A DNA stretch of 64,000 bases from Gammaproteobacteria bacterium. GTDB lineage: Bacteria; Pseudomonadota; Gammaproteobacteria; Steroidobacterales; Steroidobacteraceae. Below the pieces are notes generated by a model. It was not told the origin of the DNA. It did no database searches and was given only the letters and a program-made list of their open reading frames with translations. The stretch lies in the NCBI GenBank assembly GCA_018970145.1, contig JAGWWY010000001.1, positions 248,001-312,000 of the forward strand. The letters are read 5' to 3'. The position numbers and the translations under genes were made by a program. Of the stretch, positions 1 to 64,000 are shown piece after piece; within the stretch, counting starts at the first letter, position 1; every line of letters begins with the position of its first letter.

Positions 1-2
1 CC

Positions 3-164
3 GATCCGCAATGGCTCGCCGGTCTAACGGCGTTGGGGCACGACACCAGCCGCAGTCGCGGTGGTGAAGGTTCCGGTCTGCACGCGGTGCGGCGCTTGTC
101 CGACGGTCGGTTGGTTGGGGCGGCTGATACGCGCCGCGAAGGCAAGGTGGGCATGATTCCGTAG
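3..164 (+). CDS. ggt: gamma-glutamyltransferase, C-terminal fragment (partial)
   Basis: An open frame enters from the left edge and stops at a TAG at 162-164. It encodes about 53 residues. The segment GEGSGLHAVRRL followed by GRLVGAADTRREGKV is the usual tail of the small subunit of gamma-glutamyltranspeptidases, periplasmic N-terminal-nucleophile hydrolases that transfer or hydrolyse gamma-glutamyl groups. The catalytic threonine and most of the protein lie outside the window, so activity cannot be judged. The next gene starts 37 bases downstream on the same strand. Confidence 0.75.
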   Translation, partial: DPQWLAGLTALGHDTSRSRGGEGSGLHAVRRLSDGRLVGAADTRREGKVGMIP

Positions 165-201
165 ATTGTTTTTTGATCATGCAGTCAACGGGGGTTCGCG
201 C

Positions 202-1086
202 ATGAGTTCTGCTCTCTACCGCAAGCCGGTCGTCGGTTTGCTCGGGCTGATGGTCGGTTTTCTGACGCAGCCACTCGGGCACACCGTCTACAAAGTGATG
301 GAGGCCGTCTTCACGGAGGGCGTATACGTCGCCGCGGTCCTCGTCGGCATCGTAGGTTTCGTACTCGTTTGGCTCGGTCTAAAACAGGATGAGCTGCCGG
401 CGACGTGGATGGGCATGCTGGGCGGCTGGCTAATCTGGATTGGTTGGTTCGAATACGCCTTCAAGTATTTTTCGGTGCTCTATGCGGTGCCCGCTTTTCC
501 CGTGGAAGTCGACGGCTATGCGGCCGCGCCGCAGGCCAACATGTTGCAGGCCACGGTGACCATCATGTTCGCGATCTTGCTGCTTTACGGCGTGTTCAAC
601 CTGCAAACGAAGTGTAACTTCATGCGCTTCTTCCATCGTAATTTGCGTTTTTCACCGGGCATGCCGACGCCGAATAATCAGAGGAGCTTTGCGCGCATCA
701 CGGCGATGGAAGTCATCTTCGTCACCTGGTTCTGTTATCAGTTCTGGCTCTATGTCATTTATTTCGGCACACGCGGCACGGGTGTCCAGATCGTGATGGC
801 GACCTATGTACTTTGGAGCATTTGGGCGGCATACCTCGTCTACAAGGCGGCGCAGCAAGTGCGCATGGCACCGGCCTTGCGCTACGGGGTGGGAGCGGGA
901 ATCGTGTTGTGGGGCTCGGCTGAAATGCCCGCACACTTCGGCGCCTATCGCGAGTATTGGCTCTATCCGCTCGAGTATCCGATTTTCAACGCGATGCTGA
1001 GCACCATCTTCGTGGCAGGGATCATCGCGATCGCGCGCCGTCCGTTGCCTCAGTCGACAGCCAAGTCGGCGGGTCTCAAGACTTGA
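202..1086 (+). CDS. polytopic membrane protein of unknown function
   Basis: A protein of 294 residues with about seven hydrophobic segments and short loops, so an inner-membrane protein. I do not recognise the family. The loop between the fourth and fifth segments is basic and contains a PTPNNQRSF stretch. An in-frame ATG 36 bases upstream exists, but the residues it would add look like leader sequence, so I chose the ATG at 202. The 3' end overlaps the convergent SDR gene by 37 bases. Transporter or sensor roles are possible, but nothing in the sequence decides. Confidence 0.6.
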   Translation: MSSALYRKPVVGLLGLMVGFLTQPLGHTVYKVMEAVFTEGVYVAAVLVGIVGFVLVWLGLKQDELPATWMGMLGGWLIWIGWFEYAFKYFSVLYAVPAFPVEVDGYAAAPQANMLQATVTIMFAILLLYGVFNLQTKCNFMRFFHRNLRFSPGMPTPNNQRSFARITAMEVIFVTWFCYQFWLYVIYFGTRGTGVQIVMATYVLWSIWAAYLVYKAAQQVRMAPALRYGVGAGIVLWGSAEMPAHFGAYREYWLYPLEYPIFNAMLSTIFVAGIIAIARRPLPQSTAKSAGLKT

Positions 1087-1877
1087 CGTCGGCGGAATAG
1101 CGATCCGAGGAAGCGGCGGGCGGCTTTGCCGCTCGTTAGCCAAGCGATACGGGCGCCGTTAACCGGCATGCGCAAGATTTGCTCCACCAGCCATGGCGAG
1201 ACGGTCTCGACACGATCGGCCAAGATTTCATAGATCTTGCGAGTCCGCTCGAACTCGGTCGATCCTGCAACCCCCATGTCGCGCTTGAGCAAGTCCGTGA
1301 TGACGATGCCCGGGCTCAGATAGCACACTTTGACTGGGCTCGATGGCATTTCCTTGAGCAGTGCTTGGTTGAAGTAGGTCAGCGCAAACTTGCTGGCACC
1401 GTAGAGTGACATCCCAGGTCGTGACATCCCGTTGGATCCGAAGCCTTCCATGTTGTAGATCGTGCCGCCTTCTGCCTGTTGCGACATACCGTTCAGTGCC
1501 ACTTGAGTGGCCTGCATAACGCCGGTGAGATTGGTCTGCTGCACGGCGACGATATCCCGGGAGTGGAGATCGCCGGCTCGCTGGCGCGGATGTGATATGC
1601 CGGCGTTGTTGATCCAGATATCGACTTTGCCGAAGCGGTCGACGCTACGCTGCCACAACGCCTCGATGTCGCCACGACAAGCGACATCGCAGCCCACGCC
1701 GACGAGGCGGCTTTCCCCGCTGGCGGATCGCTGTAACTCGCGAGCTACCGTCTCGGCAACCTCGTGCGAGCGGCCTGAGATGACGACATGGTGACCGCGT
1801 TGGGCGAATTCGAGCGCCATGCCTTTGCCGATGCCGCGAGTGCTGCCGGTGATGACGATCACGAGAGGTTTTGTCAT
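1050..1877 (-). CDS. short-chain dehydrogenase/reductase (SDR)
   Basis: A protein of 275 residues of the classical SDR family, with the nucleotide-binding TGSTRGIG motif near the N-terminus, NNAG in the middle and the catalytic YGASK. It should be a cytoplasmic NAD(P)-dependent oxidoreductase. The start at 1877 puts the beta-alpha-beta fold directly at the N-terminus; an upstream ATG at 1901 would add eight unneeded residues. It is divergent from, and resembles, the SDR at 2014-2856. Both share a C-terminal stretch of the form (S/T)PW(L/I)V followed by a W-L-T-(S/T)-G segment, which suggests a duplication. The substrate cannot be inferred. Confidence 0.8.
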   Translation of the reverse strand: MTKPLVIVITGSTRGIGKGMALEFAQRGHHVVISGRSHEVAETVARELQRSASGESRLVGVGCDVACRGDIEALWQRSVDRFGKVDIWINNAGISHPRQRAGDLHSRDIVAVQQTNLTGVMQATQVALNGMSQQAEGGTIYNMEGFGSNGMSRPGMSLYGASKFALTYFNQALLKEMPSSPVKVCYLSPGIVITDLLKRDMGVAGSTEFERTRKIYEILADRVETVSPWLVEQILRMPVNGARIAWLTSGKAARRFLGSLFRRRQVLRPADLAVD

Positions 1878-2013
1878 AACGAGACAAGCTGCCTTCGCCA
1901 CGTCGGGGCGCCAAGCGGCGCGCTGTTTGCGTCCAAGGCGTGGTCAGCCTCGGGGCGTTCCGGTATCGCGTGGCGCGCACCAGTATTCTTTGCGTATGTC
2001 TTGGGGAGACTCC

Positions 2014-2856
2014 ATGAATAGAGTGGCGATCGTGACCGGTGGCACGCAAGGGCTTGGGTTTGGCTACGTTCGCGAGCTGCAGAGGCGAGGGGTACGGGTC
2101 GTGCTGACGGGGCGAACTGCCGCGGGCGTGAGTGCGGCCGTTGAGCGATTGGTCGTGGAGTTTCCGGATGCGGCAGAGCGGCTAGCCGGTTGCGTCTGCG
2201 AGATCGCCGATCTCGATTCAGTACAGTCGGCTTGGGATTTCGGGGTCGAGCGCTTCGGCTCGATCGATATCTGGCTGAACAACGCGGGGTTCGCGCGTAC
2301 CGGTGTCGCCTTTCTCGATACGAGCGCGGAGGAGATCGAGTCGATGGTTTCCGCCAATGTCGTCGGTTCGATGAACGCGGCGCAGGTTGCCATCGCCGGC
2401 TTTCGACGCCAAGGCTCTGTCGGCAAGTTGTATCTGACGCTCGGGGGTGGCGGGGCGACGGGCCGGGTCGTACCGGGGATGTCCGTCTATTCGACCACCA
2501 AGCGTGCGGTCAAATATTTTGCCGATACTTTGGTCAAGGAACGTAAAGAGGCTGGCGATGGCATTCTGATCGGCACCATCAGTCCCGGTGTGAATGTCAC
2601 TGAAGGACTGTTACGCGAGATGCAGCGCGTGCCCGAGTCGCGGCGCGCACTCGCGATGAGGCAACTGAACTTTGTCGGTGAACACGTCGAAACGACGACA
2701 CCGTGGATCGTCGACCGGGTTCTGTCCGATACGCGTCAGGGGAACAACATCACGTGGCTGACGACCGGCCGTATGCTCGGTCGGGGTCTGTCCACGCTGC
2801 TGGGTCAAAAGCGCGATGTCATTTCGCGATATGAGTCACGAAGGGGTACGACATGA
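2014..2856 (+). CDS. short-chain dehydrogenase/reductase (SDR), paralogue of the divergent neighbour
   Basis: A protein of 280 residues with TGGTQGLG at the N-terminus, NNAG and a YSTTK active site. The ATG at 2014 is preceded by GGGGAG at 2003-2008, which decides the start against several upstream in-frame ATGs. The stop overlaps the next start (ATGA at 2853-2856), so it is translationally coupled to the beta-propeller gene. It is divergent from the related SDR, with 136 bases between the starts. It is probably an NAD(P)-dependent oxidoreductase of a lipophilic alcohol or ketone; the substrate is unknown. Confidence 0.8.
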   Translation: MNRVAIVTGGTQGLGFGYVRELQRRGVRVVLTGRTAAGVSAAVERLVVEFPDAAERLAGCVCEIADLDSVQSAWDFGVERFGSIDIWLNNAGFARTGVAFLDTSAEEIESMVSANVVGSMNAAQVAIAGFRRQGSVGKLYLTLGGGGATGRVVPGMSVYSTTKRAVKYFADTLVKERKEAGDGILIGTISPGVNVTEGLLREMQRVPESRRALAMRQLNFVGEHVETTTPWIVDRVLSDTRQGNNITWLTTGRMLGRGLSTLLGQKRDVISRYESRRGTT

Positions 2857-3797
2857 GTGCGGACGGTTTCAGTGCGTGGACTGCTGGGGATGTATTCGTC
2901 GCCGCGACCGAATTGAATAATCCGGACGATGATCACGCCGGACGCGGCCGCCTCTTGCAATACGATGCCGCGCTCAATCTGAGGGGCACTCTGTATATCG
3001 AACAGACGACGCATTTGCTTGGCGGGCTCAAGTTCGATCCCAACGGGGTCTTGTGGGCGTTCGACAGTCAAGGCTTCCGGGTGCTCAACATCCATCGTGA
3101 CGGGCGGGTCGTCCTGCGTAACGAGTTTGGTAGCCGGTCGTATTCGCACGTGCATTTCTGCCGCGACGGTTCGTTGTTGTTGAGTGAGCACGTGGTGGGT
3201 GATGCGGTACGTCCCGAGATGCAAGCGCGGATGAAAACCCGGCTGTCCTTCATGCCCGGCACAACCCGCTTGGGTGACGGGCACGTTTGGCGATTTTCGC
3301 CGGCAGGCCAATTACTCGCCGAATATGCGACCGCGACGCATGGTGGCATGGGTGGGTTTCTCGGTGTGACGATGTCGTCACTGTCGCCGGATGAACAGAC
3401 GCTGGTCTACTGCTCCGAGACTGGACCTCGGCTCATGCGCTATGACCTTGTCCAGGATCGCCAGCTGCCGGATCTTCAAAGTTTCGAGCCTCCTTTTCCG
3501 CCTGGGCCGCCGCCGATGTTCTTCGGAATGCAGCACGCGATCGATGGCACGCTGTATGTGCTACGCGGCGCTGGAATCGAAGTTGTGGATGAGCACGGAA
3601 AAACTCAGCGCTCGATTCCGCTGCCCGGGTTCGGTTGGGCGCTGATGGATTTGATGACCGATGGCGAGCACTGCCTCGTGGCGAACTTCTTCACGGGCGA
3701 GGTCGCTCGCATCCATCTCGCCTCGGGTGACAAACAGGCGAGCGTGACCGCCGGCCTACCGAAGTCGGTGGCGGGATTGGCTGAGTATCGCGGCTAA
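2853..3797 (+). CDS. beta-propeller protein, SMP-30/NHL-like
   Basis: A protein of 314 residues without an obvious signal peptide. Recurring strands of the form (G)xLxxFDxxGxxL, such as LKFDPNGVLWAFD and VWRFSPAGQLLAEY, suggest a six-bladed propeller like gluconolactonase/SMP-30 or NHL proteins. It starts inside the stop codon of the SDR gene, so the two are co-translated and probably act on the same substrate class, perhaps as dehydrogenase plus lactonase. That pairing is inference. The gene ends three bases before the convergent ABC permease gene. Confidence 0.55.
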   Translation: MSADGFSAWTAGDVFVAATELNNPDDDHAGRGRLLQYDAALNLRGTLYIEQTTHLLGGLKFDPNGVLWAFDSQGFRVLNIHRDGRVVLRNEFGSRSYSHVHFCRDGSLLLSEHVVGDAVRPEMQARMKTRLSFMPGTTRLGDGHVWRFSPAGQLLAEYATATHGGMGGFLGVTMSSLSPDEQTLVYCSETGPRLMRYDLVQDRQLPDLQSFEPPFPPGPPPMFFGMQHAIDGTLYVLRGAGIEVVDEHGKTQRSIPLPGFGWALMDLMTDGEHCLVANFFTGEVARIHLASGDKQASVTAGLPKSVAGLAEYRG

Positions 3798-3800
3798 CGC

Positions 3801-5021
3801 TTACTCGTAGCGCAGTGCTTCGATCGGATCGAGACTCGCCGCTTTCGAGGCCGGTGCGATCCCGAACACGACTCCGACCAGTGCAGAAAATCCGGCGGCG
3901 GCGAGCATGACCCACACGGGTACGTGCGCCGGTGGGAAGTTAGGTATCAGCGAGGCGATACCCATGCCGGCGAGCAAGCCGAGCACGATGCCAACCAAAC
4001 CGCCGAGCAACGACAGCAAGGCCGCCTCGAGCAAGAACTGAATCAAGATGTCGCGACGAGTCGCGCCGAGTGCCTTCAAGATTCCAATTTCGCGAGTGCG
4101 CTCGGTTACCGACACCAACATAATGTTCATGATGCCGATACCGCCGACGAGCAGCGAGATTCCGACGATGCCCGCGAGCACTGCTGTTGCCGTCGCGGTG
4201 ATCTGGTTGAACTGTTTGATGAAAGAGTCGGCCGCCTTGATCTCGAAATCGGGCTCGGCATTCGGAGCGAGTTTGCGTGACAAGCGAACGGCCCGGTTGG
4301 CGCGTTCGCGCACTTGCGCAAGCTCTGCGAGATTCTCGACGGTGAACGACACTTCCATAAATGGTCGCTCGAATGTTCCCGTCAGTGAACGCGCGACCGA
4401 GAAGGGGATGAAGACACGATTGTCCTGACTGAAACCGAAGATTTCGCCGCGCTTCTCGAGCAGGCCAACGACGCGGAACCACTCGCGCCCGATCAGCAAA
4501 TATTCGCCGACCGGATTTTTGGGCATTCGCAACTCGTCGCGAACGTCGACGCCGATGACCACGATACGACGTCCATTGCGATCATCGCTAGCCGTGATGT
4601 AACGGCCGATACTCGCATCAACGCCGAGCACGTCTTGAGATTCTTCGGTCGCACCGAGAATTTGCGGAGTCGTCGTTCTGCCGCGATAGGCGGCACCACC
4701 GAGTTGTGGAACGATGATCGGCGCAACCCGTGAGATACCGGGCACGCGGTAACGTAGTGTTTCGACATCATCGAAGGTGATGCGATTGATCCGACCGGTG
4801 CGGAAATTCTCCTGCTCGTTGATGGCATCGAGTGTGAGTGTGTTACTGCCGAGATCGGAAAATTGGTTGCTGATGGAGTCCGAAAAGCCTTGCAGCACCG
4901 AGACCACCGCGATGACGGCCATGGTGCCGATCAGGATGCCAAGCGTGGTGAGGAAGCTGCGCAGACGATGCGCGTTCAGACTAGCGAGGGCAGCGGAGAA
5001 AGCTTCGGCAAGCAGATTCAT
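3801..5021 (-). CDS. MacB-type ABC transporter permease
   Basis: A protein of 406 residues with one N-terminal membrane helix, a large periplasmic MacB_PCD domain (about residues 45-240) and a C-terminal FtsX domain with three helices, including the conserved [20 protein letters not shown] stretch. The ATPase is a separate gene, as in the MacB-like exporters of many Proteobacteria. It overlaps the upstream ATPase gene by four bases (ATGA). Together with the ATPase and the adaptor it should form a tripartite efflux pump for a peptide, macrolide or lipid-like molecule. Confidence 0.88.
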
Positions 5022-5707
5022 GCGGCACGCGGGGGGTTGAGTGAATCTTCGACGACCAAGCCGTCACGCACGCGGATGGTCCGCTGGCAGTGGGCTGCGA
5101 TGTCAGGTTCGTGGGTCACGACGACGACAGTTTGCCCTTGCGAATGCAGCGCATCGAACAGCGCCATGATCTCGCGTGAGGTACGCGAGTCGAGGTTGCC
5201 GGTCGGCTCGTCGGCCAGCAGTAGCGACGGCTCTCCGACGAGTGCACGGGCGACGGCGACGCGTTGTCGTTGACCACCGGATAGCTGGTTCGGCCGATGA
5301 TCGAGGCGATCGCCGAGACCGACTTTCTCGAGGGCGTGCGCAGCGCGCTCGCGACGTTCCGCAGGCGGCATCCGTCGATAGACGAGCGGCTGCATCACGT
5401 TTTGCAGCGCCGTTTGACGCGGCAGCAAGTGGAAGCTCTGAAAAATGAACCCAATCTCGCGATTACGCACGATGGCGAGCTCATCATCGCGTAGCGACGA
5501 CGTATCGCGACCGTTCAATATGTATTGTCCTGCGCTCGGCGAATCCAGGCAGCCGATGATGTTCATCAAGGTCGACTTGCCCGACCCTGATGGTCCGATC
5601 AACGCGACGTATTCGTTACGTCCGATGAAAAGATCCACGCCCGCCAAAGCCAGCACAGTCTCCTCGCCGAGAACGTATTTTTTGACGATGCCCCGCAGCT
5701 CGATCAT
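5018..5707 (-). CDS. ABC transporter ATPase, MacB/LolD type
   Basis: A protein of 229 residues with a complete set of motifs: Walker [10 protein letters not shown] (residues 38-46), signature LSGGQRQR, Walker [13 protein letters not shown] and the H-loop in VVVTHE. The length is normal for the LolD/MacB ATPase family, which powers mechanotransmission by FtsX-type permeases. It lies between adaptor and permease genes with four-base overlaps on both sides, so the three are one transcription and translation unit. Confidence 0.92.
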
Positions 5708-6909
5708 TCGTCGTCGCCGTCCGCGCCTTCTTCGTTGTTGACGGGCTTGTTCTTGCGCTCGGTGACGGTATCTCCGTCGCGCAGACGGCGGAGAGTTTTG
5801 GCAGGCCCGGAGATCACTCGGTCCGTGACAGCGATACCGGAGTCGATGGCTTCCCAGCGATCATCGGAGAGACCGGTGGTAATCGCTCGCTTGCGAGCTT
5901 TGCCTCCATCGTCAACCCACACGAATTTTTTGACGACATTTTTCTCAGGGGTTTCGGTGACGACCGCTTCGACCGGCACCGACAATTGTTTGCGACCGTC
6001 TCCCAAAAAGATGATTGCGCGTGCGCTCATTCCCGATCGCAACTGCAGCGCGCCCGGCGCTTCGATCGCCAGCGTCACTTTATACGATCGACCTTGACCC
6101 TCCACGGTGGGTGTCAGGGCGATACGCTCGACTTTGCCGACGAGCGCCGTGTCGGGATACGCGGCCGCAAAGACGTCGGCACGTTGGCCGAGTGTGATCT
6201 TCGCAACGTCCGCCTCGTCGACCTTCACTTCGGCTTGGATCGCCGAGACATCGGCGATCTTCATCAACTGCGCCCCGGCGAGCGAGGCAGTCGATGGAAT
6301 GGCGACCTCACCGGCTTTGATGGGTAAGGAGACGATACGGCCGCTGATCGGCGCGCGGATTTCGGTTTTGGATCGCTGCTCGCGCGCATCGCTCAGCACG
6401 GCGAGCGAGCGTTGCAAGGCTTCCTCGGAACTGCGCAGGTCGGCCTCGGCGACGACAAACTGGTTCCGGTCCTCATCGAGTCGGTTTTGGTCGATCAGTT
6501 TCGCTGTCGCCAATTTTTGACTGCGCTCGTATTGCTGCTTTCGCAACGCGACGACTGCGCGCTGCCGGTCGATATTGATCCGGTTCTGGCGAACACTCGC
6601 TTCTTCACGCGCAATGATTGCGTTGTAGGTTTCAGGATCCAGTCGCAGCAACAGCTGGCCCTCTTGTACGGTGTCGCCCTCCTGTACCGCGATGCTGCGA
6701 ACTCGTGCTGTCACCTCTGCGGTGAGGTTTACTTCGACCTTGAAGGCTAGGGTTCCGGAGGCCAAGATGCTCGGTTTCACCTCCTGTTCCGCCGCGACGA
6801 TGACGTCCACGGGAGTGCCGGATTTTCCGGAAAATCGCTTGACCGTCAGGGGTACCGCGATCGCAAGAACGATAAGTCCGGCTGCTAGCCAACGTTTGTC
6901 GAGTTTCAT
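5704..6909 (-). CDS. MacA-like periplasmic adaptor (membrane fusion protein)
   Basis: A protein of 401 residues with an N-terminal membrane anchor (about residues 8-25), a lipoyl half-motif, a long coiled-coil hairpin (about residues 95-190), a second lipoyl half with IRAPISGRI, and beta-barrel domains. The acidic C-terminal tail is rich in E, D and N. This is the HlyD/RND adaptor architecture. It is first in the MacAB-like operon. No outer-membrane TolC gene is adjacent, so the pump presumably shares a TolC encoded elsewhere. Confidence 0.88.
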
Positions 6910-6927
6910 TGAGTTGATTTCCAGAGG

Positions 6928-7614
6928 TTAGGCGAGCAGCGCCTTGATAATCATGAAGCCAAAGATTCCGACGCTCGGAGCGGCGGCAAGGACCACGGGT
7001 GTGATCCAACTGTCCGCGCGAGTCCACGACTTCCAACCAACGGCGCCAAGCCACACGGTCCAGAAGGCTAGGAAAGTGAAGGAGGTCGCGAAGGATTTCC
7101 AGGGGCTGTCCGCGTCGAGTTGGATCAAGAGCGGGTCGAGTGTCGTGATCGACAGGCTCTCGAGCGGCGTTTGCGGCTCCATCCCGATCGTCCCCACGAT
7201 GATGAGGATCGAGTTGATCAGGGTTGGCATCGACGACCACGCCGCGAGGGCGAGACCCTGTTTGTAACTGATGGTCAGCGCCGTCAGCTTGCCCGCGAAC
7301 CAGAAATAGCCGCCATAGGCGAGCAGTATCAACAGCAGCACCACGCCGCTGCTCAAGGTGGCGCTCCATAATATGAAGCCGCCTCCGGTGTTCGAGTCTC
7401 GGATGGACTTCAGTTGCGCCTCGGAGATGTCGGGGTTCGATTGCAGGACACTGCGCTCGAGGAACCACGCGGCATCAACTGCACTGAAATACAGAAACGT
7501 TCCGATCATACTGGCGATGCAAAGCAGCACCATGGGCAGCAGCCAGGTCGGCCTCTCCTGAAGGCGTTGCAGCACCGGTGCGGGTTGCAGAAAAATATCG
7601 ATTAGGTCTTTCAC
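6928..7614 (-). CDS. YIP1-family membrane protein
   Basis: A protein of 228 residues with about five membrane helices. The N-terminus (IFLQPAPVLQRLQERPTWLLP) has the short amphipathic lead and PxxLP turn common to bacterial YIP1 domain proteins. It sits 18 bases upstream of the adaptor gene and probably belongs to the same operon; such proteins are often found beside MacAB-like pumps, but their role is not known. The start at 7614 lies downstream of a large inverted repeat at 7656-7679 that could control the operon. Confidence 0.7.
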   Translation of the reverse strand: MKDLIDIFLQPAPVLQRLQERPTWLLPMVLLCIASMIGTFLYFSAVDAAWFLERSVLQSNPDISEAQLKSIRDSNTGGGFILWSATLSSGVVLLLILLAYGGYFWFAGKLTALTISYKQGLALAAWSSMPTLINSILIIVGTIGMEPQTPLESLSITTLDPLLIQLDADSPWKSFATSFTFLAFWTVWLGAVGWKSWTRADSWITPVVLAAAPSVGIFGFMIIKALLA

Positions 7615-7655
7615 GGGCCGCAGGTCCTCGGGTGTTCGACGCTCGTCTCGGGTTA

Positions 7656-7679
7656 GGTGTTATATTTAAATACAACACC
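7656..7679. promoter_or_regulatory. 24-bp inverted repeat between divergent genes (candidate operator)
   Basis: The arms GGTGTT (7656-7661) and AACACC (7674-7679) flank the self-complementary core TATTTAAATA (7663-7672). Only one position pair (7662/7673) breaks the symmetry. It lies between the leftward YIP1/MacAB-like operon and the rightward lipoprotein gene. The A/T-rich core also resembles a -10 element, as expected for a repressor site over divergent promoters. Confidence 0.55.
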
Positions 7680-7758
7680 ATAACGGCTGCAAGGGGTTTC
7701 GCGCTCGGCGAACTTCATTCGTGGCGGTCAGTCTGACGAAGTATCGGAGGTTCGGATC

Positions 7759-8169
7759 ATGAAAAAGTTCCTGTTCGCGCTGTTTTCGGCCGTCACGTTC
7801 AGTGCCTGTTCGTCCGGGTTATTGAGGTCTGACGGACCGCGACTCGACTACATCAACTACGCGGGCGATCCGGTGAGCGACATCGTCGTCATGCGGGGTA
7901 TCGATTCCTGGACGCCCGTGTCGCGCGATCAGCTCGTCATCTGGACAGGCATCAATGAGGCCTACTTGCTGCGCGTCTGGGATACCTGCCCGGATCTCAC
8001 GTTCGCCAACTCGATCCAAGTCACGCAGACGGGGTACACGATCAACAAGTTCGAGAAGGTGATCGCGGGACGGGATAGCTGTCCCATCCTCGAGATTCGG
8101 CCCCTTGATGTGAAGCAGCTGAAGGCCGATCGCAAGGCTGCCAAGGATCGCGATCAGCCGAAGCCCTGA
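7759..8169 (+). CDS. small lipoprotein, DUF6491-like
   Basis: A protein of 136 residues with a lipoprotein signal peptide: KK, a hydrophobic stretch and lipobox FSAC, with Cys17 as acylation site. The body resembles the DUF6491 proteins of Gammaproteobacteria, including DYINYAG, the W-T-P-V turn and paired cysteines in DTCPDL and RDSCPI that could form a disulfide. The C-terminus is highly charged. It lies downstream of the 7656-7679 palindrome. Function is unknown; envelope localisation is the only firm statement. Confidence 0.65.
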   Translation: MKKFLFALFSAVTFSACSSGLLRSDGPRLDYINYAGDPVSDIVVMRGIDSWTPVSRDQLVIWTGINEAYLLRVWDTCPDLTFANSIQVTQTGYTINKFEKVIAGRDSCPILEIRPLDVKQLKADRKAAKDRDQPKP

Positions 8170-8198
8170 TCGGCTGATGATCAGGCGATAATGCGGGT

Positions 8199-9056
8199 GT
8201 GAATTCCGCTGTATTGACCGAAGTCGATTGGCAAAACACCTTGGCTACCGTTCGCGGTATCGCAAGGTCTGCCGGTGAGGCCATCATCGAGGTTTACCGA
8301 CGGCTCGAGCAGCCCGGCGCCGTCGCGATCGACCGCAAGGCAGACGCCTCGCCGCTCACCGAGGCCGATCTTGCCGCACATCGCATCATCGTTGAGGGCT
8401 TGCAGTCGCTGACACCCGAGTGGCCGGTGTTGTCTGAGGAGGCGGCCGATGTGCCGCTGGCCGAGAGACGTGCCTGGTCGCGTTTTTGGTTGGTCGACCC
8501 GCTCGATGGCACCAAAGAATTTCTCTCTCGTAACGGCGAGTTCACGGTCAATATCGCGCTCATCGACAATTACCGTCCCGTGCTCGGGGTGGTGCACGTC
8601 CCGGTCACCGGTGTCGATTATTTTGGTCTCGCGGATGTGGGTGCGTGGAAAGCCACGACTCCGACGGAGTCTGCGCGTATCCAGATCGCACCGCGCTCAC
8701 GGATACCCATTCGCGTGGTCGGCAGTCGATCTCACGCGGGCGCGCGGCTCGCTGCAGCCTTGCAAGCGCTCGGCCCACACGAACTGGTGAGCATGGGCAG
8801 CTCATTGAAATTTTGCGTGCTCGCCGAGGGCGATGCGGATATCTATCCGCGCATCGGTCCGACCTCGGAGTGGGATACGGCCGCGGCCCACGCGATCGTT
8901 CAGGGCGCCGGGGGCGATGTGTTGCGGCTCGATGGCTCACCGCTCGAATACAACCGCGGCAGTGGCTGGTTGAATCCCGACTTCATCGCCATCGGACCCC
9001 GCGATCACGACTGGATACGTCTCTTCAGCGGAGTATCGTCAACTCATGATCTATGA
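8199..9056 (+). CDS. cysQ: 3'(2'),5'-bisphosphate nucleotidase CysQ
   Basis: A protein of 285 residues of the inositol monophosphatase superfamily. The metal-binding motif WLVDPLDGTKEF and the second motif GPTSEWDTAAAHAI are typical of CysQ, which dephosphorylates PAP from sulfate assimilation to AMP. An E-E pair for magnesium binding precedes (LSEEAADVP). The start is a GTG at 8199, 30 bases after the lipoprotein gene. It overlaps the next gene by 11 bases, so the two are likely co-transcribed. Confidence 0.9.
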   Translation: MNSAVLTEVDWQNTLATVRGIARSAGEAIIEVYRRLEQPGAVAIDRKADASPLTEADLAAHRIIVEGLQSLTPEWPVLSEEAADVPLAERRAWSRFWLVDPLDGTKEFLSRNGEFTVNIALIDNYRPVLGVVHVPVTGVDYFGLADVGAWKATTPTESARIQIAPRSRIPIRVVGSRSHAGARLAAALQALGPHELVSMGSSLKFCVLAEGDADIYPRIGPTSEWDTAAAHAIVQGAGGDVLRLDGSPLEYNRGSGWLNPDFIAIGPRDHDWIRLFSGVSSTHDL

Positions 9057-9567
9057 ATTCGACGGCCATCGTCCTGACATCGCTGCAGGCGTGTATGTCG
9101 CACCGAGCGCCGATCTTATCGGGCGAGTACGCCTCGCGCCGGGCGCGAGCGTCTGGTTTGGTGCAGTGCTGCGCGGTGATACCGACTGGATCGAGATTGG
9201 TGAGAACAGCAACGTGCAGGATGGCACCGTGATGCACACCGATCCCGGCGTGGTGCTGCGCATCGGCGCCAACGTCACGATCGGGCACCGCGCATTTTTG
9301 CACGGTTGCACGATCGGTGACGGCAGTTTGATTGCCAACGGTGCGATGGTGCTGGACCGCGCGGTGATCGGCCGCGATTGTGTCGTGGCGGCCGGCGCGC
9401 TGGTGCCGCCTGACAAGGTCATCCCCGACGGCAGTGTCGTGATGGGTTCTCCCGGCAAAATCGTACGGGAGGTGGGCGAGCGTGAGCGCGCGTTGATCCG
9501 GCGTTCCGTCGAGAACTATCGTCATCGAGCCCAACGCTATCTTGTGAATCTACGCGCCTTGAGCTGA
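9046..9567 (+). CDS. gamma-class carbonic anhydrase-like hexapeptide protein (YrdA type)
   Basis: A protein of 173 residues built of left-handed beta-helix hexapeptide repeats (for example V-L-R-I-G-A-N-V-T-I). The expected zinc histidines are present in MHTDPG and GHRAFLHGC. This is the YrdA/CaiE-like branch of gamma carbonic anhydrases, trimeric and cytoplasmic. Whether it hydrates CO2 is uncertain, since many family members are inactive until oxidised. It overlaps cysQ at the 5' end and the convergent hydrolase gene by 18 bases at the 3' end. Confidence 0.85.
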   Translation: MIYEFDGHRPDIAAGVYVAPSADLIGRVRLAPGASVWFGAVLRGDTDWIEIGENSNVQDGTVMHTDPGVVLRIGANVTIGHRAFLHGCTIGDGSLIANGAMVLDRAVIGRDCVVAAGALVPPDKVIPDGSVVMGSPGKIVREVGERERALIRRSVENYRHRAQRYLVNLRALS

Positions 9568-10590
9568 CGGCAACACAGCCTGCATGTGACGCAGGAAGTC
9601 TTGCATGTGTTGCAGCATGCTGGGCGTGTCGCGTGGCGCGAGGACATCGCCGGCGAGCACGTGGCTCGAGGGGTCTTCGCTGCGTGTCACCACGACACGT
9701 CGCTTAGTCGAGTTACCGGTGATGCCCGCACCCAAGCGATCGAACATGGCTTCGATCTGTTCGTGACTGACGACGCGATCGTTCGGTGAGTAGATCACGA
9801 GGGTCGGTGTCGTGATGAGCTCGAGATCGCTCGCGCGCACGTGATCGACCAGCGCCATCATCGGAATCAGTGCCTGCGATGGATAACGCCAGGTCCAAAA
9901 CTTCGCGTGCGGTTCGTTGGCGGGACGCCATTCGAAAGTGGGTCCGATCACCAGCGAAGCGAGCTGTGGACCCCACGGTCCGGCGAGCCACTCGCTGCGC
10001 GGATCGCGCGGGCCGAGATTCGGCGACACGAGCAGCAGCGCCGCGAGGTTCGCGGCCTCCGCTCGACGTGCGAGCCATAACGCCAGCGTGCCGCCGGTTG
10101 ATGTACCGATGACGATGACGCGTCCGCCGATCCGTTCACCGACCGCATACGCCTCCAGTGTGTCCGCGAGCCAGTCGCCGGCACTCGCTGCGGCCATGGC
10201 GTCGCCGGGTTGGCCATGGCCGCGCAAGCGGGTGTGGAACAGATTGGCACCGAGCGCGCGTGCGAGCCTTTCGGTCAGCGGCGAGATTTCTTGTCGGGTA
10301 GCCGAATAACCGTGCAGGTAGACGATCGAGAGGGCTGTTTTACGGCGATCCTCATGCGCCCAAAAAATCCGCTTTTCCGTGCCCGGCGTGATTGGTCCGA
10401 GCGGCGATCGACTGGCCCGATGCTCGGCATCTGCAAGCTGTGATTCGAGGGCGAGCGGGTCGTCCGCGAGTGTCGGCATTCCCCGAGGCTCGACGATCTC
10501 GTGCCGAGGGCCGAGTTGATAAGCGAGCCACGCCACGAGGAAGAGCGCGATCGTGATCGAGAGGAGTCGAGCGGGCAGCCGGCGTATCAT
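9550..10590 (-). CDS. alpha/beta hydrolase with N-terminal membrane anchor
   Basis: A protein of 346 residues with one hydrophobic segment near the N-terminus (LLSITIALFLVAWLAYQL), then an alpha/beta-hydrolase domain: the oxyanion region YLHGYSATR and nucleophile elbow GTSTGG. An Asp in SPNDRVV and a late His in SSHVLA could complete the triad. The start at 10590 (ATG) is preferred over an upstream ATG at 10686, which would run through bchO. It is divergent from bchO, 38 bases apart. The substrate is unknown, and a link to phototrophy is not indicated. Confidence 0.7.
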   Translation of the reverse strand: MIRRLPARLLSITIALFLVAWLAYQLGPRHEIVEPRGMPTLADDPLALESQLADAEHRASRSPLGPITPGTEKRIFWAHEDRRKTALSIVYLHGYSATRQEISPLTERLARALGANLFHTRLRGHGQPGDAMAAASAGDWLADTLEAYAVGERIGGRVIVIGTSTGGTLALWLARRAEAANLAALLLVSPNLGPRDPRSEWLAGPWGPQLASLVIGPTFEWRPANEPHAKFWTWRYPSQALIPMMALVDHVRASDLELITTPTLVIYSPNDRVVSHEQIEAMFDRLGAGITGNSTKRRVVVTRSEDPSSHVLAGDVLAPRDTPSMLQHMQDFLRHMQAVLPSAQGA

Positions 10591-10628
10591 GCGATGCAAG
10601 TCTAACGAAGCACCGGAGAAACGGGCAG

Positions 10629-11534
10629 TTGAGCGCCGAACTTTTGCGCGCACCGGATTGGCAGATCGAGGGTCGCGATTGGCCAAATCGCGACTGCAGT
10701 CGATTCATCGACTCGGACGGTTTGCGTTGGCACGTTCAAAGACTCGGGGTGGGGCCCACGTGTCTGCTCATCCACGGCACGGGTGCTTCGACGCATTCCT
10801 TTCGCGACCTCCTGCCCTTGCTCGCAATCTCTTTCGACGTGATCGCCGTCGACTTGCCGGGCCATGGCTTCACATCGCGGCCCGTCGAACTCGAGGGGTT
10901 GTCGCTACCCGGCATGACGCGATCGCTCGCGGCGTTATTGCGGACAATGGTGGTGAGCCCGACGCTCGTCATCGGACACTCGGCGGGTGCGGCGATCGCA
11001 GCGCGCCTCGTCTTGGATCGTGAGGTCAAGCCGCGTTGTCTCATCAGTTTGAACGGCGCATTGCTGCCGTTGACGGGATTCAAGCACCCCGCTTTCACGC
11101 CGCTCGTACGCGCCGTGGTCAGCAGCCATTGGTTACCGCGTTGGTTTGCCAAGCGGCTCGAGTCACCGCGTGAGGTCGATCGTTTGCTCGAGAGCACCGG
11201 CTCGCGGGTCGATGAGCGCGGGCGAGAGTGCTACCGACGTCTCTCGCGTTGCCCGGGCCACACTGGCGCTGCGCTCGCCATGATGGGCGTTTGGGATTTG
11301 CGGCCGCTCGAGGTTGAGCTCTCGCGGTTAGCCGTGCCATTGCATCTGCTCATCGGCGGGCAGGATCGCATGATCCTGCCGGGTGAGGCCGTCAAAGTCA
11401 GGCAACTGGTTCCGTCGGCCACCGTTGAACAGTGGCCGACTTTGGGGCACCTGGCCCACGAAGAGGATCCTGCCCGCTTGGCCGACTGGGTGCTTGCTCG
11501 CGCTCGCGCTGACGGTATCGTCATTCCATCCTGA
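10629..11534 (+). CDS. bchO: magnesium-chelatase accessory protein BchO
   Basis: A protein of 301 residues of the alpha/beta-hydrolase fold, with the BchO hallmarks EGRDWPNR near the N-terminus, LLIHGTGASTHSFRDL, and nucleophile elbow GHSAG. BchO is a long-known companion of Mg-chelatase in purple bacteria; its reaction is unproven. The start appears to be TTG at 10629 with GGAGAA upstream. It usually lies beside bchI and bchD, but here it heads the cluster alone, next to crtI, and no Mg-chelatase subunit gene is in the window. Its last bases overlap the first PpsR-like box of the crtI promoter. Confidence 0.88.
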   Translation: MSAELLRAPDWQIEGRDWPNRDCSRFIDSDGLRWHVQRLGVGPTCLLIHGTGASTHSFRDLLPLLAISFDVIAVDLPGHGFTSRPVELEGLSLPGMTRSLAALLRTMVVSPTLVIGHSAGAAIAARLVLDREVKPRCLISLNGALLPLTGFKHPAFTPLVRAVVSSHWLPRWFAKRLESPREVDRLLESTGSRVDERGRECYRRLSRCPGHTGAALAMMGVWDLRPLEVELSRLAVPLHLLIGGQDRMILPGEAVKVRQLVPSATVEQWPTLGHLAHEEDPARLADWVLARARADGIVIPS

Positions 11535-11562
11535 CACCAGTGGCTGTATCTTGGGCGGGACA
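11519..11562 (+). promoter_or_regulatory. paired PpsR/CrtJ-type boxes upstream of crtI
   Basis: Box 1 is CGT-N12-ACA (11519-11536) and box 2 is TGT-N12-ACA (11545-11562), separated by exactly 8 bp. The known CrtJ/PpsR target is TGT-N12-ACA, and two palindromes 8 bp apart support cooperative tetramer binding in Rhodobacter. Box 1 overlaps the bchO stop codon. The interior of box 2 is G-rich, unlike the usual A/T-rich interior. Regulation by the PpsR encoded at 39450-40865 is inference. Confidence 0.6.
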
Positions 11563-11618
11563 GACACCTCGCAGCTGACGTCGCTGCGGCAGGCGGATCA
11601 CTCAGGGGAGCCTCGGTC

Positions 11619-13103
11619 ATGAGTAGTCATGCGATCGTCATTGGCAGCGGCTTCGGCGGGCTCGCGGCAGCCATTCGTCTCGGCGCGCGCGGCTATCGAG
11701 TGACGGTCCTCGAGCGTCTCGACGGTCCCGGCGGGCGGGGCTATGTCTACCGGCAAGATGGCTACACCTTCGACGCCGGTCCGACGATCATCACCGCGCC
11801 CTATCTTTTCGAGGATCTGTGGCGTCTCTGCGGCAAGCGCCTCGCTGACGATGTCACCTTGCGTTCGATCGATCCGTTTTATGAAGTGCGCTTCGATGAC
11901 GGTGACGTGTTCCGCTACACCTCGGACCTTGCGCTGATGCGTGAGCAGGTGGCGCGCATCGAGCCACGAGACGCCGCCGCGTTCGATCGGTTTCTCGCTC
12001 GCAGCCGTGACATCTATGAGGTCGCATTCCGAGATCTCGCCGAGCAGCCGTTCCACGAAATTGGCACGTTGTTGCGGGCCGCTCCCGATCTCGTTCGGCT
12101 CGGTGGATATCGCTCGGTTTATAGCGAAGTCAGTCGATTTTTCCGCAGCGACAAGTTGCGCACGCTGTTCAGCTTCCACCCGCTGTTGATTGGTGGTAAC
12201 CCGTTTACCACCACTGCCTACTACTGCCTGATTGCGCATCTCGAGCGCAGTTATGGGGTGCACTACGCCGAAGGTGGCATGGGCTCTTTAGTGCGAGGCC
12301 TCGTCGGCTTGATCGAGGGGCAGGGTGGGCAGTTGCGTTACAACGCGCCGGTGGCGGAAATTCTCGTCAAGGCGGGTCGGGCTTGTGGTGTGAGACTCGA
12401 AAGCGGCGAGGTGATCGAATCGGACATTGTGGTCTCGAATGCGGACGTAGCGACGACCTATGGAAAATTATTGGGCTCCACGCCGCGCCGTCGTTGGACC
12501 GATGCGAAGCTCGCTCGCGCCGACTACTCCATGAGTCTATTCGTTTGGTACTTCGGCACTCGTCGACGCTACGACGATGTCTACCACCACACCATGGTTT
12601 TGGGTGCACGCTATCGTGAATTATTGAAGGATATCTTTGAGCGCAAGCATCTTGCCGAAGATTTCAGTTTGTATCTGCATCGTCCGAGCGCGAGTGATGC
12701 GAGCTTGGCGCCTCCCGGATGCGATTCGTTCTACGTCTTAGCACCCGTGCCGCATCTGGATAGCGGCACGGACTGGCGGACGCAGGCCGAGCCGTACCGG
12801 GCGGCTGTGCAACGCCGTTTGGAGTCGACGGTGCTGCCGGGGCTTGGCGATGCATTGACCACCTCGCTGATGCTGACGCCGCTCGACTTTCGAGACCGGC
12901 TTGCCTCTGCGAAAGGCGCTGCGTTCGCGATGGAGCCGAAGCTCTTTCAAAGCGCATGGTTTCGCCCACACAACCGCAGCGAGGAAGTCGAGCGCCTGTA
13001 TCTCGTGGGTGCCGGAACACACCCGGGCGCGGGTCTACCGGGCGTGGTGTCATCGGCAAACCTTCTCGACAAGATCGTGCCGGCGCCGTCTCGTCTTCGT
13101 TAG
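11619..13103 (+). CDS. crtI: phytoene desaturase CrtI
   Basis: A protein of 494 residues, the normal length for bacterial CrtI. The FAD-binding motif VIGSGFGGLAAAIRL is at the N-terminus, followed by the family stretch DAGPTIIT, and the C-terminal signature LYLVGAGTHPGAGLPGVV is intact. It converts phytoene to neurosporene or lycopene at the membrane. The ATG at 11619 follows AGGGGAG with good spacing. It is convergent with crtD. The promoter region carries paired PpsR-like boxes. Confidence 0.95.
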   Translation: MSSHAIVIGSGFGGLAAAIRLGARGYRVTVLERLDGPGGRGYVYRQDGYTFDAGPTIITAPYLFEDLWRLCGKRLADDVTLRSIDPFYEVRFDDGDVFRYTSDLALMREQVARIEPRDAAAFDRFLARSRDIYEVAFRDLAEQPFHEIGTLLRAAPDLVRLGGYRSVYSEVSRFFRSDKLRTLFSFHPLLIGGNPFTTTAYYCLIAHLERSYGVHYAEGGMGSLVRGLVGLIEGQGGQLRYNAPVAEILVKAGRACGVRLESGEVIESDIVVSNADVATTYGKLLGSTPRRRWTDAKLARADYSMSLFVWYFGTRRRYDDVYHHTMVLGARYRELLKDIFERKHLAEDFSLYLHRPSASDASLAPPGCDSFYVLAPVPHLDSGTDWRTQAEPYRAAVQRRLESTVLPGLGDALTTSLMLTPLDFRDRLASAKGAAFAMEPKLFQSAWFRPHNRSEEVERLYLVGAGTHPGAGLPGVVSSANLLDKIVPAPSRLR

Positions 13104-13114
13104 TCAGAGTCCCG

Positions 13115-14614
13115 TTAGTCTAGATCACGCAGCAGCGCTGCTGCGGCAAGTCGGCCCGATAGCGTCGCCATCGGCACACCGGGACCGGGATGCGCGCTGC
13201 CGCCGGCAAGGTAAAGCCCGCGGATGCGGGTGCGTGAATTGGGTCTCGCAAAGCTGGCGAAGGCACCGTGGTTGGCGGAACCATAAAGACTGCCGCCGGT
13301 GGCCGGGAACAATCGTTCGAAGTCCTGCGGTCGGGTGACGACACAGTCGGCGCGTTCTCGCGAGACGTAGAGGCCGTTCGCTGCGAGTTGATCAAAGACG
13401 CGTCGCTGCAGTGGCGGCAGCTCGTCATCGGTCACCCCGCGTTGGTCCCCGTCCGCCGGTGCGTTGACGAGGATCAAGAGTCGCTCGCTCTCGCCCGTCT
13501 GCAGTGGCGCACTCGCTTCACCCCGATCTTGGGCGCACAGGTAGATCGTGGGTCGATCCGTGATGCGGCGCCGTTCAAAGATATCCGAGAACTCTCGTGG
13601 ATAGTCATCACCAAAGAAGACGTTGTGATGTGCGAGATCGAAGCCCTGGGTCGGAGCGTCGATACACCAGGTGACCGCCGAAAGCGCACGATCTGTGCGA
13701 GCACGGGTTTTGACGGCGATGCGAACCTCAGAACCGAGCAGTCCGTCAGCGAGCGCTTGCGTATCGCCGTTGAAGATCACCGAGTCGGCCGGAATGAAGT
13801 TACCATCGTGCAGCTGCACCCCGATGACTCGGCTGTCGCGCACCTCGATTCGTCGGGCTCCAGTGCCTAAACGGATGCTGGCGCCGCAGTGCCTCGCCAG
13901 CGTCGCGAGGGCCTCGGCGACTCGCCGCATACCGCCTTCGACCAGCCACACCCCGCATTGCTCAACGTGCGCGATCAGCATCAAGGTGGCCGGCGCTTGC
14001 AAAGGCGACGAGCCGACATAAGTCGAGTAGCGCGCGAACAGTTGTCGCAGTCTCGGGTCGCGAAAGTGGCTGCCAAGTGCAGCCCACAGGGTGAGCCACG
14101 GCGGTGTTCGCCACATGGCGAGCATGCCGGCGAAGCCGAGTTCGCGCATGAGGCCTGCCGCGCTCGGACGCGGCGCCATCATGAAGGGTTGGCGAAGGCT
14201 CTGGTGCAAGGCGCCGGCGCGATCTAGAAATTCACCAAAGCCTCTTGCGGCCGGTGCCCCGGCGAATTCGCCGATGGCCTCCATCGAGCGCTGGGCGTTT
14301 GCGTGGAGGTCGAGCACCTTGGAGCTGTGGCGCCAGACGTGTCTGGCGAGTAAATCGGCTGGAACCAATTTCAGGTGATCTTCCAGTCGACTGCCGGCAT
14401 CGGCGAACAAAGATTCGAAAACGTGATGCAGGGTAAAGACGGTTGGACCGGCATCGATCGGACGGCCGCGCGGGGCGAGACTACGCAGTTTGCCGCCGAC
14501 CGTTTCGGCACGCTCGACCAGCGTGACTTCGACACCGCGACGCGCCAGGTCGATGCTAGCGGCCAGACCGCCAACGCCGGCGCCGATCACGATCGTACGT
14601 TGGGACTTGCTCAA
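13115..14614 (-). CDS. crtD: hydroxyneurosporene/methoxyneurosporene desaturase CrtD
   Basis: A CrtI-type carotenoid desaturase of 499 residues, with IVIGAGVGGLAASIDL at the N-terminus, DAGPTVFTLHHVFE, and the C-terminal LYLAGGSAHPGPGVPMA signature seen in CrtD. It introduces the 3,4 double bond after CrtC hydration on the spirilloxanthin route. The start is probably the TTG at 14614, which overlaps the stop of the upstream membrane-protein gene as TTGA. Upstream ATGs would add about 65 residues of low-complexity basic sequence. It is convergent with crtI, 11 bases apart. Confidence 0.9.
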   Translation of the reverse strand: MSKSQRTIVIGAGVGGLAASIDLARRGVEVTLVERAETVGGKLRSLAPRGRPIDAGPTVFTLHHVFESLFADAGSRLEDHLKLVPADLLARHVWRHSSKVLDLHANAQRSMEAIGEFAGAPAARGFGEFLDRAGALHQSLRQPFMMAPRPSAAGLMRELGFAGMLAMWRTPPWLTLWAALGSHFRDPRLRQLFARYSTYVGSSPLQAPATLMLIAHVEQCGVWLVEGGMRRVAEALATLARHCGASIRLGTGARRIEVRDSRVIGVQLHDGNFIPADSVIFNGDTQALADGLLGSEVRIAVKTRARTDRALSAVTWCIDAPTQGFDLAHHNVFFGDDYPREFSDIFERRRITDRPTIYLCAQDRGEASAPLQTGESERLLILVNAPADGDQRGVTDDELPPLQRRVFDQLAANGLYVSRERADCVVTRPQDFERLFPATGGSLYGSANHGAFASFARPNSRTRIRGLYLAGGSAHPGPGVPMATLSGRLAAAALLRDLD

Positions 14615-15342
14615 GCTTGCAGGGCGCGTTGTCGCGTGACAGCGTGTCGGTGGTAGAGGATCAGCGCGAGCCCGACGACGAGAGGAATCGACCACAAACC
14701 CGGATGCAGCGCGAGCGCTGGAATCGTGCGTACGGCGCCAAACGCGAAGAATGCGGTATAGACGGAAATTCCAGCACCCACCAGCGCCTTGATATGTTCC
14801 TTCAACCAATCGAGCCGCGCCGGTTGTGGTTTAAAGATGAACCAGAGATTGGTGGCAACCGTGGCGATACCGATGGCGGGCATACCAAGCATCAAAGGTT
14901 CGCCGATCCGTCGTGATTCGACTAGGCAGATGACGGAGGCGAGGACCAGCAGCAGCTGAAGGCCTAGGTTGCGCCATTCGCGATGCCCGCGATGATTCTC
15001 GCGGTGGTGGATGCAAGAGAGGCCATACCACGCGAGATTTACCGTGAGGATGGCGAGGCCAAGCATCATCCAGCCGAAAATCCCGCGCACCCACGCGGCG
15101 TTATCCAAGTGCGGGTGGGTGCCCTGCGGGTCGATCAGCGTGCAGATACTGATACCCACCGCTGCCGCGCCGGTCGCTAGCATGGTTCGGGTAAACACCT
15201 GCCCCCAGCGGCGGTGCAGCGGGCTGCCCTTACGGCCAAGTATCGGTATCCAGAATGCGACGAGGCCGAGGCTGCCGCAGAGGATATGCAGCACCACGAA
15301 GGCGTGAAATAGGGTGGTCACGGGGTCGGTCACCGGCGTCAT
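14611..15342 (-). CDS. DUF2306-like membrane protein coupled to crtD
   Basis: A protein of 243 residues with about seven hydrophobic helices. The N-terminal part (FHAFVVLHILCGSLGLVAF, then KGSPLHRRWGQVF) resembles DUF2306-type predicted membrane proteins, several of whose histidines could bind haem or metal. The start at 15342 is preferred because the upstream in-frame region is basic and runs into the P450 promoter. The stop overlaps the crtD start (TTGA), so both are made from one messenger. This gene is not part of standard carotenoid clusters; its role is unknown. Confidence 0.6.
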   Translation of the reverse strand: MTPVTDPVTTLFHAFVVLHILCGSLGLVAFWIPILGRKGSPLHRRWGQVFTRTMLATGAAAVGISICTLIDPQGTHPHLDNAAWVRGIFGWMMLGLAILTVNLAWYGLSCIHHRENHRGHREWRNLGLQLLLVLASVICLVESRRIGEPLMLGMPAIGIATVATNLWFIFKPQPARLDWLKEHIKALVGAGISVYTAFFAFGAVRTIPALALHPGLWSIPLVVGLALILYHRHAVTRQRALQA

Positions 15343-15363
15343 GCTGCCGATGTCGTCGGCTAG

Positions 15364-15381
15364 TGTAAAGTAGGGTTGACG
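15364..15381 (+). promoter_or_regulatory. single PpsR-like box in the P450 / crtD-operon divergent promoter
   Basis: TGT-N12-ACG, one base from the TGT-N12-ACA consensus, with TTGACG as right arm. It sits in the 40-bp gap between the start of the leftward membrane-protein/crtD operon and the ATG of the P450 gene. No partner box was found at 8-bp spacing, so support is weaker than at bchC or crtI. Confidence 0.4.
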
Positions 15382-15382
15382 T

Positions 15383-16747
15383 ATGTACTGTCCACCTAGA
15401 CCGCAGCCGCTCGCGGCGCTGGTGTCTTTGCTGCGCACAATGGCGCGCGGTGACGGCGACCTGCTGAGTTTGTTGCCGGCCAAGGCCTACAAGGTCGAGA
15501 CCGGTTGGCTAGGCTATTCGCGGCGCTCGATCCTCATCGTCAACGCTCCGGAATTGCTTCGAGACGTACTCACCGATCCGAGCGGCATCTATCCGAAGAA
15601 CGATCTGATGGTCGGTGCGCTCGAGCCCTTGGTCGGCAATTCGATCTTCGTCTCGAGTGGCGCGATCTGGAAGCGCCAACGCCAGATGATCGACCCCGCC
15701 TTTTCGCACATGCGGCTAGGCAAAGCTTTCGTGTCGATGTCGGCGGCGGTCGATGATTATGAGCAGCATTTGGATGAACAGGCGGCGCGTGCGGAGGCGT
15801 TTTCGCTGGATCTGGCGATGAGTCACCTGACCGCAGACATCATTTGTCGCACCGTTTTCTCGACATCTTTGCAGTCGCGAACGGCCGTGGATGTATTCGA
15901 GGCATTTACGGTTTTTGAGCGAACGTGTGCACAGGTCGAGCTGAAGCGACTGATCTTCGACGAACCGTTCGCCAATATCCCGCAACATCCGGTGGTGCTC
16001 GAGGCTTGCGAGCGCATTCGACATCATCTCGGCGATCTGGTCGATACCCATCTGGGTGCGCGCGCCGGCAACTATGACGATATCGCCAGTGCCGTCATCG
16101 AGGCCCGCGACGTCGACACGGAGCAGGGATTCACTCGCAAGGAGTTGCTCGATCAACTCGGCGTGATGTTTCTAGCCGGTCACGAGACGACGGCGAGCGC
16201 GTTGATTTGGGCCTTCATGATCCTCTCGGTGCAGCCGGCGGTGATGGCGCGCGTGCGCAGCGAGGTCGAAGCGGTCGCCGGCGATGGCCCGATCAGTCTC
16301 GAGCAGGTCAGGCGGATGAGCTACGTGCGTAACGTCTTCAAAGAAACCTTGCGACTGTATCCGCCGATCACCTTTATTCCGCGAGTGGCAGCGGAGTCGG
16401 CGCAAATCGGGCGACACCGGGTCAAGCGCGGCGCCATGCTCATGATCGCGCCGTGGACCATTCATCGGCACCGGGATTATTGGCAACACCCGCACGCCTT
16501 CGATCCGGATCGATTCTCGCCGGAACGCGAGCATGAACTCGTGGCGGGGGCCTATCTGCCGTTCGGGCTCGGACCGCGAGTCTGTGTGGGTGCCGGGTTT
16601 GCGCAACTCGAGGCGAGTCTGATCCTCGCGCGGCTGTGCCGTCGTTATGACTTTCAAGTACACGATCTGCAACGTGTGCGACCCGTAGCCCGGTTGACGA
16701 CGCGACCGGCCGAACAATTAAGGATGACCGTCACGAGGCGTTCATGA
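15383..16747 (+). CDS. cytochrome P450 in the carotenoid cluster
   Basis: A complete P450 of 454 residues: C-helix WKRQR (96-100), I-helix AGHETTAS (265-272), ExxR helix ETLR (321-324), DPDRF (375-379) and haem loop FGLGPRVCVG with the thiolate ligand Cys401. It lacks a clear membrane anchor and is not fused to a reductase, so it needs separate ferredoxin or flavodoxin partners, none nearby. It overlaps the ATP-grasp gene by four bases (ATGA), which in turn overlaps crtB, so the three form one operon. The context points to oxidation of a carotenoid or its precursor, but the substrate is inference. It is not CrtA. Confidence 0.88.
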   Translation: MYCPPRPQPLAALVSLLRTMARGDGDLLSLLPAKAYKVETGWLGYSRRSILIVNAPELLRDVLTDPSGIYPKNDLMVGALEPLVGNSIFVSSGAIWKRQRQMIDPAFSHMRLGKAFVSMSAAVDDYEQHLDEQAARAEAFSLDLAMSHLTADIICRTVFSTSLQSRTAVDVFEAFTVFERTCAQVELKRLIFDEPFANIPQHPVVLEACERIRHHLGDLVDTHLGARAGNYDDIASAVIEARDVDTEQGFTRKELLDQLGVMFLAGHETTASALIWAFMILSVQPAVMARVRSEVEAVAGDGPISLEQVRRMSYVRNVFKETLRLYPPITFIPRVAAESAQIGRHRVKRGAMLMIAPWTIHRHRDYWQHPHAFDPDRFSPEREHELVAGAYLPFGLGPRVCVGAGFAQLEASLILARLCRRYDFQVHDLQRVRPVARLTTRPAEQLRMTVTRRS

Positions 16748-17883
16748 CGACGGTGCTATTGACGCTCGGTCGACTTCCCAAAGCGCTCGAGTTGGCGCGC
16801 GCGCTGCAGTCGGCAGGTTGTCGAGTTCTCGTGGCAGAGCCGTTTGCACGCCATGTCGCTGGTGCGTCGCGTGCGGTCGCCCGCAGTTTTGTCGTACCGG
16901 CGCCGGCCGTTGATCGTGAGGGCTACCTGCGATCGCTCTCCGATATCGTCGCCAAAGAAAGCGTCGATGTGGTGTTGCCGGTCTCGGAGGAGATTCTGCA
17001 CGTGGCGTCATTGCACGAGCGGCTGTCCGAGTCTGTCCGAGTCGCTTCGATGCCGCTGATTTCGTTGTTGTCGGTGTACGACAAGCAGGCTTTTATTGTG
17101 CGTTGTCGCGAGGCCGGTCTCGCGGCTCCCGAGACGCGATCGCTCGATCATCCATCGGCCGTTGAGCTCGCGCAAATCGGCCCGACCGTCGTCAAGCCGC
17201 GGCACTCGTGTTCGGGTCGCGGTGTGCAGTTCCTCGCGCGCGGCGTCGCGCTGCCGGCGCTCGATGAGCCTGCGATCGTTCAGTCGTTCGTCCCGGGGCA
17301 GCTGCTCAGCACCTTCGGATTTGCCCGGCACGGCTGCTTAAACTCCACGGTGGTGTATCGCGCCGCGGTTTTGCAGGGCACCGTTGCCGTGTGCTTCGAG
17401 CGTGTCGATGCGCCAGCGGCCGTGCTGGAGTGGGTCGAGCGTTTCGTCGCGCATACCGGTTTCGATGGCTTTGTATCATTCGATTTGATGCTCGATGCAA
17501 AGGGAGTGGTATGGGGCATCGAATGCAATCCACGTACAACCAGTGGGATCCACTTCGTGCACCCGGCGGACCTCGCCCGCAGCGTGCTGCAGCCCGATGA
17601 TCCGCAGCCATGGCGGTTCAAGCCTAGGCGGCTTTTACAGCAGTTTTATCCATGTCTCACCGAAACGCAGGCCTCAATATTCTCGGGGCGCTTCCGCAGC
17701 AATTTGAGAAATCTCCGGCGTGCCCGTGATGTCAGTTGGCGACTCGATGATCCCTGGCCGTTCGTCGGCATGCCTTGGACAGCTTGGCCTATCATCGAGC
17801 GCGCGATCAAAGAACGTTGTACCTTCGGCGAGGTGGCAATGCGTGATTTCGATTGGCGCGGGACAGCGGAGAGCCGCAGATGA
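16744..17883 (+). CDS. ATP-grasp ligase-like protein coupled to P450 and crtB
   Basis: A protein of 379 residues with ATP-grasp architecture: an N-terminal Rossmann-like preATP-grasp domain, a nucleotide-binding lysine in VVKPRHSCSGRG (149-160), and the metal site in FDLMLDAKG followed by GIECNPRTTSG, with Asp247, Glu260 and Asn262 as likely Mg ligands. Family members join a carboxylate to an amine or thiol through an acyl-phosphate. It starts inside the P450 stop and ends inside the crtB start. No carotenoid pathway I know uses such a ligase. A carotenoid carboxyl group made by the P450 is one possible substrate; the substrate is unknown. Confidence 0.75.
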   Translation: MTTVLLTLGRLPKALELARALQSAGCRVLVAEPFARHVAGASRAVARSFVVPAPAVDREGYLRSLSDIVAKESVDVVLPVSEEILHVASLHERLSESVRVASMPLISLLSVYDKQAFIVRCREAGLAAPETRSLDHPSAVELAQIGPTVVKPRHSCSGRGVQFLARGVALPALDEPAIVQSFVPGQLLSTFGFARHGCLNSTVVYRAAVLQGTVAVCFERVDAPAAVLEWVERFVAHTGFDGFVSFDLMLDAKGVVWGIECNPRTTSGIHFVHPADLARSVLQPDDPQPWRFKPRRLLQQFYPCLTETQASIFSGRFRSNLRNLRRARDVSWRLDDPWPFVGMPWTAWPIIERAIKERCTFGEVAMRDFDWRGTAESRR

Positions 17884-18941
17884 CAGCGAAGCTTGCGAGT
17901 GCCGAGGATCTCGAATCCTGCCGTGAGTCGATTCGCGTCGGCTCGAAGACCTTCCATGCAGCCTCGTTCCTGCTCCCCCAACGAGTGCGTGAGCCGGCGC
18001 TGGCACTCTATGCTTTTTGCCGTGAAGCGGATGACGCCATCGATCAATCGGACGATCCGCAGCGCGCATGGGTCGAACTGAACGAGCGTCTCGATCGTTT
18101 GTATCGGGGCGAGCCTATCGATCGCGCTGCCGACCGGGCCATGGCCGATGTGGTCACCGAGTTCCTCATCCCGCAGGCGGTTCCGGCAGCCTTGCTCGAG
18201 GGTTTTGCCTGGGACGCCGCTGGCCGGCGTTATGAGGACTTTCGCAGTCTGCAGGACTACGCAGTCCGAGTGGCAGGCACGGTAGGCATCATGATGTCAC
18301 TGCTAATGGGAGTGCGTGCACCGTGGGCGTTGGCACGCGCGGCTGACTTGGGCATCGCGATGCAATTGTCCAATATCGCCCGAGACGTCGGTGAGGACGC
18401 TCGCATGGGGCGTGTCTATCTCCCGGAAGATTGGTTGCGTGAGGCGAACTCGTCACGTGAAGCGTTACTGGCCGCTCCGGTTTTCAGCCAGTCCTTCCGA
18501 CAAGTCGTTGATCGACTGGTGCATGCGGCAGAAACGCTATACGTGCGAGCTGCAGCCGGTGTCACCGAGCTACCGCCGGAATGTCGGCCGGCGATCCACG
18601 CGGCGCGCTTGATGTATGCCGAGATCGGGCGCGAAGTCATGCGCCGTTCGGGTGATTCCATCTCGCAACGTGCCGTGGTGTCGGGCCGACGCAAGGCACT
18701 CTTGCTCGCGAAAGCGATTTCCGTCACCGCGATCGCCAGCTCACCTCAACACAAGAGTTGGCCGGTGATGCCTGCGGCGGTTTTTTTGCTCGATGCGATC
18801 GCAACACATGATGCGGCGAAAGGAATCGTCCCGGATCCGACGGTTGCCGAGTCGATCTTGACCCGTGATTTGATGCGACTGCTCGGGGTCATCGAGCGGA
18901 TCGAATCGCAGGAGCTGGCAGGCCTAGAGCAGACGACGTGA
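17880..18941 (+). CDS. crtB: phytoene synthase CrtB
   Basis: A protein of 353 residues of the squalene/phytoene synthase family, with aspartate-rich motifs FCREADDAIDQSDD near residue 50 and NIARDVGEDARMGRVYLP. It condenses two GGPP to phytoene. The ATG at 17880 overlaps the stop of the ATP-grasp gene (ATGA); an upstream in-frame ATG at 17853 would overlap that gene by 31 bases and is less likely. The 3' end overlaps the convergent crtC by 18 bases. In most purple bacteria crtB follows crtI, but here it is the third gene of the P450 operon. Confidence 0.95.
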   Translation: MTAKLASAEDLESCRESIRVGSKTFHAASFLLPQRVREPALALYAFCREADDAIDQSDDPQRAWVELNERLDRLYRGEPIDRAADRAMADVVTEFLIPQAVPAALLEGFAWDAAGRRYEDFRSLQDYAVRVAGTVGIMMSLLMGVRAPWALARAADLGIAMQLSNIARDVGEDARMGRVYLPEDWLREANSSREALLAAPVFSQSFRQVVDRLVHAAETLYVRAAAGVTELPPECRPAIHAARLMYAEIGREVMRRSGDSISQRAVVSGRRKALLLAKAISVTAIASSPQHKSWPVMPAAVFLLDAIATHDAAKGIVPDPTVAESILTRDLMRLLGVIERIESQELAGLEQTT

Positions 18942-19919
18942 GCGCACTCGCGGCAGTCTGACCGGTAACAAGGCTCGCACCCATGATGTTGCGAAGCGGG
19001 TCAAAGAGACGCTTTCGTGAAAGCTCTCGACACGCTCTCCCTCGAGGGTCGTTTCAACTAAAGATCGCGAGTAAAACGGCGCGCTCTCCAGCGTCTCGAT
19101 CACCCTAGGTCGGGCGCCATGATCGCAGCGGGTGTGGCGCTCGATGCCCCACAGCGTACTCGGCATCCGCTGGATCGGCGGTTGCGATCCGGCGTGCACG
19201 CTGCCGTCTGCCGCAAATTCCAGTGACCACGAGCGGTTGGGGTGCCCCGCTGCGCCGACCGTGTCATACAGCACGCGTGAACTGCTCAACCCATCTCTGC
19301 TCGACCCATGGCTGCGCGACCAGTTCCAAGCGTCAAAGTCCTCTTCGAGCGGAGCCGAACCCTGATTTGCATCGAGGTAGGCTGCGCCGTGCCATCGGAG
19401 AGCCGGCGCCTCGAACCGAACGCTGATTCGCGCGAGCGGTGCGATCGGCCACCACAGGTGGCGGGCCGCGGCGTCGAGCGGATAAGGAGTGGCGTGTCGG
19501 ACGCTGGGCGTGACTCGAATCTGACCACGCAGCGTTTGCGGCCACGGTGAGGTTCTCTCATCCACGTCGATCTGCAGGGCGTCGCCCTCCCAAGTGACGC
19601 GACTCGGACCGATACTCAACTGATGTGAATGACGCGTCACCGCAGCGGCATCGCGCTCGGTCATAGCCCAGCGACGCCCTTGTCCGCGATAGAGCACCAC
19701 ATTGAGCGCGGAGTGCTGCACCGGATCGACGAGGCCGTGCCGTCGAGCGCGGGCATACCAAGGCGAGAAGACGCAGCCGAGCATCGCGATGACGGTGAGG
19801 CCGTACCGGCCGCAGTCGCTCAGGGCGTCGAGATACCACCAGGCATAGCCATTCGGTGCGAGCGACGCCGCAAAGTCCGGGCCGGTTTGACTCACCACCG
19901 GGTGGTGTCTATATTCCAT
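18924..19919 (-). CDS. crtC: hydroxyneurosporene synthase (carotenoid 1,2-hydratase) CrtC
   Basis: A protein of 331 residues with the CrtC hallmarks GYAWWYLDALS near the N-terminus and GAAYLDANQGSAPLEEDFDAWNW in the middle. It adds water to the psi end of neurosporene or lycopene, the first step towards spirilloxanthin. The ATG at 19919 lies inside a PpsR-like box and has no clear ribosome binding site; GTG codons at 19898 or 19895 are alternative starts. It is divergent from crtE and convergent with crtB. Confidence 0.9.
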   Translation of the reverse strand: MEYRHHPVVSQTGPDFAASLAPNGYAWWYLDALSDCGRYGLTVIAMLGCVFSPWYARARRHGLVDPVQHSALNVVLYRGQGRRWAMTERDAAAVTRHSHQLSIGPSRVTWEGDALQIDVDERTSPWPQTLRGQIRVTPSVRHATPYPLDAAARHLWWPIAPLARISVRFEAPALRWHGAAYLDANQGSAPLEEDFDAWNWSRSHGSSRDGLSSSRVLYDTVGAAGHPNRSWSLEFAADGSVHAGSQPPIQRMPSTLWGIERHTRCDHGARPRVIETLESAPFYSRSLVETTLEGERVESFHESVSLTRFATSWVRALLPVRLPRVRSRRLL

Positions 19920-19949
19920 GACACCATAGTGTGACAATCTGAGCTGACA
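19906..19949. promoter_or_regulatory. paired PpsR/CrtJ-type boxes between crtC and crtE
   Basis: A perfect TGT-N12-ACA (19906-19923) is followed after exactly 8 bp by TGA-N12-ACA (19932-19949), which has one mismatch. The first box covers the annotated crtC start codon. On the minus strand TTGTCA (19937-19932) and TATAGA (19913-19908) could form a -35/-10 pair with an 18-bp spacer. Divergent crtC and crtE would be repressed together. Confidence 0.6.
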
Positions 19950-20014
19950 TTCGCCAGCAATCAGGTTTCCCACGCCGTTTGCTGCGCAGGCGCAGGCATG
20001 AAACAGGTGCAGGT

Positions 20015-20893
20015 ATGAAAAACGCGTCCGGGTCCAGAATCGAGCAAGCCCTCGAAGTGGCGGTCGAGTCGTGTGAGTCGCTCGGTTGCCCGCCGCGTCT
20101 GGCCGCCGCTATTCGCTACGCTGTTTTTCCGGGTGGCGCGCGGATTCGTCCGCGGCTGTGCCTCGCGATCGCCGCAGGCTGTGGTGAGGCGCAATCGGCG
20201 CTCGCTGAGGCGACCGCCGCTTCCATCGAGTTGCTGCACTGCGCGTCGTTGGTCCACGACGATTTGCCGTGTTTCGATGACGCTGAATTTCGTCGCAATC
20301 GACCTTCGGTGCATCGTGCGTTCGATGAACGGATCGCGTTGCTCGTCGGTGATGCGCTGATTGTGCTCGCGTTCCAAAACGTTGCGCGGGCATATGCTCA
20401 GCATCCGGCGCGTTTGCAGGGTGTGGTACTGGCGCTTGCGCGTGCGGCGGGCGCGCCCGGTGGCATCGTCGCGGGGCAGGCTTGGGAGTGCGAGGAGACG
20501 ACGCCGCTCGAGGAGTATCGTCGTCTCAAGACCGGTGCGTTATTTGTGGCCGCGACCGTGGGCGGTGCGCTCTCGGCGGGCGTCGATCCGACGCCGTGGC
20601 GTGAGCTCGGTGAGCGACTCGGCGAGGCCTATCAGGTTGCCGATGATATCCGTGACGTACTCGGCACCGATGTCGAGTTGGGTAAGCCCGCGCATCGCGA
20701 TGCCGAGCTGCTGCGCCCAAGCTGTGTCAACGAATTGGGAGTCGCCGGCGCCGTCGCCCATTTTGAAGCCTTGATTCGCGCGGCCAACGAATGCATCCCC
20801 GACTGTCCCGGCGCCGAATTCTTGCGCGATTTGCTCGATCTCGAAGCACAGCGATTGTTGCCCGCCGCGCTCCTTGAGCGCGTGGCCGCTTGA
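20015..20893 (+). CDS. crtE: geranylgeranyl diphosphate synthase CrtE
   Basis: A trans-prenyltransferase of 292 residues with the first aspartate-rich motif DDLPCFDDAEFRR and the second motif DDIRD. It makes GGPP for carotenoids and for the phytyl tail of bacteriochlorophyll. The ATG at 20015 follows GCAGGT; an ATG at 19979 would add twelve basic residues. It begins the rightward superoperon crtE-crtF-bchCXYZ-pufBALMC, with crtF 37 bases downstream. Confidence 0.93.
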   Translation: MKNASGSRIEQALEVAVESCESLGCPPRLAAAIRYAVFPGGARIRPRLCLAIAAGCGEAQSALAEATAASIELLHCASLVHDDLPCFDDAEFRRNRPSVHRAFDERIALLVGDALIVLAFQNVARAYAQHPARLQGVVLALARAAGAPGGIVAGQAWECEETTPLEEYRRLKTGALFVAATVGGALSAGVDPTPWRELGERLGEAYQVADDIRDVLGTDVELGKPAHRDAELLRPSCVNELGVAGAVAHFEALIRAANECIPDCPGAEFLRDLLDLEAQRLLPAALLERVAA

Positions 20894-20930
20894 TCAGCGG
20901 ATCTACGGGCGTCGCTAAAGGCAAGAGGGA

Positions 20931-22061
20931 GTGCAACTACCGGGTTGGCTGCGGAATCGTTGGCGTCGTTGGCGCAACGCGAAACTGCTGGATCCCCTCG
21001 TTCAAAGAAAACTATCCGGCTTTTGGCTGACTCGTCGGCGTGCGCGGCGCGAGGCTGCCGAAACGTTTGATCTGGTTGCCGGTTTCGTCTACTCGCAGGT
21101 GTTACTCGCCTGTCATCGCTTGGGCGTGCTTACGCAGTTGCGCGATGGTCCCATGCCGCATTCTCAATTGTTGTCGAACCTCGAGCTGCCACCAGCGGCA
21201 GGGCTCACCTTGCTTCGAGCCGCCGCGGCGCTGGATTTGCTCGAGAGCGACGAGTCGAATGCTGATGAAGTCACCTGGTGGTTAGGCGTCAAAGGAGCTG
21301 CTCTGCTCGGCAATGCCGGCGCACTCGCCATGATCGAGCATCACGCCGTGCTCTACCGTGATCTCGTCGATCCGGTGGCCTTGTTGCGTGCGCCACGCGG
21401 GAGCAGCGAGCTTGCGCAGTACTGGCCCTATGCCACAGCGGATGCACCCGCGCGTGCCGCACCGCAGCAGATTGGCGCCTACACCACGTTGATGGCGGCC
21501 TCTCAGGGGCTCGTCGCCGACGAAATCCTCGACGCCTACGATTTCAGCCGACATCGCCGCATCCTCGATATTGGTGGTGGCGACGGTACTTTTCTTCGAC
21601 ATGTGCGCGAGCGTGCGCCACAGGCGCAACTCGTGCTCTTCGATCTGCCCGCAGTCGCGGCCGAGGCGGGGCGGCGCTTCGCGGCGGCGAGCGGTGTCGA
21701 GTGTGTAGGCGGTGACTTTGCGCGCGATGCGCTGCCGAGCGGCGCGGATCTCATCACCCTGGTGCGCATCCTGCACGATCACGACGACGAGCTTGCGAAG
21801 TCCTTGTTACATCGCGCGGCAGCCGCGCTCACACCGGGTGGCTGCTTGCTCGTTGCAGAGCCGCTCGCGGGTACGCCGCGGGCCATGCGCATGGGGAACG
21901 CTTATTTCGGGTTGTACCTCTGGGCGATGGGCAGTGGGCGGGCGCGAACGGCCGAAGAATTGAGCGCTTGGTTGCGCGATGCGGGACTCATCGAGATCGA
22001 GGAGCGGGCGACCCGAATTCCCCTGCAAACCCGTTTGATCGTCGCTCGTCGGGCCCGTTGA
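20931..22061 (+). CDS. crtF: hydroxyneurosporene O-methyltransferase CrtF
   Basis: A class I SAM methyltransferase of 376 residues with an N-terminal dimerisation/winged-helix part (VAGFVYSQVLLACHRLGVLTQL) and the SAM motif ILDIGGGDGTFL. It methylates the C-1 hydroxyl made by CrtC to give methoxy carotenoids such as spirilloxanthin. The start is a GTG at 20931 preceded by AGAGGGA. Its position between crtE and bchC is the standard purple-bacterial order. Confidence 0.92.
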   Translation: MQLPGWLRNRWRRWRNAKLLDPLVQRKLSGFWLTRRRARREAAETFDLVAGFVYSQVLLACHRLGVLTQLRDGPMPHSQLLSNLELPPAAGLTLLRAAAALDLLESDESNADEVTWWLGVKGAALLGNAGALAMIEHHAVLYRDLVDPVALLRAPRGSSELAQYWPYATADAPARAAPQQIGAYTTLMAASQGLVADEILDAYDFSRHRRILDIGGGDGTFLRHVRERAPQAQLVLFDLPAVAAEAGRRFAAASGVECVGGDFARDALPSGADLITLVRILHDHDDELAKSLLHRAAAALTPGGCLLVAEPLAGTPRAMRMGNAYFGLYLWAMGSGRARTAEELSAWLRDAGLIEIEERATRIPLQTRLIVARRAR

Positions 22062-22103
22062 GGCGGCAGTCCATCTGGTGTCTCCGCCCGCGAGATATCC
22101 GAG

Positions 22104-22147
22104 TGTCTTTAATAGTTGACACTTTAAAGCGTAAGCGTAGACTGACA
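22104..22147 (+). promoter_or_regulatory. bchC promoter with paired PpsR/CrtJ boxes
   Basis: A perfect TGT-N12-ACA (22104-22121) and CGT-N12-ACA (22130-22147) are separated by 8 bp. A -35 TTGACA (22116-22121) forms the right arm of the first box, and a -10 TAGACT (22138-22143, 16-bp spacer) lies inside the second. The classical Rhodobacter capsulatus bchC promoter has this layout, with CrtJ covering -35 and -10. The start codon is at 22176. Confidence 0.78.
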
Positions 22148-22175
22148 CTTGGATCGTCAGGCCTAAGGAGCCTGC

Positions 22176-23132
22176 ATGGCACAGGGATGGAAAACACTCG
22201 CCGTGGTAATCGAGGGGCCGGAGCGCTTGGCGCTCAATCGGCTGTCCCTAGCAGCGCCTGCGCCCGATGAGATCCTCGTCGATATCGAATGGAGTGGTAT
22301 CAGCACCGGCACCGAGCGTTTGCTCTGGTCGGGACGGATGCCACCTTTTCCCGGTATGGGGTATCCCCTTGTTCCGGGGTACGAGTCCGTCGGCCGGATT
22401 CGGGAATTGGGCGCCGCCGTGACCGGGTTTACGGTCGGCCAGCGGGTTTTCGTGCCCGGCGCTCGCTGTTTCGGCGACGTGCGCGGATTGTTTGGTGGTG
22501 CGGCATCGCAGCTGGTGGTGCCCGCAGTGCGGGTCACCGCGGTCGACGATGCCTTGGGTGAACGGGCGGTGCTGCTCGCGCTGGCGGCGACGGCGTATCA
22601 CGCGCTCGCCCATCCGGCGGCCATACCGGCGGATCTGATCGTAGGCCACGGGGTGCTCGGTCGCCTGCTAGCGCGGATCACGATGGCGCTTGGTGGTCCC
22701 GCGCCGATCGTGTGGGAGCGCGACGAACGTCGTCGTCAAGGCGCGACGGATTACACGGTCATCGATCCCGCGACAGACCAACACCGTCGTTATCGGTCCG
22801 TTTACGACGTCAGTGGCGATTCGCGGATTATCGATTCTTTGCTCGGCGTTCTCGCGCCGGGTGGTGAGGTGGTTCTCGCCGGTTTTTACACCGAAGCCAT
22901 GCAGTTCGACTTCACGACTGCCTTCATGCGCGAAGCACGCATCCGTGTTGCGGCTGAGTGGAAAGAGCCCGACCTGAAGGCCGTGATCGCCTTGCTCGAG
23001 CGCGGCGCTTTGTCCCTCGATGGACTCATCACGCATCGGCGCGACGCGCAGTCCGCCGATGCCGCATATCGTCAGGCTTTTGGCGATCCGGATTGTCTCA
23101 AAATGGTTCTCGACTGGAGGCACGCAGCATGA
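22176..23132 (+). CDS. bchC: bacteriochlorophyllide a dehydrogenase BchC
   Basis: A protein of 318 residues of the zinc-type medium-chain dehydrogenase fold, but of the BchC subfamily (EWSGISTGTERLLWSG, then FPGMGYPLVPGYESVG). It oxidises the C-3 hydroxyethyl of bacteriochlorophyllide to acetyl. The ATG at 22176 follows AAGGAG. The stop overlaps the bchX start (ATGA). It has its own PpsR-like promoter, and transcripts from here probably read into puf, as in Rhodobacter. Confidence 0.95.
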   Translation: MAQGWKTLAVVIEGPERLALNRLSLAAPAPDEILVDIEWSGISTGTERLLWSGRMPPFPGMGYPLVPGYESVGRIRELGAAVTGFTVGQRVFVPGARCFGDVRGLFGGAASQLVVPAVRVTAVDDALGERAVLLALAATAYHALAHPAAIPADLIVGHGVLGRLLARITMALGGPAPIVWERDERRRQGATDYTVIDPATDQHRRYRSVYDVSGDSRIIDSLLGVLAPGGEVVLAGFYTEAMQFDFTTAFMREARIRVAAEWKEPDLKAVIALLERGALSLDGLITHRRDAQSADAAYRQAFGDPDCLKMVLDWRHAA

Positions 23133-24142
23133 CCCCGCCCGGCGACACGGTCTCCATTCCAGTTGAAAAGCTCAAGCGTAGTCTGCGGGCCGAGGCTGCG
23201 ATCGCGCCGCCGTCGGTGACGCCGACACCCGTGACCAAAGAAACGCAGATCATCGCGATCTATGGCAAAGGCGGCATCGGCAAGAGTTTCACGCTCGCGA
23301 ACCTCAGTTACATGATGGCCCAGCAGGGCAAGAAAATCCTGCTGATCGGTTGCGATCCAAAGAGTGACACCACGTCATTGCTGTTCGGCGGTCGTGCGTG
23401 TCCCACCATCATCGAGACCTCGTCAAAGAAAAAACTCGCGGGCGAGCCACTCGAAATCGGTGACGTCTGCTTCAAGCGCGATGGCGTCTATGCCATGGAG
23501 CTCGGCGGGCCTGAGGTCGGTCGTGGCTGCGGCGGTCGCGGCATCATTCACGGCTTCGAAACGCTCGAAAAGCTCGGCTTTCACGACTGGGGTTTCGATT
23601 ACGTGCTGCTCGATTTCTTGGGTGATGTGGTCTGTGGTGGCTTCGGTTTGCCGATCGCCCGCGACATGTGCCAGAAGGTCATCGTGGTCGGCAGCAACGA
23701 TCTGCAATCACTCTACGTGGCGAACAACGTCTGTTCGGCGGTGGAATATTTCCGCAAGCTCGGCGGTAACGTCGGCGTGGCAGGGCTCGTGATCAACAAA
23801 GACGATCACACCGGCGAGGCGCAGGCATTCGCAGCTGCGGCAGGGATTCCGGTGCTCGCCGCGATTCCGGCGCACGAAGATATCCGGCGCAAGAGCGCTA
23901 ACTACGAAATCATCGGCACGCCAGAATCGGAGTGGGGTGCGTTGTTCGCCGAGCTCGCCGGCAACGTGGCGGCTGCGCCGCCGGTGCGACCGAAACCCCT
24001 CACGCAAGACGAGTTGCTCGGTCTCTTCAAGGGCGAGGCCGTCGGCCGAGGCGTCACGCTGCAACCGGCCACTTTCGAAGACATGTGTGGTCGGTCGCAG
24101 ATCCAGAAACCCTCACTCGAAGTCGTTTACGACGCGGTCTGA
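23129..24142 (+). CDS. bchX: chlorophyllide a reductase iron protein BchX
   Basis: A nitrogenase-iron-protein-like ATPase of 337 residues: P-loop IYGKGGIGKS, with cysteines in GRGCGGRG and VVCGGFG that should bridge a 4Fe-4S cluster between the two subunits of the dimer. It passes electrons to BchYZ for reduction of the chlorin B ring, the step that makes a bacteriochlorin. An N-terminal extension of about 45 residues before the P-loop distinguishes BchX from BchL. It starts inside the bchC stop. Confidence 0.95.
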   Translation: MTPPGDTVSIPVEKLKRSLRAEAAIAPPSVTPTPVTKETQIIAIYGKGGIGKSFTLANLSYMMAQQGKKILLIGCDPKSDTTSLLFGGRACPTIIETSSKKKLAGEPLEIGDVCFKRDGVYAMELGGPEVGRGCGGRGIIHGFETLEKLGFHDWGFDYVLLDFLGDVVCGGFGLPIARDMCQKVIVVGSNDLQSLYVANNVCSAVEYFRKLGGNVGVAGLVINKDDHTGEAQAFAAAAGIPVLAAIPAHEDIRRKSANYEIIGTPESEWGALFAELAGNVAAAPPVRPKPLTQDELLGLFKGEAVGRGVTLQPATFEDMCGRSQIQKPSLEVVYDAV

Positions 24143-24143
24143 C

Positions 24144-25679
24144 ATGAGCGCATTCGACACCGACATCGACGCTAGCCCGGAGGTCCTCCCGCAGGACATC
24201 GCCGGTGGTGCGTCATGTCATGGTGGTGAGACGCGACTGCGCGCCGCGGCCGCGGCGGCCGGCAAGGCGGACGTGCTTGCGAAGTACGCGCGCGACTACC
24301 CGGCAGGTCCCCACGATCAACCGCAGAGCATGTGCCCGGCTTTCGGCAGTCTGCGCGTCGGTTTGCGGATGCGTCGCACGGCGACGATCCTCTCGGGTTC
24401 CGCTTGCTGCGTCTACGGGCTGACCTTCACCTCCCACTTCTACGGTGCGAGGCGCACTGTCGGCTACGTGCCGTTCAACTCCGAGACGCTCGTCACCGGT
24501 AAGTTGTTTGAAGACATTCGCGATGCCGTCCATGAGATAGCCGATCCTGCACAGTACGACGCGATCGTCGTCACGAATCTCTGCGTGCCGACTGCCTCTG
24601 GTGTTCCGTTGCAGTTGTTGCCCAAAGAAATCAACGGCGTTCGAATCATCGGTATCGATGTACCGGGCTTCGGCATTCCGACCCACGCGGAAGCGAAGGA
24701 TGTGCTGGCCGGAGCGATGCTGAGATACGCGCGCGGCGAGGCGGAATCGGGCCCGGTGCAAGCACCGCGCAACGGTCGTGCTGCCAAACCGACGATTTCA
24801 TTGGTGGGAGAGATTTTTCCAGCTGATCCGGTCGGCATCGGCATGATGCTTGAGCCGATGGGTCTGGCGGCGGGTCAGCAGGTACCGACCCGCGAGTGGC
24901 GCGAGTTGTACGCAGCGCTCGATTGCGCAGCGGTGGCGGCGATCCATCCGTTTTACACCAGTGTCTATCGCGAATTCGAAGCCGCGGGTCGGCCCATCGT
25001 CGGGTCTGCACCGGTTGGCTACGAAGGCACGGCGGGTTGGATCGAAAACATTGGCAAACTCTGTAACGTGGGTCGCGACGGAATCGAGGCGGCCAAGAAC
25101 CGCGTCTTGCCAGCGATTCGCGCAGCGCTCGCGGCGGCGCCGATTCGAGGGCGTATCACCCTGTCGGGTTACGAAGGATCCGAGTTGTTGGTGGCGCGAC
25201 TGCTCATCGAGAGTGGTGCGGATGTGCGTTATGTCGGCTCGGCATGTCCGCGTACGCCGCACTCGGAAATCGACCGCGAGTGGCTCGCCGAGCGCGGCGT
25301 GCATGTTCAATTCCGGGCGTCGCTCGAGCAGGACTTAGCTGCTTTCGCCGAGTTCAAACCCGACCTCGTCGTCGGCACGACTCCGGTCGTACAGAAGGCC
25401 AAAGAAATGGCCGTACCGGCTTTGTACTTCACCAACCTCATTTCGTCCAGACCGCTCATGGGTATTGCGGGCGCTGGTTCACTGGCGCAGCTCATCAATA
25501 CGGCAATCGCGGGCAAAGCGCGATTCGACGAGATGAAGGCTTTCTTCGGCGAAACCGGCACGGGCGAGTCGGCCGGTGTTTGGCACGACACACCTCGAGC
25601 GCATCCGGAGTTCCGCGACAGCTATCGACGCAAACTCGAGAAGCAAACCAAGGCACGCAAAGCGGAGGAGATGATCTGA
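24144..25679 (+). CDS. bchY: chlorophyllide a reductase subunit BchY
   Basis: A protein of 511 residues homologous to the nitrogenase NifD/NifK-type catalytic subunits, with cluster cysteines in QSMCPAFGS and SACCVYGL near the N-terminus. With BchZ it forms the heterotetramer that receives electrons from BchX. The ATG at 24144 is one base after the bchX stop; longer upstream frames overlap bchX and are not credible. The stop overlaps the bchZ start. Confidence 0.95.
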
Positions 25680-27148
25680 TGCTCGTGCTAGATCACGACC
25701 GCGCGGGTGGCTATTGGGGAGCGGTGTATGTCTTCACCGCCGTCAAGGGCTTACAGGTCATCATCGACGGGCCGGTCGGCTGCGAGAATCTGCCGGTCAC
25801 CTCCGTTTTGCATTACACGGATGGATTGCCGCCGCACGAGTTGCCGGTAGTGGTGACGGGCATCGCAGAGGAAGAGCTCGGTCAGCATGGCACCGAAGGT
25901 GCGATGAAGCGCGCTCACAAAGTACTCGATCCGCATTTACCTGCGGTGGTGGTGACCGGGTCAATCGCCGAGATGATCGGCGGTGGTGTCACGCCGGAAG
26001 GCACCAATATCAAGCGCTTTCTGCCGCGCACCATCGACGAAGATCAGTGGCAGTGCGCTAACCGTGCACTGTGGTGGCTGTGGACCGAATTCGGTCCGAA
26101 GAAAGTACCGCCGGCGCCTCGCGAGCGCGAGATGGGCAAGGCGCCTGGCTACAAGCCACGGGTCAATATCATTGGTCCGGCTTACGGCATGTTTAATATG
26201 AACTCCGATTTGGCCGAGATACGTCGGTTGGTCGAGGGTGTGGGTGCCGAGATCAACCTCGTCTTCCCGCTCGGCAGTCATCTGGCCGAGATCGGTACGT
26301 TGGCCGATGCCGATGTAAATGTCTGCATGTATCGCGAGTACGGCAAGATGCTCTGCGAAGGCCTGGAACGACCGTGGCTGCAGGCGCCGATCGGGCTGCA
26401 CAGCACCACCAAATTTCTGCGCACACTCGGCGAGCTTACGGGCCTCGACCCGGAACCGTTCATCGAGCGCGAGAAACTAACGACGATCAAGCCGCTATGG
26501 GACCTGTGGCGCTCCGTCACACAGGATTTCTTTGGCACTGCGAGTTTCGCCATCGTGGCTGGTGAAACTTACGCACGTGGCGTACGCCACTTTCTCGAAT
26601 CCGAGCTCGGTCTGCCGTGCATGTTCTCTTATGCGCGACGGCCCGGAGTCAAGCCCGACAACGCGGCCGTACGTCAAGCGGTACGCGAGAAAACCCCCCT
26701 CGTGTTATTCGGCAGCTATAACGAGCGCATGTACCTGGCCGAGCTCGGACCTCGTGCGATGTACATCCCCGCATCTTTCCCCGGCGCGATCATTCGGCGT
26801 CATACGGGAACTCCCTTCATGGGATATGCCGGGGCAACTTATCTAGTGCAGGAAGTCTGCAACGCCCTGTTTGATGCGTTGTTCCATATCCTGCCGCTGG
26901 CCACCGACATGGACAAGGTCGATCCGACACCGGCGCGCCAGGCGCGCGAGGCGAGTGTGTGGGATGAGGAGGCGTTAGGTCTACTCGATGACTATGTGGC
27001 CAATGAACCCTATCTGGTACGCATCTCTGCCGCCAAACGTTTGCGCGATCTCGCTGAGAGCGCGGCGCGTGCAGCGGGTGAGGAGCGTGTCACAGCGGCC
27101 CGCGTTACACGCGCGCGGGCGGAGCTCGCTACGGGGCGTGCAGCATGA
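25679..27148 (+). CDS. bchZ: chlorophyllide a reductase subunit BchZ
   Basis: A protein of 489 residues, the second catalytic subunit of chlorophyllide a reductase, with [21 protein letters not shown] at the N-terminus and the cysteine in [18 protein letters not shown]. The ATG at 25679 shares its first base with the bchY stop. The C-terminal 100 residues are helical and Arg/Ala-rich, as usual for BchZ. It precedes puf with a 162-base gap that holds the puf leader. Confidence 0.95.
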
Positions 27149-27229
27149 AACGGAGGTCATGCCAACGACGTCGAGTCGTTCAATGGGGGAACTTATTGTC
27201 GGGCGATCACTGCTTCGGCGGTGGCCGCA

Positions 27230-27251
27230 GGTTGCGACCCGGGTTGCAGCC
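27230..27251. repeat. 22-bp imperfect palindrome in the puf leader
   Basis: The 11-base half GGTTGCGACCC is followed directly by GGGTTGCAGCC. Arms pair with two G-T wobbles and no spacer. It lies in the 162-base gap between bchZ and pufB. It may be a protein-binding palindrome or, with the central bases as loop, an RNA hairpin ahead of pufB. Nothing else recognisable, and no PpsR-like box, was seen in this gap. Confidence 0.35.
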
Positions 27252-27310
27252 GACAGTCCCTGCCGCGCGGGAAGGCGCGGATAGCAACGTTGTGAAGAAG
27301 GAGATAACAA

Positions 27311-27454
27311 ATGGCTGAAGGAAAGAGCATTTCAGGAGCCACACCGGATGAGGCGCGCGCCATCAACCGGTTCTTCTGGTTGAGCACGTGGATGTGGTTC
27401 GGGGTCTCCGTGGCCGCGCACTACTTGATCTGGAACTGGGTCCCCTGGTTCTGA
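27311..27454 (+). CDS. pufB: light-harvesting LH1 beta polypeptide PufB
   Basis: A 47-residue antenna polypeptide: a polar N-terminus, one membrane helix, the bacteriochlorophyll-ligating His in VSVAAHYLIW, and the aromatic C-terminal WNWVPWF characteristic of LH1 beta. The upstream GAAGGAGATAAC gives a strong ribosome binding site for the ATG at 27311. It is followed 31 bases later by pufA. Together they form the ring around the reaction centre. Confidence 0.95.
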   Translation: MAEGKSISGATPDEARAINRFFWLSTWMWFGVSVAAHYLIWNWVPWF

Positions 27455-27485
27455 TCACCCATCGCTAATTTTCAGGAGAAATTTT

Positions 27486-27692
27486 ATGTGGCGAATTTGG
27501 ATGGTTATGGATCCCCGCAAGGTGATCATCGTCGGCGGTATCGCTGTCGCGTCGATTGTCGCGACGAATCACTTCGTGCAATTGAGCACCAAGTATTCGT
27601 GCTGGCTCGATGGTCACGGTAGCGGTTCGTGCTTGGCTGCGGCTCCGGCCTCCGCCAGCAACGTGCAGCACAACGCTCCGCTGCCGAACTGA
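27486..27692 (+). CDS. pufA: light-harvesting LH1 alpha polypeptide PufA
   Basis: A 68-residue LH1 alpha polypeptide beginning MWRIWMVMDPRKV, with the bacteriochlorophyll-binding His in ATNHFVQLST. An extended periplasmic tail after the WLDG motif holds two cysteines (YSCWLDG and GSCLAA) and an Ala/Ser/Pro stretch. The position before the ligand His is Asn, where many homologues have a hydrophobic residue. CAGGAG precedes the ATG. A structured 111-base gap separates it from pufL. Confidence 0.93.
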   Translation: MWRIWMVMDPRKVIIVGGIAVASIVATNHFVQLSTKYSCWLDGHGSGSCLAAAPASASNVQHNAPLPN

Positions 27693-27705
27693 TAAGAAAG
27701 TGAAC

Positions 27706-27759
27706 GGCGGCGACCCGGTATCGCGAGGTGCCGGTCGTCGCCCGACACTGACGGGCGAC
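27706..27759 (+). ncRNA. competing stem-loops in the pufA-pufL intergenic RNA
   Basis: Stem 1 pairs GGCGGCGACC (27706-27715) with GGTCGTCGCC (27733-27742), ten pairs with one G-U. Stem 2 pairs GTCGCCCG (27737-27744) with CGGGCGAC (27752-27759), eight perfect pairs. The stems share bases, so only one can form at a time. No U-run follows, so they are not typical terminators. In Rhodobacter, hairpins at this site protect the pufBA part of the mRNA and raise LH1 over reaction centre; the same role is likely here. Confidence 0.6.
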
Positions 27760-27803
27760 AGCATTCAAAGCGGAGCTTCCGCAGCGATTGACGGGGAACA
27801 GTC

Positions 27804-28628
27804 ATGGCAATGCTAAATTTCGAGAAAAAATATCGAGTCAGGGGCGGAACCCTGCTCGGCGGCGATTTATTCGACTTCTGGCTCGGCGCCTTCTACGTCG
27901 GATTCTTTGGAGTGACGGCTGCGTTCTTTGCGCTGCTCGGCACGGCGCTGCTGGTTTACGGCGCGGCCATCGGGCCGACCTGGAACCTGTGGCAGATCAG
28001 CATCGCACCACCCGACTTGAGTTACGGGCTTGGCTTAGCGCCGTTGCACGAGGGTGGTTTATGGCAGATCGTCACGATCTGCGCGATCGGTGCCTTTGTC
28101 TCGTGGGCGTTACGCGAGGTCGAAATCTGCAGAAAGCTTGGCATGGGTTTCCATGTGCCGGTGGCTTTCGGCAGCGCCATCTTGGCTTATGTGACTCTGC
28201 AGGTCGTACGGCCGGTGCTGCTCGGCGCATGGGGACATGCGTTTCCCTACGGAATCTACAGTCACCTCGACTGGGTTTCGAACGTGGCCTATCAATACCT
28301 GCACTTCCACTACAACCCGGCGCACATGGTCGCGGTCACCCTATTCTTCACCACCGTGCTGGCGCTGGCACTGCACGGCTCACTCGTCCTGTCTGCGCTC
28401 AACCCGCAGCCCGGTGAGGTGGTCAAAGGTGCGGAGCACGAGAACACCTTCTTCCGCGACAACATCGGCTACTCGATCGGCACCCTCGGCATCCATCGCT
28501 TCGGCTTGCTGGTTTCCGTCAATGCCGGAATTTGGAGCGCGATTTGTATCGTGGTCAGCGGTCCGTTCTGGACGCGCAGTTGGACCGATTGGTGGGCCTG
28601 GTGGCTCAACCTCCCGATCTGGACTTGA
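27804..28628 (+). CDS. pufL: photosynthetic reaction centre L subunit PufL
   Basis: A protein of 274 residues, the normal L-subunit length, with five membrane helices. Conserved stretches include SHLDWVSN with the bacteriochlorophyll histidine, HFHYNPAHM with ligands for the special pair and the non-haem iron, and [10 protein letters not shown] with the second iron histidine. It binds the special pair and the active cofactor branch in the inner membrane. pufM starts 12 bases downstream. Confidence 0.97.
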
Positions 28629-28639
28629 GGAACGCACAC

Positions 28640-29620
28640 ATGCCTGAATATCAAAATATTTTCACGCGCGTGCAGGTGGCTGCACCGCATTATCCGGGTG
28701 TCCCGCACAATCCGCGCGGCGTTTGGGTACGCGGTGTCAAGGCGAGCGCCAACTACTGGTTGGGCAAGATCGGTGACGCGCAGGTCGGACCTTTCTATCT
28801 CGGTAGCACCGGCGTCGCTTCCATACTGTGCTTCATCATCGCCTTCGAGATCGTCGGCTTGAACATGCTGGCGTCGGTGAACTGGAATCCTCTGCAGTTC
28901 ATCCGGCAGCTATTCTGGCTGGCCTTGGAGCCGCCAGCGCCTCAGTATGGTTTGCGCCTGCCGCCGCTCAGTCAGGGCGGCTGGCATCTCATGGCAGGAT
29001 TCTTCCTCACCATGTCGGTGCTGTTGTGGTGGGTGCGCACCTACAACCTCGCGCGCAAGCTCAAGCTGGGTACGCATACCGCGTGGGCGTTTGCCTCGGC
29101 GATCTTCCTCTTTCTCGTGCTCGGCTTCATCCGTCCGGTTTTGATGGGAAGTTGGTCCGAGGCCGTGCCGTACGGCATCTTCGCCCACCTCGACTGGACG
29201 GCGGCCTTTTCGCTCCGCTACGGCAATTTGCTTTACAACCCGTTCCACGCGTTGTCGATCGTATTTCTGTACGGATCGGTACTGCTCTTCGCCATGCACG
29301 CCGGCACGATCATGGCGGTCAGTCGCTATGGCGGCGAACGTGAAGTCGAGCAGGTGCTCGATCGGGGCACCGCGTCCGAGCGTGCGGCACTGTTCTGGCG
29401 TTGGACCATGGGTTTCAACGCGACGATGGAATCGGTGCATCGCTGGGCTTGGTGGTTTGCCGTGCTGTGCACGCTGACGGGCGGTATCGGGATCCTGCTC
29501 ACTGGCACGGTCGTCGACGATTGGTACTTGTGGGCGGTGAAGCACGGCGTTGCGCCGAGTTATCCCACCACCTTTGAACCCATGCCTGACCCGGCGCTCA
29601 CTTCGGGAGTTGCCCAATGA
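28640..29620 (+). CDS. pufM: photosynthetic reaction centre M subunit PufM
   Basis: A protein of 326 residues with five membrane helices. Conserved parts include [42 protein letters not shown] with the iron-ligating Glu, and [12 protein letters not shown] with the last iron His. The ATG at 28640 matches the usual MPEYQNIF N-terminus; the longer open frame before it overlaps pufL. It overlaps pufC by four bases (ATGA). Confidence 0.97.
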
Positions 29621-30759
29621 AAATGCACATTAGACTGATGGCGGCCCTGATCGCGTTCGGTGTGCTCGCCGGTTGCGGCGAGCGTCCGCCCATCGAAACC
29701 GAACAACTCGGTTACCGCGGCACCGGTATGGAGCAGAATCGCAATCCGCGACTGCTACAAAAAGTCGTGGCTGCAAATCAAATCGGGAATATCCAACCGC
29801 CTGCGGACTCGAGCGGTCCCTTGGCCAAGGACATCTACCAGAACGTGCAAGTCCTATCTGATCTGTCGATCGGAGAGTTCACCCGCGTGATGCTCTCGAT
29901 GACCGAGTGGGTTGCGCCGGCGGAGGAGAAAAACTGCACCTATTGCCACAATGCCGAAAACTACGCTGACGAGGGCAAGTACACCTACCAGGTCGCGCGC
30001 AGCATGTTGAAGATGACGCGCGAGATCAACAGCGAGTGGAAAGAGCACGTCAAAGATACCGGTGTGACTTGTCACACCTGTCATCGCGGTGGTCCCGTGC
30101 CATCGTATGTCTGGTTCACCGATCCGGGCGCGGGGCGCGAGAACGCGTTCGTTGGCACCCGCGCAGGTCAAAACTCGGCCGTCACCGGGCTTGGCATCAC
30201 CACGATCGGGCACTCGAGTCTGCCTTACGATCCATACTCGGCCTATCTGCTCGGTGATTCGCCGATCCGCGTGCAGGGCGATACGGCGCTGCCGACCGGT
30301 AACCGCTCCTCGATCAAGCAGGCCGAGTGGACCTACTCGCTGATGGTGCATATGTCCAATTCATTGGGCGTCAACTGTACCTATTGCCACAACACCCGCG
30401 CCTGGTCGGACTGGGAGCAGAGTCGACCACAGCGGACGGTTGCCTGGTACGGCATCCGGATGGCGCGCAGTCTCAACAACTCCTACATGGTGCCCTTGAC
30501 CGAAGTTTTCCCGGCGCATCGCAAGGGACCGCTGGGTGATGTCGCCAAGGTCAACTGCGAAACGTGCCACCAAGGCGCTTATAAACCCTACTTCGGGCAG
30601 AGCATGGCCAAGGCCTACCCCGAATTGCAGGGCACTAAGCCCGTGGTGACCGAGCCAGCGATGGCGCCCGCCGAATCAACGGACGGCGCCACTGCGGCAT
30701 CGACGAAGCCGGTCGTCGCTGCGCTCACGCAACCCTTGTCGTCGGGTGGTGGCCGCTGA
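29617..30759 (+). CDS. pufC: tetraheme reaction-centre cytochrome c PufC
   Basis: A lipoprotein of 380 residues: signal peptide with lipobox LAGC, then four haem-binding CxxCH motifs (CTYCH, CHTCH, CTYCH, CETCH). It is attached to the periplasmic face of the reaction centre and re-reduces the photo-oxidised special pair. The C-terminal 35 residues are a low-complexity Ala/Thr/Pro tail. It is the last puf gene; ispH begins 35 bases later. No pufX follows. Confidence 0.96.
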
Positions 30760-30794
30760 GGCGCTCCCAGAGTTTTCCGACAGGAACTGCGTCG

Positions 30795-31727
30795 GTGGTG
30801 AATGTATTGCTCGCCCAGCCCCGCGGCTTTTGCGCGGGGGTGGCGCGGGCGATCGAGATTGCCGAGCGTGCGCTCGAGATGCACGGAGCGCCGGTCTATA
30901 TTTTCCATGAGATCGTCCACAACGGGCACGTCGTTGCCGACCTTGCGGCTCGCGGCGCCGTGTTCGTCGAAGACATTGCCGATATTCCCGCCGGGGCTGT
31001 CACGGTGTTCAGCGCGCATGGCGTCTCGACTGCGGTGGTCGACGCGGCGCGGGCACGTGATCTGCGTGTAATCGATGCCACCTGTCCGCTCGTCACGAAG
31101 GTACATCTGCAAGCGCAACGCTATTCGCAGCGTGGCTACACCATCGTTGTGGTCGGGCACGCTGGTCACGAGGAGGTCGAGGGCACTCGTGGGTCGGTCA
31201 ACGGACCGGTGCATGTGGTCGGTACGCTCGAAGATATCGCCGCGTTACCGATGACTCGCGACGAGCCGGTCGCCTACGTCACGCAGACGACGCTCTCGAT
31301 GGACGACACCCGAGAGTTGATTGCCGCGCTCGAAGCGCGCTATCCCGAGATCGTCGGACCGGGACTGGAGGATATTTGCTACGCGACCATGAACCGGCAG
31401 CGCGCCGTCCAGCAGTTGGCGCGACGCGTCGATCTGGTCATCGTCGTCGGTGCCCATAACAGCTCGAACTCCAACCGGCTGCAGGAGGTGGCGGCCGATA
31501 GTGGCGTGCCTGCGCGCTTGGTCGAAGATGAACGGGAGGTACAGCCGGTTTGGCTGGAAGGTGTTCGTTGCGTCGGCATCACCGCTGGTGCGTCGACACC
31601 CGAATATCTCGTTCGGCGAGTCTACGAGAAGCTGACCGAGTTGGGTGCCGTGTCGGTGCGCGAATTGCCAGGACTCGCCGAAACAGTTCGGTTTCGATTA
31701 CCGGATTCGCTGCGCCAAGTCGGCTAA
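30795..31727 (+). CDS. ispH: 4-hydroxy-3-methylbut-2-enyl diphosphate reductase IspH (LytB)
   Basis: A protein of 310 residues starting VLLAQPRGFCAGV, with the three iron-sulfur cysteines in GFCAGV, DATCPLVTK and LEDICYATMNRQ, and the catalytic Glu in the region EDICYATMNRQ plus the TQTTLS motif. It is the last enzyme of the MEP pathway, giving IPP and DMAPP. GTG at 30795 or 30798 is the start. It is close enough to pufC to be read from the puf transcript and overlaps the convergent dxs by four bases. Confidence 0.93.
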   Translation: MVNVLLAQPRGFCAGVARAIEIAERALEMHGAPVYIFHEIVHNGHVVADLAARGAVFVEDIADIPAGAVTVFSAHGVSTAVVDAARARDLRVIDATCPLVTKVHLQAQRYSQRGYTIVVVGHAGHEEVEGTRGSVNGPVHVVGTLEDIAALPMTRDEPVAYVTQTTLSMDDTRELIAALEARYPEIVGPGLEDICYATMNRQRAVQQLARRVDLVIVVGAHNSSNSNRLQEVAADSGVPARLVEDEREVQPVWLEGVRCVGITAGASTPEYLVRRVYEKLTELGAVSVRELPGLAETVRFRLPDSLRQVG

Positions 31728-33592
31728 TCGAGTTGGCTGCGCGTCAAGAGACGCAGCACGCCATTGAACATGGCGTTATCACGCATTCTCAAAGGACGCT
31801 TGGACCGAGCCTGTTGCGACTCGAGCAGTGCACAATGACGAGCGATCGCATCGAAAATTCCGGCGACATCCAGTCCGGCCTCGTTCATGCACTGTTCACG
31901 TGTACCGTGCTCGATCGGCTGATCCGGCAAGCCGAGCCGCAGAACGGAGACTTGAATACCCCTCGCAGCTAAGAATTCAGCAACTGCTGAACCCGCGCCG
32001 CCGGCGATCGCATTCTCCTCCAGCGTGACCAAGACTTCGTGTTGTGTCGCTAGCTCGAGAATCAACGCCTCGTCCAATGGCTTGATGTAGCGCATATTGG
32101 CGACGCTCGCGTCGATGATATCGGCGACCTCGTGCGCCACATCGGCGATCGGCCCAAATGCGAGCATCGCGATACCCGAGCCGCGTCGCAGCAGCTCACC
32201 ACGACCGACCGGTAAGGCGCGCGGCAAAGGTTGGTCCGCAGCTGCAAGCCCGACCGCCGCGGTCCGAGGGTAGCGCAGCGCGCAGGGGCTGCCGAGTTCG
32301 ACGGCGGTGCGTAACATGGCGCGCAGCTCCATGCCGCTCGCTGGCGCCATGATCGTGAGATTGGGCACACAACGGAGAAACGAGAGATCGAGGCTGCCGT
32401 TGTGAGTCGCGCCGTCGGGACCGACGAGACCCGCCCGATCGATCGCGAAGGTGACCGGAAGTCCCTGCAGACAGACATCGTGTACCACTTGATCGAAGGC
32501 ACGCTGCAGAAAGGTCGAGTAAATGGCGACGATAGGACGCAGCCCTTGTGTTGCAAGACCGGCTGCGAACGTGACTGCATGTTGTTCGGCGATGCCAACG
32601 TCGTGGTAACGCTCCGGAAATCGACGAGCGAACGAGACCAAGCCAGACCCTTCGCGCATCGCTGGTGTCACGACTGCGATACGCGAATCCTCGGCCGCGA
32701 GCTCGCAAACGCCGTCACCGAAGATTTGCGTGTAGGTCATTGGCGCTGGCTTACCGCCGACGATCCCGATTTCCGTGTCAAAGGGTGTGACGCCGTGATA
32801 TTTGATGGGATCCGTCTCGGCCGGCTCGTAGCCTTTTCCTTTGCAAGTGAGCACATGCAGCAGGCGCGGTCCGGGCTGATCTCGCAACTCTTGCAAACAT
32901 CGCAGCAGCGTGGGGAGATCATGGCCGTCGATCGGGCCGTGATACTCGAAGCCGAGCGCGTCAAAGAATCCGCGCGCCTCTGTGGTCGGTTGCTGCCCCC
33001 GGTTGGTCAGTCGCTGCGACAATGCGCCGACATTTTCGGAAATCGACATGCCGTTATCATTGAGAATCACGAGCAGGTTCGCACCAACTCCGCCTGCATG
33101 ATCCAGCGCCTCAAAGGCAAGGCCTGCGGTCAAGGCTCCATCGCCGATAACGGCCACGGCGCGCTTTCGGATGCCCAGTTGTTTGGCTGCAGAGGCGATG
33201 CCGAGTGCAGCGCTGATGGAGGTGCTCGAGTGGCCAGCGCCAAAGGCGTCATAACGACTCTCGTCACGTTTCAAAAATCCGGATATTCCGGGACGCTTGC
33301 GGATAGTTTCCAGAGCCGTGCGTCGACCGGTGAGGACCTTGTGTGGATAACATTGATGGCCCACATCCCAGACGAGCTCGTCGTTGGGTGTGTCGAGGCA
33401 GTAGTGCAACGCGATCGACAGTTCGACCGTGCCGAGGCCCGAGGCCAGATGACCGCCAGAGCGAGCGACGGACGCAAGCAGGAAAGTCCGTAATTCGTCG
33501 GCGACGTCACCGAGCGCACTTGCCGGTAGGGCGCGCAATTGCGCCGGTTCGTCGATACCTTCGAGGAGCGAGTGAGTAATCGGTGATCTCAT
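31724..33592 (-). CDS. dxs: 1-deoxy-D-xylulose-5-phosphate synthase Dxs
   Basis: A full-length Dxs of 622 residues: thiamine-diphosphate motif GDGALTAGLAFEALDHAG with the later NDN, the catalytic DGATHNGSLDLSFLR segment, and a C-terminal transketolase domain. It is the first and rate-limiting step of the MEP pathway. It is the last gene of the leftward bchF-lhaA-puhABC-puhE-dxs unit (27 bases after puhE), so precursor supply may be co-regulated with the photosystem. It may be a second, photosynthesis-linked copy; that cannot be decided here. Confidence 0.95.
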   Translation of the reverse strand: MRSPITHSLLEGIDEPAQLRALPASALGDVADELRTFLLASVARSGGHLASGLGTVELSIALHYCLDTPNDELVWDVGHQCYPHKVLTGRRTALETIRKRPGISGFLKRDESRYDAFGAGHSSTSISAALGIASAAKQLGIRKRAVAVIGDGALTAGLAFEALDHAGGVGANLLVILNDNGMSISENVGALSQRLTNRGQQPTTEARGFFDALGFEYHGPIDGHDLPTLLRCLQELRDQPGPRLLHVLTCKGKGYEPAETDPIKYHGVTPFDTEIGIVGGKPAPMTYTQIFGDGVCELAAEDSRIAVVTPAMREGSGLVSFARRFPERYHDVGIAEQHAVTFAAGLATQGLRPIVAIYSTFLQRAFDQVVHDVCLQGLPVTFAIDRAGLVGPDGATHNGSLDLSFLRCVPNLTIMAPASGMELRAMLRTAVELGSPCALRYPRTAAVGLAAADQPLPRALPVGRGELLRRGSGIAMLAFGPIADVAHEVADIIDASVANMRYIKPLDEALILELATQHEVLVTLEENAIAGGAGSAVAEFLAARGIQVSVLRLGLPDQPIEHGTREQCMNEAGLDVAGIFDAIARHCALLESQQARSKRPLRMRDNAMFNGVLRLLTRSQLD

Positions 33593-33619
33593 GGTTGTTC
33601 CCAGAGCGCGTACCTGACG

Positions 33620-34405
33620 TCAGGGTGACGAACGGCGGTTGGCAAGACTCCAGCGCCACAGCGTTTCGGCGGGCACCGGCAGGATCATGAGCAGATGTTC
33701 AATCAAAGCTAAGACGGAGAGGGTCGCGATGATGGTCGCTGCCGCGACGTCATGCGTCGAGCTTGCTGTCAAAGCGGCAGTGCAGAAATACCCGCAAATC
33801 GCGCCGGCTAGCAGTAGCGACACCGGCATCAGGGGGTTCATGCGGCGTTGTCGCATGAAGCCGAGCAGATGTTGCAAGTGCGGCGGGAAAAATCCCTCAC
33901 CGAGATTTCGCACACCGAGAAAAAGATTCAGCTTGGCGCTGCTTCGCATCAACCAGAGTAACAACAGCACTTGCAAGGCGAGATCATTGGAACTGTCATA
34001 GGTACCAATGGCGACGATAACGATCGTTGCAACGATGAGTAGCTCGTGCCAAAGAATTGCCGCCAGTGCGGAAATGGCGTGGCGTACGAACCCGTGCCGG
34101 AGCGTCGTGGCGTTTGCGGGTTTGCTGCCAGTCAGACCGGTGATTTTGCCGGTCAGAAAAGTGACTTCAATCCAGCTCCAAACCGCGAGAGCGGCCAGTA
34201 GCGCCGCTACCGCCGAGGCCGTGCTATTGACCTCTCGAGTTGCCAGGATCACCGCAAAGCCGGTGGCACCGATGGTGGCGAATATTCGCAGCAGGACGGG
34301 GTAGCGCTCGGGATTACCGACGATCAGACGCGCGATCACGGCGGTGGAACCCCACCATAGAACGACGGTCAGTAGCATCGACGCCATGACGGTGGGCCAC
34401 ATCAT
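33620..34405 (-). CDS. puhE: photosynthetic complex assembly protein PuhE
   Basis: A membrane protein of 261 residues with about seven helices, recognised as the PuhE/DUF3623 family by the GFVRHAISALAAILWHELLI segment and RSSAKLNLFLGVRNLGEGFFPPHLQHL. PuhE modulates reaction-centre and bacteriochlorophyll levels in Rhodobacter by an unknown mechanism. It follows puhC directly; in most clusters acsF (cyclase) lies between them, and that gene is absent here. Confidence 0.88.
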   Translation of the reverse strand: MMWPTVMASMLLTVVLWWGSTAVIARLIVGNPERYPVLLRIFATIGATGFAVILATREVNSTASAVAALLAALAVWSWIEVTFLTGKITGLTGSKPANATTLRHGFVRHAISALAAILWHELLIVATIVIVAIGTYDSSNDLALQVLLLLWLMRSSAKLNLFLGVRNLGEGFFPPHLQHLLGFMRQRRMNPLMPVSLLLAGAICGYFCTAALTASSTHDVAAATIIATLSVLALIEHLLMILPVPAETLWRWSLANRRSSP

Positions 34406-34435
34406 GCGATGTGCTGTGCGATCGAATCAGTGCCT

Positions 34436-34903
34436 TTAGCGCGCGTTCGATAATGCATGGGCTTCGCCCTGTTCCCAGATGTTGGCGAACGTGCGTGCGT
34501 TGTCGCTGCCGAAGACATCGAGATTGATGGACGTTGCCGTGAAGGTGTCGGTGAGCAATAAGCGTCCGTCACGCAAACGGGAGATACGATAAGGCGCGTT
34601 CGGATCGATGTTGGAGAGTTTCCGACCACGCGCCAGACCACGGATCACGCCGCTGACGAAGCCGACCTTGTCCGCACTGATCGTTCGCAGTGGTGTACCG
34701 TCGAGTAACATCGGCACGACCGCGCCATCAGGGCGGCTGTGCAGCCGCACATCATGGCTCGAGACGATGGCCGTGGTTGCCTCGATGCGGACGGCACCGG
34801 CATCCTCGCCTAGCGCGGCAAGGGCTACTGCCAGAAGCACCAGCACCGCCGCCGACCAAAGCAGCGGCCGCGGTAAATCGGTAGCGTGCCGATGCGCACT
34901 CAC
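34436..34903 (-). CDS. puhC: photosynthetic complex assembly protein PuhC
   Basis: A protein of 155 residues with one N-terminal membrane helix (LLWSAAVLVLLAVALAAL) and a periplasmic domain containing DGRLLLTDTFTATSINLDVFG, typical of PuhC. It assists assembly of the LH1 ring around the reaction centre. The start is a GTG at 34903 that overlaps the puhB stop as GTGA; an open frame further upstream overlaps puhB and is rejected. Confidence 0.87.
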   Translation of the reverse strand: MSAHRHATDLPRPLLWSAAVLVLLAVALAALGEDAGAVRIEATTAIVSSHDVRLHSRPDGAVVPMLLDGTPLRTISADKVGFVSGVIRGLARGRKLSNIDPNAPYRISRLRDGRLLLTDTFTATSINLDVFGSDNARTFANIWEQGEAHALSNAR

Positions 34904-35583
34904 GCCGACACCTCGACGATGCTGCCCTCCGGGCGATCCGGTGCCGAGGCGGTCGGCTTGGGCGCGCACGCACCGGTGGTCACGTCGGCTTGGGTTGACG
35001 TCACGGCGACCGCGAGGATCTCGGCGACGCGCCGCGGCGCGGCGATGTTGCGCAGCGAGGGTTGGGGCCGCGTGATGTGCCAGGGACGCACATGGGGCCA
35101 GAGCCACAGATACGATACGCGCTGATCGCGCAGCGTTTGCAGCGCAATATCACCCGTGCCGTCTGCGCGCATCAATAAATTCGCAGACTCGATTGCCTTG
35201 AAGGGCAAATTCACCGTGCTCTCGAGTGCGATACCTTGTCTGATGACGACACGGCGATTGGTGATCGTGTACACCGTGGCGCGAGCCGCCAGCGCCGCGA
35301 TGCCCGTGACAATCGCCAGACAAACCGCCGACATCGCAGCCGGTCCGATACAACCGACGAGCGCCTCGGGTAGCGAGCTGCCGGTCCAAAGCAGCCAGCC
35401 ACCACGCGCCACCACGATGCTGCCGAAATAAATCGCGAGCAAACGGACTCGATAGGCATCCAGTGCGAGTGACAGCCAGACTGGCGATCCTTGCCAAAGA
35501 ACGGACTCGCCGGGCGGCAAGGCCGTCGGCAGGCCACGGATGGGTTCGCTGTCGTGCTCGCTGTAGGTGACGCGGGTAGCCAT
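34900..35583 (-). CDS. puhB: photosynthetic complex assembly protein PuhB
   Basis: A protein of 227 residues with three hydrophobic segments and a PH-like domain: LPPGESVLWQGSP near the N-terminus, then YTITNRRVVIRQGIALESTVNLP. This is the PuhB family, a reaction-centre assembly factor that may act as a dimer. The ATG at 35583 is four bases after the puhA stop. The C-terminus is Ala/Pro-rich. It overlaps puhC. Confidence 0.9.
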   Translation of the reverse strand: MATRVTYSEHDSEPIRGLPTALPPGESVLWQGSPVWLSLALDAYRVRLLAIYFGSIVVARGGWLLWTGSSLPEALVGCIGPAAMSAVCLAIVTGIAALAARATVYTITNRRVVIRQGIALESTVNLPFKAIESANLLMRADGTGDIALQTLRDQRVSYLWLWPHVRPWHITRPQPSLRNIAAPRRVAEILAVAVTSTQADVTTGACAPKPTASAPDRPEGSIVEVSA

Positions 35584-35587
35584 GCGA

Positions 35588-36382
35588 TCAGATGAACGAT
35601 TCGCTGCGTGACGGAACGGCGTAGAGGTGACCGCTGCCGTAGTAGGCACAGATACGATCTTCCTCGAGCTTGGTGATCTGCTCGTTGCTCGCGATCGGCG
35701 GCACGCCGGTGAATTGCGCGGCGGTGATCGAGACAACGACGACGCGGCGCTGCCCGACGTCGTACTGTACGAAGCCTGTTGGCAGCATTACGTGTCGGTT
35801 GTCCGCTTGCAGCGCGACTTCGAGATAGCGAATTTGCGGCTCGGCGCGATCGACCCACAACTCGACGACATGACCGGCTGCTGCGCCATCGAGTCCCACG
35901 ACGGTCATACCGCGCGGATCTGGATCGCGCGATTCGACGCTCCAGCCAGCAGCGAGGCGCATCGGTACGATCATCGCGGTGCCATCGAGCATGCGCTCTG
36001 GCACATCGGCACGCTCCGCATACGCGGCCGGACCCACAGCGTCCGTCATCGGATTGCCGGTCGGCTCCAGGGGGGCGCCGACATCCGGCCCGTATCGGTC
36101 ATCGGAGCCGAGTTGACGCGCGGCGATTGGACGCCGATCGGCACGGGCGGGGTCCGGCACCGAGATGCGACTGCCGTCGGCCAACAGAAATGTTTTCGGA
36201 CACGGTACGCCTGGCAGTCCTTCGACCGTTTCGGGATTGCCGCGACGGTCGACCCGATGCGTATCGAGTGGATAGCCCTCGCGCTTGTCTTCGCGGTGCA
36301 GATACCAAATCAGACCTGCAAAGAAAATCCAGAATCCGTAAAGCGCGATCTGCGCCGTGTCGGTGTATTCGAGAAAGTTCAT
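35588..36382 (-). CDS. puhA: photosynthetic reaction centre H subunit PuhA
   Basis: A protein of 264 residues with a single N-terminal membrane helix (ALYGFWIFFAGLIWYL) and a cytoplasmic PRC-barrel domain, including EGLPGVPCPKTF and the late YYGSGHLYA segment. The H subunit caps the L/M pair and channels protons to the QB quinone. AGGAGG lies nine bases before the ATG. The start is 41 bases after lhaA in the leftward operon. Confidence 0.95.
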   Translation of the reverse strand: MNFLEYTDTAQIALYGFWIFFAGLIWYLHREDKREGYPLDTHRVDRRGNPETVEGLPGVPCPKTFLLADGSRISVPDPARADRRPIAARQLGSDDRYGPDVGAPLEPTGNPMTDAVGPAAYAERADVPERMLDGTAMIVPMRLAAGWSVESRDPDPRGMTVVGLDGAAAGHVVELWVDRAEPQIRYLEVALQADNRHVMLPTGFVQYDVGQRRVVVVSITAAQFTGVPPIASNEQITKLEEDRICAYYGSGHLYAVPSRSESFI

Positions 36383-36423
36383 TTCTTCGTCCTCCTTGAA
36401 GCGTCCATCAAATCAACTCTTGT

Positions 36424-37842
36424 TCAACCTGGCAGCTCGGCCAAACCGAGACGTCGGTCAGCCGGTCTCGTGTCGTCTCGTGAGCGCAGGCGCGCAAGCG
36501 GCCCGACCGCGACCAGCGCAGCGAATAACAGTGCGATTTCGACGTGGTAAACAAACAGGTAGCCGGTCGCTGGCGAGGTCAACGCCGGCCCCATGCCACC
36601 GGTGACGGCCAGCTCGCCAATGACGTTGGCGCTCGCACCACCGACTGCGATGGCCAAACCGGCGGCCGTGGCTTGCACAGCGCCCCATGCGCCGAGCGCC
36701 AACCCATTGTCGTTTTTGCTCAGTGCCATCGCCGCGAGTAAGGTGCCGACCGCAAACAGTCCGCTACCGAAACCGATCAACATGGCGCCGAATCGAAACA
36801 GTCCGGCGGAACCCACTGGCTCGGCGAAGACGACCGCAGCGAATGCGAAAACGCCGATCAGCACACCCATGGCCGCGACGCGCAGTGGATCGGCGCCGCG
36901 CTGCAAGCCTCGCGCCGACAACCAGAATGCCAGCAGTGAGCCGCTCGCCGACAGTGCAGTCAACAGGCTGGTGGCGCCCACCGACATATTCAATATTTGA
37001 CCGCCATAGGGCTCGAGCAGCACATCCTGCATGCTGAAGGCGGCGGTGCCGAAGGCGACGGTCAAGAGCAAGCGACGAGTTTCCGCGGGTGCCGTGAAAT
37101 CACGCCACGCGATCGAAAAGCGCTGTGTCGAAGGCGGCTCGCGCAATCGTGCCGTATTGCGTGCCTCTTGTTTCCACAGTGCGATGACATTGAGCGCGAG
37201 CGTCACGACGGCTGCGCCTTGAATCGTCTGGATCAGCCTGCGTGGTGAAAATTCGCCGCTCAATAACCAACCGAAGGCGGCCGACCCACCGACCATGCCG
37301 AGCAGCAACATCACATACATCAGCGCCACCACGCGCGGGCGCGTGTGCGCCGGTGCAATATCGGTCGCCAAGGCGAGCCCCGCAGTCTGCGTCGAGTGCA
37401 AACCGGCACCGACCAACAAAAATGCGATGGCGGCACCGATCTCACCGACGATCACAGGTCCCCGACCCTCACCGCTCAACACCAGCAGCGCAAACGGCAT
37501 GATGCCGAGCCCGCCGTATTGCAGCAGGGTGCCGAACCAGATGTAGGGCACTCGTCGCCAACCCAATACCGATCGATACTGGTCCGAGTGGTATCCCATC
37601 AACGCGCGAAACGGCGCGAACAATAGCGGCAAGGCGATCATCGTCGAGACGATCCAGACGGGTACATTCAATTCGACGATCATCACGCGATTGAGCGTCC
37701 CGTTCAGCAAGGCGAGCGCCATGCCGACCGACACTTGAAAAAGCGACAAACGCAAGAGACGCGGCAGCGGCAAGTCTGTACTCGCCGCATCGGCGAACGG
37801 TAGGAATCGAGCGTCGATGCGAAAGGGAGGTCGCGTCGTCAT
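36424..37842 (-). CDS. lhaA: LhaA, PucC-family LH1 assembly transporter
   Basis: A protein of 472 residues with about twelve helices, PucC branch of the major facilitator superfamily: LNGTLNRVMIVELNVP, ALMGYHSDQYRS(V)LGWRR, and EPYGGQILNMSV. LhaA is needed for LH1 assembly and may deliver bacteriochlorophyll. Its ATG overlaps the bchF stop (ATGA at 37839-37842). In related clusters bchNBHLM sits between bchF and lhaA; here nothing does. The position before puhA is standard. Confidence 0.92.
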   Translation of the reverse strand: MTTRPPFRIDARFLPFADAASTDLPLPRLLRLSLFQVSVGMALALLNGTLNRVMIVELNVPVWIVSTMIALPLLFAPFRALMGYHSDQYRSVLGWRRVPYIWFGTLLQYGGLGIMPFALLVLSGEGRGPVIVGEIGAAIAFLLVGAGLHSTQTAGLALATDIAPAHTRPRVVALMYVMLLLGMVGGSAAFGWLLSGEFSPRRLIQTIQGAAVVTLALNVIALWKQEARNTARLREPPSTQRFSIAWRDFTAPAETRRLLLTVAFGTAAFSMQDVLLEPYGGQILNMSVGATSLLTALSASGSLLAFWLSARGLQRGADPLRVAAMGVLIGVFAFAAVVFAEPVGSAGLFRFGAMLIGFGSGLFAVGTLLAAMALSKNDNGLALGAWGAVQATAAGLAIAVGGASANVIGELAVTGGMGPALTSPATGYLFVYHVEIALLFAALVAVGPLARLRSRDDTRPADRRLGLAELPG

Positions 37843-38381
37843 GCGTCGACCATCTGCGCTGGTTGAACAGCGGAATCACTTCTCAAGGTCTGTTGACCGC
37901 GTGTGATGGCGCTGCTCTTGCGCGCCAGATACAGCTTGTAGAAGAACTGCAGCGCGTTGATCACGTAGCTCGCATAGGCGATCAGTGCGAGGAACATCTG
38001 TTCTCGGACCGGCAGCGCTGCCGTGAGCATGGCGTAGAGGTAGGCGGTATGCAGGGCGATCACCGCCATGCTGACCACGTCTTCCCAGAAGAAGCTCGGT
38101 GCAAACAGCCAGACGCCGAATACGTCTTTTTCCCAAATCGCACCGGTCACCATGATCGCGTACAGGAACAGCGTCTTGACGACGATGGAGAGCGTCGCGG
38201 CGGTCTCGCCGTTTCCCGTGTGCAGAAACGACAGTACCAGCCAGACGCTCACGAGAAAGGCGAACAGTTGCAAGGGCGCGAGTACGCCTTGCACGACCGT
38301 CCACACCGAACGGTCGCGGCGGGCGCGTTCCTCGGTCGTGTACAGCGGTCGGCCCACAGAGGGCGGTGAGGCATTGGGCAT
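37839..38381 (-). CDS. bchF: 2-vinyl bacteriochlorophyllide hydratase BchF
   Basis: A membrane-associated protein of 180 residues with four to five hydrophobic segments: YTTEERARRDRSVWTVVQGVLAPLQ, GAIWEKDVFG, FFWEDVVSM, FYKLYLARKS. BchF hydrates the C-3 vinyl group, the step before BchC. It is the first gene of the leftward bchF-lhaA-puhABC-puhE-dxs operon. The promoter (TTGACA at 38439-38434, TACATT at 38416-38411, minus strand, 17-bp spacer) lies within a PpsR-like region. Confidence 0.93.
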   Translation of the reverse strand: MPNASPPSVGRPLYTTEERARRDRSVWTVVQGVLAPLQLFAFLVSVWLVLSFLHTGNGETAATLSIVVKTLFLYAIMVTGAIWEKDVFGVWLFAPSFFWEDVVSMAVIALHTAYLYAMLTAALPVREQMFLALIAYASYVINALQFFYKLYLARKSSAITRGQQTLRSDSAVQPAQMVDA

Positions 38382-38433
38382 GGGTGGTCTCGCACCACGG
38401 TTTCAGCCCGAATGTATTAAAGAGGGATCTGAA

Positions 38434-38467
38434 TGTCAATTTAGGTTTACGTCTAGTCAGATTGACA
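38434..38467. promoter_or_regulatory. overlapping PpsR-like boxes at the bchF / ppaA divergent promoter
   Basis: TGT-N12-ACG (38434-38451) and CGT-N12-ACA (38450-38467) overlap by two bases through a shared central ACGT. The outermost arms TGTCAA and TTGACA are each a -35 box for the gene facing away from the site: TTGACA with TACATT for bchF, and TTGACA (38462-38467) for ppaA. The geometry differs from the 8-bp-spaced pairs elsewhere, so a different binding mode is possible. Confidence 0.6.
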
Positions 38468-38522
38468 AATTAGGGATTCCGCGTGTACATATGTCAGTGT
38501 GCGACGAGGTGGGAGGGGACCG

Positions 38523-39434
38523 ATGGATAGCACCCTCTCAATCGGAACAAGGACGTCGTCGCGGACGGGGGCCAATCAGGCATCGAGCATAGGCTCGGCC
38601 CTGGTCGAGGATGACGACATGACTGAGTCCACTACTTCTCCGACCGCCCAAGGCGGTCGTGTTGCACTACTTCGCACGATTGAGGGCGAAGTGATCCCGC
38701 GTTTGGTGCTTGCTCACCGTAGCCACGTCGCGGATGCGGCTTGCGAGAACTCGAGGTCCATGCGCCCCGGCGCCAGCGAGGTCGGGCACCTCACGGAACT
38801 CGTTATCGCCGGTCGAATGGCCGACGCAAAAGCGTACCTACAGGGCGTGCTCTGTCTTGGCATGCCGACCGAGACGGTCTTCCTCGACCTGTTGTCACCG
38901 GTGGCCAGAAAACTTGGTGCGATGTGGGAGTATGACCATATCGATTTTGTGGTCGTCACGTTGGGTCTGCGGCGTTTGCAGCAGCTGGCCCACCAAATTA
39001 GCGAAACCGACGAGGCTGCCGAGATCATCCCGACGAAGCCTGGTCATCGCGCCCTGCTCGTGGCGCTGCCAGGTGAGCAGCATGTCTTTGGTACCCAAAT
39101 CGTGGCCGCGATGCTGCGCCGCTCGGGCTGGGATATCTGGGATGCGCCCGGGGCCAGCGGGCGCGATATACTTGAACTGTCGAAGAACGAATGGTTCGCG
39201 GTTGTGGGGTTATCCATCGGCGCGCCGGAACAGATGGAGCCTCTCGCCCTCATCATTCGACAAATTCGACGGCAATCGCTCAATCGGGCGGTGCGTATCA
39301 TGGTCGGCGGACACCCGTTCGTCGGGCATCCCGAGAGGGTCGCGCTGGTCGGAGCGGATGCCACGGCAGTCGATGGACGCGACGCCGTCTCGAAGGCGGA
39401 GCGATTGCTGGAGTTGATGATTCAAGGGAACTGA
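38523..39434 (+). CDS. ppaA: PpaA/AerR-type B12-binding regulator
   Basis: A protein of 303 residues with a cobalamin-binding fold: helical region around residues 85-165 (SCHIC-like, with MWEYDHIDF) and a Rossmann-like domain with the HxxG motif in GEQHVFG (His187). AerR/PpaA binds light-sensitive cobalamin and counteracts CrtJ/PpsR. The ATG at 38523 follows GGGAGGGG; a shorter form from the ATG at 38619 is possible. It lies 15 bases before ppsR, as in other purple bacteria. Confidence 0.88.
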   Translation: MDSTLSIGTRTSSRTGANQASSIGSALVEDDDMTESTTSPTAQGGRVALLRTIEGEVIPRLVLAHRSHVADAACENSRSMRPGASEVGHLTELVIAGRMADAKAYLQGVLCLGMPTETVFLDLLSPVARKLGAMWEYDHIDFVVVTLGLRRLQQLAHQISETDEAAEIIPTKPGHRALLVALPGEQHVFGTQIVAAMLRRSGWDIWDAPGASGRDILELSKNEWFAVVGLSIGAPEQMEPLALIIRQIRRQSLNRAVRIMVGGHPFVGHPERVALVGADATAVDGRDAVSKAERLLELMIQGN

Positions 39435-39449
39435 TACGGTCGAAGACAT

Positions 39450-40865
39450 GTGAAAAAGTTCAAGGCGCCAAGGAAGGCCCTGAGTGATCTCGATGCCGAC
39501 ACGGTGGCCGCCGTCGTCATGGCCGCAGCCGACATCGCACTGATCGTCGACCGTCGGGGAGTCATCAAGGATATTGCGATGGGTCAGGCGGGTCTCTCGG
39601 CCGACCTCGATCCCGATTGGATCGGTCGACCATTTGGTGAAACCGTCACGAGCGAGAGTCAGCCGAAGGTCAGAATGTTGCTCGCCGAGGGCGACAAGAG
39701 CGATCTCGCGGCCCGACAAGTCAATCATCCCGGGCGTGGCGGCTCGACCATCCCCATCAGTTACAGCCTTCGTCCGCTCGGGACGGACGGTCTTCGGTTG
39801 GCGGTCGGACGCGACCTGCGCGCTTTGGCGGATTTGCAGCAGCGGCTCATCGAAGCCGAGCAGTCGCTGGAGCGAGATTACTCGCGTCTGCGGCTCGCCG
39901 AGACGCGCTACCGACTGCTACTGCAGTCGAGTACGGATCCGATCCTCATCATCGATGCGGTCAGTCAGAAAATCGTCGATCTGAACTCCGGCGCAGCGAA
40001 GTTATTGAGCGCTCCGCCGCAACGGCTGATCGGTCAAGCGTTTGGCGAGGGGTTGAAGCCCGCGTCGCTACGCGCCTTCCTCGAGTGGCTCGCGGCTTTG
40101 CGTACCACGGGCAGAGCCGAAACTTTGCGAGTGCGCTTTGCCGCCGATGACGCCGAGCACCGGGTGTCGGGCGCTTTGTTCCGCCAAGAAAATGTGTCGC
40201 ACGTGTTGCTGCGGCTTATTCCGAGCACAGCGACCGTTGCCGCGCAGAGCGACAATCCGATGCGGATCGCGGATCTCGTTCGTGCGTTGCCGGATGGCAT
40301 CGTCGTCACGGATGGCGATGGACGGATTCTCGGCTGTAATCGAGCGTTTCTGGATCTCGCGCAGCTCGCGACCGAGGAACAGGCGCGTAATGAATCGCTC
40401 GAGCGCTGGCTCGGTAGGCCAGGCGTCGACCTCGGTGTCTTGCTCGCGAACTTGAAACAGCACGGTACCGTGCGTTTGTTTGCGACGAGCGTACGTGGCG
40501 AGCTCGGTTCCTCGGCTGAGGTCGAGATCTCGGCAGTCGCCGTGGGCGCCCCGACCGAGTCTGCGTACGGATTCGCCATACGCAACGTCGATCGACGGCG
40601 TGGAGCGGAGAGTCGTCCCGGCAGAGAGCTGCCGCGCTCGGTCGAACAGCTCACCGAGCTCGTCGGGCGCGTTTCGCTGAAAGATTTGGTCCGGGAAACC
40701 ACGGATGTCATCGAGCGGCTTTGCATTGAGGCGGCTCTCGAGCTCACTGCAGACAACCGCGCATCCGCAGCTGAGATGCTGGGCCTCTCGCGGCAAAGTC
40801 TCTACGTCAAACTGCGACGATACGGCCTCGGTGACCTCGACGAATCGAGTGTAAATACAGATTGA
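39450..40865 (+). CDS. ppsR: photosynthesis-gene repressor PpsR/CrtJ
   Basis: A protein of 471 residues with three PAS-like domains (about residues 20-125, 150-255 and 270-380) and a C-terminal Fis-type helix-turn-helix (NRASAAEMLGLSRQSLYVKLRRYGLG). Only two cysteines are present, Cys296 in the third PAS and Cys425 in the helix before the HTH. They correspond in place to the redox-responsive cysteines of CrtJ/PpsR. The start is a GTG at 39450. It should repress bch, crt and related promoters under oxygen or light. Its stop lies inside the bchG box. Confidence 0.93.
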   Translation: MKKFKAPRKALSDLDADTVAAVVMAAADIALIVDRRGVIKDIAMGQAGLSADLDPDWIGRPFGETVTSESQPKVRMLLAEGDKSDLAARQVNHPGRGGSTIPISYSLRPLGTDGLRLAVGRDLRALADLQQRLIEAEQSLERDYSRLRLAETRYRLLLQSSTDPILIIDAVSQKIVDLNSGAAKLLSAPPQRLIGQAFGEGLKPASLRAFLEWLAALRTTGRAETLRVRFAADDAEHRVSGALFRQENVSHVLLRLIPSTATVAAQSDNPMRIADLVRALPDGIVVTDGDGRILGCNRAFLDLAQLATEEQARNESLERWLGRPGVDLGVLLANLKQHGTVRLFATSVRGELGSSAEVEISAVAVGAPTESAYGFAIRNVDRRRGAESRPGRELPRSVEQLTELVGRVSLKDLVRETTDVIERLCIEAALELTADNRASAAEMLGLSRQSLYVKLRRYGLGDLDESSVNTD

Positions 40866-40893
40866 CACCCTATAGTGTCATGGCTATGTTTCG
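40850..40893 (+). promoter_or_regulatory. bchG promoter with PpsR-type box
   Basis: A perfect TGT-N12-ACA (40850-40867) overlaps the ppsR stop codon. Eight bases later TGT at 40876 begins a degenerate second box (TGT-N12-TCG). TGACAC at 40863 and GTGTCA at 40875 also form a perfect inverted repeat. TTGACA (40862-40867) and TATGTT (40885-40890) make a -35/-10 pair with 17-bp spacing, which would start transcription within a few bases of the bchG ATG at 40897. Confidence 0.65.
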
Positions 40894-40896
40894 GTC

Positions 40897-41799
40897 ATGG
40901 CACGTCCGGCAAGTAACGTTTGGGCTCTGCGGATTCCCGCGAGCTCGGCCATGCTGGAACTGCTCAAGCCGGTCACCTGGTTTCCGCCGATGTGGGCCTT
41001 CCTCTGCGGCATCGTCGCCGCCGGCGTATCGGCCGAGGATCGCTGGGGGCTGATCGCTGCGGGCGTATTCCTGGCCGGGCCGCTCATCTGCGGCACGAGC
41101 CAAGCGGTCAATGATTGGTTCGATCGTCACGTCGACGCCATCAACGAACCACGTCGCCCGATTCCCTCCGGTCGTTTGCCCGGCTTCTGGGGCCTGTATA
41201 TCGCGGTTTTTTGGACTGGTATCTCCTTGTTGGTGGCCTACCAACTTGGTCCGTGGGTGTTTGCCGCATCGTTGCTCGGCATGGCGCTCGCGTGGGCTTA
41301 CAGCGCACCGCCGTTTCGGCTGAAGAGGAACGGTTGGTGGGGAAATTCGGCGGTTGCCTTATGTTACGAAGGCGTGCCTTGGTTGACCGCCGTTGTAGTG
41401 ATGACGGACGCCTTGCCGCGAGTCGAAATCGTTGCGATTGCGCTGCTCTACAGCGTGGGTGCGCACGGCATCATGACGCTCAATGATTTCAAGTCTGTGC
41501 AGGGCGATCGACGCATGGGTGTCGGTTCGTTGCCGGTTCGTCTTGGGGTCGATGTCGCTGCCCGAGTTGCCTGTATCGTGATGATTGCAGCCCAAGTGGT
41601 TGTCATTGCCTTGTTTTTTCTTTGGGCGCGTCCGCTGCAGGCCGTCTTGATCGCTGGCTTACTCGTCGGGCAGATCTTGATGATGCGACGCTTGTTGCAA
41701 CGTCCCGCTGAGCTCGACGTTTGGTACAACGCACTCGGCGTGCCGCTGTATGTCGCCGGAATGATGATCAGTGCTCTTGCCTTGGGTGACTTGCGATGA
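40897..41799 (+). CDS. bchG: bacteriochlorophyll synthase BchG
   Basis: A UbiA-type prenyltransferase of 300 residues with about eight helices and the signature NDWFDRHVDAINEPRRPIPSGR, plus the second motif region NDFKSVQGDRRMG. It esterifies bacteriochlorophyllide a with geranylgeranyl diphosphate. No ribosome binding site is visible upstream of the ATG at 40897. It overlaps the next gene by four bases (ATGA). Confidence 0.94.
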   Translation: MARPASNVWALRIPASSAMLELLKPVTWFPPMWAFLCGIVAAGVSAEDRWGLIAAGVFLAGPLICGTSQAVNDWFDRHVDAINEPRRPIPSGRLPGFWGLYIAVFWTGISLLVAYQLGPWVFAASLLGMALAWAYSAPPFRLKRNGWWGNSAVALCYEGVPWLTAVVVMTDALPRVEIVAIALLYSVGAHGIMTLNDFKSVQGDRRMGVGSLPVRLGVDVAARVACIVMIAAQVVVIALFFLWARPLQAVLIAGLLVGQILMMRRLLQRPAELDVWYNALGVPLYVAGMMISALALGDLR

Positions 41800-43154
41800 A
41801 CCCTCAGCCACTCGGTTGGTTTGGCATCTTTCGGCTGGGTCTGGTGCAGGCCGCCATCGGTGCGATCGTGGTCATCACGACCTCGACGCTGAATCGCGTT
41901 CTCGTGGTTGAGTTGGCGTTGCCGGCGATGATCCCAGGCGCGCTGGTCGCATTGCATTACTTTGTCCAAATACTTCGGCCGCGCCTCGGGTATAGCTCGG
42001 ATGTCGGTGGACGACGTACGCCGTGGATCATCGGCGGCATGGGCGTGCTCGGTTTCGGTGCGGTGTTGGCATCGCTCGCGACCGCCATCATGGCTACCCA
42101 TCTCGGGGCGGGTCTCGCGCTCGGTGTCGTGGCTTTTCTTGTGATTGGTGGGGGAGTCGGTGCCTGCGGCACCGCGCTCTTGGTGTTGCTCTCCAAGAGT
42201 GTCGCGAAAGATCGACTTGCAGCGGCGGCGACGGTCACGTGGGTGATGATGATCGTCGGGTTCATCGTCACTACCATCGCAGCCGGCAAGATGCTCGAAC
42301 CGTTTTCTTTGACTCGCTTGGTCGAGATGACCGCTGCGGTCGCAGCAGCTGCATTTTTGGTGACTGTCGTGGCGACCCGCGGCCTTGAAGTGTCGACCTC
42401 GCGCCCGCTCGAGGGTGTTGCGCCATTGCGCCGTGACGACACCGGCTTTCGCGAGGCGCTGCGCGCTATTTGGCGTGAATCACACTCGCGCAGACTAACG
42501 AGTTTCGTTTTCATCTCGATGCTGGCCTACAGTGCGCAGGATCTGATTTTAGAGCCGTTTGCCGGTGCAGTCTTTGGTTTGTCGCCCGCTGACTCGACTC
42601 GTTTGTCCGGGTTGATGAGTGGCGGTACTTTGATCGGCATGATGTTGGTGGCGCTCGTTTGTACGATGGGCGCGCGGGCCAAGGTCGGTAAATTGCGCCT
42701 CTGGACGGTCGGCGGTTGCGTTGCCTCGGCCGTCATGTTGCTGATGTTGGCTGTTGCCGGTTTCGTCGGTCCGGCGTGGCCGCTGCATCCGACGGTGTTC
42801 CTGTTGGGACTCGCCAACGGTGCGTACGCGGTTGCCGCGATCGGAACGATGATGGGCCTCGTCGGCCGCGGACGTGAGGGCCGCGAGGGCACCCGCATGG
42901 GTCTGTGGGGCGCCGCGCAGGCGATGGCGTTCGCCGTCGGTGGACTTGCCGCGACCCTGCTGGTCGATCTCTCGCGCTGGGTCTTCGAATCCGTGCCGGC
43001 GGCCTACGCGATCGTCTTTGTCGGCGAGGCGGCGTTGTTCGTCTGGGCGACGGTATATGCCGTGCGTTTGAGTCGTGAGGATACGGCGGGACTCGCTGAG
43101 GTCGATCTGCAAGAACGCTCGGCGGTCTACGTGACCGAAGCGGGGCGGGGGTGA
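41796..43154 (+). CDS. PucC-family MFS protein between bchG and bchP (orf428-like)
   Basis: A protein of 452 residues with about twelve helices, of the PucC branch of the major facilitators: TSTLNRVLVVELALPA, then YSSDVGGRRTPW(I)IGGMG and AQDLILEPFAGAVFGL. The same position (bchG-orf428-bchP) is held by a PucC-like gene in Rhodobacter. It may deliver pigment to antenna apoproteins; its exact role is not established. It is distinct from LhaA at 36424-37842. Tight spacing on both sides makes it one operon with bchG and bchP. Confidence 0.88.
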   Translation: MNPQPLGWFGIFRLGLVQAAIGAIVVITTSTLNRVLVVELALPAMIPGALVALHYFVQILRPRLGYSSDVGGRRTPWIIGGMGVLGFGAVLASLATAIMATHLGAGLALGVVAFLVIGGGVGACGTALLVLLSKSVAKDRLAAAATVTWVMMIVGFIVTTIAAGKMLEPFSLTRLVEMTAAVAAAAFLVTVVATRGLEVSTSRPLEGVAPLRRDDTGFREALRAIWRESHSRRLTSFVFISMLAYSAQDLILEPFAGAVFGLSPADSTRLSGLMSGGTLIGMMLVALVCTMGARAKVGKLRLWTVGGCVASAVMLLMLAVAGFVGPAWPLHPTVFLLGLANGAYAVAAIGTMMGLVGRGREGREGTRMGLWGAAQAMAFAVGGLAATLLVDLSRWVFESVPAAYAIVFVGEAALFVWATVYAVRLSREDTAGLAEVDLQERSAVYVTEAGRG

Positions 43155-43157
43155 TGC

Positions 43158-44330
43158 ATGGATGAATTCGATGCCGTCGTGATCGGAGGTGGTCCCTCGG
43201 GTGCAACCGCCGCGGACGATTTGGCGCTCGCCGGATGGCGCGTGCTACTCGTTGATCGCGCGGGACGAATCAAACCCTGCGGAGGAGCGATTCCGCCCAA
43301 GTTGGTTGAGGAATTCCACATACCCTCGGAATTGTTGGTGGCGCGGATCCAATCAGCGCGCATGATTTCGCCGTCGGCGCAGTGCGTCGATATGCCGATC
43401 GATGGAGGCTACGTCGGCATGGTCGATCGAGAGCCGTTCGACGAATGGTTACGCGAGCGCGCGGTGCGACATGGCGCCGTCCGGCTGACGGGGACTTTTC
43501 AGCGGATCGAGCGGGACGAGGACGGTGACGCCATCGTGGTCATCGAACCGAAAGCCGGTGGCGCAAAGATCGCCGTGCGAACCCGGGTCATTCTGGGCGC
43601 CGACGGTGCCAGATCCGAGGTGGCGCGGCAGTCCATCCGCGGTGCCGAGGAGGTGCCGTTCGTGTACGCCTATCACGAGATTCTCCGCACGCCTCAAGGC
43701 TCAGTCGATCCGAGTCGTTGCGATGTCTACTACGACGGCAAGTTATCACCGGATTTTTACGCTTGGGTGTTTCCGCACGGTTCGACCATCAGCGCTGGCG
43801 CCGGCACGGCGATCAAAGGTTTTTCCATCCGACATGCGGTGGGAGATCTGCGTCGCGTTGCGGGTCTCGATCAGGCCGAGATCGTTCGGCGCGAGGGCGC
43901 GCCGATTCCGTTGCGACCCTTGCGCCGTTGGGATAACGGCCGGGACGTGCTGTTGACCGGCGATGCGGCAGGAGTCGTGGCGCCGGCCTCGGGTGAGGGT
44001 ATCTACTACGCCATGGCTTGCGGTCGTATGTGTGCGAAGGCCATTGATCAATTTTTGTTGACCCGCAATGCGCATGCGCTACGCAAAGCGCGCAAGGAAT
44101 TTTTGGCTACCCACGGCCGGGTATTCTGGGTGCTCGGTCTGCTGCAGCGTTTCTGGTATACCAACGATCGGCGCCGCGAGCAGTTCGTGAAAATGTGCCG
44201 TGACCCCGATGTGCAGCGGCTCACTTGGGAAGCCTACATGCGCAAAGAATTGGTGCGTCGCAGCCCGATGGCGCATCTACGAGTCTTGTTCAAGGACGTA
44301 GCGCAACTGCTCGGTCTCGCACCCGGCTGA
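43158..44330 (+). CDS. bchP: geranylgeranyl reductase BchP
   Basis: A flavoprotein of 390 residues with the FAD motif VVIGGGPSGATAADDLA, the family stretch KPCGGAIPPK, and LLTGDAAGVVAPASGEGIYYAM. It reduces the geranylgeranyl tail of bacteriochlorophyll a to phytyl in three steps. The ATG at 43158 is three bases after the upstream stop. A small membrane-protein gene follows five bases later. Confidence 0.94.
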   Translation: MDEFDAVVIGGGPSGATAADDLALAGWRVLLVDRAGRIKPCGGAIPPKLVEEFHIPSELLVARIQSARMISPSAQCVDMPIDGGYVGMVDREPFDEWLRERAVRHGAVRLTGTFQRIERDEDGDAIVVIEPKAGGAKIAVRTRVILGADGARSEVARQSIRGAEEVPFVYAYHEILRTPQGSVDPSRCDVYYDGKLSPDFYAWVFPHGSTISAGAGTAIKGFSIRHAVGDLRRVAGLDQAEIVRREGAPIPLRPLRRWDNGRDVLLTGDAAGVVAPASGEGIYYAMACGRMCAKAIDQFLLTRNAHALRKARKEFLATHGRVFWVLGLLQRFWYTNDRRREQFVKMCRDPDVQRLTWEAYMRKELVRRSPMAHLRVLFKDVAQLLGLAPG

Positions 44331-44335
44331 GATCG

Positions 44336-44620
44336 ATGCTGCCGGATTTTCTGCAGGCAGCGATCGCGAGCGGTCGCCTGTTCGAGTGGATCGTGTTGCT
44401 GGTGATCCTCGAGGGGCTGTTGCTCCACTGGCTTTGGCGACGCCATGCCGTTGGTCTTCCTTGGCAGCATCTCATCGGCAGTTTTGTTTCAGGCGCTTGC
44501 CTGATGCTGGCCGTACGCGCGGCGGTACTGGAGGCGACCAGCAGCGAGATCGCGCTGTGGTTGGCGCTATCGTTGCTCGCACATCTTATCGACTTGGGCT
44601 TACGGTTTCGGCGTCGTTGA
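44336..44620 (+). CDS. small membrane protein downstream of bchP
   Basis: A protein of 94 residues with about three hydrophobic helices (FEWIVLLVILEGLLLHWLW, LIGSFVSGACLMLAVRAAVL, IALWLALSLLAHLIDLGL) and a basic tail ending RFRRR. The ATG at 44336 is five bases after the bchP stop, so it is probably the last gene of the bchG operon. I do not recognise a family. Its 3' end overlaps the convergent MFS gene by 21 bases. Confidence 0.6.
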   Translation: MLPDFLQAAIASGRLFEWIVLLVILEGLLLHWLWRRHAVGLPWQHLIGSFVSGACLMLAVRAAVLEATSSEIALWLALSLLAHLIDLGLRFRRR

Positions 44621-45844
44621 TACGGGAGGAAAGGGCGGAAAGCTCAGCAACGCAAAACAGCCTGCCACCAACAGCCCGCAGAGCGTGAACATCGCTGCCG
44701 AGTATCCGCCGCGTTCGACAATCATGGCGGTGGCAAGTGGACCGACGCCGCCGCTCAAAGAATAAATTCCGTAGAAGCTGCCGTAGATCCTGGAGAAGTG
44801 CAGCATGCCGAAGTAGCGGCTGTTGAGATAGGCCAAGACGTCAACCTCGGCGCCGACAGCAAGGCCGATCATGAGAGCCGCGACGACGGCGAGCCCATCG
44901 GGAATCTCCATCGCCAGCATGGCGAGCCCTGCGATCGGCGCCAATAAAAACGCCAGCGCCACATGCGGCGCGAAAAACCGATCCATCAACCAGCCGGTGA
45001 CGAGCCTTCCCGTGGTGACGGCGAGGAACATCATCGACTGCGCGATGGCGGCAGCCATTGGTGAAATACCGCGGCTCGTGAGCAGCGGCACGAGATGCAT
45101 CAGTGCGCTTTGGATGGCAAAGCCGATAACGAAGAACGTCGACAGGATGAGCCAGAAAGTTCGGGATCGAACCGCCATGCCGAGCGTGATGCCGGTCACT
45201 GGTTGCGCAGTCGTGCCACCGCGTGACTCGTCTGCATCACCATCGGGTCGTTGGCCGAGACTCGCCGGATCGTCCCGCAGCAGCCAGCTGATGGTCGGCA
45301 GTGCGATGGCGCCGATGGCGCCCGCGAGTAGCAGGTACGCCGTCCGCCAACCGTACGCTTCAATCATCGCCTGTACGAACAGCGGCCAGATAAAGCCGCC
45401 GATACCCACCCCGGATAGAGCGATGCCGAGGGCAAGGCCACGGCGACGATCGAACCAAAGCGTGATGACCCGTGCGAACGCGACGTGCGTCGTACCGAGC
45501 GCAAATGCCGACAGCAGAAAGTATCGAAGATAAAAACTCCCAATGTCAGGACCTTGCAGCGCAAACGACGCAAAGATCGCGATCTCGCAGACAAAGCCGA
45601 CGAGGATCACCCGTTTGGCACCGAAGCGATCGACGATGGCGCCCATGAGCGGCGACATCAACGCCGCCGTGAAGGTGACGGCGATGAGCGCGGCGAAGGC
45701 GGCGCTTTGTGACCAACCGGTCTCGAGACGAATCGGACCGACAAAGATACTGAACGTAGAAGCGCCGAGCGTGGCGATTCCACAGGCGAGACCTACGGTC
45801 GCGGCGAACACGACGCGCCAACCATCGAAACGGTGCTCGGTCAC
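44600..45844 (-). CDS. MFS transporter, oxalate/formate-antiporter-like
   Basis: A protein of 414 residues with twelve predicted helices and the layout of the OFA/monocarboxylate branch: N-terminal FDGWRVVFAATVGLACGIATLGAS, then loop motif DRFGAKRVILVG between helices 2 and 3, and LWFDRRRGLALGIALSGVGIGG. It probably moves a carboxylate. It faces the phototrophy cluster and marks its right end. The start at 45844 is an ATG; the gap to the next rightward gene is 97 bases. Confidence 0.8.
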   Translation of the reverse strand: MTEHRFDGWRVVFAATVGLACGIATLGASTFSIFVGPIRLETGWSQSAAFAALIAVTFTAALMSPLMGAIVDRFGAKRVILVGFVCEIAIFASFALQGPDIGSFYLRYFLLSAFALGTTHVAFARVITLWFDRRRGLALGIALSGVGIGGFIWPLFVQAMIEAYGWRTAYLLLAGAIGAIALPTISWLLRDDPASLGQRPDGDADESRGGTTAQPVTGITLGMAVRSRTFWLILSTFFVIGFAIQSALMHLVPLLTSRGISPMAAAIAQSMMFLAVTTGRLVTGWLMDRFFAPHVALAFLLAPIAGLAMLAMEIPDGLAVVAALMIGLAVGAEVDVLAYLNSRYFGMLHFSRIYGSFYGIYSLSGGVGPLATAMIVERGGYSAAMFTLCGLLVAGCFALLSFPPFPPVSTTPKP

Positions 45845-45941
45845 GGTTTACCCCCTACTGCTTACGGGCGTCACTGTAACGCGCTGGTAGACTCGTGCCT
45901 ACGTGAGCGACCGTGATTTACCGCCCACACATGGAGCAGCG

Positions 45942-46331
45942 ATGATTTATCTCGTCTACCGAATGCGTCTCAGCCCCCGAGCTCAACAAGACATGTCGAG
46001 TTTCTGGAAGTGGCTCGAGCAGCGCGAGAGTTGGTTTTATCGTGATCTGCCGATGGTCCAAGGCGTACGCTGGTTCGTGACCGTTATTGGTGAGATCTAC
46101 ACGCTCGAGTGTTGGGCTGCTTTTGATTCCGAGGCCGATTACGGGCGGTATCGCGCAGGCCTCGCAACGCTCAAGAAAGACGCCGACTGGGAGCGCACGC
46201 GCGTCAGTCAGGGCGAATGGTGGGAGTTTCTCGATTCGCGGTTGGTAGCCGATGTGCCGTGTTCGGTCGGCTTCGGTCAATTCGGTGCGGGCAACTCGAG
46301 CCATTCACCAGCAGCACCGCGCACCACTTGA
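45942..46331 (+). CDS. small protein, possible dimeric alpha/beta-barrel fold
   Basis: A protein of 129 residues. The pattern YLVYRMRLSPRAQ followed by FWKWLEQRESWF and VRWFVTVIGEIYTLECWAAFDSEADYG resembles EthD/NIPSNAP-like dimeric alpha/beta-barrel proteins, but I cannot assign a family with certainty. The ATG at 45942 has GGAG at 45933-45936; an in-frame GTG at 45903 lacks one. The 3' end overlaps the convergent VOC gene by 55 bases, and the C-terminal residues there are low-complexity. Confidence 0.5.
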   Translation: MIYLVYRMRLSPRAQQDMSSFWKWLEQRESWFYRDLPMVQGVRWFVTVIGEIYTLECWAAFDSEADYGRYRAGLATLKKDADWERTRVSQGEWWEFLDSRLVADVPCSVGFGQFGAGNSSHSPAAPRTT

Positions 46332-47122
46332 ACCCGATCGGGTGAGCGAATCCCGCCGACGTCAAAGCTCACCATGGCGATCCCCGGCGGCAATTCGCCC
46401 TCGCGCTGCGGACGGGGTTGTGATGCGCTCGGATGTTCGTCGACCTCAATCAAATGGAAGCGCGGCAGTTTGACGATACCAAGCGGCACGCGTGCTTCAT
46501 CGCCAAGCGCAAACTCGTCGTTGATGATGCGCACGTTCACCGGCGCGGGCGGCAGCGTCGGCGTCGCGAGTTGCGTGCGATAAAAATCCAACATGGCGTC
46601 GATGTCCGGGCCACCCAGGATGGCGATGAAAGGTTCATCGACTCGTTGCGCCGCCGGACGCAGATCGAGCAAGGTCTTGTGGGTCGGCAGTGATGTGAAG
46701 TACAGCAGTTCGCCTGCCGGACCAATGACCTGCATGGCGTGCAGATCCGGATCGAAGGGTAGCGGCCTCGGTGGAATGACCACTTTAAAGGGACTACTTG
46801 CGAAATCTTTGGCAAGTACGTAGGGATTTTGGCAGAGGACTTCCATCGCATTCCAGCCGTGCCCGAGCAGCGGCAGCCCGAGTAAGGGCGTTTGCTCTAT
46901 GAAACGCACGAAACAACCGGGGCCGGCCGATGCTGGAGCTTGCACTTCGGCATATCGACGACCCGCCATCTTGGGTGCGCGCCATTGTTCCGCCTTGCTC
47001 AGCGCGATGCGACCCTGGTCGCGAACGACATACCCCAAGTGCGTCACGTACTGCGCTGCTGCGATTGCGGGATCGGTCGCCATGATCGTGAAGCCGGTCA
47101 GTTGCTGCAGACCTTGCTTCAC
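46277..47122 (-). CDS. VOC (glyoxalase/dioxygenase superfamily) protein
   Basis: A protein of 281 residues with two weak VOC modules: the first around TDPAIAAAQYVTHLGYVV and the second around ILGGPDIDAMLDFYRTQL, ending in a typical G-E-W-L-E strand. The metal residues are not all evident. The start is a GTG at 47122 overlapping the methyltransferase stop (GTGA), so the two are co-translated. A joint role in modifying or carrying a small hydrophobic substrate is likely, but the substrate is unknown. Confidence 0.6.
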   Translation of the reverse strand: MKQGLQQLTGFTIMATDPAIAAAQYVTHLGYVVRDQGRIALSKAEQWRAPKMAGRRYAEVQAPASAGPGCFVRFIEQTPLLGLPLLGHGWNAMEVLCQNPYVLAKDFASSPFKVVIPPRPLPFDPDLHAMQVIGPAGELLYFTSLPTHKTLLDLRPAAQRVDEPFIAILGGPDIDAMLDFYRTQLATPTLPPAPVNVRIINDEFALGDEARVPLGIVKLPRFHLIEVDEHPSASQPRPQREGELPPGIAMVSFDVGGIRSPDRVQVVRGAAGEWLELPAPN

Positions 47123-48303
47123 TTTCGAGCGCCAAAGAAAAACCAACGCACACCGGTGGTCAACCGACCCGTCTTGTCGGAGTCGACCAACTGCGTTGTC
47201 GCGATGGTCTGCCGCCAGTGCGTCTCATCCATTGCGTTCCACGATGGCACCACCGCCTGCAGATAGTTGTGCGAGGAGAAACCGGCAGCAGCGACCAGCG
47301 TCGGTAGTTTCGCGGCACGAAAGGCGCGATAGAACGGCTCGTTATTGTAGTGACCGTCCCAATCCAAATAGAACGAGTCCCACGCCGACAGCTGATCGTC
47401 GGGTGGCAACTCCATGTGCAGCATGAGGCCACCGGGGCGGAGCACTCGATAGGCCTCACGCAAAATAACCCCAATCTCCTTTTTCGGAATCTCGTGCAGG
47501 AACATGGAGGAGAAGACGATGTCGAACGACCCGTCGGGGAAACGCAGCTCTCTGGCATTCATCTGCTGGAAATTCAACGCGACACCCATCGAACGTGCTC
47601 GTGCGTGTGCGAAACGCAGGCAGGGCGCCGCGACATCAATACCGAACACGGACGCTTTCGGATAGGTCTCCTTCCACGGCAGTGTGTTGTGCCCCACGGT
47701 GCAGCCGAGGTCGAGTACGCGTCTGACGCTCAGATCCGGCATCGTTGCTGCGATGTAGCGAGAGATCGATCGACCGATGTCGCCGAGGTCGGGTCCGAAA
47801 AGACCAAACGTCGAGATGCGCAATCGCTGATCGTAGACGAGGCCCATGGTGGCATCGTCCGCCTCGTACTCGGTGTGGTAACTGCCTGGCATCAAGTGAA
47901 TGTCGATCGCGGATACCGAGCGAGGAATCGCGAGTGTCGAATCGAGACTCAAACTGCCGATTCGTTTGCCGCGTGCGTGCTCGCGCACTTGCGCGTTGAT
48001 CGTCGAAGCGGTTCGTTCGATGCCCGGTTGTACGGTTTGATAGAGAAGATCCTGCGACGTTGTTCGAAGCGCCGAGTAGAACCGAAACGAATCACGCTTT
48101 CGCATGGCAGCGTGGATCGCGCGTGAGGAGGCTTGCTTGCCGAGTGCTGTTTCAACGTGAGCGTGATAGTCGCGCCGCATCGATTCTGCACCTTGATCGA
48201 GGATGCAACGACGCAGGTCGCGTACGAAGGCCGCACGAGCGCGCTCGTCGAAGCGGGTTTCGATCTTGAGATCGCTCGAAGAAGAAGTTTGACGCGAGTT
48301 CAC
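47119..48303 (-). CDS. SAM-dependent methyltransferase with long N-terminal domain
   Basis: A protein of 394 residues. The C-terminal half is a class I methyltransferase: VLDLGCTVGHNTLPW (196-210), FGIDVAAPCLRFA, and FDIVFSSMFLHEI. The N-terminal 180 residues are mostly helical, with YHTEYEADDATMGLVYDQRLRIS, and match no family I know. It is coupled to the VOC gene by a GTGA overlap. Some natural-product and quinone methyltransferases have similar layouts; the function is not assigned. Confidence 0.7.
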   Translation of the reverse strand: MNSRQTSSSSDLKIETRFDERARAAFVRDLRRCILDQGAESMRRDYHAHVETALGKQASSRAIHAAMRKRDSFRFYSALRTTSQDLLYQTVQPGIERTASTINAQVREHARGKRIGSLSLDSTLAIPRSVSAIDIHLMPGSYHTEYEADDATMGLVYDQRLRISTFGLFGPDLGDIGRSISRYIAATMPDLSVRRVLDLGCTVGHNTLPWKETYPKASVFGIDVAAPCLRFAHARARSMGVALNFQQMNARELRFPDGSFDIVFSSMFLHEIPKKEIGVILREAYRVLRPGGLMLHMELPPDDQLSAWDSFYLDWDGHYNNEPFYRAFRAAKLPTLVAAAGFSSHNYLQAVVPSWNAMDETHWRQTIATTQLVDSDKTGRLTTGVRWFFFGARK

Positions 48304-48422
48304 GGGCCTACTGTATCAATCGGCGAGTACAGACTCCTACAGCCACCGCGGGATCCGGATTGACCGGTGAGCGGGCGAAAGAGGCGACGAACGCATCGCG
48401 GAGCGCAAGAGAGTTCGAACTT

Positions 48423-48446
48423 GAGTGTCACATCGACGCAACACTC
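48423..48446. repeat. GAGTGT-N12-ACACTC inverted repeat upstream of a TonB receptor
   Basis: GAGTGT (48423-48428) and ACACTC (48441-48446) are perfect inverted arms 12 bp apart. They contain TGT-N12-ACA, the PpsR consensus, but the interior is G/C-rich and no partner box lies 8 bp away. The separate 10-bp palindrome AGTTCGAACT at 48412-48421 is adjacent. The 217-base gap 48304-48520 also holds a hairpin at 48483-48501 and nothing else I can name. Confidence 0.35.
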
Positions 48447-48482
48447 TGGAAACCATTCCGGGGTTCCGTTAGCGTATGACGG

Positions 48483-48501
48483 TCGCGCCCGCGTCGGGCG
48501 C
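48483..48501 (+). repeat. G+C-rich hairpin in the leader of the TonB receptor gene
   Basis: CGCGCCCG (48483-48490) pairs perfectly with CGGGCGCG (48494-48501) around a three-base loop. It ends seven bases before the AGGGGAG ribosome binding site of the receptor gene, so it could influence ribosome access. There is no U-run, so it is not a standard terminator. Confidence 0.4.
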
Positions 48502-48520
48502 GCCAATAGGGGAGACAGGA

Positions 48521-51013
48521 ATGATCGTTTTCAAGAAGGGAATGACCTCGTTGGTCGCGGGTCTCGCGATCGCGAGTGCGACCGGGACGGCTACTGCGGC
48601 ACCCGATCCGCAAGAATCTCAAGCCACGGGCAGCTTGCTCGATGAGATTGTCGTCACGGCGCAACGCCGCGAGGAGCGCGTGCAAGACGTACCGATCGCG
48701 ATCTCGGCTTTCTCTGCCGATCAGCTCGAGAAACTCAACGTGACCGAGACCCTCGACATGGTCAAGTTGATTCCGAACTTGCTCGGCTTCAACAACACCG
48801 GTCTCGGGACCGCCAACGGCTACTACTTGCGTGGTATCGGCAACACCGAATCCATAGCGACCTTTGATCCGCCCGTCGGCACTTATGTCGATGACGTTTT
48901 CCTGAGTCGCCAGAACGCCAATAATCTCGGCTTGTTTGACGTCGAGCGCATCGAAGTATTGCGCGGTCCGCAGGGAACGCTGTTCGGTCGTAACACCACC
49001 GGCGGTGCGATGAACGTCATCCTGCGCGCGCCGGGCGACGAGCTGGGCGGGTACGTCGAAGCCGGCTTCGGTGAATACAATCAGCGCAGCTTCCGCGGCA
49101 CGATCGATCTGCCGGTGTCAGACACCGTATTGACCAAGCTCTCGGTCTACTCCGTCAAAGACGACGGTTACGTATCGAACCCGATCACCGGCGAAGATGA
49201 CATCAACGCCACCGACACCATGGGTGTACGCGGCTCCATGCGCGTCCTCGTCTCTGATGCCGTAACTTGGGATCTCGCGGCCCAATACTCGCGAGACAAG
49301 GGACTCAACATCCTCAACTTCGCACGCGGTTCAGGTTCCGCCTATCGCGGCGGTGTTGTCGCCAACGGGCTCGTGTCGATTCCGGCGGGCGGTCCACAGG
49401 TTGCGCTCGTACCGCAGCGCGCCGGTCTGGCGCCGACCTCGTCAGGCGCGCAAAGTGTCGAGGCACGCTGCCTTGGCACCGTGACCAGCGATCGCTTCAC
49501 CTGCACGGGTTTGCGCCAAACGGGTACGCCGCTCGCGAACTTGATTACGGGTGACAAGCGCTTCTACAACCTCGGCAATGATGTCGAGAGCACGATGATC
49601 ACCTCGAACATCAAGTGGCAGTCGTCGGTGGGTGAGTTCAGCTTCATCACCGGTTACGTCGATATGTCGCAGAAGTTCGCGATCGACTTCTTCAACGGCA
49701 CCGGCGTGAAGACCGCGACCGGCGGCACGCAGCCAACCAACCCGGTCGGTGGCTTCGTCATCGCCAACGATGGTGAGCACAAACAATTCAGCCAGGAGAT
49801 CAAGCTCACGGGTGAGATTGGCGAGGGTACCCGCTACGTGGCCGGTATGTATTTCTTCGACGAGAAGAACGTGACCGACTTCGCGGATCTCTTCAGTCTT
49901 TCGCCGACGCTGACGCTGGTGCTCGAGGATCGTATCCTCAACAACCGCGCCGATGCGATGGCGATCTACACGCAGTGGGACTTCACGCCGTTCGAGAAGG
50001 CGACTCTCACGGTGGGCGGTCGTTACACCGACGAGACCAAGAAAGTGGCTTTCACCGCGAATGCCGCTCCCGGTATCGCCGCTGCGCCAACCGCTGCAAC
50101 TCGCGTCAACACGGCCAACTTGATCGCCGCTGGTATCCCGTTGGAGCTCGGCACGGCGCTCTTCACACCGCGTATCGCCTTCAAATACGACGTGAGCGAC
50201 GACATGAACGTGTTCGCTTCGGCGACTCGGGGCTTCAAGTCGGGTGGTTGGAACGCGCGCGGCACCGCGCCGGTTGCAAACCAACCGTTTGCACCTGAGA
50301 CGGTGTGGTCCTACGAGTTCGGTCTGCGATCCGAGTGGCTTGATCGCACGCTGCGCTTGAACTTGACGGGATTCATCCTCGACGTCGAAGACCTGCAGAC
50401 GCCCTCGGCATTTGTGGCTCCGAGCGGCGCCATCTCCTTCATCACCCGTAACTTTGCGGGTATGAAGAACAGTGGTTTCGAGGCGGAGTTGATCTACGCG
50501 CCGACGGAGAATCTGAACTTGTTCCTCTTTGCGGGTTCGCAAGACGCCGAGTATCAGGATGTCGCCGCCTCGATCATCGCTCAGCAGACGTCGTGCAAGG
50601 CGGCGATCGCGGGTACCGGTGGTCGTGCGGGTGACTGCAACGCGGGCATCATCAATCCGTCGGGTAATTTCGCTGACCCTGTGCGTGCGCCGGATACCTT
50701 GGCCTTGGGCGCGAGCTACAGCCTCAACATCGGTGAGAACCTGCGTCTGACGCCGAATGTCTTGTGGGCGTACACGGGTGACAACAATGTCGCTACCAGC
50801 GGTGCCCCGGCGGGTCTCGTCGAAGCGTACGACACCCTCGATGCGGGCATCACGCTCGAGAACGCCGCAGGTGGCTGGCGCATTCAGGCGAACTGCCGCA
50901 ACTGCACCGACGAAGTGCAGGTCGTGTCGGTGTTGTCGGATCTTGCCTACATCCAGGCTCCGCGCAGCTGGAACGTGACCTTCAAGTACGACTTCGGCGC
51001 TCGACGCCGCTGA
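48521..51013 (+). CDS. TonB-dependent outer-membrane receptor
   Basis: A protein of 830 residues: signal peptide ending ATGTATA, plug domain with LDEIVVTAQRREERVQDVPIAISAF and the DVERIEVLRGPQGTLFGRNTTGGA segment, then a 22-strand barrel ending FKYDFGARRR. The ATG at 48521 follows GGGGAGACAGG; an upstream in-frame ATG at 48476 would precede a second signal-like start and is not used. It belongs to the large FecA/sphingomonad-like class and probably imports a sizeable or hydrophobic substrate. A strong terminator follows. Confidence 0.92.
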   Translation: MIVFKKGMTSLVAGLAIASATGTATAAPDPQESQATGSLLDEIVVTAQRREERVQDVPIAISAFSADQLEKLNVTETLDMVKLIPNLLGFNNTGLGTANGYYLRGIGNTESIATFDPPVGTYVDDVFLSRQNANNLGLFDVERIEVLRGPQGTLFGRNTTGGAMNVILRAPGDELGGYVEAGFGEYNQRSFRGTIDLPVSDTVLTKLSVYSVKDDGYVSNPITGEDDINATDTMGVRGSMRVLVSDAVTWDLAAQYSRDKGLNILNFARGSGSAYRGGVVANGLVSIPAGGPQVALVPQRAGLAPTSSGAQSVEARCLGTVTSDRFTCTGLRQTGTPLANLITGDKRFYNLGNDVESTMITSNIKWQSSVGEFSFITGYVDMSQKFAIDFFNGTGVKTATGGTQPTNPVGGFVIANDGEHKQFSQEIKLTGEIGEGTRYVAGMYFFDEKNVTDFADLFSLSPTLTLVLEDRILNNRADAMAIYTQWDFTPFEKATLTVGGRYTDETKKVAFTANAAPGIAAAPTAATRVNTANLIAAGIPLELGTALFTPRIAFKYDVSDDMNVFASATRGFKSGGWNARGTAPVANQPFAPETVWSYEFGLRSEWLDRTLRLNLTGFILDVEDLQTPSAFVAPSGAISFITRNFAGMKNSGFEAELIYAPTENLNLFLFAGSQDAEYQDVAASIIAQQTSCKAAIAGTGGRAGDCNAGIINPSGNFADPVRAPDTLALGASYSLNIGENLRLTPNVLWAYTGDNNVATSGAPAGLVEAYDTLDAGITLENAAGGWRIQANCRNCTDEVQVVSVLSDLAYIQAPRSWNVTFKYDFGARRR

Positions 51014-51040
51014 TCGCGACTTCGATCTGCTCGATCGATG

Positions 51041-51074
51041 AAACCGGGGTGGCCTAGCCACCCCGGTTTTTTTT
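51041..51074 (+). terminator. rho-independent terminator after the TonB receptor
   Basis: Arms AACCGGGGTGG (51042-51052) and CCACCCCGGTT (51058-51068) around a five-base loop, followed by a run of eight T including the last arm bases. A textbook intrinsic terminator, 28 bases after the receptor stop. The next gene starts 17 bases beyond, so its promoter must lie within or before the terminator. Confidence 0.9.
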
Positions 51075-51090
51075 CGTCAGTATTTCACGC

Positions 51091-52167
51091 ATGAACGAAA
51101 TTTTGCTTTTCTCGGCGGGCATCGTCGCGCTCGTACTCGGCGCCGAGTCCTTGGTCCGCGGCGCCTCGAAGTTGGCGCTGTCCTTTGGTATCTCGCCTTT
51201 GGTCGTGGGCCTGACGGTCGTTGCCTTCGGCACCAGCGCGCCGGAGACAACGGTATCGGTCTCGGCTGTGTTAACCGGACAAACGGACATCGCAGTCGGC
51301 AATGTCGTCGGCAGCAATATCTTCAACGTCTTGTTCATTCTCGGCATCGCAGCGCTGATCGTTCCGTTACGAGTCGATGCACAGGTCATCCGACAAGAAG
51401 TGCCGATGATGATCGCCGCATCGGCGTTGTTATTGTTGTTCGTGCTCGATCTGCAGGTCTCGCTCTTCGAGAGCGTATTCCTCTTTTTGTTACTGATCGG
51501 CTATACGGTCTTCTTGATCCTGCAATCGCGACGTCAATCGGCGTTGGTGCAAGCCGAGTATGCCGCGGAGATCAAGCCGGCCGCACAGTCCGCTTGGGAT
51601 GCCAATCTGCCAGTGCAAATTGCCCTCGTGTTGGTGGGGCTCGCTTTGTTGATCGTCGGATCGCGTTGGCTGGTAACGGCGGCCACGGGCTTTGCGCGCG
51701 AGCTCGGTATCAGTGAGTTAGTGATCGGTCTGACCATTGTCGCTGCGGGTACCTCGCTGCCAGAGGTGGCAGCCTCGGTTTCAGCCGCTCTCAAGGGCGA
51801 GCGTGACATCGCAGTGGGCAACGTGATCGGCAGCAATATTTTCAACATCCTAGGTTGCGTCGGGGCTGCGGGCATCGCGTCGGGTGTCGCGGGTTTGTCG
51901 ATCGGCGCAGCCGTGGTGAGCTTTGATATCTGGGTGATGCTGGCGGTGGCGTTCGCTTGTTTGCCGATTTTCGTCAGCGGCCGCGAGATCGAACGCTGGG
52001 AGGGTATGCTTTTGGCTCTACTACGTCGTCTACGTCGCCTACCTCATTCTCGCTGCGCAGCAACACGATCAACTGCAAGCCTTCTCGTCAGTGATTCTGT
52101 CGTTTGTGGTGCCCATCACGATCGTGACTTTGGTGGTCGCGATGATTCGGCGACCTGCGGCCGATAG
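51091..52167 (+). CDS. Ca2+/cation antiporter (YrbG-like) with 3' frameshift
   Basis: A CaCA-family exchanger of 358 residues: two repeats with the alpha motifs GTSAPETTVSVSA, GNVVGSNIFN and GTSLPEVAASVSA, GNVIGSNIFN. The protein is normal to about residue 306 (ERWEGM). Beyond that the frame turns into an Arg/Ser-rich tail, while the +1 frame reads YYVVYVAYLILAA and a final helix up to a TGA at 52169-52171, as in homologues. Deleting one T from TTTT (52010-52013) restores it. It is either a sequencing error or a real mutation losing the last two helices. Confidence 0.82.
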   Translation: MNEILLFSAGIVALVLGAESLVRGASKLALSFGISPLVVGLTVVAFGTSAPETTVSVSAVLTGQTDIAVGNVVGSNIFNVLFILGIAALIVPLRVDAQVIRQEVPMMIAASALLLLFVLDLQVSLFESVFLFLLLIGYTVFLILQSRRQSALVQAEYAAEIKPAAQSAWDANLPVQIALVLVGLALLIVGSRWLVTAATGFARELGISELVIGLTIVAAGTSLPEVAASVSAALKGERDIAVGNVIGSNIFNILGCVGAAGIASGVAGLSIGAAVVSFDIWVMLAVAFACLPIFVSGREIERWEGMLLALLRRLRRLPHSRCAATRSTASLLVSDSVVCGAHHDRDFGGRDDSATCGR

Positions 52168-52173
52168 TTGAAT

Positions 52174-53406
52174 ATGGGTAGCAGTAGGGTCGAGGTCGCC
52201 ACTTGCTGGTCGTGGCGCTCGAGAGGCGTGCTGCTGCTCGTGGCGCTCGCGATCTTGTTCGATGGTGTCGATAACCAAGTGTTGGGCTTGGTCGCGCCAG
52301 CGATATTGGTCGAATGGCGCTTGGACAAATCTTCGTTGGCACCCGTTCTCGCGGTGGGCCAGTTCGGCATGATGATCGGCACCCTGCTTGGTGGGTTGTG
52401 GGGTGACCGAGTCGGTCGTAAGCAGACGTTGCTGTGCTGCGTGTTTCTCTTCGGTGCTACGACGCTCGCGATGTCGTTTGTTGGCACGGTCGAAGCATTG
52501 TTCTTGTTGCGCTTGGCAGCGGGCATAGGCATGGGCGGCGCGCTGCCCAACGCAGCCGCACTCGCGGCTGAGTGGACACCGCAGCGCTATCGTGTCGTCG
52601 CCGTGACCACCACTATCGTCTGCATTCCGCTCGGTGGCGTGGTCGGTGGTGCCGTGGCAGCCGAGGTTCTCCCGGCCCAGGGTTGGCGAGTGATGATGCA
52701 GTGGGCAGGTTTTGCACCGCTTGCGCTCTTACCGCTGCTGTGGCGCGGTCTGCCGGCGGATCTGGCGCGCGATCGCACACCGGCGACGGTGACGGGCGAT
52801 GTCGTCGGGCAGCTTCGAGGTTTACTCAGTCGAGATCGACGACGCGACACCTTGGCGCTGTGGTGTGCATTCGGTTTTTGTCTGATGGCCATCTATGCGA
52901 GCTTCAGCTGGCTTCCGACCATGTTGGTCGAGACGGGGCGCAGTATCGCCGAGGCGAGTCGTGGCTTGATGTATTTCAATCTCGGCGGTGTGATCACGGC
53001 GCTGTTAGCGGCAGGTCTGATGACCCGTTTTGGTTCCCGCGGACCGTTGGCAGTGATGGCAAGCATGGCCGCGGTGCAGAGCACGGTGTTCTGGCTAGGC
53101 GACATCGATCGCGCGCCAACCGAGTGGCTCTTGATCATGCTTGCCTTGCTAGGTGGTTGTATCAACGGCGTGCAGACTACGTTGTATGCCTTGGCGGCGC
53201 ATCTCTATCCGGCGCCGATTCGGGCAACGGGGATCGGTGCAGCCTCCAGCATCGGCCGGTTGGGTGGAGTCTCGAGCGCATTTTTTGGTGCCGCGTTGCT
53301 GACAGCGATGGGCGGTGCCGGACTCTTCGTGCTGTTGTTGTTGGCCATGTGCGTGACATTCGCGGCGTTGCTCGTGCTTCGGCATCACATTCAACGAACA
53401 CCCTAA
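52174..53406 (+). CDS. MFS transporter, aromatic-acid:H+ symporter-like
   Basis: A protein of 410 residues with twelve helices. The helix-1 motif DGVDNQVLGLVAPAIL is the DGxDxxxxGxxxP signature of the AAHS branch (PcaK, MhpT), and GDRVGRKQTLL is the loop 2-3 motif. It probably takes up an aromatic or related carboxylate. The ATG at 52174 is chosen; a TTG at 52168 would overlap the restored exchanger stop. The following MFS gene starts 65 bases later. Confidence 0.78.
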   Translation: MGSSRVEVATCWSWRSRGVLLLVALAILFDGVDNQVLGLVAPAILVEWRLDKSSLAPVLAVGQFGMMIGTLLGGLWGDRVGRKQTLLCCVFLFGATTLAMSFVGTVEALFLLRLAAGIGMGGALPNAAALAAEWTPQRYRVVAVTTTIVCIPLGGVVGGAVAAEVLPAQGWRVMMQWAGFAPLALLPLLWRGLPADLARDRTPATVTGDVVGQLRGLLSRDRRRDTLALWCAFGFCLMAIYASFSWLPTMLVETGRSIAEASRGLMYFNLGGVITALLAAGLMTRFGSRGPLAVMASMAAVQSTVFWLGDIDRAPTEWLLIMLALLGGCINGVQTTLYALAAHLYPAPIRATGIGAASSIGRLGGVSSAFFGAALLTAMGGAGLFVLLLLAMCVTFAALLVLRHHIQRTP

Positions 53407-53412
53407 CTACCG

Positions 53413-53425
53413 AATATCCGATATT
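53413..53425. promoter_or_regulatory. palindrome resembling the IclR site, upstream of an MFS gene
   Basis: AATATC-C-GATATT, a perfect 13-bp palindrome, in the 65-base gap before the MFS gene at 53472. It resembles ATATCGCGATAT at the start of the IclR gene (58568-58579), differing by one central base, and may be a second target of that regulator. Confidence 0.4.
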
Positions 53426-53471
53426 TGACCCGCGCCGGGCGATTGGGTCACCCTCGAACTTCGGGGGGAAC

Positions 53472-54785
53472 ATGACCGATTCGACCGATTGGCCTAAGCC
53501 GCAAGTGGCGTGGTACGCCGTAGCAATCTTGTTGCTGGCCTACACTTGTTCGTTCATCGATCGCACGATCCTGTCACTTTTAGTTGAGCCCATCAAAGCG
53601 GATCTCGGTCTCTCCGATACGGAAATCGGGATGCTGCACGGTCTCGCTTTCGCGCTGTTTTACACGTTGATGGGTATCCCGATCGCGATGCTCGCCGATC
53701 GCTACAGCCGACGGCGGATCATCGCCGGTGGCATCGCTTTTTGGAGTGTTGCGACGGCCTGCTGTGGCCTTGCGAATCGGTTCTCGCATTTGTTCATCGC
53801 GCGAGTGGGAGTGGGGGTCGGTGAAGCGGCACTCTCACCAGCCGCTTTTTCTTTGCTGGCTGACTCGTTTCCTCCACAAAAGATCGGTCGTGCACTCAGC
53901 GTTTATTCGACCGGAGTATTTTTGGGCGCAGGACTCGCGTTCATCATCGGCGGTGCGGTGATCGGCTTGATCAAGGGCTCCGATGGCATCGAATTACCGC
54001 TGGTGGGAGCGGTAGAGGCGTGGCAGGCGGCGTTCATCATCGTGGGTCTGCCGGGTTTGCTGCTGGCGTTGTTGGTGCTGACGATCACCGAGCCCGTGCG
54101 ACGCGACGCTGACAAAACGCCGGCACCACCGGTTACAAAAGTCTTCGTGTATCTCGCTGAGCATCCGCGCTTGTTCTTTTGTCATTTTCTGGGCTTTGCC
54201 TTGTTGAGCGCCGCGTTCAACGCCGTATCTGGTTGGGGTCCGGCCTTCTTGCAGCGACAGTTCCAGGCGGATGCACCGACGGCGGGATTGGGTCTCGGGG
54301 TGGCAGTGCTCGTCTTTGGAACGGCGGGCCTACTGGTCGGCGGCTGGCTGACCGATCGAGGGCGACAACGCGGATGGCTGGATGCCGCATTGCGCGTGGG
54401 TGTGTTGAGCGGACTCGGTCTCATTCCGTTCGGATTATTGGCAACGGGTTCGGACTCTGTTTGGCACGCCGTTCTTTGGCTCTGTCCGTTCATGTTTTTC
54501 GCCAGCATGTCTTTTGGCGGTGCAGCGGCGGCGATTCAATTGGTCGTGCCGGTACGGATGCGTGCGGTCGTGTCGGCCTTGTATCTCTTTTTCAATAATT
54601 TACTCGGCATCGGGCTTGGGCCCATGGTGGTGGCGTTGGTCACAGACTATGTCTTTGTCGATGAGACCATGCTGTCGGCGTCCATTGCCTGGGTGACGAG
54701 TTCCATGGGTTTGCTTGCGGCAGCGGTGCTGTATTGGGGTTTGCGACCGTACCGGTCGGCATTGGAAATCGCTCGAGGTGAATGA
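53472..54785 (+). CDS. MFS transporter, Spinster-like
   Basis: A protein of 437 residues with twelve helices: YTCSFIDRTILSLLVEPIKADLGLSDTEIG at helix 1, then LADRYSRRRIIAGG and VGVGEAALSPAAFSLLADSF. This pattern is common in MFS genes of catabolic clusters in Proteobacteria. The ATG at 53472 follows GGGGGGAAC; the open frame continues 300 codons upstream through the preceding gene but is not coding there. The stop overlaps the flavoprotein start (ATGA). Confidence 0.82.
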   Translation: MTDSTDWPKPQVAWYAVAILLLAYTCSFIDRTILSLLVEPIKADLGLSDTEIGMLHGLAFALFYTLMGIPIAMLADRYSRRRIIAGGIAFWSVATACCGLANRFSHLFIARVGVGVGEAALSPAAFSLLADSFPPQKIGRALSVYSTGVFLGAGLAFIIGGAVIGLIKGSDGIELPLVGAVEAWQAAFIIVGLPGLLLALLVLTITEPVRRDADKTPAPPVTKVFVYLAEHPRLFFCHFLGFALLSAAFNAVSGWGPAFLQRQFQADAPTAGLGLGVAVLVFGTAGLLVGGWLTDRGRQRGWLDAALRVGVLSGLGLIPFGLLATGSDSVWHAVLWLCPFMFFASMSFGGAAAAIQLVVPVRMRAVVSALYLFFNNLLGIGLGPMVVALVTDYVFVDETMLSASIAWVTSSMGLLAAAVLYWGLRPYRSALEIARGE

Positions 54786-56302
54786 TGGCTAGTCCTGGAT
54801 CGGTGGCGCAGTGGCATGAGGAAGTGGATGTTTTGATCGCCGGATTCGGTGTTGCCGGTTGCGCAGCGGCACTCGGTGCGCGAGATGCCGATGCGAACAC
54901 GAAGATATTGATCGTGGAGAAAATGCCCGAACACCTTGCCGGCGGTAACGGGAGAGTCTCCGGACAGTCTTTGCTGATCTCGCACGATGCCGAGGCGCTC
55001 TACCAGTATCAACAGAACATGAGCGTCAAGAATCCCGTACCTGACGAGATGCTGCGCGAGTGGGCGCGTCAGATGGCTGAGCTTGAGCCATACATCCTCG
55101 AGCGTTGTGCCGAAGCCGGTACCGAGTTCGTGCGTGGTAGCGGCTGGAGTGGTGGCGAAGCGGTTTACGAGTTTCCCGAATTCGGTGCCGAAAATGCGGT
55201 GGCATACAACTCGTTCGTCAAGCCGATCCCGAGCGGGGTTTGGATCACGATGAAGCGCTGCGTCGAGCGCCGCGGAATCCCGGTCAGATTCGATTCTTCC
55301 ATCGTCGATTTGGTGCAGGATCCTGACACGCTTGATGTCATCGGCGCGATCATTGAGCGGGACGGCGTCCGTCAGGCCATCAGGGCCAAGGGCGGTGTCG
55401 TGCTCGCAGTCGGTGGCTACGAGAACAATTTGACTATGCAGCGCGACTACTACGGCTTGCCAGAGGCTTACCCGTTCGGCTCGCCAGCGAACACAGGTGA
55501 TGGCCTGAAGTTATTGCAGAAGGCCGGAGCGGATCTTTGGCACTTGCGTAACTTCGGGCAGTCGGGCGGGATCTGGCCGGCGATCAAGGTGCCGAGGTGG
55601 CCGACCGTCTTCATGCGTCGGCATCTATGGCAGACCTTCAGTTGGATTGATATCGACGCTGCGGATCAGCGCTTCTACAACGAGGGCGCGCCGCTCTATT
55701 ACACCCACTACAAAGAAAAGCGTCATGGACATTGGGTCGACACGCCGCTGCCGCGCGCCTTGCCAGTGCACATGATCTTTGACGAAACGACTCGCACCCA
55801 TAATTGCCTCATCACGCAGGCGATGACGTGGAATACGGTCGTCGAGGGTTACGAATGGTCCGACGACAATGCGGTCGAGATCGACCGAGGTTGGGTATTG
55901 CGTGCCGATTCGATCGAGGAGCTCGCTGTCCTGATGGGGCGAGACCCTGATCGCGTTCGAGCGACGGTGGATCGTTACAACACAGCTTGCCGAGACGGCG
56001 TTGATCCTGACTTTGAGCGGCCGGATTTTTCGCTGCAGGCCATCGAGAATCCCCCGTACTATGCGGTGCGAATCGAGCCCGGCATTGTTTGCACAAGCGG
56101 TGGCGCACGTCGCAATATCGAGTCGGAAGTGCTCGATCATCGAGGTCTAGCCATCACCGGTCTTTACGAGGCGGGTGAGCTTGGCTCGATGATCTCCGAT
56201 CTTTATCAGAACGGCTCCTATCTCACCGAAGCCATGATTTCCGGTCGTGCGGCTGGACGAAATGCCGCGGGTCGGGCGCGGCGTAACCCGATCGTGGCGT
56301 AG
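54782..56302 (+). CDS. FAD-dependent oxidoreductase, fumarate-reductase/ketosteroid-dehydrogenase-like
   Basis: A protein of 506 residues with the FAD motif VLIAGFGVAGCAAALGARD and the succinate dehydrogenase/fumarate reductase flavoprotein layout, including GGNGRVSGQSLLIS and the late CTSGGARRN then ITGLYEAGELGSM for flavin contacts. Relatives act on fumarate, tricarballylate or 3-ketosteroids; residues do not allow a choice. Overlap with the MFS gene implies that the transporter brings in its substrate. It is convergent with the next gene, six bases apart. Confidence 0.78.
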   Translation: MMASPGSVAQWHEEVDVLIAGFGVAGCAAALGARDADANTKILIVEKMPEHLAGGNGRVSGQSLLISHDAEALYQYQQNMSVKNPVPDEMLREWARQMAELEPYILERCAEAGTEFVRGSGWSGGEAVYEFPEFGAENAVAYNSFVKPIPSGVWITMKRCVERRGIPVRFDSSIVDLVQDPDTLDVIGAIIERDGVRQAIRAKGGVVLAVGGYENNLTMQRDYYGLPEAYPFGSPANTGDGLKLLQKAGADLWHLRNFGQSGGIWPAIKVPRWPTVFMRRHLWQTFSWIDIDAADQRFYNEGAPLYYTHYKEKRHGHWVDTPLPRALPVHMIFDETTRTHNCLITQAMTWNTVVEGYEWSDDNAVEIDRGWVLRADSIEELAVLMGRDPDRVRATVDRYNTACRDGVDPDFERPDFSLQAIENPPYYAVRIEPGIVCTSGGARRNIESEVLDHRGLAITGLYEAGELGSMISDLYQNGSYLTEAMISGRAAGRNAAGRARRNPIVA

Positions 56303-56308
56303 CGCTAT

Positions 56309-57811
56309 TTACAGACCCAATACGCCGGGATTCATTTGTCGATGCGGGTCGAGCGTCACTGCGAGTTGCTGATAAAAACGCTGCTGTACTTCGTCGAGAC
56401 TCGCCGCAAAGGGATACGCGCGGCCGACTTGAAAGTGACCCACACCGAGCGGCTTCCATGCCTGCATGATGGCGTGGCGAAGCTTCGCCACCTGGTCGCG
56501 TGCTGTTGGGTTCGACGGATTGCGCGGGATCCGTTTGAGGACCTTGTCTTCGAGTGTATCGACGTGCAGTGGCTCTAGCTCGTCCTGCCAAAAAAACATG
56601 GGCTCCATCAACGTCGTCGCGCTGCCAACCGCGGAGAAGAGTGTCGCAGAGCTGATACCCTGCGCTGCGATTTCCGCTTCGAACGCCTCCAGCGTGTCGA
56701 GGTAGGCGCGATAACCCGCCTCGGCGCGATCGACATTGAAGAGACCGTGGACGGGGATCCAGCGCTCGCCGTTCGGGCCGAGGATCCCGTTGAGTGGTGT
56801 GAACGGCGTCGCCATCATCACCTTCGGAATCGTATTCTCGATTTCACGTCCCCCGAGATCGCTGACGATCTGCCGGACTTGTGCAAGCTTGCTGCCGACC
56901 GTCTCCGTATCGAGTCCCTCGCACATGACGTGCTGCGTGAAACCCGCATCGCCCAAAAAACCGCGCCCGGCCAAAGATATCTCAGCGATGCTGCGCAAGC
57001 CCTTGAGCGTGGAGCCGCTGCCGCGCAGCACCCTAGAGAGCGTACGGAAGTCATCGGCAAAACTGCTGCGTCGGGTGCGTACATTGGCCAGTAGCGGATC
57101 GAAACCGACTTGTTGGATGGCCAGTCGTCGCCGAGCGATCGATTGCATGGACTGAAGCAGCTTGACGGGTTGCTCGAACGAGAAGGACGCACTGTCGGCA
57201 GCAACCGGCAGCGGCTCGACAGCCAATGCGATACGCAGTTTGATGCCGAAGCGACCGCAGTCCCCAACCAGAAGGGATGTCAGATCGGGTCCAAAGTATC
57301 GTGAGCGACCCGCATCGCCTCGCGACAGAACGCCGGTGCGCAACACCGTGCCATCGGCGAGCAGCACCTCGAGGCCGAGTGTCGACTCCGCGGCAGAGCC
57401 ATGCAGCCCGGAGCCCCAAAAGGCGGCATTTTGCGAAATCGCGCCGCCGACTGTGGCGCGTAAGCCCGACAATGGTCCGCCAAATACGGCGCGCAAGCCC
57501 TGCGGTTGCAGAGCCTCGTGCAGTTGTTGCCAGGTCACGCCGGCGTCGACCACGACCCAGCCATTCGCCAGTGTGGTCAGATCGATCAGCGCTAGTTGGC
57601 GCATGTCGATCATCACGACCGGGCGTGAGTCCTCTGCAAGCACGTAGCCGCCGGTGTAAGACATACCACCGCCGCGCGCGATGACGACCCATCCCTCGCG
57701 CAGACATTCACCAACTTGTTGGATGGCATCCTCGCGGTTGTGCGGGGCGACGACGCGAGTGGGCGCTGCGCCTCGATAAAAGAAATCGTGGTCAAACAGC
57801 TGTGGCGTCAT
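56309..57811 (-). CDS. FAD-linked oxidase (PCMH-type, GlcD/VAO-like)
   Basis: A flavoprotein of 500 residues with an N-terminal PCMH FAD-binding domain (ARGGGMSYTGGYVL, GGPLSGLRATVGGAISQNAAFWGSGLHGS) and a C-terminal cap domain; vanillyl-alcohol-oxidase or glycolate-oxidase subunit D types are closest. It oxidises a hydroxy acid or phenolic alcohol. Its start overlaps the stop of the IclR gene (57808-57811), so regulator and enzyme share one messenger. Confidence 0.78.
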   Translation of the reverse strand: MTPQLFDHDFFYRGAAPTRVVAPHNREDAIQQVGECLREGWVVIARGGGMSYTGGYVLAEDSRPVVMIDMRQLALIDLTTLANGWVVVDAGVTWQQLHEALQPQGLRAVFGGPLSGLRATVGGAISQNAAFWGSGLHGSAAESTLGLEVLLADGTVLRTGVLSRGDAGRSRYFGPDLTSLLVGDCGRFGIKLRIALAVEPLPVAADSASFSFEQPVKLLQSMQSIARRRLAIQQVGFDPLLANVRTRRSSFADDFRTLSRVLRGSGSTLKGLRSIAEISLAGRGFLGDAGFTQHVMCEGLDTETVGSKLAQVRQIVSDLGGREIENTIPKVMMATPFTPLNGILGPNGERWIPVHGLFNVDRAEAGYRAYLDTLEAFEAEIAAQGISSATLFSAVGSATTLMEPMFFWQDELEPLHVDTLEDKVLKRIPRNPSNPTARDQVAKLRHAIMQAWKPLGVGHFQVGRAYPFAASLDEVQQRFYQQLAVTLDPHRQMNPGVLGL

Positions 57812-58569
57812 CGGAGTTCTCGCTCGTAGAGATTACCTGGTAGGCGCATCGTCACAAAGGTCTTGAGGCTCGATTCAAGCAGCGCGCGCTTTTCCTGAAT
57901 TCTTTTGCAGGGACCGCCTATCGCCACGAACAACGGTCTTTGTAGCGAGTCTTGCGGCAGATGACATGCCACGCTTGCCACCTCCGGATTTAGCGTGCCG
58001 AGGTTCCAAGCGAGCGAGGCGCGTTGGCTTGCTCGTACGTCGCTGAGCACTGCAGACAACTCCGGCACGGCAGCGCGTTTCTCACTAGCGGCGCGACGAT
58101 GCATCGCTCGGATGGTGGACGGCGGGAGAGTCGACAAATAGCTGGTGCCCATCGCCGAGCCGAAGATGGGAAAACGTTCGCCGACCACGGGCGACCACGC
58201 GATTCCGGCCGGCCCTTCGAACACGGCAACGGTCTCCACATCGAGATCGGTCGGAATGCAAAGCACCGTGGTCTCACCGGCGGTCGCGGCGAGCTCTCGC
58301 AACGCATCACGCAGCCCTGCCTGACCAAACCAGGACGACTCCAGCCAAGAACCCAGCGAAGAGAAGCGAGCGGTCGGGAAATAGGTGGCACTGCGCCGAT
58401 CTATCGACAGCAGGTTCAATCCCACGAGCGTGCGTAGCAGGTCTGCCGTGCTCGAACGCGGCGCTTCGATCAGGCGAGCGATTTCGGCGCTGCTCAAGGG
58501 TTGCTTGGCTTTGGCGAGTGCATCGAAAACTCGAAAGCTGCGAGTCACGGAAACCGAGGTGTCATTCAT
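57808..58569 (-). CDS. IclR-family transcriptional regulator
   Basis: A protein of 253 residues: an N-terminal winged helix (LDALAKAKQPLSSAEIARLIEAPRSSTADLLRTLVGLNLLSI) and a C-terminal IclR effector domain. It is clearly related to the second IclR at 61171-61911, both containing DRRSATYFPxARF. The start codon lies in the palindrome ATATCGCGATAT, a likely autoregulatory site. It is divergent from the amidohydrolase gene and upstream of the FAD oxidase gene. Confidence 0.88.
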   Translation of the reverse strand: MNDTSVSVTRSFRVFDALAKAKQPLSSAEIARLIEAPRSSTADLLRTLVGLNLLSIDRRSATYFPTARFSSLGSWLESSWFGQAGLRDALRELAATAGETTVLCIPTDLDVETVAVFEGPAGIAWSPVVGERFPIFGSAMGTSYLSTLPPSTIRAMHRRAASEKRAAVPELSAVLSDVRASQRASLAWNLGTLNPEVASVACHLPQDSLQRPLFVAIGGPCKRIQEKRALLESSLKTFVTMRLPGNLYERELR

Positions 58570-58579
58570 ATCGCGATAT
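58568..58579. promoter_or_regulatory. perfect palindrome at the IclR start (candidate operator)
   Basis: ATATCGCGATAT, 12 bp, overlapping the ATG of the leftward IclR gene and 124 bases before the rightward amidohydrolase start. A related AATATCCGATATT lies before the MFS gene at 53472. An imperfect ATAC-GT-GTAT follows at 58578-58587. Confidence 0.45.
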
Positions 58580-58703
58580 ACGTGTATTCGTTCGACAAGT
58601 CGATAAGACTGGATTTGTGAGTGCGCAGTCTATGACAATGCGGGCAGTCAGGTCACACTTCCTTTTGTCATTTCCCTTTTCGCCAATTCATTGGGGACAA
58701 CGC

Positions 58704-59603
58704 ATGAGCGGTTTTATCGACATCGTTTGCAACCTTTACGATCCAGAGGCTGTCCGTAAGGGCCAGACCGGCATCGACAACGTTTTCAAAAAGCAGGTTC
58801 GGATGGATCGCCGGCTGTGGGGCGGTATTCCGGTCAGCGACTATCTTCGCAAGATGGATCGTGCCGGTATCGAGCGATCGTTGTTGATCGCCGTCAGGGC
58901 AGGTGACATGAACGTCGCCGGCTCTTTTGAGGTGCCGTACGAGCGAGTGCACAAGGTCGTCAATAAATATCCCGATCGTTTCTCCGGCTTGGCCGGCGTA
59001 GATCCCTTCCGTGGAATGCAAGGACTTCGCGAGCTCTCGTTTGCGGTAAATGAGCTTGGCTTTGTCGGGGCGCATCTGTACCCGCACTGGTTCGGCTTGG
59101 CACCAGATCACGCGAAGTATTACCCGTATTACGCCAAGTGCGCCGAACTCGAGATCCCGATCATGATGCAAATCGGACACAACCTCGTTTACTCGCAGAG
59201 TCGTCGGCTTCCGTCCGTCGGTCGGCCGATAACGCTCGATCAAGTGGCGATCGACTTCCCGGAACTGAAGTTGCTTGGTATCCATATTGGTGTGCCTTGG
59301 ACGGAAGAGGCGATCTCGATGGCTTGGAAGCACTCGAACATCTACCTCGCCGGCGATGCGTATGCGCCGAAGCATTGGCCCAAGGCGTTCGTGCATTACG
59401 CCAACACCTACGGCAGCCACAAAGTACTCTTTGGTACGGACTGGCCCGTGATCGATCCTGAGCGCGCCGTGGCAGAAATTGCGGCGCTGGGTATGCGTCC
59501 CGAATCGCATCAAAAGATGATGCGTGATAACGCGCTCGAGGTGTTCACGCGCATTCCGCGCCCCAAGGCGGATCGTAAGCCGAAGTCCGCGCGCAAGAGT
59601 TGA
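58704..59603 (+). CDS. amidohydrolase-2-type metal-dependent hydrolase
   Basis: A TIM-barrel protein of 299 residues of the amidohydrolase-2 family (ACMSD/hydrolase of ring-fission products): IGHNLVY in the middle, GVPWTEEA, and the late catalytic Asp in KVLFGTDWPVIDPERA. The N-terminal HxH metal motif is not obvious; IDIVCNLYDPE replaces it, so metal binding may differ. The ATG at 58704 follows GGGGACA. The basic C-terminal tail is Lys/Arg/Pro-rich. It is probably decarboxylating or hydrolysing a carboxylate in this catabolic locus. Confidence 0.75.
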   Translation: MSGFIDIVCNLYDPEAVRKGQTGIDNVFKKQVRMDRRLWGGIPVSDYLRKMDRAGIERSLLIAVRAGDMNVAGSFEVPYERVHKVVNKYPDRFSGLAGVDPFRGMQGLRELSFAVNELGFVGAHLYPHWFGLAPDHAKYYPYYAKCAELEIPIMMQIGHNLVYSQSRRLPSVGRPITLDQVAIDFPELKLLGIHIGVPWTEEAISMAWKHSNIYLAGDAYAPKHWPKAFVHYANTYGSHKVLFGTDWPVIDPERAVAEIAALGMRPESHQKMMRDNALEVFTRIPRPKADRKPKSARKS

Positions 59604-59618
59604 GCTCGTCGGGGTCGA

Positions 59619-61151
59619 TCAGGGACGGAGGGCGCGCTTCAAAATTTTGCCCGACGGATTGCGCGGTAGCTCCGCCAAGAAGTCGAAGTCACGCGGGATT
59701 TTGTAGGAAGACAACTGCGGCTTGAGGAACTCGATGAGTTCCTCGGCCGTGGTGCTCATGCCCTCCCTGCAAACGATGAAGCCTTTCAAGCGCTCTCCCC
59801 ATTGCTCGTCCGGGACGCCGATGACGGCGGCCTCTTGCACGGACGCATGCCGATATAGTAATTCCTCGATCTGCCGTGGATACACGTTGATGCCGCCCGT
59901 CACAACCATATCCTTCTTGCGATCGACGATATAAAAAAATCCCTCGTCATCTTGACGCGCGAGATCACCCGCGCTGAACCAACCGTTCGCCAATGGCGGG
60001 ATGACCCGTTGCCCGTCTTGCCAGTAACCGCTGAACATGAACGGGCAAAGCGTGAAGAGCTCGCCGATTTCGCCTCTCGGCGTCGGCTTACCATCTTCGT
60101 CCAACAACTTCACCTGGGTGCACGGAAAGGGCAGGCCGACACACTGCTGCTTGCGTAGTTGGTCCGGAGGCCGCAGATTCGTTGCGAGACCGATTTCAGT
60201 GGACCCGTAGGTTTCGTGCAATAAGCCTTCCCCCCAAAGATCAATGATTTTTTCCTTCATGGCCTGCGGCAGAGCAGATGCATTCGAGATCATCGCCTTG
60301 AGGCCGGTTTTACGGTGGGCCTCCAAAAATTCTTTGGGCAAGGCGAAGATGGCATGAAACTGGGTCGGAACCAAGAAAACGCCGGTGAATTCGCCCGAGC
60401 CGAGTTTGCTCACCACCGCTTCAGGATCGAACTTGGGCATGATCTCGCAGGTGCCGCCAAAGAATACCGGGCACAGAGCGAACGCCATACCGGCACCGTG
60501 TGCTAACGGTGCGATAGCGAGAAAGCGATCGTCCGGTCCCATACAGCCGTATTCGATCGCGAATACCGGAAACACGAGTGCACGGGCACGATGCGAGAGC
60601 ATCACGCCTTTCGGGCGACCCGTTGTGCCGGAGGTGTACGGGATACAAAAGGTGTCCCATTCACCCGCGAGCCGCGGCGATGCAGTGAGCGCAGGGGCGC
60701 TCGCAAGCCGCTGTTCGTAGTCGTCACCGAAATAAATAATCTGTTTGACGGTTGCGAATCGCGCTGCGCTGATCGTGGGTCGACAACTGTCGTGAGCGAA
60801 TAGGACCTCTGCTCGGGCGTCGTCACAGATATCGGCGAGCTCGACCGAGTTGAGTCGATGACTCAGCGTCGCGCTGGCGATCCCAACTTCCGAGAGTCCG
60901 ACGACAACTTCCAAGAACTCGATGCAATTGGGACCGACCACAGCCGCATGTTGTCCGAATGCCAAACCGAGTTCGCCGAGCGCATGCGCTTGCAGTCGGT
61001 CGATGCGCTCGCAGAACTGTGCGAACGTGCGGCGTTTCTCGCCCTCGATGAACATCGGTTTATCGGGCGTCCGGCGCGCGGAGCAACGGATGCCGGTCGC
61101 AATCGTCAGCGGCTGGTAAGTGGCGGGCACCGTGAGTTGAAGATCGTTCAT
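59619..61151 (-). CDS. AMP-forming acyl-CoA ligase
   Basis: A protein of 510 residues with the AMP-binding motif YTSGTTGRPKGVMLSHR, ETYGSTEIG, and the C-terminal GWFSAGDLARQDDEGFFYIVDRKKDMVVTGGINVYP hinge and lysine in NPSGKILKR. It activates a carboxylic acid to its CoA thioester; residues do not reveal the acid. The ATG at 61151 is used, since upstream frame residues are non-conserved. It is 20 bases after the IclR gene in the same direction, so it is probably controlled by it. Confidence 0.88.
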   Translation of the reverse strand: MNDLQLTVPATYQPLTIATGIRCSARRTPDKPMFIEGEKRRTFAQFCERIDRLQAHALGELGLAFGQHAAVVGPNCIEFLEVVVGLSEVGIASATLSHRLNSVELADICDDARAEVLFAHDSCRPTISAARFATVKQIIYFGDDYEQRLASAPALTASPRLAGEWDTFCIPYTSGTTGRPKGVMLSHRARALVFPVFAIEYGCMGPDDRFLAIAPLAHGAGMAFALCPVFFGGTCEIMPKFDPEAVVSKLGSGEFTGVFLVPTQFHAIFALPKEFLEAHRKTGLKAMISNASALPQAMKEKIIDLWGEGLLHETYGSTEIGLATNLRPPDQLRKQQCVGLPFPCTQVKLLDEDGKPTPRGEIGELFTLCPFMFSGYWQDGQRVIPPLANGWFSAGDLARQDDEGFFYIVDRKKDMVVTGGINVYPRQIEELLYRHASVQEAAVIGVPDEQWGERLKGFIVCREGMSTTAEELIEFLKPQLSSYKIPRDFDFLAELPRNPSGKILKRALRP

Positions 61152-61170
61152 GAAAAGTCCTGTGATAGTT

Positions 61171-61911
61171 CTACCAGTCTCGAGTCGATTCGACCGCGGC
61201 CAACAGTTTTCGCGGCAAGGAGTCGCCGAGTTTGGCCAATCTTTCGCTAGGCCCACCGACACTCAGTACGAGGGGGCGTAACGACAACGGGGCCGGCAAC
61301 GCGGCCGCATAGGCTGCCACGTCGGGGATGACGGCGCTGTCGGCGAAGGTGTAGCCGCGCTCGCGAGCGAGACGCACTTCGCGACGCACCTCGCGCAGAT
61401 CCACGCGCTCTTGAAGCCGCAACTGGCTGCGCGAAGCGAGTGAGGCGATCGTGGCATCGGGCAGCGTCGTACAGTGCGCCCAACCAATCGCGGAGTGCAG
61501 CAACGGAAGAGTTTGGCCCACTTCGATGACGAGCCGGATGCCGCCGCTCTGAGCGGATACGTAGACCACCTCGACGGCGAGATCGCCGATCGCGGATATC
61601 GAGACTGTTTCGCCGCAATCGCGTTGCAATCGATCGGCGAGCGCTGCGAGTCGCGGATCCAACCAGCGAATGTCGAGTAGCCAGCGACTCCAGTTCGCGA
61701 AGCGCGCCGACGGGAAGTAAGTGGCGGAGCGCCGGTCGACCGTGAGCCAGCCGAGTTCCGTCAGTGACTTCAACAAACTCGCGGTCGTCGAGCGAGAGGT
61801 ACCCAAAGCCTCGGCAATTTCCTGGCTCGATAGCGGCGAGTGCCTACGCGCGAATAATTCGAGCAGTCGCGTGACGCGCAAAAGTTGCGGAGGTGCGGAA
61901 TCGAAAGTCAT
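61171..61911 (-). CDS. IclR-family transcriptional regulator (second paralogue)
   Basis: A protein of 246 residues with the same build as the IclR at 57808-58569: winged helix LLELFARRHSPLSSQEIAEALGTSRSTTASLLKSL and effector domain. The ATG at 61911 is two bases from an inverted repeat (61914-61931). It is divergent from the second TonB receptor gene and upstream of the acyl-CoA ligase gene, which suggests control of both. Confidence 0.88.
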   Translation of the reverse strand: MTFDSAPPQLLRVTRLLELFARRHSPLSSQEIAEALGTSRSTTASLLKSLTELGWLTVDRRSATYFPSARFANWSRWLLDIRWLDPRLAALADRLQRDCGETVSISAIGDLAVEVVYVSAQSGGIRLVIEVGQTLPLLHSAIGWAHCTTLPDATIASLASRSQLRLQERVDLREVRREVRLARERGYTFADSAVIPDVAAYAAALPAPLSLRPLVLSVGGPSERLAKLGDSLPRKLLAAVESTRDW

Positions 61912-61913
61912 GA

Positions 61914-61931
61914 AATACGATTACTCGTATT
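61914..61931. promoter_or_regulatory. inverted repeat between IclR and TonB receptor genes (candidate operator)
   Basis: AATACGA (61914-61920) and TCGTATT (61925-61931) are perfect arms with a four-base spacer. The repeat lies beside the IclR start and about 90 bases before the receptor ATG. A -35-like TTGACA (61956-61961) follows for the receptor gene, without a convincing -10. The repeat differs from the ATATCGCGATAT type at the other IclR gene. Confidence 0.5.
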
Positions 61932-62022
61932 AAAAGGGTATTGCAACAGGATTCCTTGACATTGGACGTGCTCGCGGAGAATCTGTCAATGCATCCAATT
62001 CATCCTCCTTATGGAGACATGC

Positions 62023-64000
62023 ATGACCTTCACGAAAGTTTCATCCTTTGTTCAATTTGCGCTGGCTTCGAGCCTCGTTGCGGCAGCTTCATCGGCCGCT
62101 TCTGCGCAGCAGGCCAATGACGAGGCCGTTGCGCTCGAAGAAATCACCGTTACGGCTCAGCGGCGCGAGGAGAGCCTGCAAACCTCGCCGATTGCAATCA
62201 CGGCGATCGATCCGACGATCATCGAACGTCGTCAGATGCTCGACACCAAGCAGGTGGTATTCAACGTTCCCAACCTGACGGGTAACAGCAACGTTGGCCA
62301 AACGACGGCGACGACGTTCTTCATGCGTGCCGTCGGCACCACGGAAAATCTCGCTACGGCCGACACCTCGGTGGGTCTCTACGTCGATGACATCTACGTC
62401 GCTCGTCAAGCGGTCAACAATTTCAATCTCGCGGACATCGAGCGGATTGAGGTGCTGCGCGGCCCTCAAGGCACGCTCTACGGTCGCAACACCAACGGCG
62501 GTGCCATCAAGATCGTCACCAAGAAGCCCTCGGGCGATAGCGAGCTGAACCTGCGTGCCGGCATCGGCAACTACGGTCGTTCCGAGTTCCGCTTGTCGGG
62601 CAACGGTGCGCTCGGTGGTGATCTTTTCGGTCGCGTGAACGTGCTCGTTCAACAAGGCGACGGCATCATCCGCAACACCACGCTCGGTACCGACGTCAAC
62701 GACATGGAGTACCAGGGTGCACGAGTGGCGCTTCGCTACGCGCCGGAAGGCGGCTTCGAAGCGAACTTCGCGTACGATTTCAGCCGAGACGAGACCAACG
62801 GCGGTTATGCCTCGGATATCGCGGGCATCATCCGCCCACGCACGAACAGCTTGTTCAATGTCGTTTCGAGCTACGACAACAAAGGTTTGGCCAAGACCAA
62901 CGGTGGTCATCTGAACTTGAGCTGGCAGCTCGACAACGGCTTCTCGGTGCAGTCCGTCACGGGTTATCGCGATACCTCACAAGACCTGCGCTTGGATCTC
63001 TCCGATCAAGCGCCGACCCGCTACAACTTGTTGCAGCGTCAGGAAAACGATCAGATCTCGCAAGAAGTGCAGACTTCGGGCAATGTCACGGACGCATTGC
63101 GCGTGACGGCGGGCGTCTATTACTTCTCCGAATCGACCGACGTCGTGATGACTGACATCATCGCGCCGAACACTTTCGCCAAGGTGTTCAATGTCGACTC
63201 CTCGAGCACGGCGGCCTTCGGTCAGGTGGAATACACGATCGGTTCGGTCACGCTGCTCGCTGCCGCGCGATACACCAAAGACGAGCGTGACCTCGAGATT
63301 CGTCAGACGAGCTCGATCGCAGGTCCGTTGTTCAACTTCGACACCGCGGCTCTGGTCGCGCGTGGTGCGGCCGGTGCGAACATCAGCCCGAACCGCCGCT
63401 TCAGCGAAGTGACTCCCAAGATCGGTGTGAACTGGGAGATTAATGAAGACCTCTTCGCGTATGCCTCCTACACCGAGGGTTTCCGCTCGGGTGGTTGGTC
63501 AGGTCGTGCGGTGCGCTCGGATCAGTACGTCAACTTCAACCCGGAGAACGTCGAGTCGTGGGAGATTGGTGTCAAAGCCACTCTCGCGGATGGACGCGCC
63601 CGTTGGAATAGCTCGGTCTTCCGCATGGATTACACCGATCTGTTTAACACCCTCGTTGTGAATAACATTTGGGCGGTGCAGACAGCTGATGCGCAGATCC
63701 AAGGTCTCGAAAGCGAGTTGACGGTTCGCGCCAATGCGAACCTCGACCTGTTCGCCAACGTCGGTATTCTCGACACGGAGTACGTCGGCACCAAGCCGGT
63801 GAACCTCGCGAGTGATCTGCAACGTGCGCCGAAGTTTCAGGGCAAGGTGGGTGCGTCATTCAACTACCCGCTCTCGGGCGGCACGTTGCTCATCAACGGC
63901 GATGTGTTCGTCACGGATGACTACATCGTCTCGCCCGCCAATCTGTCGTTCACCGCGCCGGCGCTGCCGAAGGGCGTGAGCTTGGTGAAGGCCTTTGAAC
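62023..64000 (+). CDS. TonB-dependent outer-membrane receptor (partial, runs off window)
   Basis: An open frame of 659 codons without stop up to the window end. The signal peptide ends SSAASA, then the plug has LEEITVTAQRREESLQTSPIAITAI and ADIERIEVLRGPQGTLYGRNTNGGA, then barrel strands including YTEGFRSGGWSGRA. The ATG at 62023 follows GGAGACATGC. It is similar in class to the receptor at 48521 but not a close duplicate. Divergent from the second IclR gene, so probably inducible by the catabolic substrate. Confidence 0.92.
   Translation, partial: MTFTKVSSFVQFALASSLVAAASSAASAQQANDEAVALEEITVTAQRREESLQTSPIAITAIDPTIIERRQMLDTKQVVFNVPNLTGNSNVGQTTATTFFMRAVGTTENLATADTSVGLYVDDIYVARQAVNNFNLADIERIEVLRGPQGTLYGRNTNGGAIKIVTKKPSGDSELNLRAGIGNYGRSEFRLSGNGALGGDLFGRVNVLVQQGDGIIRNTTLGTDVNDMEYQGARVALRYAPEGGFEANFAYDFSRDETNGGYASDIAGIIRPRTNSLFNVVSSYDNKGLAKTNGGHLNLSWQLDNGFSVQSVTGYRDTSQDLRLDLSDQAPTRYNLLQRQENDQISQEVQTSGNVTDALRVTAGVYYFSESTDVVMTDIIAPNTFAKVFNVDSSSTAAFGQVEYTIGSVTLLAAARYTKDERDLEIRQTSSIAGPLFNFDTAALVARGAAGANISPNRRFSEVTPKIGVNWEINEDLFAYASYTEGFRSGGWSGRAVRSDQYVNFNPENVESWEIGVKATLADGRARWNSSVFRMDYTDLFNTLVVNNIWAVQTADAQIQGLESELTVRANANLDLFANVGILDTEYVGTKPVNLASDLQRAPKFQGKVGASFNYPLSGGTLLINGDVFVTDDYIVSPANLSFTAPALPKGVSLVKAFE

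Follow-up and report, generated by a model that had tools for sequence, protein, structure and literature searches.

What might a cytochrome P450 and an ATP-grasp ligase contribute to pigment synthesis when their genes lie among carotenoid genes? The question arises from a 64,000-nucleotide stretch of a gammaproteobacterial genome (henceforth, the window), in which a gene for a P450 of 454 amino acids (15383..16747, forward strand) is followed on the same strand by genes for an ATP-grasp ligase of 379 amino acids (16744..17883) and the phytoene synthase CrtB (17880..18941). Both junctions are ATGA overlaps (16744-16747 and 17880-17883), with the crtB start codon ATG at 17880. The preliminary description of this locus had an intact P450 and an intact ATP-grasp protein joined to crtB by these overlaps, which the letters of the window confirm; it also placed the three genes between crtD and crtC, and here it has to be amended, as a gene for a membrane protein, memb (14611..15342, reverse strand), also sits between crtD and the P450.

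The surrounding genes correspond to the spirilloxanthin pathway. The phytoene desaturase gene crtI (11619..13103, forward; TIGR02734, 608.1 bits) and the 1-hydroxycarotenoid 3,4-desaturase gene crtD (13115..14809, reverse; NF045637, 656.5 bits) both score above their NCBIfam cut-offs; the crtD profile match starts at residue 73 of the open reading frame, so the real start of crtD lies inside it. CrtB exceeds its Pfam cut-off (PF00494, 228.6 bits) and falls below that of NCBIfam CrtB (380.6 against 500 bits), while the carotenoid 1,2-hydratase gene crtC (18924..19973, reverse; NF045922, 253.2 bits) stays below its own cut-off of 400. A crtE-like prenyl diphosphate synthase gene (19979..20893, forward; PF00348, 140.5 bits) and a crtF-like O-methyltransferase gene (20931..22061, forward; PF00891, Methyltransf_2, 130.4 bits) complete the group, both with NCBIfam matches below cut-off, the latter being named from its position and family. 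With these qualifications, crtI, crtD, crtB, crtC and crtF, the genes that define a spirilloxanthin cluster, are all present. The window's genome gave no match to CrtA, by which the spheroidene pathway would be recognized. The set CrtE, B, I, C, D and F that surrounds the module is thus that of the spirilloxanthin pathway of purple bacteria, which to our knowledge contains no P450 or ATP-grasp step. Such a step is likewise absent from the pathway as given in the relevant passages of PMC10604819, and a literature search found no description of the P450-ATP-grasp pair, in agreement with the preliminary description, nor did a targeted search find one of any ATP-grasp ligase in carotenoid chemistry.

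Both proteins are intact members of their families. The P450 matches PF00067 with 232 bits (cut-off 22.8) and carries the cysteine haem ligand (Cys401, within FGLGPRVCVG), the ExxR motif and the I-helix threonine of the superfamily; Cys401, Glu321, Arg324 and Thr269 are invariant in all 80 aligned P450s (79 loci and the window). The ATP-grasp protein matches PF02655 with 28.0 bits (cut-off 23.2) and combines the fold with ATP-binding lysines (Lys114, Lys151) and metal-binding residues (Glu260, Asn262), which, together with Asp247 and Arg264, do not vary among the 73 proteins aligned (72 loci and the window). Sequences of at least 80% of full length were used in both alignments. The ATP-grasp protein scores 216.2 bits against NCBIfam PRK06849, below the cut-off of 406. 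Its fold is nearest to PylC (E 5.4e-15) and amino-acid ligases, yet identity to PylC is 18%, and to two L-amino-acid ligases 16% and 13%. PylC and the L-amino-acid ligases join a carboxylate to an amine. In a plasmid collection, the 20 of 22 matches listed had at most 35% identity to the ATP-grasp protein. Paralogues of this protein occur elsewhere in genomes G067 and G080 (L058, L060), where the neighbouring open reading frames, inspected without a family scan, were uninformative.

The third protein, memb, has 243 residues and matches no family above its cut-off; its N-terminal part weakly resembles DUF2306 membrane proteins (18 bits, below the cut-off of 31.6). Its predicted structure is a helical membrane model (pLDDT 93.3), for which no solved structure was retrieved at E ≤ 0.001, and it has no match in the plasmid collection. 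In the window, memb diverges from the P450 gene across 40 bp (15343..15382). This stretch contains TGT-N12-ACG, one base off TGT-N12-ACA, which is presumably the PpsR-type motif. TGT-N12-ACA is found near the P450 start at 16 of 79 loci (2.1 expected from its locus-wide density) and the stricter TGTC-N10-GACA at 6 (0.9 expected); by mononucleotide shuffling, TGT-N12-ACA occurs at 12 of 60 loci against 1.5 expected. The sites of L072-L074 may fall in coding sequence. These counts hint weakly at a putative PpsR-like operator at the P450 start, the window's own match being one base off.

The arrangement recurs elsewhere, in another composition than the one first described. Of 331 confirmed stretches with this P450, the best 80 were kept, two of which (L095 and L101) belong to a single MAG; among these 80, memb is found at 77 loci, the ATP-grasp gene at 75 and a crt gene at 71, in several orientations. 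At 20 of these 80 loci the ATP-grasp gene lies downstream of the P450 gene but on the opposite strand. Where the two share a strand, the ATP-grasp gene starts with an in-frame ATGA overlap in 26 of 51 pairs and with GTGA or TTGA in 10 more; as start overlaps recur in this way, the one in the window is no accident of its genome. In the same set of loci, crtB follows the ATP-grasp gene on the same strand within 1 kb at 21 of 75, so that this join is not general, whereas the recognized neighbour of memb is crtD at 51 and crtI at 9 of 76. The conserved unit is therefore memb, P450 and ATP-grasp, mostly beside crtD and crtI, and the join to crtB, first taken as the partner gene, is local.

Of 98 genomes (the window's own and 97 relatives), 26 have the P450 gene, and it is exactly these 26 that have memb and the ATP-grasp gene; 25 of them have pufLM. 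In a named collection, pufLM was found in 48 of 50 P450-bearing genomes. Carriers available in culture include Chromatocurvus halotolerans DSM 23344, Rubritepida flocculans DSM 14296 and Roseococcus suduntuyensis DSM 19979. The pufLM count of the named collection covers 50 of 60 intended loci; the other ten (L084, L104, L106, L110, L115, L128, L129, L136, L143, L144) all have bchX at the locus. L066-L083 and L130 were excluded from it, their genus being covered by the 98-genome test, and one genome is counted in both sets (G043, which is also G143 with L142). Occurrence of the pair in non-carotenogenic genomes, named beforehand as a case against a carotenoid role, was not seen: of the two P450 genomes without a pufLM match, one has crtI at the locus (L124) and the other (L122) was searched for carotenoid genes at the locus only. 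Conversely, memb was not found in any of 17 P450-less phototrophs tested. The module is thus nearly restricted to phototrophs. In an alphaproteobacterial sample, with at most five first-look candidates scored per genome, the P450 was found in only 3 of 22 phototrophs besides the chosen centre, none of these three having the full trio at the locus, which tells against a three-gene module. Sister P450s (E about 1e-122; L159-L161) come from genomes without pufLM, and no crt, bch, memb or ATP-grasp gene among those searched for lies around them.

Comparison with known carotenoid oxygenases narrows the reading. By sequence, the best match of the P450 to a solved structure is the plant carotenoid hydroxylase LUT5 (184 bits), also named CYP97A3, an enzyme of cyclic carotenoids; an unlinked control P450 also matched LUT5, in second place (151 bits), so the likeness is probably general and was dropped as proof of carotenoid chemistry. 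A reading as a CYP175-type ring hydroxylase was likewise rejected: identity to the plasmid-borne P450 of Thermus thermophilus HB27, presumably CYP175A1, is 26.1% over 87% of the query, and membership of a P450 family takes about 40% or more. CYP175A1 acts on ring end groups, and so does CYP287A1 of Deinococcus, likewise a P450 of a pigmented bacterium. CYP287A1 is described as a carotenoid 2-beta-hydroxylase (PMC11306087). A tie to acyclic carotenoids comes independently from two cousin P450s whose genes sit directly behind crtA, the gene for spheroidene monooxygenase, which also carries out O2-dependent tailoring of acyclic carotenoids and, according to the passage on it in PMC10604819, is not a P450. 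A CrtA search in 50 entries (44 with the module-type P450, G275, two with crtA-linked P450s and three P450-less phototrophs) gave no match in the 44 P450-bearing entries (43 distinct genomes). Rhodopinal synthesis, a trait of anaerobes, fits poorly with an O2-using P450 and was discarded as the main reading. Its genes are called unknown in a 2023 review (PMC10604819).

Taken together, we favour, with a probability of roughly 0.55, the reading that the three proteins memb, P450 and ATP-grasp work as a single biosynthetic module, which travels with photosynthesis genes and modifies an acyclic C40 carotenoid from the spirilloxanthin series. From the linkage, the P450 would consume O2 in adding a hydroxyl group to the carotenoid or oxidizing one of its methyl groups, with memb as a possible partner that holds the substrate or supplies electrons. 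From its family chemistry, the ATP-grasp protein would then activate a carboxylate with ATP for joining: if the carboxylate is on the carotenoid, an amine would be attached to it, and if it belongs to a small acid, that acid would be attached to the hydroxyl made by the P450. Some lineages lack this step, as three drafts that have P450 and memb (G129, G132, G144) yielded no ATP-grasp ortholog, and oxidation therefore probably precedes ligation. The chromophore would be little altered, so the product should resemble spirilloxanthin in spectra though more polar, and it may be among the carotenoids that, in some aerobic phototrophs, are located outside the antenna complexes. A plain spirilloxanthin profile, which was to count against such tailoring, is half borne out, as spirilloxanthin has been reported for two named carriers on the basis of extract spectra, with which a polar derivative modified at its end would be compatible.

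The carotenoid link first proposed is thus upheld in part, by the crt neighbours, the crtA-linked cousins and the near-restriction to phototrophs. That last observation would also suit a module whose substrate is a different photosynthesis lipid, for instance a quinone or the phytyl chain of bacteriochlorophyll, and whose proximity to crt genes stems from a shared photosynthesis cluster; indeed, bchP rather than a crt gene is the recognized neighbour at L105, L107, L121 and L133, L107 also having pucC and bchG. We consider this improbable, given that crtD or crtI adjoins memb at 60 of 76 loci and that the cousin P450s follow the gene of an acyclic-carotenoid oxygenase.

A similarly low probability attaches to a division of the module in which P450 and memb act on carotenoids and the ATP-grasp protein, linked through shared regulation only, serves another acid or amine. 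The three drafts without the ortholog, a fourth genome (G107) in which it is unlinked, and the paralogues in G067 and G080 speak for such a division; against it stand the shared distribution over 26 of 98 genomes, the start overlaps, which 36 of the 51 same-strand pairs show, and loci where the identified neighbours are neither crt genes nor bchP and the ATP-grasp gene is still beside P450 or memb (L116, L119, L122, L135). For the favoured reading, these neighbours, like bchP, are contrary evidence. Less probable again is the repair or removal of photo-oxidized carotenoids, whereby the P450 would oxidize damaged pigment and the ligase tag apocarotenoid acids for disposal. An O2-using enzyme in carriers reported as aerobic phototrophs and an ATP-grasp fold suited to carboxylates agree with this, the remainder being speculation, but linkage to the biosynthetic crtI and crtD and the local crtB start overlap fit synthesis better.

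If tailoring of an acyclic carotenoid is the function, a wider proposal, which we regard as tentative, would be that phototrophs among the Alpha-, Beta- and Gammaproteobacteria have in common a so far unreported pathway in which the P450, seated on memb, oxidizes and the ATP-grasp protein conjugates, yielding a new class of polar carotenoid amides or esters with spirilloxanthin-like spectra that form part of an unbound photoprotective pool. A range of phototrophs, with some from lakes, seas and hot springs, would then make a carotenoid that pigment surveys read as spirilloxanthin, and an ATP-grasp ligase would enter carotenoid chemistry. The module genes, nearly all sampled carriers of which also have photosynthesis, could serve as markers, and would open a genetic route to a long-standing question, the identity and synthesis of the polar, unbound carotenoids of aerobic phototrophs.

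The window has a G+C content of 61% and comes from a 2.43-Mb draft genome that carries pufLM. The carotenoid part of its photosynthesis cluster is ordered crtI (+), crtD (−), memb (−), P450 (+), ATP-grasp (+), crtB (+), crtC (−), crtE (+) and crtF (+). As stated in the preliminary description, the plus-strand genes for a cytochrome P450 (15383-16747) and an ATP-grasp ligase (16744-17883) form a unit with crtB (17880-18941, also plus strand) through two ATGA overlaps. Its placing of this unit between crtD and crtC agrees with the gene order, except that a gene it overlooked separates crtD from P450: memb (14611-15342, minus strand), divergent from P450 and encoding a 243-residue membrane protein. 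The catalytic residues of the P450 and the ATP-grasp protein are intact and invariant across the aligned relatives. Elsewhere in the window, TGT-N12-ACA sites, which we take to be PpsR-type motifs, occur at 19906, 22104 and 40850, with one in the gap before bchC and eight in the whole window, and the N-termini of two large ORFs (48476-51010 and 62011-63999) presumably resemble TonB-dependent receptors, judging by motif.

The P450/ATP-grasp pair recurs in other phototrophs, and as a conserved three-gene module it extends further than originally claimed. Among the best 80 of 331 loci encoding relatives of the window P450 in one-genome-per-species assemblies, memb is present in 77 and ATP-grasp in 75; crtI is found in 60, crtD in 59, and one or more of six crt genes in 71. 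The arrangement of the window, with memb divergent from P450 and ATP-grasp following in the direction of P450, is found in 50 of these 80 loci. ATP-grasp lies downstream on the opposite strand in 19 and on the memb side in three; in the remaining eight, the genes are arranged otherwise or the locus is missing a partner. Thus, the trio stays linked while its arrangement varies. As for the three loci without memb, L130 ends at a contig edge, the genome of L102 has memb elsewhere, and a search of the genome of L085 did not find it. Of the five without ATP-grasp, L072 ends at a contig edge and the genome of L094 has the gene elsewhere; no ortholog was found in the genomes of L124, L127 and L145. 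In a Rhodobacteraceae metagenome assembly (L121, 5560-6706), ATP-grasp lies in two pieces in different ORFs, either because the gene has decayed or through a sequencing error. Within the one-genome-per-species collection, the loci closest to the window belong to metagenome assemblies bearing the titles Steroidobacteraceae, Nevskiaceae, Gammaproteobacteria or proteobacterium, with evidently wrong species names on two of them. Wrong-looking titles on phototroph metagenome assemblies include Klebsiella pneumoniae (L066, L074), Roseomonas mucosa (L117) and Asaia bogorensis (L145).

Co-occurrence was evaluated in 98 genomes, the window's own and 97 relatives, at E ≤ 1e-179 for P450, 1e-88 for memb and 1e-46 for ATP-grasp. 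All three genes occur in exactly the same 26 genomes, 20 of which are among the 24 of the window's genus, where the full trio is common; the next matches, in other genomes, are at 6e-58, 2.5e-34 and 1.2e-11, respectively. Of the 26 trio genomes, all but the draft G010 (77% complete) carry pufLM, giving 25 compared with 5 of the 72 others, an association with a Fisher's test value of 2.5e-17 that is overstated because the genomes are related and not independent. Likewise, 48 of 50 P450-bearing genomes of the one-genome-per-species collection, one of them also among the 26, carry pufLM. The other two are a Halieaceae metagenome assembly with the full trio (L122, genome G128) and a Neomegalonema metagenome assembly with P450 and memb only (L124, genome G129); draft incompleteness may explain the missing pufLM match in both. 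Conversely, memb was not found in any of the pufLM-positive genomes without this P450 in which it was sought (5/5 relatives, 12/12 alphaproteobacteria). The class to which Rubritepida flocculans belongs was sampled with 337 genomes, 23 of them carrying pufLM; P450 (E ≤ 1e-180) was found in four of these 23, one being the chosen centre, and in no other genome of the sample. With the centre excluded, it occurs in 3 of 22 phototrophs and is absent from 19; two of the three have the gene in its crtA-linked form, and the locus of the third contains P450 and memb but no ATP-grasp. The full trio is thus carried by a minority of alphaproteobacterial phototrophs.

A tree of 87 P450s, with P450s from genomes without pufLM as outgroup and rough in that several branches are long and bootstrap values unsettled, places the two crtA-linked sequences outside the module-type P450s, of which it contains 81 (support 97/98). 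The next branch holds L145 and L162, whose loci contain memb and no ATP-grasp, weakly grouped with L102 (89/53), and the main group follows. Read that way, the module would have been built by accretion, P450 being joined by memb and then by ATP-grasp, and Neomegalonema would have lost ATP-grasp again. This reading also suggests that the ligase is not needed for the P450 reaction, while P450 is present in each of the 26 genomes with a clear ATP-grasp ortholog. The P450s of L109 (Rhabdaerophilum), L113 (a Beijerinckiaceae metagenome assembly) and L141 (a Hyphomicrobium metagenome assembly) lie inside Roseomonadaceae/Acetobacteraceae clades, a placement that suggests horizontal transfer of the module.

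The module is tied to acyclic carotenoid synthesis through two separate linkages. Where memb lies upstream of P450 (76 loci, from the best 80 of 331), 51 loci show crtD as its recognised neighbour and nine show crtI. Two alphaproteobacterial cousins of the P450 (L163, 6905-9054; L164, 6755-8846), 56% and 49% identical to that of the window over the matched region, immediately follow the spheroidene monooxygenase gene crtA, which scores 290.6 and 308 bits with the cut-off at 300, one just under. These cousins may modify spheroidene-type carotenoids in a second tailoring step. Neither genome yielded memb, and neither locus an ATP-grasp relative. CrtA is present in these two genomes and was not found in 44 entries with a module-type P450 or in one counted apart (G275); as three P450-less phototroph controls also lacked it, this absence is only suggestive. 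Another substrate would be compatible with loci in which bchP is the recognised neighbour (L105, L107, L121 and L133, L107 also having pucC and bchG) and with those showing no photosynthesis genes among the part of the neighbours scanned (L116, L119, L122 and L135). Because the trio is still together at these places, it appears to be a working unit.

Among PDB entries, the window P450 best matches the plant carotenoid hydroxylase LUT5, which we take to be CYP97A3 (184 bits). This likeness is weak evidence, since L100 encodes another P450, sharing about 30% identity with that of the window, that also matches LUT5 (151 bits, second place). The Thermus HB27 plasmid P450, presumably CYP175A1, shares 26.1% identity with that of the window. 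The ATP-grasp model (mean pLDDT 87.6) is closest in fold to PylC, with 2pn1, PurK-type enzymes and L-amino-acid ligases nearby, and the sequence profile matches 2pn1, carbamoyl-phosphate synthase and one putative ATP-grasp protein. Second ATP-grasp copies (L058, 8993-10126, genome G067; L060, 8969-10102, genome G080), 46-47% identical, lie away from pigment genes, each between two short ORFs resembling each other. Distant relatives (30-35%) on Rhizobiaceae and Roseateles plasmids (L063, 7956-15292; L064; L065) adjoin a Rieske protein and genes partly annotated as GNAT acetyltransferase, CoF synthetase, MBL hydrolase and ketoacyl-ACP synthase III, an uncharacterised biosynthetic cluster. The memb model has about seven long helices (mean pLDDT 93.3) and no match among solved structures at E ≤ 0.001; DUF2306 scores 18 bits, under its 31.6-bit cut-off. 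His19, His43, His76 and His183 do not vary across 29 aligned sequences, a pattern that would fit the binding of a metal, haem or a quinone.

We consider it somewhat probable (about 0.55) that the module tailors carotenoids, oxidation coming first and ligation second. ATP-grasp enzymes of this kind form an acyl phosphate, which then reacts with an amine, a thiol or, less often, a hydroxyl; hence, either a carotenoid acid would be amidated or a small acid would be added to a P450-made hydroxyl. Spirilloxanthin is methoxylated at both ends, so that C-2 and the methyl groups would remain as targets. That the product is a truly new class of conjugated carotenoid seems rather unlikely.

The module genes are all present in the loci of Chromatocurvus halotolerans (L140) and 'Ca. 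Phycosocius spiralis' (L123), both reported to contain spirilloxanthin on the basis of extract spectra (PMC3679898; PMC10008586). For two further organisms the comparison covers pigments: Sediminicoccus strain KRV36 is reported with membrane carotenoids in excess outside its complexes (PMC10949492), and Congregibacter litoralis with unidentified polar pigments, one kind of which the authors held unlikely to be carotenoids (PMC2654016). Excerpts of a 2023 review on carotenoid genes in purple bacteria list rhodopinal, glycosylation and fatty-acid esterification steps as unknown and name no P450 step (PMC10604819). A figure legend on the surroundings of the photosynthesis cluster, in the part seen of a Citromicrobium paper, names a cytochrome P450, with neither a function nor the pair (PMC3338782). 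The pair was not described among the matches listed for carotenoid biosynthesis and photosynthesis gene clusters, in a coverage outside which most subscription journals lie; to that extent, the literature agrees with the preliminary description, in which no purple-bacterial carotenoid pathway was known to contain it. The module is real, conserved in phototrophic proteobacteria and wider than first stated.
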